Assembly: GCA_017440565.1 (NCBI GenBank)
Contig: JAFSHA010000064.1
Location: 1-35,203 of the forward strand
DNA: 35,203 nucleotides
From: Eggerthellaceae bacterium
GTDB taxonomy: Bacteria > Actinomycetota > Coriobacteriia > Coriobacteriales > Eggerthellaceae
Reading direction: 5' to 3'
The translations under genes and the position numbers were made by a program. The notes under the pieces were generated by a model. It was not told where the DNA came from. It saw nothing but the letters and a program-made list of their open reading frames with translations, and did not search any database. Of this stretch, positions 1-35,203 are shown in pieces (position 1 is the first letter of the stretch; each line of letters begins with the position of its first letter).

Positions 1-1067
1 AGCTCGTACACCGCGATCACGTTCTTACCGCGCACGGAAACGTAAAGCCACTTTCCGCAGGGGGAAAACTCCAGGTGAGCCGCCAGCGTGCGAATGCCGC
101 AGCACGAGGGCAGGTCAAAGCGGGAAATCTCGCGGAAGGGGTCTTTGTCGGCGGGGCTCCCGGCGGCGGGGCCCCTTCCGTCTTCGGAAGGCAGGAACGC
201 GCCACCCTCGAATGCAGGCCGCATATCGTAGATGATGACCGCGTTAGCCAACTCACCGACGACGGCCAGCTGCCAAGGTGCGCTCGGACGCAGCGCCATC
301 ATGCGCGGGCCGAATCCCGGTGGCGTGCGAACCGTGAGGACGGGTTCGGCTCGAAGCCCCTCCCCCGCAGGGCACGCGTACAGGGTAACGGTATCGCAAC
401 CCAAGTCGGCTACGGCAAGCAAAGGCGTTGCCGTCGCTTCCGCGGCAAGCGAGGGCGTTGCGGCCGAGCCTGTGCCAGCAGCAACTTCGCCAGCCCCGCC
501 CATGGGAATAAACCGCCCCGCCTCATCAACGCTACCCACGAAACAGGCCGAATGCACGTGCGGGCCCTTCTGTCGGCACTTGTTCGGACCGCTGCCCTCA
601 TGCCGTACCGCAACGCGCACAGGCCCCAAGCTTCCGTCAAGCCGAAGCGGCCAGCAGCTTAGGCTGCCGCTTTCGTAATTCGACCCGTACACCCAACGGC
701 CGCTCGGATGCACGGCCACATGGCACGTCCCCGCGCCCGACTTATCCGCGATCGTGCTGATGTGCGCGATCGAGCCGTCGTCGAACGCCGCGTACACGGC
801 TGCTTTCGCCTTGCCCGCGACCTCATGCGCAGCTACAAGCGTGGTTCCCCGTTTCAGCAGAAACGAGGGATTCGCATTGCTCATAACCGTGTGATCTGCG
901 GAAACGAAGCCGGATTCCAAATCGAGGGAGAGCGAGTACACACCAGCGGAACCCGTGGAAGACGCACCACCCGGTAAAGACGCCGCGGGCTTTTCAGTAT
1001 AAGTACCCACGAACAGGCGCGCGACGGCTGCGCCAAATCTGCCAATTCTGTCGCTTGTGTCTAACAT
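1..1067 (-). CDS. pgl: 6-phosphogluconolactonase, YbhE-type beta-propeller (3' end cut by window edge)
   Basis: The reading frame is open from an ATG at 1067 to the window edge (355 codons). The product resembles the seven-bladed propeller lactonase family (YbhE type), which hydrolyses 6-phosphogluconolactone in the pentose phosphate pathway in the cytoplasm. Visible family marks are FVGTYTE near the N-terminus, HVAVHPSGRWVYGSNY, GPHVHSACF, PPGFGPR and AHLEFSPCGKWLYVSVRG near the end. Family members are usually 330-390 residues, so only a short C-terminal piece should be missing. A strong GAGGAGG ribosome binding site lies 6-7 bases before the ATG and sits inside the last codons of the upstream YczE-like remnant, whose TGA ends one base before the ATG. 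This suggests former translational coupling. A broader sugar-lactonase role cannot be excluded. Confidence 0.85.
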   Translation of the reverse strand, partial: MLDTSDRIGRFGAAVARLFVGTYTEKPAASLPGGASSTGSAGVYSLSLDLESGFVSADHTVMSNANPSFLLKRGTTLVAAHEVAGKAKAAVYAAFDDGSIAHISTIADKSGAGTCHVAVHPSGRWVYGSNYESGSLSCWPLRLDGSLGPVRVAVRHEGSGPNKCRQKGPHVHSACFVGSVDEAGRFIPMGGAGEVAAGTGSAATPSLAAEATATPLLAVADLGCDTVTLYACPAGEGLRAEPVLTVRTPPGFGPRMMALRPSAPWQLAVVGELANAVIIYDMRPAFEGGAFLPSEDGRGPAAGSPADKDPFREISRFDLPSCCGIRTLAAHLEFSPCGKWLYVSVRGKNVIAVYE

Positions 1068-1068
1068 G

Positions 1069-1396
1069 TCAGGCCTCCTCGGCAACTTCGCGCTTGCTCA
1101 ACACGCCAAATCGCTCGTACATGGGCAGGCTTGCCGCCCTGTTCCACAGCGCAATAAGCGGGCCGATGCAAAACGCTGATACGATAGTGAACACGCCCAC
1201 CGGCCCGCCTACCGCAAGCGCAACGCCCATGACCAAGACGTCTTGGATCACGCGGCAGGCCGCGAAGGGCAGCGGCGTGCGCTTTGCCGCAATGGGCGCG
1301 ATGGCGTCGATGGGGGAAACGCTCGGCGATGCCGTAGCCCAAGCCCGAGCTTGCGCCGGTGACGACCGCCACCCTTCCTTGAAGGTCTTCGTACAT
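1069..1396 (-). pseudogene. Fused remnant: glucose 1-dehydrogenase N-terminus joined to YczE-like membrane protein C-terminus
   Basis: From an ATG at 1396, preceded by AGGAGG, about 27 codons read as the head of a short-chain dehydrogenase like Bacillus glucose 1-dehydrogenase: MYEDLQGRVAVVTGASSG, the Rossmann glycine motif, then GLGYGIAERF. After about 1316 that frame loses all similarity. In another frame, from about 1314 to the TGA at 1069, there are about 81 residues that look like the end of a YczE/YitT-type membrane protein, with a hydrophobic stretch containing GGPVGVFTIVSAFCIGPLI. Both parent proteins would be over 200 residues long. The picture fits one deletion that removed most of both genes. 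The 111-codon open frame across the junction is unlikely to make a working protein. The YczE assignment is by pattern only. Confidence 0.6.
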
Positions 1397-1583
1397 GGGG
1401 GCCTCCTAGCAACGAAAGCCGCGCCGCATTCCGCAACGCAGCTAGCTAGGAGAAGCATCCCATCGTTTCGGCTCTGTCCGCCAAACCGCGGCCAAGGCGT
1501 AGCTGCACCGACAAACCCGAAGCCGTTCCGTCAATTTGCGCTCCCCTGCTATCCCCACATCTAAGGCAGCGAAAAAGGCGCGC

Positions 1584-3104
1584 TTAGAAGCGGTTGGAAA
1601 GCAGGCGGTTCAAGGCGTTGAGATAAGCCTTCGTGGAAGAGACGATGATGTCGCCGTCGGCGCCACGGCCGGTGAACACGCGCCCGCCCGCAGCCTTGAC
1701 GCGCACCGTCACTTCGCCGAGCGCGTCGATACCGCGCGAGATGGACTGCACCGAGAACTCGGACAGGTCGTTTTCCACGCCGACTATCTTGTCGATGGCC
1801 TTGTACACCGCATCGATCGGGCCCGTACCCCACTCGCACACGGTGGTCTCAACGCCCTCGGCGTCGCGCAGCGTCACCGTCGCGGTGGGTCGCAGCGGGA
1901 AACCGCAGCTTACCTGCACGGCCGCCAGCGTATACACGGCGCCTTCCTCACGCTCGACTTCGTTTACCAGGCTCTCAAGATCCTCGTCGTAGACTTCCTT
2001 CTTCTTATCGGCCATGGCAAGGAAGGCCTCGTACAGACGGTCGAGCTCCTCGCCCGAGAACTCGTAGCCAAGCTCCTCGAGACGGTGCTTCAAGGCCGCA
2101 TGCCCGCTGCGCGCCGTAAGCACGATCTGGCTCACGCCCGCGCCCACCTCGGAAGGATCGATGATCTCGTAAGTCTCGCGGCTCTTCAGCACGCCGTCCT
2201 GGTGGATGCCCGACGAATGCGCGAACGCGTTCGACCCCACAATGGCCTTGTTGGCCTGCACAGTCATGCCGGTGATGGAGCTCACCAGGCGGCTTGCCTT
2301 GGTAAGCTCGCGCGCGTCGATGCCCGTATGCGCGTCAAGCTCGGCCCCGTGCATGCGGATGCCCATGACCACTTCCTCCATGGCCGCGTTGCCCGCACGT
2401 TCGCCAATGCCGTTGATGGTGCACTCCACCTGCGAGGCGCCGTTACGCACCGCCGAAAGGGCCAGGGCGGTGGCCATGCCCAAGTCGTTGTGGCAGTGAG
2501 CCGACACCACGACGTTCTCGATGCCGCGCACGTTTTCCATCAAGTAGGCAATGCGCGCGCCGAATTCGTCGGGAAGCGAATAGCCCGTGGTGTCAGGGAT
2601 GTTGACCACCGTGGCGCCGGCCTCGATGACGGCTTCGATGACGCGCGCCAGGAAGGCGTAGTCGGAACGACCCGCATCCTCGGCATAGAACTGCACGTCG
2701 TCCACGTAGCGCTTGGCGTAGCGCACGGCATGCACGGCGCGTTCGACGCACTGCTCTTCGGAAATGCGCAGCTTGTCGCGCAGGTGGCTGGGCGACACGC
2801 CGATGCCCGTCTGAATGCGCGGGCGCTTGGCGAAGCGCAACGCCTCGGCCGCGACGTCGATGTCGCGTTCGACAGCGCGGGAAAGCCCGCACACCACCGC
2901 ATCGTCGCCCGCCAGCTCGGCAATGCGGCGCACGCTCTCGAAATCGCCCGGGCTGGAAACGGGGAAGCCCGCCTCGATGACGTCGACTTTCAGGCGCAGA
3001 AGCTGCCGGGCAACCACCAGCTTCTCCTCGGTGTTCATCGAGGCGCCGGGCGACTGCTCGCCATCGCGCAGCGTGGTATCGAATATGGCTATCTTGCGGG
3101 TCAT
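1584..3104 (-). CDS. leuA: 2-isopropylmalate synthase
   Basis: Catalyses the first committed step of leucine synthesis, condensing 2-ketoisovalerate with acetyl-CoA. The 506-residue product has the usual length and order: a TIM-barrel catalytic domain opening with [16 protein letters not shown] (catalytic R13, metal-binding D14), the metal ligands in [11 protein letters not shown], the [11 protein letters not shown] motif, then the C-terminal allosteric leucine-binding domain with TVTLRDAEG and [17 protein letters not shown]. The ATG at 3104 is chosen because GGAAGG lies 9 bases ahead; a TTG two codons upstream would leave only three bases of spacing. It follows ilvN by 27 bases in an ilvB-ilvN-leuA operon, with ilvC absent from this stretch. 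A weak CGCTT/AAGCG stem overlapping the stop, followed by five Ts (about 1572-1592), may help end transcription. Confidence 0.95.
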
Positions 3105-3131
3105 CAGCAATTCCTTCCAAAGGGCGCGAGC

Positions 3132-3623
3132 CTAGCTTTTCGCGTTGCGCGACATGGCGATAAGGCCGGTACGCACGATGTCCTTGATGCCGTACGCGCG
3201 GAACAAATCCTCGATACCGGCGATCTTGGCCTCATCCCCGGTGACCTCGATGGTCAGCGAGCTGTGCCCCACGTCAACGATGTTGGCACGGAATATGTTG
3301 GCGATCTCGATGATCTCGTTGCGACGCTCGGGCGTGACGTCCACTTTGAACAGCGCCAACTCGCGCTCGATGGCGTTACCCTTGGTAAGGTCGGTGATCT
3401 TGTGCACGCTAATGAGCTTGTTCAACTGCTTGGTAATCTGCTCGAACGCCACCGGATCGGCGGTGACCACCATGGTGATGCGTGAACGCGCCACGTCCTC
3501 GGTAGGACCCACCGACAGCGACTCGATGTTGAAGCCGCGACGCGAAATGAGGCCGACCACACGCGAGAGCACGCCCGGCTTGTTCTCAACGAGAATGGAA
3601 AGCACGTGCTTGGACTTCATCAT
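3132..3623 (-). CDS. ilvN: Acetolactate synthase small (regulatory) subunit
   Basis: Regulatory partner of IlvB, giving valine feedback control of acetohydroxyacid synthase. The 163-residue length is typical. An N-terminal ACT domain is clear: HVLSILVENKPGVLSRVVGL, then SRRGFNIESLSVGPTED, with the glycine and asparagine positions that bind valine in this family. The second half carries VDVGHSSLTIEVTG, the small-subunit C-terminal domain. The ATG at 3623 overlaps the ilvB stop as ATGA, with a GGAGGGGG ribosome binding site inside the end of ilvB, so translation is probably coupled to the large subunit. A second ATG directly follows as codon 2. Confidence 0.95.
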   Translation of the reverse strand: MMKSKHVLSILVENKPGVLSRVVGLISRRGFNIESLSVGPTEDVARSRITMVVTADPVAFEQITKQLNKLISVHKITDLTKGNAIERELALFKVDVTPERRNEIIEIANIFRANIVDVGHSSLTIEVTGDEAKIAGIEDLFRAYGIKDIVRTGLIAMSRNAKS

Positions 3624-5494
3624 TCGTCATCCCCCTCCTCCGCATCGGCAGCTGGCGCGGCGTTGCGCGGCGCCTCGGGCATGTTCAGGCGCACTGCGCC
3701 CACGGCCACGTCGATGGCGCCGATCACCTCGCCAAGCGCATCCCCCGGCGCGACCATGGGGTACACGTTCTGCTCGCGCGAAATGGCCACGTCAAGAAGG
3801 TAGGGCCCTGGCGCGGCAAGCATGCGCGCAATGGCCGCGGGAACGAGAGTCGGATCTTCCACGCGCTCGCCCTGCCAGCCGTACGCGTCGGCCAGCTTCA
3901 CGAAGTCGGGGTTAGGCGCCAGAAGCGTAGACGAGTAGCGCTCGCCATAGAACAGGCGCTGCCACTGACGCACCATGCCAAGGCAGCGGTTGTCCATCAC
4001 CATCACCTTGACGGGAATGCCGTTGATGGCCGCAGTCGCCATTTCCTGGCTGTTCATCTGGAACGACCCGTCGCCGGCCACGCACACGACGGCCTTCGCG
4101 GGGTTTGCCACCGCAGCCCCGATAGCCGCCGGGAAACCGAAACCCATGGTTCCCAAGCCGCCGCTCGAGAGGAAGCTGCGCGGGCATTCGCGGTCGATGA
4201 ACTGGTTCGCCCACATCTGGTGCTGCCCCACCTCGGTGACCACGATCGACGCGTTGGGGTCAAGCTGAGCGGAAAGCTCCTTCATAACCAGCTCGGGCAC
4301 GATTTCCTCGGGCGCGTCGCCGACGTTGGGATGGTAGAACGGATAGCGCTCGCGCCACGCCTCGATGCGCTTGAGCCATGCGTCGGTGCGCGGGGCGAAG
4401 GCCGCTTTCTCCAGACGCTCGACAAGTGCCGCGAGGACGCCCTTCAGGTCGCCCACGATGGGCACCGCACAGGGAAGGATCTTCCCAATCTCGGCGGGGT
4501 CGATGTCGATGTGGATGACCTTGGCGTTCGGGGCGAATTCGTCCACGCGCCCCGTAACGCGGTCGGAAAAACGCGCGCCCGCGGCAATGATGAGGTCGCA
4601 CTCGGTGATGGCCAAGTTGGAGTACTTCGCGCCGTGCATGCCAACCGGCCCCAGGTTCATGGGGTGGCTCGCGGCAAGCGCGCCCTTGCCCATGAGCGTG
4701 GTGACCGCCGGAATGCCCGCCAGTTCGATGAGGCGCTCAAGCTCAGGCGTTGCCTCCGAGATGCCCACGCCGCCGCCCACGACAAGAAGCGGACGGGCGG
4801 CCTGCGCGATAAGCTCGCACGCTGCGCGAATCTGGCGCGCGTTGCCGCGATACGTAGGCTTGTAGGAAGGAAGGTTCACCTCGTCAGCGTATTCGAAGGT
4901 CATCGAAGCGCCCGCGACATCGGAAGGCACGTCGATGAGCACCGGCCCCGGACGCCCCGTCACCGCGATATGGAAGGCCTCGCGAAACGTCGAGGCAAGT
5001 TCGTCAACCGACTGCAGAAGGAAGCTGTGCTTGACCACCGGCATGGTGATGCCCACGATATCGGACTCTTGGAACGAATCGGTGCCGATAACTGCGCGCG
5101 GAACCTGGCCGGTGATGACCACCAAAGGCACGCTGTCCATGTAGGCCGTCGCAATGCCGGTCACGGTGTTGGTGGCACCCGGGCCGCTTGTCACCACCAC
5201 CACGCCGGGCTTGCCGCTCGAGCGCGCGTAGCCGTCAGCCATATGAACCGCACCCTGCTCATGACGCGCGAGCACGTGCGTGATCTGGGTGGAATCGAAC
5301 AGCGCGTCGTAGATCCTAAGCGCCTGGCCGCCAGGATAGCCGAACACCACGTCGACACCCTCGGCTTCAAGCGCGGCGACGATAGCCTGGGCGCCCAGCA
5401 TGACGCACCCCTGCTTGGGGCCCTTGCTGCCCAAGCCGCGCGGCGCGCCCATGACGGCCGCGCTGCGGCACCTATCCTCGGTCTGACTTGCCAT
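3620..5494 (-). CDS. ilvB: Acetolactate synthase large (catalytic) subunit
   Basis: Thiamine-diphosphate enzyme that condenses pyruvate with pyruvate or 2-ketobutyrate at the start of valine, leucine and isoleucine synthesis. All three domains are visible: the pyrimidine-binding domain with FGYPGG and the catalytic glutamate E79 in LARHEQGAVHMADGYARSSG; the central FAD/cofactor domain with the MGKGALA region; and the diphosphate-binding domain with CVAGDGSFQMNSQE. It has 624 residues, slightly long because about 30 residues precede the usual start of homology (MLGAQAIVAAL). The ATG at 5494 is kept because GAGGAGG lies 10 bases upstream. The C-terminus ends in an acidic, alanine-rich tail. It sits 55 bases after yacP and overlaps ilvN by four bases. 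Confidence 0.95.
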   Translation of the reverse strand: MASQTEDRCRSAAVMGAPRGLGSKGPKQGCVMLGAQAIVAALEAEGVDVVFGYPGGQALRIYDALFDSTQITHVLARHEQGAVHMADGYARSSGKPGVVVVTSGPGATNTVTGIATAYMDSVPLVVITGQVPRAVIGTDSFQESDIVGITMPVVKHSFLLQSVDELASTFREAFHIAVTGRPGPVLIDVPSDVAGASMTFEYADEVNLPSYKPTYRGNARQIRAACELIAQAARPLLVVGGGVGISEATPELERLIELAGIPAVTTLMGKGALAASHPMNLGPVGMHGAKYSNLAITECDLIIAAGARFSDRVTGRVDEFAPNAKVIHIDIDPAEIGKILPCAVPIVGDLKGVLAALVERLEKAAFAPRTDAWLKRIEAWRERYPFYHPNVGDAPEEIVPELVMKELSAQLDPNASIVVTEVGQHQMWANQFIDRECPRSFLSSGGLGTMGFGFPAAIGAAVANPAKAVVCVAGDGSFQMNSQEMATAAINGIPVKVMVMDNRCLGMVRQWQRLFYGERYSSTLLAPNPDFVKLADAYGWQGERVEDPTLVPAAIARMLAAPGPYLLDVAISREQNVYPMVAPGDALGEVIGAIDVAVGAVRLNMPEAPRNAAPAADAEEGDDE

Positions 5495-5549
5495 CCTGCA
5501 CTAACCTCCTCGATAAGCCCTTCGACACCCGGCGTTTCCCGAAACCCGG

Positions 5550-6086
5550 CTACTTCCCGTCGCGCAGGGCCTTGAGCTTCGCAAGCGTATCGGCGGGAAT
5601 GCGGCCCGCCACCGTGTTCTTGTACGCCACCTTCGGAGCCTCGTCCAAACGCACGTCGTCGTAATACATGCCCACTTCCTGGCTGAAGCCATCGGCGCTC
5701 ATGCGGTCGACGCCGCCGCCAAACACGGTGTCCTGAATGGTGGCGTCACTCGTAACCACGAGCGTCTCGATCATGCGCTCGCGCGCATCATGCGAAAGGC
5801 GCTCGATTACCTTGTCGGCCGATTCGCCCGCACGCGAGAACATGATCTGCACGCCGGCGCGCTTCTCGGTGGCACCCGAGGAGAATTCGTTCTGCGCGCC
5901 GTCGAACACGATGACGGCCTTGTAGTCGCGCCCCGCGAAGTTGATCACGTCGTTGATGAGGCGCTCACGCGCGGTGTTGAACGTGTCGTCGGTGTAGTCG
6001 GGGCTGGGCATACGCTTGTAGCGGCTGCCCGAGCGCAGCACGTTGTACCCATCGACGATCAGCAACTTCTTTCGTGGTATAGCCAT
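5550..6086 (-). CDS. yacP: NYN-domain ribonuclease, YacP/Rae1 family
   Basis: A 178-residue protein made almost entirely of a NYN (PIN-like) nuclease domain. Seen in the sequence: LLIVDGYNVLRS at the N-terminus, AVIVFDGAQNE in the middle and LVVTSDATIQDTV with SADGFSQEV, giving the spaced acidic residues that bind metal in this family. In Bacillus subtilis the homologue Rae1 is a ribosome-associated mRNA endonuclease, and its gene follows rlmB (yacO), the same order as here. The ATG at 6086 is chosen because the first conserved strand begins six residues later; upstream codons only overlap rlmB. It starts 13 bases after the rlmB stop without a clear ribosome binding site, so coupling is likely. 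Confidence 0.85.
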   Translation of the reverse strand: MAIPRKKLLIVDGYNVLRSGSRYKRMPSPDYTDDTFNTARERLINDVINFAGRDYKAVIVFDGAQNEFSSGATEKRAGVQIMFSRAGESADKVIERLSHDARERMIETLVVTSDATIQDTVFGGGVDRMSADGFSQEVGMYYDDVRLDEAPKVAYKNTVAGRIPADTLAKLKALRDGK

Positions 6087-6099
6087 CGGCGAGCCTGCG

Positions 6100-6879
6100 C
6101 TAGCGCGACGTATGCAGCGGCGCCTCGCCGGCGGCACGATTCTGGCGCAGCCACTCGTACATGCACGCGGTAGAGGCCTGAGCCACATTGAGCGACGAAA
6201 TAGCTCCCACCTGCGGCAGCTTTACACCGAAGTCGCAGTTCTCGAGCACCAGGCGCGACACGCCCTCGCCTTCGTTGCCCATAACCAGCACGATCTTGCC
6301 CTTGAGGTTGGCATCCCAAATGTAGTCCTGCGCGTGCTCGCTGGCGGCGCACACCCAGAAGCCCTCCTCCTTCAGGCGCTCGATGCAGCTGGTGAGGTTG
6401 GCTACCTGGGAAACGGGCATGTGCGAGATGGCACCCGCCGAGCTCTTGTACGTGGCAGCCGTCACGCGCGCGGCACGCTTGTTGGGAATGATGAGGCCTG
6501 CGGCGCCCACCGACTCGGCGCTGCGCGCGATGGCGCCCAGATTGCCCGCGTCGGTGATATGGTCGAGCATCACGATCAGCGCACGCCCCTCGTTCTCCTC
6601 GGCGCACTTGGCGGCGGCTTCGAGGATGGCGGTCACGTTCACGTACTCGAAGGGCTTGGTCTCAGCCATGACGCCCTGATGGCTCTCGCGCTCGGAAAGC
6701 TCGTCGAGCTTCTTCTTCGAGATGGTCTTCACGGGCACGTCAAGGTTCTTCGCCTTGCGAAGAATGTCGTTGACCAGGCTGTCCTTCTTCACGTTGTCGG
6801 CCATGAGGATGCATTTCATGGGCACGTGCGTACGCAGCGCCTCGATGACGGGACGTTTGCCTTCGATATATTCGGCCAT
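6100..6879 (-). CDS. rlmB: 23S rRNA 2'-O-ribose methyltransferase, SpoU family (RlmB-like)
   Basis: Transfers a methyl group from S-adenosylmethionine to a ribose in 23S rRNA. The 259-residue protein has an N-terminal substrate-binding domain opening EYIEGKRPVIEALRT and a knotted SPOUT catalytic domain. The three SpoU motifs are present: DHITDAGNLGAIARSAES (motif 1, asparagine and arginine), IVLVMGNEGEGVSRLV (motif 2) and LPQVGAISSLNVAQAST (motif 3). The ATG at 6879 is preferred because homology begins there; a GTG at 6891 is in frame four codons upstream and cannot be excluded. A possible -10 box TACACT lies at 6920-6925 without a recognisable -35. The order rlmB-yacP matches Firmicutes; other SpoU enzymes (TrmH) look similar. 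Confidence 0.88.
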   Translation of the reverse strand: MAEYIEGKRPVIEALRTHVPMKCILMADNVKKDSLVNDILRKAKNLDVPVKTISKKKLDELSERESHQGVMAETKPFEYVNVTAILEAAAKCAEENEGRALIVMLDHITDAGNLGAIARSAESVGAAGLIIPNKRAARVTAATYKSSAGAISHMPVSQVANLTSCIERLKEEGFWVCAASEHAQDYIWDANLKGKIVLVMGNEGEGVSRLVLENCDFGVKLPQVGAISSLNVAQASTACMYEWLRQNRAAGEAPLHTSR

Positions 6880-7044
6880 GGTTTGGTTCACTTTCCGCTT
6901 CGGGTTCTCGTAACGACTCAGTGTACCATGAAGCGGAAAGCCACCTTCCCTATTTCGTCGAAGAACCGCTTTGCGCCTTCGTACGTTCTTGTGCTTTTAC
7001 GTTCTCGCGCTTTTGACGCATTGCCGGCTTTTTCTCTTCAACGG

Positions 7045-7719
7045 CTACTCTGCATTCGACGCAAAACGGCTGCTCAAGGCGATTTCCGGCAAAGCGGCGG
7101 GATCATCGATCATAAACGTAGGAGCGCAGGCGGAAAGATCCTCGATCGAGAACATGCCCCAAGTTGCAGCGACCGTCGCACAGCCGGCGGCGTTTCCGGC
7201 CATGATGTCGTAGGGGCTGTCGCCAACGTACATGCATGCAGCAGGATCAAGGCCCATGAGCTCACACGCATGCAGCACCGGGCCGGGAGCCGGCTTGTGC
7301 TCGGGAAAGACGTCGGGTGCCACCACGAACTCCATGAAGCGCGCGATCTCGCACACGTCGAGCCCGCGCTGTGCAAGCGCCTGGCGCTTCGACGTTACCA
7401 CCGCCATGCGCACACCCGCCCGATCAAGCGTCTCGAGTACTTCCGGCACGCCGGGAAACGTTTTCACCTGCGCGTCGTGAACGGCATGGTTGTGCTCGCG
7501 GTACACCTCGACCAGCTTCTCCTGCAACGCGGGGTCGTCCGTGAAATCGCGCATCTGCACGTCGAGGGGCTGGCCCACCTTCGCAAGCAGCTCTTCGTCG
7601 GGGACAACGCGCCCGAGCACCTCGCGCGTAGAATGCCGAAACGAGGACAGAATAAGATCATGCGTATCAAGCAGCGTGCCGTCCAGGTCGAACAGCACCG
7701 CCTGTATGGGCTGGGTCAT
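7045..7719 (-). CDS. HAD-family hydrolase, phosphoglycolate phosphatase / PpaX-like
   Basis: A 224-residue cytoplasmic phosphatase of the haloacid dehalogenase superfamily. Motif I is VLFDLDGTLLDT (nucleophile D11, acid-base D13), motif II is MAVVTSK, motif III is the lysine in HKPAPGP and motif IV is YVGDSPYDIMAG. The helical cap between motifs I and II places it in subfamily IA with Gph, PpaX and PgmB. The substrate cannot be decided from sequence; phosphoglycolate or pyrophosphate are the usual guesses. A GAGGAGG sequence lies close before the ATG. It is followed by 165 bases of non-coding DNA before rlmB and preceded by the repeat-rich gap, so it may be transcribed alone. Confidence 0.85.
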   Translation of the reverse strand: MTQPIQAVLFDLDGTLLDTHDLILSSFRHSTREVLGRVVPDEELLAKVGQPLDVQMRDFTDDPALQEKLVEVYREHNHAVHDAQVKTFPGVPEVLETLDRAGVRMAVVTSKRQALAQRGLDVCEIARFMEFVVAPDVFPEHKPAPGPVLHACELMGLDPAACMYVGDSPYDIMAGNAAGCATVAATWGMFSIEDLSACAPTFMIDDPAALPEIALSSRFASNAE

Positions 7720-7889
7720 GAGGCCTCCTCGCGTGTATATTCCGTTCGTGTCTTCCGTGCGCCTCTTCTGCGCGTGCTTTCTTCTGCGCGTCTTCCTCTC
7801 GCCGCTTCTCGCACAGTGGCCGTGCGGTCAGATCGAGAGGCAGTGTAGCACGAAGGGCCGCACACGGCTCCTGACGCAGGGATCCCTGC

Positions 7890-8064
7890 AAGTTATGTTC
7901 AAAAAGCGCATCCTTGTCGGCTGAATGCCCCCTGATCGGGCTGTTTTTTCCGACAAGGATGGCATTTTTGAACGCAGAAGGAACCCCGCGCCCGACAAGG
8001 ATGCGATTTTTGAACACAGAAGCCTTCCCCCGTCCGACAAGGATGCGATTTTTGAACACAACTT
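7890..8064. repeat. 175-bp element with 31-bp terminal inverted repeats and internal tandem copies at 42-bp spacing
   Basis: Four copies of one unit (core CCGACAAGGATGCGATTTTT followed by GAAC) are visible. Copy A (about 7890-7920) is inverted; copies B (from 7950), C (from 7992) and D (7034+1000, ending near 8064) point the other way. A and D are near-perfect inverted repeats: counting the AAGTT at each outer edge they pair over 31 bases with two mismatches, so they bound the element. B, C and D start exactly 42 bases apart, with about 30 conserved bases followed by 12 variable ones. A and B could also pair as a stem of about 24 bases with three mismatches around a 29-base loop. No target-site duplication is evident. 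It could be a miniature mobile element, an array of protein-binding sites, or structured RNA. Confidence 0.8.
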
Positions 8065-8080
8065 TTTGGCGCGCAGGAAA

Positions 8081-8106
8081 CCCCCGCGGAATCGCTTCCG
8101 CGGGGG
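8081..8106 (-). terminator. Strong GC hairpin, candidate terminator of the surface protein gene
   Basis: A perfect 11-bp stem (CCCCCGCGGAA paired with TTCCGCGGGGG) around the four-base loop TCGC, about 64 bases past the stop codon of the surface protein gene. On the minus strand it is followed by only a short T tract (TTTCC), so it may need help from the downstream repeats to stop transcription efficiently. Confidence 0.6.
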
Positions 8107-8169
8107 TCCTAAGAAAGGAAGGCTGCGCGATATCTGCAGGCCTAGCGTCGGATCACAACATCCACGCGC

Positions 8170-10614
8170 TTAGCGTTGACGGTTGTTGCGCCTGGTAAGA
8201 GCCTCAAGCGCAACCGCAACCGCGCCTACGAGCACGAGAGCCAGAACCGCCCGCCAAGGCGACGAATCGCCCGTCTGGGGAATAACCACCGGCGCGGAGG
8301 GCGCGGGACCCTCGGGCTCCTCGCACGTTTGGGGAACGTCCGGAATCTCAGGATCGGCAGGCTTGTCCGGCACGTCCGGAACATCCGGCGTCACAGGAAC
8401 GTCGGGGTCATCCGGAACGACCGGCGGGTCAACCGGGGGCACCGGGATAGGCTCGTTGGCAATGCGGAAGCTTCCCTCGGCATCGCCCGTTGCGAACACA
8501 GCGGAACCCGCCGCATCGCTCACGTCAGTGTCTCCGTAAGAAACGGCGACAGCATAGCTGCCTTCAAGCGGATAGTAACCCTGAGCCGGCTCGGTCTCAA
8601 CCAGCACATAAGCATGCCCAGAAGGAACGTTCGTGTAGCTCACAACACCTTCCGCATTGGAGACGACCGTCATGTCGGCCACCTGCGGGCGTTGGGTCAG
8701 CCCAGCCGAAGCGGCTTCAGCTGCCTTGCATACAGGACAGTTCTCGCTATGGGACAGCTCGAACGAAACGCCGGCAATGGGATGTCCCGTAACCTTATCG
8801 ACCTTGACGAAGCTCAAGGTCCCGTCAAAGCCCTTCACCACGGGAATGGGAAACTCCACGGGATCGTTCCATTCACCTGCGGTTTTGTAGTCAAGAGAAG
8901 TGGTGCCATTGGTGGGAACGTCGCTTCCGAACTCAAAGGCGGCCGCCTCGTTGGCCAGGCGTACGCGGTACTCAAGCTCATAACGATAGCTACGCGCACC
9001 CGCTTCATCAGTCAGCACCTGGTAGCCCGAATCGGCCAAGTTCCAGCTGATGGCGTTGTCGCGCACTTCGAAGGAGGCGGAATTCTCAAGCGGCTCTTCC
9101 GCAGTGGAAGCGCCCGCCTGCCCGACCAGGCCCGTCGCCGGCTTGCCAGCGACATCGTAGAAGTACTGGAACTCGACGTTTGCGCCCATGGGGTCGGTCA
9201 CGTACGCGTCCTCAAGCGGAAGGCCCGACGTTGCCTTGATGTCGGCCAAAATGCCCTCGAAAGCAGCCCGCAGCTCCTCAAGGTTGTCGCCGTTAGCGTA
9301 AGGCGTGATGCCCTCGCCAAAGCTCGGGCCACCCGCGATGTCCTCGGCCAGCCAGGTTTCGTAAGCTGCCGGGTCATCCGCCGCGCCAATGACGTAAGAA
9401 TCACTTGCACGGTCAACTATCGAGAAGGTGCCGGTTGCGTGGTCCACGTACTCCTGCACGGTCTGCGAGCCGATGGCAATGCCCACCGAGAATACGTTGA
9501 TTCCCGAAGAGGCCGACTTCGCCTCAGCCGTGCCCGCCGCGTCCCCGCCAGACTTCATGGCCGCGGCAGCTTCGGCGGCACGCGCGGCCGCCTTGTCGCT
9601 GTAGCTGGTCCCGTAGGTGCACGGAAGCCCCAGCACCTCGTCGGCAAAATAGCCGTCGGTACCCGCCTTGGCAGGATCGTAGGCGCCCGGCTCGTACGGG
9701 TCGAAGCCCTGGATGGATTCATCGCTGGAAACGTTTCCCTCGATGGATCGGTCCACGTAGGTGGTCGGGAAGCCGTCAGTCAGGAATACGACGTACTTGT
9801 GCGCCGCATCCAGCTGGTCAAGGGCGTTCTTCGCCAGCAGCAGGCCCGCTTCCATGTTGGTGAAGCGCACACCGCTGGGGCTGCTCGGCGCCGTGATGGC
9901 CCCGATGCCCGACTGCAAAGCCTCGATGCTCTCAGCCGAGACAACCTGCATTCCCAAGCCCTCGGCCCACTGAGCGTTGGTGTTGAAGGTCACCACGCCC
10001 AGCATACGGTTAGGGCTTAAGCCCTCGCCTTCGCAGTACTGGCGAATGAACTCGGACGCTGCCGTTTGAGCATTCGCCAAGCGCGACGTGGTGAAGCCCG
10101 CGTCGCCGGGCGCACGACCGGCCTCGTCATCGTTCATAGTGTTGGAGACGTCCATGACGATAACCACCGCTGTGGAATCATCATGAACGGGTTCTGTCAC
10201 TTCAACCACAAGCGTGATATCGAAGTAGTTCTCGATGTCGGTAGGCTCGATGGTCTTGCCCACCGTCACCTCGACGTTACCCGCGCCCGTGCCCGACGCC
10301 GTTCCGCCAACGCTCACTATTTGCTCGCTGTTTTCAGCGGCGGCTGGCACAACCTCTTCGCCAGAAGCCACTTCGATTGCGGAAGCATCCTCGGCGGATT
10401 CAGCGGAGTCGGCAGGCGCAACTCCCTCGGCAGCTTCACCGAAACCGGCGCCCTCGATGATCTCGATTGGCTCCGCGATCCCTTCGGCCACAACCTCAAT
10501 CATGGGAGCCGGCTCGTCCAAAGCCATCGGCGGCCCTTCGGCAGCCAGCGCCACGCCCGGCGCCAAGGCGGTTGCCACCATAAGGCCAAGCAAGCCCATA
10601 AGCGGTTTTCTCAT
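8170..10614 (-). CDS. Secreted VWA-domain surface protein with SpaA-like domain and sortase signal
   Basis: An 814-residue protein probably anchored to the cell wall. An N-terminal signal peptide (about 1-25, ending ALAPGVALAAEG) precedes an acidic, low-complexity stretch. A von Willebrand A domain follows (about 148-430) with metal-site motif DVSNT (155-159) in place of the usual DxSxS, and VVFLTDGFPTTY as its later acidic strand. After a linking region, a SpaA/Cna_B-type domain (about 595-725) starts FVKVDKVTGHPIAGVSF, with a CPVC pair inserted near 626-629. Then comes a proline/aspartate-rich wall-spanning linker, the sorting signal IPQTG (778-782), a hydrophobic helix and a basic tail. 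The architecture resembles tip adhesins of sortase-assembled pili, but no sortase or backbone pilin is in the window. The ATG at 10614 has AGGGGTGA just ahead; a GTG at 10620 is the alternative. Confidence 0.88.
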   Translation of the reverse strand: MRKPLMGLLGLMVATALAPGVALAAEGPPMALDEPAPMIEVVAEGIAEPIEIIEGAGFGEAAEGVAPADSAESAEDASAIEVASGEEVVPAAAENSEQIVSVGGTASGTGAGNVEVTVGKTIEPTDIENYFDITLVVEVTEPVHDDSTAVVIVMDVSNTMNDDEAGRAPGDAGFTTSRLANAQTAASEFIRQYCEGEGLSPNRMLGVVTFNTNAQWAEGLGMQVVSAESIEALQSGIGAITAPSSPSGVRFTNMEAGLLLAKNALDQLDAAHKYVVFLTDGFPTTYVDRSIEGNVSSDESIQGFDPYEPGAYDPAKAGTDGYFADEVLGLPCTYGTSYSDKAAARAAEAAAAMKSGGDAAGTAEAKSASSGINVFSVGIAIGSQTVQEYVDHATGTFSIVDRASDSYVIGAADDPAAYETWLAEDIAGGPSFGEGITPYANGDNLEELRAAFEGILADIKATSGLPLEDAYVTDPMGANVEFQYFYDVAGKPATGLVGQAGASTAEEPLENSASFEVRDNAISWNLADSGYQVLTDEAGARSYRYELEYRVRLANEAAAFEFGSDVPTNGTTSLDYKTAGEWNDPVEFPIPVVKGFDGTLSFVKVDKVTGHPIAGVSFELSHSENCPVCKAAEAASAGLTQRPQVADMTVVSNAEGVVSYTNVPSGHAYVLVETEPAQGYYPLEGSYAVAVSYGDTDVSDAAGSAVFATGDAEGSFRIANEPIPVPPVDPPVVPDDPDVPVTPDVPDVPDKPADPEIPDVPQTCEEPEGPAPSAPVVIPQTGDSSPWRAVLALVLVGAVAVALEALTRRNNRQR

Positions 10615-10629
10615 AATCACCCCTATCAG

Positions 10630-10698
10630 TCGATAAGCCTAAATCACGGTGAAAAGCTTATCGATGGGGTGGCAAACACGCTGATCAGAAGCGTGTTT
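10630..10698 (-). promoter_or_regulatory. Two adjacent inverted repeats in the leader of the surface protein gene
   Basis: Just upstream of the surface protein start are two clean inverted repeats. One is TCGATAAGC / GCTTATCGA (10630-10638 and 10656-10664, 17-base spacer). The other is AAACACGC / GCGTGTTT (10674-10681 and 10691-10698, 9-base spacer containing the palindrome TGATCA). Neither is followed by a T tract. They could be operator sites or leader RNA stems. No convincing -35/-10 pair was found between them and the proS terminator. Confidence 0.45.
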
Positions 10699-10742
10699 CG
10701 AAAACCTGGCGTATAACAGCCGTCATCAAACGTTACGGGAGC

Positions 10743-10778
10743 CCCGAAAAACCGAGACCGCCAGCAGGGGCGGTCTCG
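10743..10778 (-). terminator. Rho-independent terminator of proS
   Basis: On the minus strand, 31 bases after the proS stop, the stem CGAGACCGCC / GGCGGTCTCG (10 bp, perfect; arms 10753-10762 and 10769-10778) encloses a six-base loop and is followed directly by GGTTTTTCGG. This is a classical intrinsic terminator and separates the ispG-proS transcript from the surface protein gene. Confidence 0.85.
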
Positions 10779-10808
10779 ATCTAAAAGCTATGTTGTCACG
10801 AGGCACGC

Positions 10809-12560
10809 TTACGCGAACAGCGCGTCGAAGGTGCCCTTTCCAGAGGCGTTCTTCTTGATGTTACGCTTGGCGAAGGCCATGAGCTCGGCCAGCGCGGAAA
10901 GCGCGATGTCCTTCTTCTCGCCGGTCTGACGGCGCTTGACCTCGACCTTGCCGTCTGCCAAGCCGCGCTTGCCCACCACGATCTGCAGCGGCCAGCCAAT
11001 GAGGTCCGCATCGGCAAACTTGACGCCGGCACGCTCGTTGCGGTCGTCGATGACAACCTCGAAGCCGATCCCGGCCAGCTCGGCGGCAATCTTCTCGGCA
11101 GCGGGCTCGACCAGTTCGTCACCCACGGTCAGCGGAATGACGCACACATGGGCAGGCGCGATGGAAACGGGCCACTTGATGCCGTACTCGTCGTTGTACT
11201 GCTCGACGACGGCGGCCACGGTACGGGAAACGCCCACGCCGTAGCAGCCCATGATGAAGGGCTTCTCGGTTCCGTCCTCGTCCATGAAGTTCGCGCCCAT
11301 GGCAACGGAGTACTTGGTGCCCAGCTGGAACACCTGGGAAACCTCGATGCCGCGCGCACCGCCCAGAGGCAGGCCGCAGTTCGGGCAGGAGTCGCCGGGC
11401 TTGACCACGCAAAGGTCGGCCCACTCGTCAACGGTGAAGTCGACGCCCAGACGTGCGCCCACATAGTGGTAGCCCTCCTCGTTGGCACCGACGACCCACT
11501 GGGCAACGTTCTGCAGGCAGCGATCGGCAATGACGCGGGCGCCCTCAGGAAGGCCGACCGGGCCCATGGAGCCCTTGAACAGGCCGAAGGCCTCCATTTC
11601 CTCGTCGGTGAGGAAGTCGAAACCGGGAACGACACGGTCGGCCTTGATGTCGTTGAGCTCATGGTCGCCAGGAACGAAGAACACGACGAGCTTGCCCTCT
11701 GCATCCTTACCGGAAAGGGCCTTGACCGTAGAGGTTTCGGGGATGTTCAGGAATCCCGCCAGCTCCTCGATGGTGTGAATGCCGGGCGTGGAGATCTTCT
11801 CAATGCCGGCAGCTTCGTAGACGGTGGGAATGGTGACGCACTCGCCAGCCTCGGTGTTCGCGGCGTAACCGCAGGTACAATGCACAAGCTCGGCCTCGCC
11901 GGCGCTGGCAAGCGCCATGAACTCGGTCGTGACCTTGCCGCCGATCTGGCCGGAGTCGGCCTCAACGGGACGGTAGTCAAGGCCGCAGCGCTCGCAGATG
12001 TTGCCGTAGGCGCGGCTCATGTCGTCATAGGTTTCCTGCAGGGATTCCTGAGTGGCATGGAAGCTGTAGGCGTCCTTCATGATGAACTCGCGGCTGCGCA
12101 GCAGGCCGAAGCGCGGGCGGATCTCGTCGCGGAACTTGACCTGGATCTGGTACAGCGAGCACGGCAGCTCCTTGTAGGAACGAAGCTCGTTGCGAATGAG
12201 CGCGGTGATGAGCTCCTCATGCGTGGGGCCGAGGCACATGCCGTGATCGTGACGGTCGTTCAAACGCATCAGCTCGGGACCGTAGTCATCCCAACGGCCA
12301 GACTCATGCCACAGCTCGGCGGGCTGCAGGGCGGGCATCATGATTTCCTGCGAGTTGATGGCGTTCATCTCCTCGCGAACGATATTCGAAACCTTGGCGA
12401 GAACGCGCTGGCCCAGCGGCAGGAAGGTGTACACGCCCGAGGCGGTCTTGCGAATCATGCCCGCACGCAGAAGCAGGCGATGGCTCGCGATTTCCGCATC
12501 AGCCGGATCTTCCTTCAGCGTGGGAGCATACAGCTTGCTCATGCGCAGAATGTTTGTCAT
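10809..12560 (-). CDS. proS: Prolyl-tRNA synthetase (bacterial type)
   Basis: Charges tRNA-Pro. The 583-residue protein has the bacterial three-part layout: a class II catalytic core (MSKLYAPTLKEDPADAEIAS, KTASGVYTFLPLGQRV, LGPTHEELIT, VKFRDEIRPRFGLLRSREF), an inserted YbaK-like editing domain in the middle, then the resumed core with ARGIEVSQVFQLGTKYS and GCYGVGVSRTVAAVVEQ, and the C-terminal anticodon-binding domain. Two cysteine pairs (CTCGY and CPNCG) flank the editing insertion, as in many relatives. The ATG at 12560 overlaps the ispG stop codon as ATGA, so the two genes are translationally coupled. Proteins of this family are 560-600 residues, so it looks complete. Confidence 0.95.
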   Translation of the reverse strand: MTNILRMSKLYAPTLKEDPADAEIASHRLLLRAGMIRKTASGVYTFLPLGQRVLAKVSNIVREEMNAINSQEIMMPALQPAELWHESGRWDDYGPELMRLNDRHDHGMCLGPTHEELITALIRNELRSYKELPCSLYQIQVKFRDEIRPRFGLLRSREFIMKDAYSFHATQESLQETYDDMSRAYGNICERCGLDYRPVEADSGQIGGKVTTEFMALASAGEAELVHCTCGYAANTEAGECVTIPTVYEAAGIEKISTPGIHTIEELAGFLNIPETSTVKALSGKDAEGKLVVFFVPGDHELNDIKADRVVPGFDFLTDEEMEAFGLFKGSMGPVGLPEGARVIADRCLQNVAQWVVGANEEGYHYVGARLGVDFTVDEWADLCVVKPGDSCPNCGLPLGGARGIEVSQVFQLGTKYSVAMGANFMDEDGTEKPFIMGCYGVGVSRTVAAVVEQYNDEYGIKWPVSIAPAHVCVIPLTVGDELVEPAAEKIAAELAGIGFEVVIDDRNERAGVKFADADLIGWPLQIVVGKRGLADGKVEVKRRQTGEKKDIALSALAELMAFAKRNIKKNASGKGTFDALFA

Positions 12561-13651
12561 AGCTTTCCTATCTCCTCCATGAGAACGTCCACGATGTCAT
12601 CCTCTTCGACTTTGCGGACAATTTTACCATGTGCGAAAACCACGCCCGATCCATCACCGCAAGCAACGCCAATGTCGGCGTCGGCGGCTTCGCCGGGACC
12701 GTTCACGACGCAACCCATGACGGCAACCTTGATGGGAGCCTCGATGCTCTCGATGCGCTTCTCGACCTGCTTGGCCAAGCCGATGAGGTCAACCTGGCAG
12801 CGGCCGCACGTGGGGCAGCTGATAAGCTCGGGATGGCGCTGGCGCAGGTCAAGTGCGCCGAGCAGCGTCCAGCATGCGCGGATCTCGGTCACAGGATCAT
12901 CCGTCAGCGAGATGCGCAACGTGTCGCCAATGCCCTGCTCAAGCAGCACGCCCAAACCACACGCCGACTTGATGATGCCCTGAAAGGCGGTACCCGCCTC
13001 GGTCACGCCGATATGCAGCGGAATATGCGGGATGTCGCGCGCCAAAAGCCGATAGGTCTCGATGGTGGCGCGCACGTCGTGCGCCTTCGCCGAAACCACG
13101 ATGTCCCCAAAGCCGCGCCCCTCGAAATAGGCCACGTAATCGGCCGCCGACTTCGCCAGCTTCTGCGGCAACGTAAGGTCGGTGCGAGCCGCAAGCTCTT
13201 TGTCGAGCGAGCCGGCGTTCACGCCGATGCGAATGGGAATGCCCGCCTCGCGCGCCGCATCGATGACCGCATCGGTTTTAGCCAACCCGCCGATGTTTCC
13301 GGGATTGATGCGCAGCTTGGCTGCACCTCGACGAGCAGCCTCGATGGCAATGTGCGCATCGAAGTGGATGTCGGCCACCACAGGCAGAGGCGAGGCCGCG
13401 CACACAGCTTCGAAGGCGTCCAGGCAGTCGCGGCGCGGAATGGCCATACGCACCACTTCGCACCCAGCCTGCGCGAGCGCCTCGATTTGAGCGAGGTTAG
13501 CCTCAACGTCGGTAGCCGGGGCGTTGAGCATCGACTGAACCACTACGGGAGCGCCGCCGCCAAGCGGCACTGCGCGCGTGTGGGCCGCGCCCGCATGACC
13601 GCCCACCATAACCTGGCGCGTCAAGCAGCGCGGAAGGTCGTTTGTCGCCAC
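12557..13651 (-). CDS. ispG: 4-hydroxy-3-methylbut-2-enyl diphosphate synthase (flavodoxin/ferredoxin)
   Basis: Iron-sulfur enzyme of the MEP isoprenoid pathway that opens the cyclic diphosphate MEcPP to HMBPP. The 364-residue bacterial form shows a TIM barrel starting PVVVQSMLNAPATDVEA and including ADIHFDAHIAIEA and KLRINPGNIG. The C-terminal part holds the cluster ligands CPTCGRC and the cysteine in VAVMGCVVNGPGEA. The start is a GTG at 13651 with AGGGGG six bases ahead. A TATAGT sequence at 13690-13695 could be its -10 box. It is followed by proS with a four-base overlap and preceded, after an 80-base gap, by the site-2 protease. In many bacteria dxr, rseP, ispG and proS lie together; dxr is missing here. 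Confidence 0.95.
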   Translation of the reverse strand: MATNDLPRCLTRQVMVGGHAGAAHTRAVPLGGGAPVVVQSMLNAPATDVEANLAQIEALAQAGCEVVRMAIPRRDCLDAFEAVCAASPLPVVADIHFDAHIAIEAARRGAAKLRINPGNIGGLAKTDAVIDAAREAGIPIRIGVNAGSLDKELAARTDLTLPQKLAKSAADYVAYFEGRGFGDIVVSAKAHDVRATIETYRLLARDIPHIPLHIGVTEAGTAFQGIIKSACGLGVLLEQGIGDTLRISLTDDPVTEIRACWTLLGALDLRQRHPELISCPTCGRCQVDLIGLAKQVEKRIESIEAPIKVAVMGCVVNGPGEAADADIGVACGDGSGVVFAHGKIVRKVEEDDIVDVLMEEIGKL

Positions 13652-13689
13652 AAATGCCCCCTATCAGCCGAAAGATTGCGAACTTATCC

Positions 13690-13695
13690 ACTATA
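13690..13695 (-). promoter_or_regulatory. Candidate -10 box ahead of ispG
   Basis: On the minus strand TATAGT lies about 40 bases before the ispG GTG, in the 80-base gap after the site-2 protease gene. No good -35 hexamer is found at 16-18 bases upstream. It would allow ispG-proS to be expressed apart from the protease. Confidence 0.35.
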
Positions 13696-13731
13696 CCGCA
13701 AAATGCCCCTCGCGCACGCCCGACTAACCAA

Positions 13732-14850
13732 CTAGAACACGCCCAACGTCCCGGCGATGAGGCGCTGAATGTCTTGGTTGAGCATGACCGCGAACAGCAG
13801 CAGGAACAAGCCCATGCCGACAATCGTCATGTTGCCCAGCGCGCGCTCGGAAATCAGCTTGCCCGTCAGCTTCTGGAAGACCTCGACCACCAAGCGCCCG
13901 CCGTCAAGCGGGGGGATGGGAAGGAGGTTCATGATGCCCAGCGACGTCGAGATCATAGCCATGAACGAAAACGCGCTCACCACGCCCTGGGCGAAGAAAT
14001 CCTTCGACATGACGGCAATGCCCACGATGGAGGTGGAGTTCGCCACCGTATCGGCCACCGTCTGCGGGTTGAACAGGCCCGCTATCGCCTCGACCACCAT
14101 CCCGATGTAGGAGAAGCTCACCACGACGGATTGCCAAACGGTGGCGTTGAAGTGCACGATCTCACCCGTGTCCTGATACTGCAGGTCAACGCCCACCACC
14201 GAGTAGATGAAAATGAACACCAGCACCACGAACAAGAGGTTCATGGCCACGCCCGCCGCCAAGATGACGCAGCGCTTCCAGAACGGAAGGCTGCGGTACT
14301 GCTGGCGATACTCGGAGTCGTAAAGCGCCTGCGCGTCGGCTACGGGACGTGCCTCGCCAAGCGCAAGCGTCGGCGGTTCGGGAAGGCCCGCCTCGGCTGC
14401 GGCCCTGCGCTCCTTGCGCGTGGGAACAACAGCCGGCGCGCGATAGGTGTTGTATTGGTCCTGCTTACCGGGACCGCTGCAGCTGCCCCAAAGCGTAAGC
14501 TGCTCAAGCGCCTCGTACGCCTCGTCATCGCTGATGCCGCAGTCGGCGGCTATGTCTTCCATGTTGGCCGTGCCGCGACGGTAAAGCGCGGCAAGCGCCT
14601 CGGGCAGATGCGGCTTGATGGGCCCGGGATCCATGCCGCACACGCGCGCGTACCCGCCCAGCGGCACCGCCGTAATGCCAAAGCGCGTCCCCCATTTCGT
14701 GAAACCGATGGAAGGGCCGGGAAAGCCCAGCATGAACTCGGTCACGCGCACGCCGAACGCGCGGGCGGCAAGGTAGTGGCCGCCTTCATGAATGAAGACG
14801 AGCAGACCAATAGTGACCGAGGCGCATGCGATCATAATCAAAACGTCCAT
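13732..14850 (-). CDS. Site-2 (RseP-like) membrane metalloprotease without PDZ domain, with helix-turn-helix-like insertion
   Basis: An intramembrane zinc protease of the M50 family, expected to cut membrane-bound regulators or signal peptide remnants. The zinc motif HEGGH is at 21-25 in the first membrane helix, and NLLPIPPLDGG (308-318) supplies the third ligand. Conserved VPLGGYARVCGM follows the first helix. Two things are unusual. Between that strand and the second helix (FWKRCVILAAGVAMN, 190-204) lie about 110 extra residues, whose first part (82-122) reads like a winged-helix/HTH segment (MEDIAADCGISDDEAYEAL). Also, only about 20 residues separate the second helix from the next hydrophobic region, leaving no room for the usual PDZ domain. 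The ATG at 14850 has GAGGA 8-9 bases ahead; an in-frame ATG at 14910 with GAGGG is the alternative. Confidence 0.82.
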   Translation of the reverse strand: MDVLIMIACASVTIGLLVFIHEGGHYLAARAFGVRVTEFMLGFPGPSIGFTKWGTRFGITAVPLGGYARVCGMDPGPIKPHLPEALAALYRRGTANMEDIAADCGISDDEAYEALEQLTLWGSCSGPGKQDQYNTYRAPAVVPTRKERRAAAEAGLPEPPTLALGEARPVADAQALYDSEYRQQYRSLPFWKRCVILAAGVAMNLLFVVLVFIFIYSVVGVDLQYQDTGEIVHFNATVWQSVVVSFSYIGMVVEAIAGLFNPQTVADTVANSTSIVGIAVMSKDFFAQGVVSAFSFMAMISTSLGIMNLLPIPPLDGGRLVVEVFQKLTGKLISERALGNMTIVGMGLFLLLFAVMLNQDIQRLIAGTLGVF

Positions 14851-15153
14851 GCGGAAAGTCCTCGCTAGCAGCTTGTTTGAAGCGCAACCGACGTCGACAT
14901 ACATCGCCATCGAAACGCCCTCTGTTTTTCGCCCCCCCATTATAGGAAAGACACAGCGGAACAACCAACGGGCGCCATCTTGCGGCAAGAAAAACACAGC
15001 CCGTTCGCCAAAGAGGATGCCGGGATCCTCGAGATGGACATTCCGGTTCTATCCAAACATGCATTTTTTAGGCTTCCCGCCAAAACAAAAGCACCGGCAA
15101 TTCCCCGTAGCGTACAATCGCCCTAGATAAGCGCCCAATGACTAGGAGCTCGC
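14851..15153. other. Divergent intergenic region between site-2 protease and GH25 lysozyme
   Basis: About 300 bases without a supported gene; the left 60 could code for an N-terminal extension of the protease. It must contain promoters for both directions. TACAAT at 15113-15118 is a possible -10 box for the lysozyme gene, about 36 bases before its start codon, but the -35 region is poor. No hairpin or repeat stood out. Confidence 0.4.
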
Positions 15154-16803
15154 ATGCCGAAGCACAACGCCCGCAGGTCCTCCATTGCGAAGCACAACCC
15201 CGCACGTATCTCAGTCGCGCTTGCGGCTCTCGTCATCGCACTCGCCTCGGTGATGCATCCCGCCATCGCGCTCGCACAAGATTGCCCCTCTCAAGAAGAC
15301 AAGCCCAACAGCTGGCGTTACGTCGACGGTGTACCCATAAGCGAGGCCGAAGCACTCTCCCTCACCTCGGAAACCAACCCCATACCCGAAAGCGAAACGA
15401 ACGCTGATACCACCACGCCACCCGAAGAAACGGAGCCCGCTTTCGTTTCTTGGTCCGAAACCCCCGCTGGATTCATTAACTCCAAGGGCGCGCTCATAGA
15501 AGGCGCATTACGCAAAGGCATCGACGTGAGCGAGTGGAACAAGTCCATCGACTGGGCAGCCGTCGCAGCTTCCGACATCGACTACGCTATCATTCGCTGC
15601 GGTTACGGCGATGACCTCATCTCCCAGGATGATAAGTACTTCCTAGACAACGTACGAGGTTGCCTGGAAAACGACATTCCCTTTGGAGTCTACATCTACT
15701 CTTACGCTTACAACGAAAAGATGGCCGCCAGCGAGGCCGCGCACGTGCTACGCCTCCTGGAAGAAGCCGACCTCTCCCCCGCCGATCTCGGCTACCCCGT
15801 ATACTACGACCTTGAAGAACAAGGCCACACCAGCAAGCCGTGCATCCGAGAGCGCAATCCCAAATACGTCGAAGGCCTCGACGAAGACGGAGACGGCGAA
15901 GAGGACGAGCCCAAGTACATCTACAACTACCTGGACAACGAAACGCTCGCTCTGCTAGCCACCACCTTCGCAACAGCCATCGAGGAGGCGGGTTACAAGG
16001 TGGGCATCTACGCAAACCTGAACTGGTGGAACAACCACCTGACCGATCCCGCCTTCGACCAATGGGAGCGTTGGGTGGCACAGTACTACCATCAGTGCAA
16101 CTACCAGGGCAGCTACGCCATGTGGCAGTGCACCTCAAGCGGCTCCGTTAATGGCATCAGCACACGCGTAGACCTGAACTTCGACTACGACCTCAATCGT
16201 TGCGCGCCAGTGCTCCCCGATATCGACGTCACCGACTGGTACTACACCAACGGTTCATATACCTACGTCATGAGCCGCGAGCTCATCACCGGCTACAGCT
16301 CGGGTAAGAATGCCGGCAAATTCGGGCCCTACCACAACATCACGCGCGGCCAAGCGGCAACCATCCTGTGGCGCATGGCAGGTGAGCCCGAAGCGCAAGC
16401 CCAGCCGTTCGAAGATGTGGATTACAGCGAATACTACGGCCCGGCCATCCACTGGGCTCGTGCGACGGGCGTGGTAAACGGCCACAAAGACACCGATGGC
16501 GTCTACCGTAAATTCAAGCCCGATGCCCAGGTGACGCGTCAGGAGCTGGTGTGTATGTTCGCCAACTACGCGCAATTTGTAGACGAACGCAGCATCGAAA
16601 GCGACGGCACGACCATGAACGAGCGCCCTGACGCGGACAAGGTTTCCTCATGGGCAGCGCCCTCCATGGCATGGGCCATCGAACAGGGCATCCTGAACGG
16701 CAAGAACAGGGACGGCATATACTACTTAGCCCCCAAAGACAAGGCTTGGCGCGCGTCCATGGCCACCATGATCATGAATTACCTGCTGCTGCCCGCAGAC
16801 TAA
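15154..16803 (+). CDS. Secreted GH25 lysozyme with C-terminal S-layer-homology repeats
   Basis: A 549-residue exported peptidoglycan hydrolase. The signal peptide is about residues 1-41 with a long basic start and a cut near IALAQD. A proline/threonine/glutamate-rich spacer (70-100) precedes a GH25 muramidase domain (about 120-350): KGIDVSEWNKSIDW carries catalytic D124, and VYYDLEEQG carries the DxE pair D219/E221. Inside it, an acidic loop (about 240-254) is longer than usual. From about 355, three SLH-type repeats follow (for example HWARATGVVNGHKDTDG and AIEQGILNGKNRDG), which should hold the enzyme on the wall polysaccharide. The ATG has AGGAG seven bases ahead. Its stop is only seven bases from the convergent stop of the next gene. 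Confidence 0.92.
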   Translation: MPKHNARRSSIAKHNPARISVALAALVIALASVMHPAIALAQDCPSQEDKPNSWRYVDGVPISEAEALSLTSETNPIPESETNADTTTPPEETEPAFVSWSETPAGFINSKGALIEGALRKGIDVSEWNKSIDWAAVAASDIDYAIIRCGYGDDLISQDDKYFLDNVRGCLENDIPFGVYIYSYAYNEKMAASEAAHVLRLLEEADLSPADLGYPVYYDLEEQGHTSKPCIRERNPKYVEGLDEDGDGEEDEPKYIYNYLDNETLALLATTFATAIEEAGYKVGIYANLNWWNNHLTDPAFDQWERWVAQYYHQCNYQGSYAMWQCTSSGSVNGISTRVDLNFDYDLNRCAPVLPDIDVTDWYYTNGSYTYVMSRELITGYSSGKNAGKFGPYHNITRGQAATILWRMAGEPEAQAQPFEDVDYSEYYGPAIHWARATGVVNGHKDTDGVYRKFKPDAQVTRQELVCMFANYAQFVDERSIESDGTTMNERPDADKVSSWAAPSMAWAIEQGILNGKNRDGIYYLAPKDKAWRASMATMIMNYLLLPAD

Positions 16804-16810
16804 GACCGCT

Positions 16811-18670
16811 TCAGTCCAAGCCGCTCTCACGTCGAAATAAACTCCACCCGCGTTTCGCAGCGGCTCGATATGCTTGGTCGCGCTGGCGCTCAACCTCGCC
16901 CAAACGCTCCACAAGCGACGTCATCTCGCGCTCGTGACGACGATCGCTTGCCGAAAGAGTAAAAGGATAGGGTTCGCGCGAGACGGCGAATGCCTTCGCC
17001 TCGTCAAATTCACTCATCCACACCACCACGCGCTCCTCAGTTTCGCAAGCGCGTTCCCTCACAGCCTCCAAACCCTCAGACACACGTACGGCCCATTCGT
17101 CTCTATGCGCGAGCAAGCTTCGCAGGGCTTCGGACATCTCAGTCTCAGACGCCCCGCCACCAAGAGAAAGCTCCTCACACCCCACCTCTTCGAACAGAGC
17201 ACTTTCCTTGACCTGGCACGCCACGCCCATGCAAGGCACGCCCGACCGCATGAGCACGAGAGTACCGTAATACTGCATGGAAAACCCCGCATACGCCCGG
17301 GAGAGGAGATCGCCCACCGCCCCAATGTTGGCTCCTGCGTGGAAAATATTCACGCGGTCGGAATCGCCCGCAGCCGCCTTCACTGTTTCCAAAAGCCTGG
17401 AATCACCAGGGTCTAGCGCGCATAACACCACACGCAAGTTCCCGTCTTCCGCCAGCGCATTCCCGAGCACGTTGGCAACCCTTTTCGGGAAGTCTTCGCC
17501 GAAGCCGTCTCCGGACCTCAACGTAACGGCAAGAATACGGTCGTCCTCGGCATCGATTCCCCGCTCTGATAGCCATGTATCAACGAATTCCGTCCGCGTT
17601 GCCCGCCCGAGCACGAGCGGCTCAGCGCCCAAAGACAGGGCATCGTCAGGCAACCCCGCCGCCCGCAGCACACGCATTGTCTCCGCATCGCGCGCCACAA
17701 ACTCCATACCCAGCATTGCCATGAGGCTCACGAGTTTCTTGGCATCGACGTGATCGAGAGGCCCTGCGCCACCTCCATACAACGCCATCTTAGATCCGTT
17801 GAGATGCGAGAGTGTAGCCAACGCCGTCGCAGCATACAAGCTGCATCCGTCCATGTTGCTGAAAAGTTCCCCGTTACCCATGCTGCTGCGCACGCCTTGG
17901 TCGTTCAGCACGCCCGCGACAACCAGAATCGCGCTGGCGTAGGCAAGCGTGACATCAAGGGCGTGTTTATCCTGCATGCTCATGGCGTAAACGCCAAGAT
18001 GCTCCAACGTATGTTGCGGGTTCATGCTTATGGCCACCACCGTCGAGCCCTCTACGCGCATACGCAGGCGCTCATCAACGGTAGCCAGAATGTAATTGTT
18101 GGCGAAGTTGTCGGTGCCGATGTAGCCGAATACACAGGCGATGCTACGCGGACTACCTGCACCCTTCCAAGAAAAGTCGCCCGCCAAAGCCTCGACCAGT
18201 CCTTCCGCTGCGTCAGCATCAGACAAATCATAACGGCGCGTCGAACCCGCAACGCTCTTCAGCACTCCCTCGGTCGCACCAGCTCCCACGGCAACTGCGA
18301 AATCAGGCACGTAATCAGCCTGTCCCGCCCCAAAAAATCCGCCCTGCAGGCGATCCGCCTGCTCCTGCGTCTCGCACAACCAGCCAAAGGGGGCATTCGC
18401 CTCCCCACGTGCCGTCAGCGGATAATCGATGGTTAGCCCATCAGCGAACAGCACGCCGTCGAGTTTCTGCGTCCGCAGAAACTGCCTGACCATGTAGCCA
18501 CGCACCACGCCTCCAAGCGCAAGCAGATAGGGCTGCCGCTCAGGGTCGAACCAAAAGACCGTATGGCCAAGCGCCTCTAAGGCCTCTTTCAGCTCTCGAG
18601 AGCTGGAGGACCCGCTAGATGCGGGATCGGCGAAAAGCGCGAGTCGGTAGTAACGGACATCGTCAGTCAT
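16811..18670 (-). CDS. Polysaccharide pyruvyl transferase-related protein, divergent active site
   Basis: A 619-residue cytoplasmic protein. Residues 1-170 look like a Rossmann-type, GT-B-like domain (ALFADPASSGSSSSRELKEAL). Residues about 176-500 follow the polysaccharide pyruvyl transferase (CsaB/WcaK) pattern: FGYIGTDNFANNYIL (181-195), YGGGAGPLD (298-306), FVARDAET (324-331) and a late CMGVACQVKES strand. The family's MRxH motif is replaced by SMQYYG (464-469), losing the conserved arginine and histidine. The C-terminus is a charged coiled coil ending in a basic tail. It may bind nucleotide sugar or PEP without classic pyruvyl transfer, or have another activity. The ATG at 18670 has AAGGAG well placed ahead. 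It is divergent from the following glycosyltransferase. Confidence 0.65.
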   Translation of the reverse strand: MTDDVRYYRLALFADPASSGSSSSRELKEALEALGHTVFWFDPERQPYLLALGGVVRGYMVRQFLRTQKLDGVLFADGLTIDYPLTARGEANAPFGWLCETQEQADRLQGGFFGAGQADYVPDFAVAVGAGATEGVLKSVAGSTRRYDLSDADAAEGLVEALAGDFSWKGAGSPRSIACVFGYIGTDNFANNYILATVDERLRMRVEGSTVVAISMNPQHTLEHLGVYAMSMQDKHALDVTLAYASAILVVAGVLNDQGVRSSMGNGELFSNMDGCSLYAATALATLSHLNGSKMALYGGGAGPLDHVDAKKLVSLMAMLGMEFVARDAETMRVLRAAGLPDDALSLGAEPLVLGRATRTEFVDTWLSERGIDAEDDRILAVTLRSGDGFGEDFPKRVANVLGNALAEDGNLRVVLCALDPGDSRLLETVKAAAGDSDRVNIFHAGANIGAVGDLLSRAYAGFSMQYYGTLVLMRSGVPCMGVACQVKESALFEEVGCEELSLGGGASETEMSEALRSLLAHRDEWAVRVSEGLEAVRERACETEERVVVWMSEFDEAKAFAVSREPYPFTLSASDRRHEREMTSLVERLGEVERQRDQAYRAAAKRGWSLFRRESGLD

Positions 18671-18741
18671 GGATCATGCTCCTTAGCGGGATATCTGCGT
18701 ATGCCTTGCATGGATGCAGGCCTCAATCGCAACTATCCAAT

Positions 18742-18747
18742 TATAAT
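18742..18747 (+). promoter_or_regulatory. Perfect TATAAT -10 box ahead of the glycosyltransferase
   Basis: TATAAT matches the consensus exactly and overlaps an in-frame ATG (18746). If it is used, transcription would begin near 18754 and translation must start further down, consistent with the TTG at 18794. The -35 region is weak, so this is only a candidate. Confidence 0.4.
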
Positions 18748-18793
18748 GAATCAAACTACCAACTCGTTGTCGGGCAAACGAAAGGGACTCCCT

Positions 18794-19948
18794 TTGGAAG
18801 CAAGCATCATCATCCCCGTGCACAATGGCGAAGCCTACCTGCGCGAATGCCTCGACAGCGCTCTTGCGCAAACAACCGATGACTTCGAGATCATCTGCGT
18901 CGACGACGGCTCGACCGACGGCTCCGCCCAACTGCTTGCCAACATGGCTGCCCTATATCCCCGAATAAGGGTTATCACCAAAGAGTGCGGGGGCGTGAGT
19001 TCGGCGCGCAATGTCGGCATGCAGGCCGCACGGGGAGACTACGTGTTGTTCATGGACTCGGATGACCTCGCCTATCCACAGCTTGTCGAGAAGACAGTTG
19101 CCACCGCCCGACGCCTCGATGCGCAGATGGTCATATTCGGCTTTGAGCGCTTCTTCGCCAATAAGGGCGTATGCGCCCCGCATCCTCGCTGCAATGATGA
19201 GCACCTCCATGGTCGCTGCTTCGACTTCGCCTCATTCGACGGCGTCGCTGAAGACGTGGTTACCCCCAATGTCTGGCGCATCCTGTACGATCGTCGCTTT
19301 CTGGCAGAAACGGGCGTGCTCTTCCATGAGGATCTGCACGCCGCCGAGGACCTCGCCTTCGTCTACGAACTTGCCTTTCGCGCAAAGCGAGTCACCTTGG
19401 TCGACGAGGTGTTGTACAAGTACCGCCGCGATGGCGGCGTAACTCTTACCCGCGCCTACCGGGGATGCGTCGCCTTCCGCGCGCTTGGCTATGTGCGCGA
19501 TGATGCCGAGGCAAACAACCTTTTCAGCGGAAACAATCTTCGTCACTACGTGGATCTTTTGATAAGTACGTCAGACTACGCGTTTCGATCGGCCTCCAGC
19601 TATGACGAATTCGTCGAGCTGTATGCCGAATACCAGAAGACGTGGGCTCGCTTCGCGTGCGACCAAGCGGACCTGCTTGCCGAGCGAAACCGCCCTATCC
19701 TCGATGCGACGTCCTCCATGTCGGACAATGAGTACCTCTTCTGGCTGTTCGATGCACGCCGCGCCTCGCTGGAAAACGCCAACGTCGATAAACGAAAACT
19801 GCGCGCTCAGCTTGACAAAAGCAAGCGTGAGGCCGATAAGCTGAAGGACAAAGTGGCTCAAATCTATGAATCCCGCTCGTACCGCATTGGCAATTCTCTA
19901 GTCAAAGGCCCTTCAAAGATCATCAAGAAGCTCAAGGGAAATCGTTAG
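18794..19948 (+). CDS. Family 2 glycosyltransferase with C-terminal coiled coil
   Basis: A GT-A fold glycosyltransferase, probably adding a sugar to a wall or capsule polymer on the inner face of the membrane. Seen: ASIIIPVHNGEAYLRECLDS at the start, ICVDDGSTDGS, GVSSARNVGMQAARGDYVLF and MDSDD (the DxD-type metal site), then EDLAFVYEL as the likely catalytic-base region. The last 60 residues form a lysine-rich coiled coil and a basic tail with SRSYRIGNSLVKG. The start is uncertain. TTG at 18794, with AAAGGGA six bases ahead, puts two residues before the first strand as is normal for the family; ATGs at 18746 and 18701 lack good ribosome binding sites. It is followed after 15 bases by the pyruvyl transferase fusion and is likely co-transcribed. 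Confidence 0.88.
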   Translation: MEASIIIPVHNGEAYLRECLDSALAQTTDDFEIICVDDGSTDGSAQLLANMAALYPRIRVITKECGGVSSARNVGMQAARGDYVLFMDSDDLAYPQLVEKTVATARRLDAQMVIFGFERFFANKGVCAPHPRCNDEHLHGRCFDFASFDGVAEDVVTPNVWRILYDRRFLAETGVLFHEDLHAAEDLAFVYELAFRAKRVTLVDEVLYKYRRDGGVTLTRAYRGCVAFRALGYVRDDAEANNLFSGNNLRHYVDLLISTSDYAFRSASSYDEFVELYAEYQKTWARFACDQADLLAERNRPILDATSSMSDNEYLFWLFDARRASLENANVDKRKLRAQLDKSKREADKLKDKVAQIYESRSYRIGNSLVKGPSKIIKKLKGNR

Positions 19949-19963
19949 GTCAGGGTGAATTCG

Positions 19964-22150
19964 ATGCACGGACGCATTCTCATCATCAGCTTCTTGCGCT
20001 TGGAAGAGGCTGATCACTCACGCAGGGTGGCGCACGTCTTGCAGAAAGCCGGGCATGCCGTGCTCGTGCTAAAGCGCGCCAAAGACGATCGCGTCTTCAT
20101 GCAAGAGCTCGATGCCGCAATGAAGGGCTTCAGCCCTACGCTCATCCTCTACGAGGAAGCTACTTGGACGGATACTTGCGAAGCAACCGAATGCCAAGCC
20201 AAAGCGCTCTGCAAACCCCTGCCCACAGCCGCATCCTTCGACACCGACTATATGCATACCGTTTCTTCCGAGTCCTCGGCAAAGCGCAGGGGCCTTTCCT
20301 GCATTCAGAAGTGCTCGGAGAACCGCCGTGAACTGCTTTTCCACGCCCTCGAGGCGGCCGCTAGCGACAACCTCATCGCAACCGACTCCTCGTGGCCGAA
20401 TTCACTCGCCAAGCAGTTTCCCTACGGAAACGCCGCCTACTATCTGCGCACGACTAAGTACTTCGTCGTTTTCGCAGGTGATGACGTTCCCTCCGAAGCT
20501 GCTATCGCCCTTCGTATCGCCGAGGGCAACCTCATCCTAGCCGAAAAGGAAACCCTGAAGCACTTCCCCAGCTTCGCGTCTACGCTTATCCCATTTGAAA
20601 GCGACGAACTGGCTGTCCTCATCGCAGGCTACGAGGAAAACCCTGAGTCCTTCGCCGAAGCGCACACCCAGCAACACCGCAACTACGAGAACCTAATCCC
20701 AACGGAAGACTTCGTAGCGGACTTCCTTGAGCGCCAAGACAAAAGCTATCAGGCAGAAGGAAAAACCCCCGTGCTGGCATACGAAGATGCGGCCACGCGC
20801 GTAACGCTGTGCGGATGGTTCGGCGCGCGCAACTTCGGAGATGATTTGCTCATGCTCAACGCCGCACATCGCATTCAGAAGCGCTACCCCAATGCGCAGA
20901 TTATGGTAATCGGCGCGCGCCCGAACGTCATTCGACGCGATTATGGCTTCGAGGCCGTCGAACCTTACGACAGGCCCGGCCTTAAGCGCGTTTTGGAGGG
21001 CTCAAAGGCGCTGGCGTTTTTCGGCGGGCTTATCTTCGACGACCCCATGGCCACCACCTCGGGAGATATCGAATTCCTGAACAACCCTTGGATCGAACCG
21101 ACGGGACAGGCCGGTATAAGCCTCTACGCCGCCGCGCTGGGCGTACCGTCGGTTGGCTTGGGTATAGGCGCCGGTCCCGTACACAACGAGACTACACGGC
21201 GCGCCATCCGCCTGATGAGCATGGCGCGCATGCGCTTCCTTCCGCGTGACGAACAGACATGCGAATGGCTTAGACTCTCAGGCGTTGACCCAGCGCTCGT
21301 GGATAAGAAGGCCGACCTCATCCTAGGAGCACGCTCGCTCGTCGAGGAGATGACCGCCAAAGCGCAGCTCTCCGATGGTTTTGCCTCTGGCAGCTACTTC
21401 GTCGTGTCACTACGAAGGTGGCATCTAAACCCATCTGATTTCACAGATCAAGTTGCAAGGGCAGTCGACCGCGTCTGTGAAGCCACGGGCCTGAAAGCCG
21501 TCTTGCTCCCCTTCGACGACGACGACATCAAAATACATCAAGAAGTGTTCGACAGGACAAGCTTCTCGGAACGTATCACGCTTTTGCTGGAGCGCCCCAA
21601 AGAAGCAGAGTTTCTCGCCATCCTTTCTCGTTCGGCCTTCGCGTTTGCCATGCGCCTGCACTGCTCCATCCTCCATCACGTGCTCGGCAAACCCGCCGTC
21701 GGACTGGATTACAACGACAAAATTGCCGCCCATTTCCAACTCATGGGGCAAGAGGAGCTGCTGATTCCGCTAGACGCACAATTCGATGCCATGGCAAGCG
21801 CGATGCTTACCGCGCATCGGAGCAGCGAGGCAATTTCTAGGCAGGTGTCCGGTACGGTGGCAGGCAAGGCTGCCCTTGTTGACGAGGCCTTCGAGGAATT
21901 CTTCGGCATAATAGAGGAGGGCCCCAGCAGCAAGGCGGGTATACCCTTCCACGATGCCGAGCCAGGAATCTCGGCATACCACCCTCGCGTTGCGTCAAAG
22001 GAGCATTTGAAGCGTGCCAGAATCGAAACCGAACGCAATGAGCTGCGCAAGCAAGTAAAAAAACAGGAGGCTCAACTAAGTTCGCGAGCTTATCGCACCG
22101 CCAAAGCCGCCTCGAAAGTCCTGCGCCCCTTGAGGAAGCTGCTCAAATAA
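19964..22150 (+). CDS. Two-domain protein: glycosyltransferase-like N-terminus, polysaccharide pyruvyl transferase C-terminus
   Basis: A 728-residue protein. Residues 1-255 resemble a GT-B/CgeB-like glycosyltransferase (RILIISFLRLEEADHSRRVA at the start, then a late region with LIPFESDELAVLI and ENPESFAEAHTQQHRNYENL). Residues about 278-655 are a polysaccharide pyruvyl transferase of the CsaB type with all expected motifs: CGWFGARNFGDDLLM (283-297), FFGGLIFDD, LGVPSVGLGIGAGPV (392-406), FLPRDEQT and FAMRLHCSILHH (561-572), then VGLDYNDKIAAH. Such enzymes transfer pyruvate from PEP to ketal positions on wall polysaccharide, making the ligand for SLH domains. The C-terminus is a coiled coil plus SRAYRTAKAASK basic tail, like the preceding glycosyltransferase. 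The ATG at 19964 has AGGGTGA ahead; GTG at 19955 is the alternative. Confidence 0.85.
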   Translation: MHGRILIISFLRLEEADHSRRVAHVLQKAGHAVLVLKRAKDDRVFMQELDAAMKGFSPTLILYEEATWTDTCEATECQAKALCKPLPTAASFDTDYMHTVSSESSAKRRGLSCIQKCSENRRELLFHALEAAASDNLIATDSSWPNSLAKQFPYGNAAYYLRTTKYFVVFAGDDVPSEAAIALRIAEGNLILAEKETLKHFPSFASTLIPFESDELAVLIAGYEENPESFAEAHTQQHRNYENLIPTEDFVADFLERQDKSYQAEGKTPVLAYEDAATRVTLCGWFGARNFGDDLLMLNAAHRIQKRYPNAQIMVIGARPNVIRRDYGFEAVEPYDRPGLKRVLEGSKALAFFGGLIFDDPMATTSGDIEFLNNPWIEPTGQAGISLYAAALGVPSVGLGIGAGPVHNETTRRAIRLMSMARMRFLPRDEQTCEWLRLSGVDPALVDKKADLILGARSLVEEMTAKAQLSDGFASGSYFVVSLRRWHLNPSDFTDQVARAVDRVCEATGLKAVLLPFDDDDIKIHQEVFDRTSFSERITLLLERPKEAEFLAILSRSAFAFAMRLHCSILHHVLGKPAVGLDYNDKIAAHFQLMGQEELLIPLDAQFDAMASAMLTAHRSSEAISRQVSGTVAGKAALVDEAFEEFFGIIEEGPSSKAGIPFHDAEPGISAYHPRVASKEHLKRARIETERNELRKQVKKQEAQLSSRAYRTAKAASKVLRPLRKLLK

Positions 22151-22151
22151 A

Positions 22152-22167
22152 CCGAAGAATTCTTCGG
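22152..22167. repeat. 16-bp perfect palindrome between convergent genes
   Basis: CCGAAGAATTCTTCGG lies two bases past the stop of the pyruvyl transferase gene. A stem with a short loop could form but no T tract follows on either strand, so a terminator role is doubtful. A second weak stem (CCGGGAAG / CTTCCCGG, 22207-22239) lies nearer to the convergent gene. Confidence 0.4.
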
Positions 22168-22270
22168 CAAAGACGGAGGAGTGACGTCGCCAGAACAATC
22201 GGCAGACCGGGAAGGGCAAAATCGTAAAGCACTTCCCGGCTCCTGCGCCGCACCACTTACAGAAAGTCGG

Positions 22271-23884
22271 CTACATGATGCCGCGGGTGATGGAGTTCAT
22301 CATGATAGCCGCAATTTGCGCACGGGTGACGTTGTCCTTTGGGGCAAGTCGTTTACTTCCGTCTGCCGCATCCTTGCCATTGATAATCCCCTTGTCAACA
22401 GCCCAAACAAGGCTATCCCTTGCCCAAGAGCTGGTTTTGCCGTTATCACCCAGGCTGTTGTATTTCGAGGCGTCCGCTAAAGAAAGGTTCGCATTCGCCA
22501 CACGCGCCACGATGCACGCCAGCTCCTGCCTCGTCAGGTACTTGCCCACGCCAAACTTGTCGGTGCCTGCATAGCCTGTCATATAACCCTTAGCCACGCA
22601 CCAGCTCACCGCCTCGGAATACCATCTCCCCGGCGGCACATCACGATGATCGGTGGGGGGAACCATCTCGCCATTGCCCAAATAGTTGTACAGGACGGCC
22701 GCTGCTTCCTCGCGCTTGAGATCCCTTCCTGGGGCAAAGGTGCCATCGTCGTTACCGTTCATAATGCCGTGGCTCATAACGTATTCGTATGATTGAACGT
22801 ACCAGGAACCGGCAACGACATCGGAGGCGTAAGAGTACGCTTTGTCGCCCATCACGATCTCGGGCTCATCGTCTTCGCCGGCTTGATCCTCATCATCTGC
22901 GAGATACTCGAGACAGATAGCAAGCTCCTTCTTGTAGCGGTTCTGCCATCCCTCGTGATACTGCGGCTGCCCCTTGTAGAACACCGCAACGTTTTCCACC
23001 ACATAGTTGCACAACGTAGTAACGAACTCGATGTCGGTCATATCGTCACTCAAGCCACACCCAGGCCACTCGACGCCTTCTTCGAGATAATGATATACAC
23101 CATCCCAGTCGTACCCGTCAGAGACACCGCCCACAAATTTCCGCCAACCGCCACCGCCGAACAAGTTGTACATGCCCCAGCACAGGCCCTTTACGCAGTC
23201 GTCTCGATCTGAAATCTCTATGCCTCGGGAACGTAAGTACTTTTCAGCGGGAATATAGTACTGCTCGTACGCCCACGCATCCTGAAGCGCCGCAAACACA
23301 ACAGGATTCGCCGCATAAGCCGCCTTCCATGCAGCATTCACTGCGGCAGCCTCTTCCGTGAAGCGGGTCTTAGCAACCTCGTTGCCTTCGTCATCGATCT
23401 CCACATAACTTTCTCGAACAGTCATCTTCTTGATGCTGGTTACGTACAGCTCGGTTTCGGGATCTATCTCGGCATAGGGCGCAAACATGGAAAACGTCGC
23501 AGGATCGTGCTCATAGCAGGCGACGATGAAATTTTGAAGGCCATAACGCCTGTCGAACTGATAATAGCCCATGGCGTTGTATCCATCGCCCGAACTAAAC
23601 GTGGCGTCGTAGGCCTTATGACTCTCGAATTCCGCGAAATAGCGCATCTCTTCAGAAGGCGCAACATCCAAAAGGCTGCTTAGCAAAACGAGCTCTTCAT
23701 CAGCAACAAAAACCTCGGAATAGAAATCGGCTTTGTCTACCACAATGGCAGAGTCGCCCTCATCCGCATAAGCCGAAACGGGGGCGGTGAAAAGCACAGA
23801 AAAAAGAGCAAGCGCCAGCGCCAGTGCGTACGCGAATCGCGTGCGCACGGCGAAGGCGTGCGCAGGTGTGTTCTCGTAGTGCAT
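22271..23884 (-). CDS. Secreted lysozyme-like protein with S-layer-homology repeats
   Basis: A 537-residue exported protein. The signal peptide covers about 1-40 (a long alanine/leucine core, then VSAYADEG). Residues about 80-330 form a compact domain that I do not recognise with certainty. AEFESHKAYDATF followed by GDGYNAMGYYQFD recalls lysozyme-like or phage-type muramidases, with E85 or E87 as a possible catalytic acid; later landmarks are CVKGLCWGMYNLFGGGGW and YHEGWQNRYKKE. After a short acidic linker, three SLH repeats (about 360-537) include SWCVAKGYMTGYAGTDKFG, YLTRQELACIVARVA and WAVDKGIINGKD. These repeats are very close to those of the subtilase at 27161-29158, including the ends AAIMMNSIT and AAVMMNTIT. 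The ATG at 23884 has only a weak GAGGC ahead. It is probably a wall-docked peptidoglycan hydrolase. Confidence 0.8.
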   Translation of the reverse strand: MHYENTPAHAFAVRTRFAYALALALALFSVLFTAPVSAYADEGDSAIVVDKADFYSEVFVADEELVLLSSLLDVAPSEEMRYFAEFESHKAYDATFSSGDGYNAMGYYQFDRRYGLQNFIVACYEHDPATFSMFAPYAEIDPETELYVTSIKKMTVRESYVEIDDEGNEVAKTRFTEEAAAVNAAWKAAYAANPVVFAALQDAWAYEQYYIPAEKYLRSRGIEISDRDDCVKGLCWGMYNLFGGGGWRKFVGGVSDGYDWDGVYHYLEEGVEWPGCGLSDDMTDIEFVTTLCNYVVENVAVFYKGQPQYHEGWQNRYKKELAICLEYLADDEDQAGEDDEPEIVMGDKAYSYASDVVAGSWYVQSYEYVMSHGIMNGNDDGTFAPGRDLKREEAAAVLYNYLGNGEMVPPTDHRDVPPGRWYSEAVSWCVAKGYMTGYAGTDKFGVGKYLTRQELACIVARVANANLSLADASKYNSLGDNGKTSSWARDSLVWAVDKGIINGKDAADGSKRLAPKDNVTRAQIAAIMMNSITRGIM

Positions 23885-24046
23885 TTAAGCCTCGTTTAAG
23901 TAGTTTGTTTGCATGCCCGTCCATGGTACCTCATGAAGAAGCAAGCTGCGCAAACTGCACCTAAAAGCCCACAACTCTACCGCTCGAAGCCCGCGAGCCT
24001 CGCATCAGGCGCGCAGGCGGCCTTGCGACAGCGTCAAGCATCCGCC

Positions 24047-24436
24047 CTAAGAAACCCCGCCATCGAGAAATCTCTTGCGGGTGACAAAGTTCCACACCAT
24101 AACGATGGCTGTAGCGCCTATCTTGGTAATGCGATAGTCGACGCCCAGAAAGTCGGTTCCCAGCCACATGCAGGCGTCATTAAGAATCAAACCCGCAACA
24201 GAAAGCGCCACGAAGATGACGAACTCGCGCCTGCGCGACATGCCTTCCTTGTGCGTAAACACATAGCGCATCGAGGCAAAGTAGTTGAACACAACCGACA
24301 CCGTGAAGGAAACGGTCGCGCTTACCAGGTAGTCGATGCCGGCAAGCTCGGTCAGAGCCACCATGAGGCCATAGTCGATCACGAAGGCAACAACGCCCAC
24401 CACGCCGAACTTCATTATCTGCTCGAGCAGCCTCAT
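24047..24436 (-). CDS. GtrA-family membrane protein
   Basis: A 129-residue protein with four predicted membrane helices (around 8-27, 36-55, 72-92 and 100-120), the standard size and layout of GtrA/DPMS-like proteins. Landmarks are KFGVVGVVAFVIDYGLMVAL, VSFTVSVVFNYFASMRYVF with the NY/F-R-x-x-F pattern, and IGATAIVMVWNFVTRKRFLF-like ending. GtrA proteins are thought to help move lipid-linked sugars across the membrane or assist the neighbouring GtrB-type enzyme. The ATG follows the gtrB-like stop by 21 bases with GAGGA inside the gap, so it belongs to the same operon. Confidence 0.9.
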   Translation of the reverse strand: MRLLEQIMKFGVVGVVAFVIDYGLMVALTELAGIDYLVSATVSFTVSVVFNYFASMRYVFTHKEGMSRRREFVIFVALSVAGLILNDACMWLGTDFLGVDYRITKIGATAIVMVWNFVTRKRFLDGGVS

Positions 24437-24457
24437 GCGGTACGCGAATCCTCGACC

Positions 24458-25423
24458 CTACCGGTCGCGGTAGGCGCGGGTGACCTCAAGCTCCCACTGG
24501 CGACGGCCCACCTTCTCCACGGAATGCAGGATACCGCCCGCCGTAAGAGCCAAAGCGCCGCATATGAACAGGCCCACAGCAAGAACGGCTGAAGGGACCT
24601 TGTACACGTACTGCGTCTCGATGTACTCGAGGATAACGGGAACGCCCGCAATCAAGCCCAAGACGAACAGCACCGCGGCCATGGCGCCGAAGAACAGGAG
24701 GGGCTTTCCATCCTTGCACAGACTCGCGATGGCCTTCAGCACGCGTGCGCCGTCACCGAAGGTGGAGAGCTTCGAAACGCTTCCCTCGGGACGATCGCGG
24801 TAGTCGATGGGCACGTCCACGATGCGCCATCGATGCGCTACTGCGTGAATGGATATCTCGGTCTCGATCTGAAAGCCCTCGGAGAGCACGGGCATGGTCT
24901 TCACGAACACCTTACTGAACGCGCGGTAGCCAGTCATAACGTCGTTGAAGCCGTAGCCGTAGATGAACTTGATGAGCCAGCGCACCAGGTTGTTTCCGAA
25001 GCCGTGGAAGGCGCGGTCGTTTTCCTCGCCGTAGCTGCCGTTGGAAAGGCGGTCGCCCACCGTCATGTCGGCCTCGCCCGCCGCAAGCGGTTCCAGCAGC
25101 GCAGGCGCGAACTCAGCAGGGTAAGTGTCGTCGCCATCAACCATGAGGTAGTAGTCGGCCTCGATCTCGCGGAACATGCTGCGCACCACGTTGCCCTTAC
25201 CCTGACGCGTCTCGCGCCGCACGATGGCCCCGTGCTCGCGAGCGATGTCCGCCGTGCCGTCACTCGAATTGTTGTCGTACACGTAAATGTCAGCCAGAGG
25301 AAGCACCGCACGAAAATCGTCTATCACCTTCGCAATGGTAACAGCCTCGTTGTAACAGGGAACGAGCACCGCAACACCAGCGCCCTGACGTACCTGCGCA
25401 ATGCGGCTATTGCTCGAAGTCAT
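24458..25423 (-). CDS. Polyprenyl-phosphate glycosyltransferase, GtrB / dolichol-phosphate mannosyltransferase type
   Basis: A 321-residue membrane-bound GT2 enzyme that should charge undecaprenyl phosphate with a sugar from a nucleotide donor. The catalytic domain shows AVLVPCYNEAVTIAKVI, YVYDNNSSDGTADIA, RQGKGNVVRSMF and YYLMVDGDDTYPAEF (DxD metal site), then DVMTGYRAFSKVFVK and EISIHAVAHRWRIVDVPI, all typical of the family. Two C-terminal membrane helices follow (about 243-268 and 277-300). The start at 25423 has GAGAGGAA ahead and overlaps the end of the upstream polytopic gene by 17 bases. Together with the GtrA-like and GT-C-like neighbours it makes a three-part GtrABC-style glycosylation cassette. 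Confidence 0.92.
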   Translation of the reverse strand: MTSSNSRIAQVRQGAGVAVLVPCYNEAVTIAKVIDDFRAVLPLADIYVYDNNSSDGTADIAREHGAIVRRETRQGKGNVVRSMFREIEADYYLMVDGDDTYPAEFAPALLEPLAAGEADMTVGDRLSNGSYGEENDRAFHGFGNNLVRWLIKFIYGYGFNDVMTGYRAFSKVFVKTMPVLSEGFQIETEISIHAVAHRWRIVDVPIDYRDRPEGSVSKLSTFGDGARVLKAIASLCKDGKPLLFFGAMAAVLFVLGLIAGVPVILEYIETQYVYKVPSAVLAVGLFICGALALTAGGILHSVEKVGRRQWELEVTRAYRDR

Positions 25424-27161
25424 GTGCAGTTCCTCTCTCTTTAACGGGGCCTATGCACACGCCGACTAAAAGCGGCAGCGCAGCAGCAATGGGAAGAATA
25501 TAGCGCAGGTGTCCGTTCAACGGGCCGGCAAGCGTCGTGATAAGCAGCATGGCAAAGGGAATGGCCACGATAAGCGGCAATCCGCGGCGCTTACGCAGGG
25601 CATAGCACACGCAGGTAAGCGCAAGCAAGATGAAGGTCGCCGGCGAATAAAGCGCACAAACTATGGGCATTTTGATGGGCACGTTGATGGCGCTCGTCAC
25701 CGAATCACGCAACTCCTTCGAGTTGACGTAATGAACATCGAAACTCTGGTTGATCTGATCTTGCAAGATATAGAAGCTGAAAACCGGCCTTGCAATGTCA
25801 GGGCCCACAATGTGCCACGGATAGAAGTACGCGTATATATTGGCAAGCGTTGCCTCAATGTAAGTGACAGGATGACGCAAGCCCATGGAAAACCACGCGG
25901 CAAAATAGTCTGACTTCTCCTGATCGGTCATTGCGCCAAATTCATCATGCATCGACTCTTTGACAGGATCCGAGAGGTCGGGCAAATAGAGATCGGGCAG
26001 CTGCTCGTACGGAAGGATGGCTTCGATGGCTTCCCTCTCCTCAGGTGTAACGTCATCGGGATGTTCCAACAAATAGCGCGCAGTTTGCTGGAAGGGAACC
26101 GACATCATCTCCTTGATCTCATCGGTCTTAATGTCGTAATGAGGGTAAATCACCTGATAAGCAAGCGTGTGTGCGCCCAAAACGGCAGCCAGGACTACAA
26201 CAGCCCAAGTGCAATTGAATCGCCGGGCGGCACGTAAATGAGGCTTCGATGTGATGAGGTGGTACGCCAGAAGTACCAGCAGAGTTGGCAGCGCAATGTA
26301 GATACCGTTGTTGCGCGTGAAGCACAAGGCCAGCGCCGCCACGGTAAGTAGCGCCCAGGCGCTCCATTCCGGGCTTTTCGGACGTACGCGGCGCGTGGGT
26401 CCAGCGGCCCCCAAAGGCCGCTTGCGCAGCGGATACAACAAACACACCACCGCAAGAACAAAACAACAGAATACACCGTTGAACAGCGTATCTTTGAAAG
26501 CAACTTGGGCGGAAGCACCCCACATGGGATGTAGCGCAAAGAAAACCAACGTCAAAACCACCAGCCAACGCGGCGAATCCATACGCGTAAGCTGACGCAC
26601 CGAGAGGGCAAACGCCACAATGCACACAGCGCTCTGAAACAGCACGATAATGAGCACACCCAAGTTGTCGGAATAAAGCGTGCGCCCCAACACCATGGAA
26701 CCCGCGTACAGAAGGTTCATGACAACAGGATGGTGGTTCTCAAGCGGGGCGTCGGTGATGAACTGGTTCATGCTGCGCACGCCATCCCACGGAAGCGAGC
26801 CCGGCAAATACACCAGCAGATAAGGTAGCCAACACAGCGCTATGACAACCGCGGGAATGATGAAGCAGTGGCGTCTGAAGAAGCCCTCGGGTGCGAATGG
26901 CTTCCAGCTATTCGGCTCCCTTAGCCCTTGGCGGTCAAACCACCAGAACAAAAGCCTCATGATGGCAAAGATGGCCACCCATGCCGCCAGCACGCCCAAA
27001 ACCATCTTCCACGCAGGCGGCCAATGCAGCTCCCAGTTGCCCTCCTCAGTCGCACGAGAGCACACGTAGCCAACCAGCTGCGTAAGTGCAAAAAACAGCG
27101 AGAACAGAAGGGTCCAACCCTCGTTCTTGAAGCTGTCGAACAACCGTTGCGCCTTGCCCAT
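25407..27161 (-). CDS. Polytopic membrane protein, GT-C-like (DUF6020-type)
   Basis: A 584-residue integral membrane protein with about 11-12 hydrophobic helices. Seen: PYLLVYLPGSLPWDGVRSMN followed by ENHHPVVMNLLYAG in the first extracellular loop, the type of acidic/histidine-rich loop seen in lipid-sugar-dependent GT-C glycosyltransferases and in DUF6020 proteins; then repeated aromatic-rich helices and a large outside loop with FYILQDQINQSFDVHYVN. I infer that it uses the polyprenyl-phosphate sugar made by the next gene to decorate an envelope target, but no substrate can be named. The ATG overlaps the upstream subtilase stop as TAATG with GAGGAATA as ribosome binding site. The stop overlaps the GtrB-like start, so three genes are tightly coupled. 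Confidence 0.75.
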   Translation of the reverse strand: MGKAQRLFDSFKNEGWTLLFSLFFALTQLVGYVCSRATEEGNWELHWPPAWKMVLGVLAAWVAIFAIMRLLFWWFDRQGLREPNSWKPFAPEGFFRRHCFIIPAVVIALCWLPYLLVYLPGSLPWDGVRSMNQFITDAPLENHHPVVMNLLYAGSMVLGRTLYSDNLGVLIIVLFQSAVCIVAFALSVRQLTRMDSPRWLVVLTLVFFALHPMWGASAQVAFKDTLFNGVFCCFVLAVVCLLYPLRKRPLGAAGPTRRVRPKSPEWSAWALLTVAALALCFTRNNGIYIALPTLLVLLAYHLITSKPHLRAARRFNCTWAVVVLAAVLGAHTLAYQVIYPHYDIKTDEIKEMMSVPFQQTARYLLEHPDDVTPEEREAIEAILPYEQLPDLYLPDLSDPVKESMHDEFGAMTDQEKSDYFAAWFSMGLRHPVTYIEATLANIYAYFYPWHIVGPDIARPVFSFYILQDQINQSFDVHYVNSKELRDSVTSAINVPIKMPIVCALYSPATFILLALTCVCYALRKRRGLPLIVAIPFAMLLITTLAGPLNGHLRYILPIAAALPLLVGVCIGPVKERGTAHDFEQ

Positions 27162-29158
27162 TATTCCTCGCCGGAAAGGAGCCCCGACGTGATGGTGTTC
27201 ATCATGACCGCGGCCATCTCGGCGCGAGTCACCGGCTCTTTAGGAGCCAAAAGGCGGACGCCGTCTATGTCCTTGCCGTTAATAACGCCCTGCGAGGTGG
27301 CCCAGACAACGCTCGGCTTGGCCCAGTTGCTCGTATCCTCATGGTCGGGAAGGGCCAAGAACTTCGTATCGTCGAGATCAATAGCCTCAAGATCAGTACC
27401 CGTCACGTTAACCATCAAGCAGGCGAGCTCTTGTCTGGAAAGAATGTCGCCAACGCCGAACTCCGTGGTGCCGGCATGACCGTTCATGTAGCCCATGGCG
27501 ACCACCCAGTTCACAGCATTGGCATACCATGCGCCCTGCACCACATCAGTGTGAGCAGTCTCAGGCACAGGCTCGCCATTTTCGAACACAGGGGCGCCGC
27601 TGCCGAAGTAGTTGTACAGCACAGCAGCCGCTTCCTCGCGCTTAAGGCCGTCGTTGGGACGGAACTTACCCGACCCGTCGTTATCGCCATTCATGATGCC
27701 GTTTTTCGTGGCGAAGTTGACGGCTTCGAAAAACCAATTGGCCTCTTTCACGTCGACAAACTTCTTGTAGTGATGCTCAACCAAATAGTCGATAGCCGCC
27801 TTGGCATCTAGCGCGCCATGGCTTCCACTCGTTTCGGAACGGTCGTGTTCGGGATCGACGATAGGCGTAGCGGTAGCGTAAAGCGCCTCGCATACCTCAT
27901 CAACCGTTGCATCGGGCTCCACGGCAAACATAAGCGCAATAGTGCCGGAGACAATCGGAGCCGCCATGGAGGTGCCGCTCATGCAGCTATACTCATCGTA
28001 AACGCCATCGGTGCTGCTAGAAAGCGCGGCAAGGCCAGCAGCCTCGGAAGAGGCGGCATCCTCGGCTTCCTCATCCGTATTAGCACCCTGCTCCGGAGCC
28101 GCAATGCTTTCATCAGAGGCATCGGGGTTAACGGGCTCGGCTGAATCACCCGACGCATCGCCCTCTTCCTCGGGCTCCTCCACGATTTCCTTGTACGCAG
28201 CCTTGGCCGACCAGATGGAGTCACCCGGTGCGCTAATATCCTTATACTCGTTGTAGTCCGAGCTAATCCAGTTCGTTCCGTCGGGTTCAAGAGCCGTTAC
28301 GCTGATGCAAGCGTCGTAGTCGGAGGGATACAGCTTCTCGGTCTTGGCCCTGTTGCCCGCAGCACACACCGTAGCAATGCCATATTTATCGCGAGCCTTC
28401 TCGATAATGGCCTCAAGCTCGATGTCAAGCGAAGTGCGACCCGAAGAGGTGTAGTACGCACCCATGCTCAAATTCACAACGCGAACATTGGCCTTACCGC
28501 TGTCAACCAAGTTGAAAATGTAGTTGTACGCACGAATCACAGCCTTGAGCGATCCACTTCCATTGGCGGGGTTAACCGCATTGATGGGCAAAATGCTGGC
28601 ATTATAGGAAGCGCCCGCAAGACCCACCCCGTTATTCGCCCGCGCAGCTGCGATACCGGAAACATGGGTGCCGTGGCCGTTTGAAGCAACGTCCCCGAGC
28701 TTTCCCGCCGTCGTATCAAGCGGCTTGCCCAAATACGTTTCTTCAACATCTTGCGAGGTATACGCATCCCAAGCCAAGTCATGGAGCACATTGGCGTTCA
28801 GATCCTCGTGAACGGTGGTGGCACCGCTGTCAATGACGGCAATCACCACATCGTTATCGCACTGGTAGGACTCCCAAGCCTTAGCAAGACCCGTGGTATA
28901 AGCCCAATATTGGTTCTCGTTAACAATTGAAGAGGAGGAAACAGCCGTGAAGGGGTCGTTCACAAACGGCTCGGCAAGCGTCCAGAAGAAGCCTTCGTCA
29001 GATGGCTGACCAACTGAAACCTCGATGATGGGCTCGATGAGCGAAAGCTCGACGTCCTCGGTTTCGGCCGCAAAAGCCGCGCTCGCGCCAAAAGCAAGCA
29101 AGCTTGCCGCTGCGGCAGCGGCAAACGCACTCGCTGCAACCGTCTTGAATTTGCGCAT
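27161..29158 (-). CDS. Secreted subtilisin-like serine protease with S-layer-homology repeats
   Basis: A 665-residue exported S8 peptidase. The signal peptide is about 1-31 (alanine-rich core, ASAAFAAET). The catalytic triad is intact: D110 in VIAVIDSGA, H162 in NGHGTHVSGIAAA and S397 in SGTSMAAPIVSG, with oxyanion asparagine N269 in CAAGN. There is no obvious I9 propeptide beyond a short acidic segment. An acidic, low-complexity insertion (about 322-385) splits the catalytic domain shortly before the serine. Three SLH repeats fill the end (about 470-665: NFATKNGIMNGDNDGS, NWVVAMGYMNGHAGTTEFG, WATSQGVINGKD). The start is ATG at 29158, seven bases after AGGAG; ATG 29161 and TTG 29164 are alternatives. 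It is coupled to the GT-C-like gene and divergent from the phosphoglycerol transferase. Confidence 0.93.
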   Translation of the reverse strand: MRKFKTVAASAFAAAAAASLLAFGASAAFAAETEDVELSLIEPIIEVSVGQPSDEGFFWTLAEPFVNDPFTAVSSSSIVNENQYWAYTTGLAKAWESYQCDNDVVIAVIDSGATTVHEDLNANVLHDLAWDAYTSQDVEETYLGKPLDTTAGKLGDVASNGHGTHVSGIAAARANNGVGLAGASYNASILPINAVNPANGSGSLKAVIRAYNYIFNLVDSGKANVRVVNLSMGAYYTSSGRTSLDIELEAIIEKARDKYGIATVCAAGNRAKTEKLYPSDYDACISVTALEPDGTNWISSDYNEYKDISAPGDSIWSAKAAYKEIVEEPEEEGDASGDSAEPVNPDASDESIAAPEQGANTDEEAEDAASSEAAGLAALSSSTDGVYDEYSCMSGTSMAAPIVSGTIALMFAVEPDATVDEVCEALYATATPIVDPEHDRSETSGSHGALDAKAAIDYLVEHHYKKFVDVKEANWFFEAVNFATKNGIMNGDNDGSGKFRPNDGLKREEAAAVLYNYFGSGAPVFENGEPVPETAHTDVVQGAWYANAVNWVVAMGYMNGHAGTTEFGVGDILSRQELACLMVNVTGTDLEAIDLDDTKFLALPDHEDTSNWAKPSVVWATSQGVINGKDIDGVRLLAPKEPVTRAEMAAVMMNTITSGLLSGEE

Positions 29159-29221
29159 CATCAATCTCCTACACGCTCAACGGCATCTTCCAGCCGTTTT
29201 CTGTTCGAAGCTAACCCGAAT

Positions 29222-29227
29222 AGTATA
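29222..29227 (-). promoter_or_regulatory. Candidate -10 box of the subtilase operon
   Basis: TATACT on the minus strand lies about 64 bases before the subtilase ATG, a good match to the consensus. No strong -35 is seen 16-18 bases upstream. Transcription from here would cover the subtilase and the three glycosylation genes. Confidence 0.4.
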
Positions 29228-29288
29228 ACCCTCGATTCTGAGAAAAAGCTGAAGCGAGGCACCGTTCCATGCCAACAACGTCTTTAAT

Positions 29289-29302
29289 GTAGCAAATGCT
29301 AC
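29289..29302. promoter_or_regulatory. Palindrome between two divergent envelope genes
   Basis: GTAGCAAATGCTAC is a perfect inverted repeat (six-base arms, two-base centre) in the 216-base divergent region between the subtilase and the phosphoglycerol transferase. Its place suggests an operator, but no regulator can be named. Confidence 0.35.
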
Positions 29303-29374
29303 TTCGCAAAGCTTCCAAAGTGCTTCTTTTGAAGAAACGGGGCGTTTTACTCTCCCTTCTGTCACAATAGTCCT

Positions 29375-31423
29375 ATGACTGAAACAGCACCGACAAATGA
29401 ATGCACTCCGAGCACAGAGGGAGACGCCGGAAAAGGCACCGAAGCGGGTATTCCCGAGGGGGCCCTTTCTACGTACCCGAAAACCGAAGCCGCTGCCGTC
29501 AGCAAGCCCTGGAAACCTAATAAGGCCCTCCTTGCTTTGGGTTTGCTGGTCATCGCCTCATGCTCGATCCTCTTTTTTACCGAGATGTGGCTCTTTGCTA
29601 CGTGGGAGTCGCTTTCGGTAGACGAGATTCTCTATCACCTACGCACCAGCCTTGAGGGCACGAATTCCTCCATGATAAGCGACTACCTGCTGCATTACGG
29701 CACAAGGGAACTTGCCATCGTGGTCATTTCGGGAACAACTCTTTTTCTCACCCGAAAACGTAAGGTCGTTTATCGGATGCTTATGGCCACGCTCGTCGCG
29801 ATCTCAGTGGGCGCCGTTTCCTATGCTGTTTACGACCTCGACAAACAAATCGGGTTGATCGACTACCTCCAACAGCCCGAAAACGAAAACACGGTGGATT
29901 TTATTGAAAGTCATTACGTTGATCCCTCTCACGTGGAAATAGCTTTCCCCGAACAGAAGCGCAACGTTATCTACCTGATGCTCGAGTCGATGGAGGTCAC
30001 CTACGCCGACATTGAAAGCGGCGGAGCTTTTGAGCGAAACGTTATTCCCGAGCTAACCAAACTAGCCCAGTTAAACGAGGATTTCTCTGGAACGAGCTCC
30101 CAAATCAGCGGAGCCCTATGCCTTCCCGGCTGCACGTGGACCATGGGAGCCATGTTCGCCCTTACGTCAGGCCTGCCGCTCAAGCTGCCGCTTTCCGGGA
30201 ACCAGCTGGAAACGGCTGATTCGTTCTACCCGGGAATTACCGCCATGGGAGACATCCTGGCTGACGAAGGATACACGCAGGAGCTGCTCATTGGATCAGA
30301 TGCCGTATTCGGCGGAAGAGAACTGTACTTCACGCAACACGGCGACTTCAACATGAATGACTACGCGCACGCGCAGGAAACCGGGCTTATTCCTGAAGGT
30401 TACAAGGTTTTCTGGGGATACGAAGATGCGCGGCTCTTCGACATAGCAAAACGACGCCTGACGGAGCTCGCAGCACAGGACGAGCCCTTCAACCTTACCA
30501 TGCTCACCGTCGACACGCATTTCGAAGACGGCTATGTATGCGAAGCCTGTGATAGCGAGTTCGGAGGAAACCAATACGCCAACGTCATGGCATGCAGCAG
30601 TCGACAGGTAGCTGAGTTCATTGAATGGGTTCAGCGTCAGCCCTTCTACGACAATACGACAATCGTCATTTGCGGAGATCACACCACCATGGATTCCGAT
30701 TTCTGCGAAGGCGTACCCAGCGGCTACGACCGGCGCGTATTCACCGCCGTGGTAAACGGAGCTGCGCAGGTCGAGGAAGGCGAAGTTGCGCGCAGATACT
30801 CCACGCTTGACCTCTTCCCCACCGCACTGGCGGCCATGGGAGCGCAGATATCCGGAGATAAGCTAGGGCTTGGTGTCAACCTTTACTCCAGCACGCCTAC
30901 CTTAGTTGAACTCTACGGCCTCGACGCCTGCGAGGCCGAACTCTCCAAGCAGTCCGACTTCATGAACGCTTTTTCCGAGGTCGTTATCACCGAAGAAAAC
31001 CTCATGAACGTAAGGGAGAAAGCTACGCTATCAGCCAAAACGGCGCTTGGCCTAGACCCCGACTGGCTGAAGAGCCACAAACGTGATATCAACCTCATCA
31101 ACGAAGACGTGAACGAAGTCGACCTCGTTTTGCATCGGGCACCCGCAGGCAAGGTAATCTTCATCTTGGAGGACTGCTATTCGCTCAATCCCGAAGCAAT
31201 CATCGGGGCAGAGCTTACCGTGACCGATATGCGCACGGGGAAAACCACCGAGCTTCCGCTGAGTCTCGTTCAGAACCGCCCCAACTACTTCTGGCATATC
31301 TGCATTACCGATTTCAACGAAGAAGATCTGCCTCACCTCACAGCTTGCGCCTTGCTCTCGCTCGAGGGATTCGATCGATTCGAAGTCGCCTCATGCAATG
31401 TTTGCGAGTCGGCAGAACTATAA
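29375..31423 (+). CDS. Phosphoglycerol transferase, OpgB/LtaS-like membrane sulfatase-fold enzyme
   Basis: A 682-residue membrane enzyme of the alkaline phosphatase superfamily. A cytoplasmic head of about 48 residues precedes three membrane helices (about 50-75, 112-127, 133-153). The outside catalytic domain shows VIYLMLESMEVTY (metal ligand E204), GCTWTMGAMFALTSGLPL (T256 is the likely catalytic threonine, closer to OpgB than to LtaS), TMLTVDTHFEDG and VICGDHTTMD (metal-binding D and H). Such enzymes move phosphoglycerol from phosphatidylglycerol onto a glycan or a growing teichoic acid. LtaS has five helices, so three helices and a C-terminal extension of about 120 residues set this apart. 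No ribosome binding site precedes the ATG; a CACAAT box seven bases upstream raises the chance of a leaderless mRNA. A TarS-like gene follows 64 bases later. Confidence 0.85.
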   Translation: MTETAPTNECTPSTEGDAGKGTEAGIPEGALSTYPKTEAAAVSKPWKPNKALLALGLLVIASCSILFFTEMWLFATWESLSVDEILYHLRTSLEGTNSSMISDYLLHYGTRELAIVVISGTTLFLTRKRKVVYRMLMATLVAISVGAVSYAVYDLDKQIGLIDYLQQPENENTVDFIESHYVDPSHVEIAFPEQKRNVIYLMLESMEVTYADIESGGAFERNVIPELTKLAQLNEDFSGTSSQISGALCLPGCTWTMGAMFALTSGLPLKLPLSGNQLETADSFYPGITAMGDILADEGYTQELLIGSDAVFGGRELYFTQHGDFNMNDYAHAQETGLIPEGYKVFWGYEDARLFDIAKRRLTELAAQDEPFNLTMLTVDTHFEDGYVCEACDSEFGGNQYANVMACSSRQVAEFIEWVQRQPFYDNTTIVICGDHTTMDSDFCEGVPSGYDRRVFTAVVNGAAQVEEGEVARRYSTLDLFPTALAAMGAQISGDKLGLGVNLYSSTPTLVELYGLDACEAELSKQSDFMNAFSEVVITEENLMNVREKATLSAKTALGLDPDWLKSHKRDINLINEDVNEVDLVLHRAPAGKVIFILEDCYSLNPEAIIGAELTVTDMRTGKTTELPLSLVQNRPNYFWHICITDFNEEDLPHLTACALLSLEGFDRFEVASCNVCESAEL

Positions 31424-31486
31424 TGAACCCAGCCCACGCAAGCAGGAGCCGACCGTACCGCATCGCCGCAGGGAAAGGATACCGCC

Positions 31487-33454
31487 TTGTCTGAGACACC
31501 GCATTCCGCCTATCGGCAAACCCCTGAGCTCAGCATTATCATCCCCGTCTATAACGGAGGTAGCTTCTTTCGCGATACCATAGGTTCTTTGCTTGGGCAA
31601 ACGCTTGAGCGCAGCCGCTTCGAGATCATTCTCGTCGACGACGGCTCCACTGACGGAAGCGCTGAGTATTGCGATAAGCTCGCCGCATCCCATCCCGATT
31701 TCGTTCGCGTCTTTCATCAGCCCAATTCCGGCTCCCCCGCAGGCCCCCGCAACAAGGGAGCGCGCCTCGCACGAGGGGAGTACGTCTTCTTTGTTGACGC
31801 TGACGACCTTGTGCCCGCTGAATCATTCGAGCACATGCTTCTCCATGCGCATGATAAGCAATTCGATATCGGCGTGTTCAAGGTAGACGGCTCAAGCTGG
31901 GGTCTCACCTACGACGGGCTGTTCGACCAACCTCAGGACAACTGCACGGTTTTCAACTCTCGCATCATGAACTCGCTGGGACCGTACAAGCTATTCCGAC
32001 GCTCCCTCATACTGGACAACAACCTCACCTTCCCCGAGGGCATCCTGTATGAAGACCTGCCCTTCGTGCTGGAATGCTATTTGAACGCAAGAAGCATCTC
32101 GATCATCACCGACAAGGTTTACTATACGTACTCCGCGCGCACCGACGGGGGAAGCATCAGCCAAGGCGTCGGCGCAAAGCGTCTCGACGAGCAGATCGAG
32201 GGCATCGCTCATTACTTCAGAGTCGCCTCTCGATACGCTACGCCACAGGAATGCCCTCACATATTCGTACGCGGGTACCGCTATCTCGACTACGCGTTGC
32301 CGCACCTGTTCGACCAAAAGCGAACCGACCTACTCGAGAAGGCAGCTCGTGATGCACGCAGCTATTACTGCGACCAAGTGCGCTCGCTCATGCCGTTCTC
32401 CCAGATGACACGCATCGACACCTTGATTGCTGGAAAGACCGATCTCCTGCGCTCAATTGTAAAGCGGCAGCCCCTTCTTTCCTTCAATGGCCAAACCGAC
32501 GTGGCGCCGCCTTCATACCAACTGCACACTCTGAACCGCAAAGGCCTCTATGCCATCGAAGCGGAACACGTCGCGCCCATTCCCCCTGATTTCGGCTGGG
32601 GTCGACCCAAGCTCGAGAACCCTCAAATCGTGCACAACCTGATCACGCATGCCAGCCTCGAGGCCGACAGCGTATGTTTCGAAGGGCGGCTGCAGCTGCT
32701 TCGCGCATGTGCGGGAATCCCCGAATCCGCGCAACTGCGCAGCAGCTTGGGAAATTCCCATCCAGCAAGCTTTACGGTCGAATCCGCCCGAATCGTCTAT
32801 GCCGACGTATGGCACATCGTGCTTTCATGGCAGGCAACCATGCCCCTATCGACCCTCGAGCCAAAAGACGACAAGAGACAGGCCATCCACTTCTACCTCG
32901 ACGTCGATCTCCCGAGCGGCCAAACAGTCGAAAGCCGTTTCGGCAAAGACCGCCTGGATGGCGTTTTCAGCACTTTCGCGAAGCAGGCAGTAACATCAGG
33001 CGCATGGCTGTTCGCCCCTACTGAAACATCTTCGAAAAACCTCAGCCTCAACGCCGTTCCCCTCGCGCTGGCACGCAGCCTTGCGAATCCGCCTTCGCTT
33101 CGTCTTGAGAAAAAGGTTTTTTCTACGCTGCTCTACATCAATGGCGGGCTTGGCTTTGACAATTATCCTGGCACTGAGATAACCCTGCAGTTTATTGACG
33201 AATCGGGCTCATGTATTCAAAAAGAAACTCTCAAGAAAAGCGCACGTCGCGGAGATCGCGCATTTTTCGGATCCGCAGACGTCACTAGCCTGCGCAAAGG
33301 ACGCTACGAATTATCCCTGAGTGTAGAAATCGCCAATGCGACCTTGGACCTTGAGGGACATGCGTCGAATACGGGCAGAGAGGAAATCAAGCGCTTCGCG
33401 CGCACGTACTCACTCGATACCGCTTTTAAGCCAGCCATGCTCACCATATCCTGA
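31487..33454 (+). CDS. Family 2 glycosyltransferase, TarS/TarP-like (wall teichoic acid glycosylation)
   Basis: A 655-residue enzyme with an N-terminal GT-A domain: LSIIIPVYNGGSFFRDTIGS, EIILVDDGSTDGSAEY, the NSGSPAGPRNKGARLARGEY stretch and FFVDADD (metal site). It continues with FNSRIMNSLGPYKLFRRSLI, YEDLPFVLECYLNARSISII and KVYYTY, a series that matches the TarS/TarP type rather than ordinary GT2 proteins. The remaining 300 residues contain beta-rich segments comparable in place to the trimerisation and binding domains of TarS, but they diverge strongly. By analogy it would add a sugar to ribitol- or glycerol-phosphate polymer in the cytoplasm. The start is TTG at 31487 with GGGAAAGGA about seven bases ahead. 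The opposite-strand neighbour ends 91 bases downstream. Confidence 0.85.
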   Translation: MSETPHSAYRQTPELSIIIPVYNGGSFFRDTIGSLLGQTLERSRFEIILVDDGSTDGSAEYCDKLAASHPDFVRVFHQPNSGSPAGPRNKGARLARGEYVFFVDADDLVPAESFEHMLLHAHDKQFDIGVFKVDGSSWGLTYDGLFDQPQDNCTVFNSRIMNSLGPYKLFRRSLILDNNLTFPEGILYEDLPFVLECYLNARSISIITDKVYYTYSARTDGGSISQGVGAKRLDEQIEGIAHYFRVASRYATPQECPHIFVRGYRYLDYALPHLFDQKRTDLLEKAARDARSYYCDQVRSLMPFSQMTRIDTLIAGKTDLLRSIVKRQPLLSFNGQTDVAPPSYQLHTLNRKGLYAIEAEHVAPIPPDFGWGRPKLENPQIVHNLITHASLEADSVCFEGRLQLLRACAGIPESAQLRSSLGNSHPASFTVESARIVYADVWHIVLSWQATMPLSTLEPKDDKRQAIHFYLDVDLPSGQTVESRFGKDRLDGVFSTFAKQAVTSGAWLFAPTETSSKNLSLNAVPLALARSLANPPSLRLEKKVFSTLLYINGGLGFDNYPGTEITLQFIDESGSCIQKETLKKSARRGDRAFFGSADVTSLRKGRYELSLSVEIANATLDLEGHASNTGREEIKRFARTYSLDTAFKPAMLTIS

Positions 33455-33545
33455 TCGCCAAAAGGCAGAGACGAAAACAAGGACGATACCTCAGCTATCG
33501 AAACATCGTCTTCAGGTTTATCTCATCCCCAACTTTCACAGCCCC

Positions 33546-34610
33546 CTAAGACGCAACAGCCAGCTTACCTGCCAGGTGACGCACCTTGTCGAAGATCCTC
33601 TGCGGCCAGGCAGGTGCGGCGAGAATAAGCGCCAAAGCGCATCCGCCGCCGATGAGCACCACCAGGCAGCCGATTTCGGGCAAGACCGCATCAAGCCACG
33701 CGCCGAAACTGAAGGCATTGAGCGCGTAGTAGACCATGGGATGCATGAAGTACACCTGCAAAGATCGCTCGCCAGCACGTGTGACAGGCCCCAGCTTGCG
33801 TCGCGGCACCAGCAGCATCACGCATGCCGACGCAGCCGCGACGGCAAAGTAATAGGCGAAACGGATAGCAGCCATAGCCCACAAGCTGAAGCTCATGCCC
33901 GACGCATCAAGGATGGTGGCGTAAGAGTTTCGTGCCGTGAACAGCTTCTTCAGAAACACCAAGCCATCGGGACCCACCGTGCACAGAAGCCCGAAGATGC
34001 CCGCCAGAACGGCCGCAGCCCCCACACGAGCCACCGTAAGCAGGCGCTTTTCCTGCAGGCGGAACAGGAAACCCTCGACCGAGGCGGACTGAAGGTAGTA
34101 GCCCGCTAGGAAGAAGGGCAGGTAGACGCAGATGCGTGCCGACGTGAGGAAGTCGCCCGGGTTATGCATGCCCGTCATAACCGCCAAAACAATCGACCCC
34201 GCCAAAGCCCAAGCAGGCTTCAGGCGCGAGAAGACCGGCACGGCCATCACGTAAGCGGTGAGCGCCATGAGGTACCACGGAATGGAACCGCTCAGCGTAA
34301 GCGGACTGAAGCGGGAGAACGTTCCTAGCAGCACCTTTTCCGACTGCAACACCGTATACAGCAGCATGCACAGCGCGAGGTAGTACAGCGGCACGTCAAC
34401 CCGGTACCTGCCGTCGCGGAACACACCCTTGCAGAACATGCCCGACACGAAGATGAACAGCGGCATGTGGAACAGGTAGATGAAGTCGACGATACGCCGG
34501 GACAGGAGGTTGTCCGACGTGGCGATGGGCTCGATGAGATGCCCTATCACCACAAGGATGATAAGAATGCCCTTAAGGTTGTCGAAGTACGCCAGGCGCT
34601 CTTTCGCCAT
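33546..34610 (-). CDS. Acyltransferase 3 family membrane protein
   Basis: A 354-residue integral membrane protein with about ten helices. It opens with ERLAYFDNLKGILIILVVIGH, the classical start of the acyltransferase-3 family with the helix-one histidine (R/x/DxxKG...GH). LFHMPLFIFVSGMFCKG and the late YFMHPMVYYALN region also match. Such proteins move acetyl or other acyl groups onto extracellular glycans (OafA, WecH types). The substrate here is probably an envelope polymer made by the neighbours, by context only. The ATG at 34610 is chosen because homology begins there and AAAGGAA lies upstream; codons further up overlap the LicD gene. It follows the LicD-family stop by 37 bases, so the two probably share a transcript. 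Confidence 0.88.
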   Translation of the reverse strand: MAKERLAYFDNLKGILIILVVIGHLIEPIATSDNLLSRRIVDFIYLFHMPLFIFVSGMFCKGVFRDGRYRVDVPLYYLALCMLLYTVLQSEKVLLGTFSRFSPLTLSGSIPWYLMALTAYVMAVPVFSRLKPAWALAGSIVLAVMTGMHNPGDFLTSARICVYLPFFLAGYYLQSASVEGFLFRLQEKRLLTVARVGAAAVLAGIFGLLCTVGPDGLVFLKKLFTARNSYATILDASGMSFSLWAMAAIRFAYYFAVAAASACVMLLVPRRKLGPVTRAGERSLQVYFMHPMVYYALNAFSFGAWLDAVLPEIGCLVVLIGGGCALALILAAPAWPQRIFDKVRHLAGKLAVAS

Positions 34611-34647
34611 GGTTGAAATTCCTTTCGTCTTATGGCTGGGAGAGCGG

Positions 34648-35203
34648 CTACTCGGCCATACGGCCGCCGCCAACGCCCTCTTCGTCGCTCCAAAGCAGCA
34701 GGTCGTGACCGGCACGCTGATGCGGGTACGGCCATACCAGGTAGTCACCGTACTGCATGCGCAAAAACGCCTCGGGGCGCGCGGGCAGGTTCACCGTGAT
34801 GCCGTCGAACTTCACGCGCTGGAAGGGCAGCAAGTCGCCCTCGACGCGCGCCATGGTGTAGGTGGGAATGAAGCTTGCCACGTAGCGGTACTTCTTCTCG
34901 GCCGCAACCTTGTTATGGCGCGTGGCAACGGCATCGTAAGCATGCTGGGTGTCCTTGAGCGACTTATCCCAATTGCGCTTAGCCGCTACACGCCCCACCT
35001 TTTGCGCGATGAACCAGTCAAGGTCATGGCGCGGTTCGGTGCTTTCCTGGAAGTACTCGGGATACTGGCGATTCACCACCGCATGATGCGCACGCGCCGC
35101 CTTCTTCGCCGCGAGAACCTGCTTCTCCTGACCAGGGCGCCCGTTGGGCACGTAGTCGAACGGGAACACATCCACGCAGATGCCCTTATGGAAATCGCGA
35201 TGC
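34648..35203 (-). CDS. LicD-family phosphotransferase (5' part beyond window edge)
   Basis: The frame is open from the right edge to the TAG at 34648, giving the last 185 codons. It begins HRDFHKGICVDVFPFDYVPN, the hallmark second half of the LicD/FKRP domain, where an aspartate pair in VDVFPFD follows the metal-binding DDD motif that should lie just off the window. LicD proteins attach phosphocholine or related phospho-groups to teichoic acids and capsules. The C-terminal region contains SFIPTYTMARVEGDLLPFQR, then VKFDGITVNLPARPEAFLRM and GDYLVWP, also typical of LicD ends. It is followed by the acyltransferase gene. Whether choline is the group cannot be told from this fragment. Confidence 0.85.
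   Translation of the reverse strand, partial: HRDFHKGICVDVFPFDYVPNGRPGQEKQVLAAKKAARAHHAVVNRQYPEYFQESTEPRHDLDWFIAQKVGRVAAKRNWDKSLKDTQHAYDAVATRHNKVAAEKKYRYVASFIPTYTMARVEGDLLPFQRVKFDGITVNLPARPEAFLRMQYGDYLVWPYPHQRAGHDLLLWSDEEGVGGGRMAE

Follow-up and report, generated by a model that had tools for sequence, protein, structure and literature searches.

The 35,203-nucleotide stretch of Eggerthellaceae DNA analysed here (the window) carries at positions 7890-8064 a 175-bp palindromic element that is non-coding, has a GC content of 50% and is flanked by a HAD-hydrolase gene (7045-7719, minus strand) and a pilin-like/VWA surface-protein gene (8170-10620, minus strand). A first-pass annotation of the same DNA had called these 175 bp gene-free, and indeed no credible gene was found within 7890-8064 and the stretch is intergenic. 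That annotation had further described outer copies of a repeat unit, inverted over 31 bases with two mismatches, and additional copies inside the ends. Both observations are borne out: the arms at 7890-7920 and 8034-8064, 113 nt apart, are 31-nt inverted repeats with 29 of 31 positions complementary (94%), and direct copies begin at 7950 and 7992. The element is richer than this earlier description, consisting of symmetric arrays of one 24-bp unit, present four times, in steps of four helical turns around a centre (42 and 42 bp on the plus strand). Specifically, the following features were mapped:

7890..7920, minus strand: left terminal unit, a 31-bp terminal inverted repeat with GAACATAACTT pointing out (repeat search; perfect core match)
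7921..7949, no strand: centre between the arms, 29 bp (unit mapping)
7950..7973, plus strand: first (inner) right-arm unit (repeat and pattern searches; PWM score 35.4)
7992..8015, plus strand: second right-arm unit, 42 bp past the first (repeat and pattern searches; PWM score 38.0)
8034..8064, plus strand: right terminal unit, starting 42 bp past the second and forming a 31-bp terminal inverted repeat with GAACACAACTT pointing out (PWM score 38.0)
8080..8107, minus strand: separate hairpin ACCCCCGCGGAA/TTCCGCGGGGGT, outside the element (inverted-repeat search)

The hairpin is likely the terminator of the adjoining surface-protein gene.

A dispersed family in one genome

The host assembly (2.41 Mb, 172 contigs, 95% complete) contains many relatives of the element. 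Used as a query, it returned 56 matching pieces on about 20 contigs; the unit YCKACAAGGANGNNNTTTTTGAAC(ACAACTT), allowed up to three mismatches, has 56 matches and none for the reversed control (pattern CCGACAAGGATGNNNTTTTTGAAC: 31 forward and 25 reverse matches, with 0 and 0 for its reversed control). These matches resolve into 18 two-armed elements, located in the window and on C17, C19 (two), C31, C41, C61, C65/C135, C65 (second), C71, C104, C107 (two), C115, C120, C128, C130 and C132, and three truncated or degenerate ones (the C41 end, C155 and C63). C65/C135 is counted once, being either a single locus split over contig ends that overlap or a duplicate that is nearly identical. Both of these contigs start with the same 385 bp of element-bearing sequence in opposite orientation and at 98% identity (L014 1-385 and L024 1-385), which would reflect an overlap left unmerged in the assembly or else a variant strain. 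On C63 (L026 3755-3815), near a contig end, a diverged subfamily, GTTCAAAAATCGCGTTTKGGCGGA, is represented by two direct units with a 41-bp step.

The first-pass annotation had looked for support in many copies with the same ends, and some 20 further elements are present in the host genome; its counter-possibility, a repeat that occurs only here, fails against the 56 unit matches. The search for the core that it proposed had a divided outcome, with many copies in the host but none of the family in other Coriobacteriia. Specifically, no array was found in 60-120 relatives including the sole same-genus genome, these relatives giving chance-level single matches only, and across 398 genomes of the class (host included) the matches outside the host were isolated and carried one mismatch. 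The exact pattern gave 18 isolated single matches in unrelated phyla among 84,980 GTDB species genomes, which is chance level; IMG/VR viral contigs yielded 11 isolated matches and no family, and plasmid and phage collections no match. In 93 kb of readable sequence sampled from the same-genus (sister) species no such inverted repeats were found, and its best PWM match, which falls within a stretch that appears to be coding, scores 19.8 bits, a value bordering on chance. The family is therefore restricted to one bacterium among all genomes searched, where species-private means private among the other species searched, since the nearest records of the host may be missing from the collections.

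Within the host, the elements are intergenic at nearly every locus, often 15-100 bp from a gene end, and several lie downstream of genes or between convergent genes. The neighbouring genes are functionally unrelated and include an aldo/keto reductase, a HemA-like gene, DegV, a kinase, a radical SAM gene, MarR, a pilin-like gene and a shikimate kinase. The copies on C31, C41, C61 and C132 (subfamily A) share 94% identity over 166-168 bp with unlike left flanks, which points to recent copying of the whole element. Additionally, C61, C132 and the C41 end have a common right flank that runs into a second, unrelated dispersed repeat, so that these three do not represent independent insertions on the right side.

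Stacked units and helical phase

All two-armed loci have the same polarity, with minus copies on the left, plus copies on the right and GAAC pointing outward. Each arm holds one to four units, which follow one another in steps of 41 or 42 bp (39 bp once), and C17 carries an extra unit copy 105 bp further out. Of 26 spacers, all but one have a length of 18 or 19 bp (overall range 16-19 bp), and adjacent ones are duplicated in some arrays. Most unit positions are 95-100% conserved, unlike the spacers, whose inner members share about 33% identity (non-redundant, equal-length spacers). In many copies the terminal unit reaches out to CGAAGTTRTGTTCAAAAA, which gives the family common ends. Many elements also contain an AT-rich central dyad of the type TTATTCYACAWAT...ATWTGTRGAATAA, nearly perfect in C120 and retained in shortened form in subfamily A. 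By eye, the centres of C130, of the second C65 copy and of subfamily A might hold decayed inner units at the 42-bp position; their weight-matrix scores are not above background.

The centre gap, measured from the innermost minus unit to the innermost plus unit, takes values of 54, 64, 86, 118, 128/129 and 138 bp across the family, the window element having the shortest (54 bp from unit start to unit start). Taken modulo 10.5 bp per turn, the gaps cluster (Rayleigh R 0.95, p 0.0004 over distinct classes), and their phase gives p 0.011 over the four classes left when multiples of 42 bp are removed. Together with the 41-42 bp steps, these few independent values suggest that all units lie on one face of the helix. 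It is mainly this phasing, with its few independent classes, that leads us to propose that the units bind protein.

Unit variation in the window and at all other loci falls mostly at what would be third codon positions of a peptide Y-K-D/E-A/G-x-F-E-H-N. A coding reading was rejected, as the 41-bp steps break the frame and no frame is open through most elements.

Arrays of operators or nucleoid sites, on which a host protein oligomerises along one helix face and which are selected after insertion as regulatory or chromosome-organising sites, would fit the near-invariant units set among diverged spacers at constant 41-42 bp steps, the whole-turn centre gaps and the central dyad of many elements. 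We nevertheless regard this as unlikely: the neighbouring genes are unrelated, several elements are found behind a gene or between two convergent ones, the sister species lacks the family, and the subfamily A copies, 94% identical but unlike in their left flanks, call for the entire element, rather than a mere site, to have been duplicated.

Folding and possible inversion

As single-stranded DNA, the element at 7890-8064 folds at -44.1 kcal/mol (z = -6.6 against dinucleotide shuffles), and very stable stems occur in all members examined. Additionally, the outer left box of an element resembles its own outer right box more closely than those of other elements (p 0.002, or p 0.011 without near-identical copies). 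Both properties would fit arms that act as RNA, in the manner of BIME, ERIC or BOX elements, where the transcribed arms pair into a long duplex and so attenuate or stabilise the transcript. Selection for paired RNA is, however, unsupported, since RNAalifold returned unfavourable covariation terms (+1.9 and +0.7) and compensatory changes occur in only 8 of 49 and 1 of 50 pairs. Such a stem needs neither whole-turn spacing nor direct stacking of boxes, and no Rfam family matched the window element at E <= 1, which leaves an RNA-level role distinctly unlikely.

The same symmetry raises the question whether the centre is a phase-variable segment, turned round when the inverted arms recombine. Perfect or near-perfect inverted repeats do surround a short, often AT-rich centre, and some contigs (C65/C135, C41 and C71) end in or near elements. 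Yet the centre is often a dyad itself and offers no evident promoter or gene to flip, the neighbours are often 3' ends, and contig breaks are expected at dispersed repeats, so that we judge inversion very improbable.

Insertion marks and candidate enzymes

The first-pass annotation had reported no target-site duplication, and none was found at the window element here. Across 17 elements no consistent duplication was found either, which may reflect loss by decay; a 5-bp AAGTC flank repeat at C41 is compatible with chance. At the two loci compared for empty sites, gene order relative to the sole same-genus genome is lost. A search of the host for the Y1 and rve transposase families found one gene of each, an IS200-type Y1 (C12) and an IS3-like rve (C22); no units were found near either gene, and no unit pair was seen flanking a transposase gene in the host.

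The Y1 gene bears on a further explanation, in which a RAYT tyrosine transposase would have spread these as REP/REPIN-type repeats. Most copies of the unit have the GTAG motif, CCTTGTAG, which would suit this explanation as well. Against this, the motif is replaced by GTCG in the units of the window and C128, the unit itself forms no hairpin, and the GTAG-adjacent spacers lack significant self-complementarity (p 0.13-0.24). Furthermore, the Y1 protein resembles a regular TnpA of the IS200 type, and no units lie beside its gene. Spread by a RAYT enzyme is accordingly an extremely improbable account, and REP/RAYT identity was rejected on the lack of a unit hairpin and of a unit-flanked RAYT gene.

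Relation to known elements

In CRISPR arrays, direct repeats on a single strand alternate with spacers of roughly 26-72 bp, and cas genes are found close by. The family resembles them in its repeats of about 24 bp and its spacers of constant length and mostly different sequence. It differs in that the spacers are 16-19 bp long and neighbouring ones are sometimes duplicated, each arm has at most four units, and the arrays occupy both strands around a centre at about 20 loci. Spacer length and the arrays on both strands rule out a CRISPR identity.

The closest known kinds of element are MITEs and the BOX elements of pneumococci. Like MITEs, the family is short (below about 600 bp), non-coding, strongly base-paired, dispersed and intergenic, with terminal inverted repeats, no transposase gene and many dispersed copies with the same ends at 18 two-armed loci. 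It departs from them in showing no target-site duplication at 17 elements and no related autonomous IS among the Y1 and rve genes searched, and each arm carries as many as four copies of its terminal repeat, stacked at a fixed interval. In BOX elements of Streptococcus pneumoniae, the inner module boxB is unlike the ends boxA and boxC (PMC3049150). These elements are likewise modular, intergenic and folded, with variable numbers of tandem inner modules between two ends (PMC3049150), whereas here a single unit serves as both end and inner module and is mirrored on the two arms; this comparison is one of architecture, not of sequence. REP, BIME and REPIN sequences (PMC3733652) share the dispersed extragenic palindromes, the mosaic arrays and, with most units here, GTAG. 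The present family differs from them in that its unit is not a self-contained hairpin, no unit-flanked RAYT was found and its restriction to one species is extreme. Because target-site duplications were not found and a partial search gave no IS partner, we file the family as a variant of the MITE/BOX kind, not as a member; it would be an unusual form of the small mobile repeats that many bacteria are known to carry.

A model for the family

The available data are best explained by species-private, dispersed, non-coding palindromes that are probably non-autonomous mobile repeats in the style of MITEs or BOX elements, equipped with protein-binding boxes. This explanation starts from what was observed: the elements are dispersed, share an architecture and a spacing, lack coding capacity, sit between genes at nearly every locus and are absent from the other genomes searched. 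Also in its favour are the strict polarity, the common ends, the near-identical subfamily A copies and the likeness of the outer boxes within an element. It would add that the boxes bind a protein, that the binder is a transposase and that the family spread by transposition. In this model, the common unit would be a box some 24-31 bp long to which a protein binds. The outermost boxes would serve as terminal inverted repeats, and towards the centre more boxes would follow at intervals of four helical turns (41-42 bp), all on the same face of the DNA. Boxes phased in this way could promote cooperative binding and bring the left and right arms together. The likeliest binder would be a DNA-binding recombinase or transposase acting in trans, which may have spread the element into intergenic sites. 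As to the miniature mobile or palindromic element suggested by the first-pass annotation, the palindrome and the dispersed copies stand, while mobility itself we infer; the searches returned no target-site duplication, empty site, autonomous partner or matching transposase.

More tentatively, and with some doubt, the family might constitute an undescribed class of element, in which one box stacked at four-turn intervals on both arms forms a phased nucleoprotein scaffold that is species-private and spread by a recombinase. Such a scaffold may be transpososome-like or chromosome-organising.

These findings indicate that a poorly studied lineage possesses a family of dispersed palindromes of its own, whose anatomy is unusually regular and in phase with the helix. 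For a very short mobile element to pair its ends, the DNA has to bend, and the whole-turn centre gaps of 54-138 bp could preserve a natural trace of this constraint. Strains might be typed by means of the family, and it could point the way to a transposase or DNA-binding protein so far unrecognised in Coriobacteriia.

Other small repeats

The host genome contains further dispersed sequences. The second, unrelated repeat, some 115 bp long and bounded by TTAAACCAGAATTGACA...TGTCAATYCTGGTTTAA (for example, L013, on C61, at about 4295-4410), occurs at no fewer than eight places, including C61, C41, C132, C8, C125, C167 and C31. It often adjoins the first family, and it accompanies duplicated copies of one gene in either orientation. 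At L009 6375-6453, a tandem GACGTGACAAAGGGA is followed by a 28-bp inverted repeat, CGTGACAAAGGGACAGGTCGTTTGTCAC, whose arms match perfectly around a centre of 23 bp and which possibly represents a third small repeat family.
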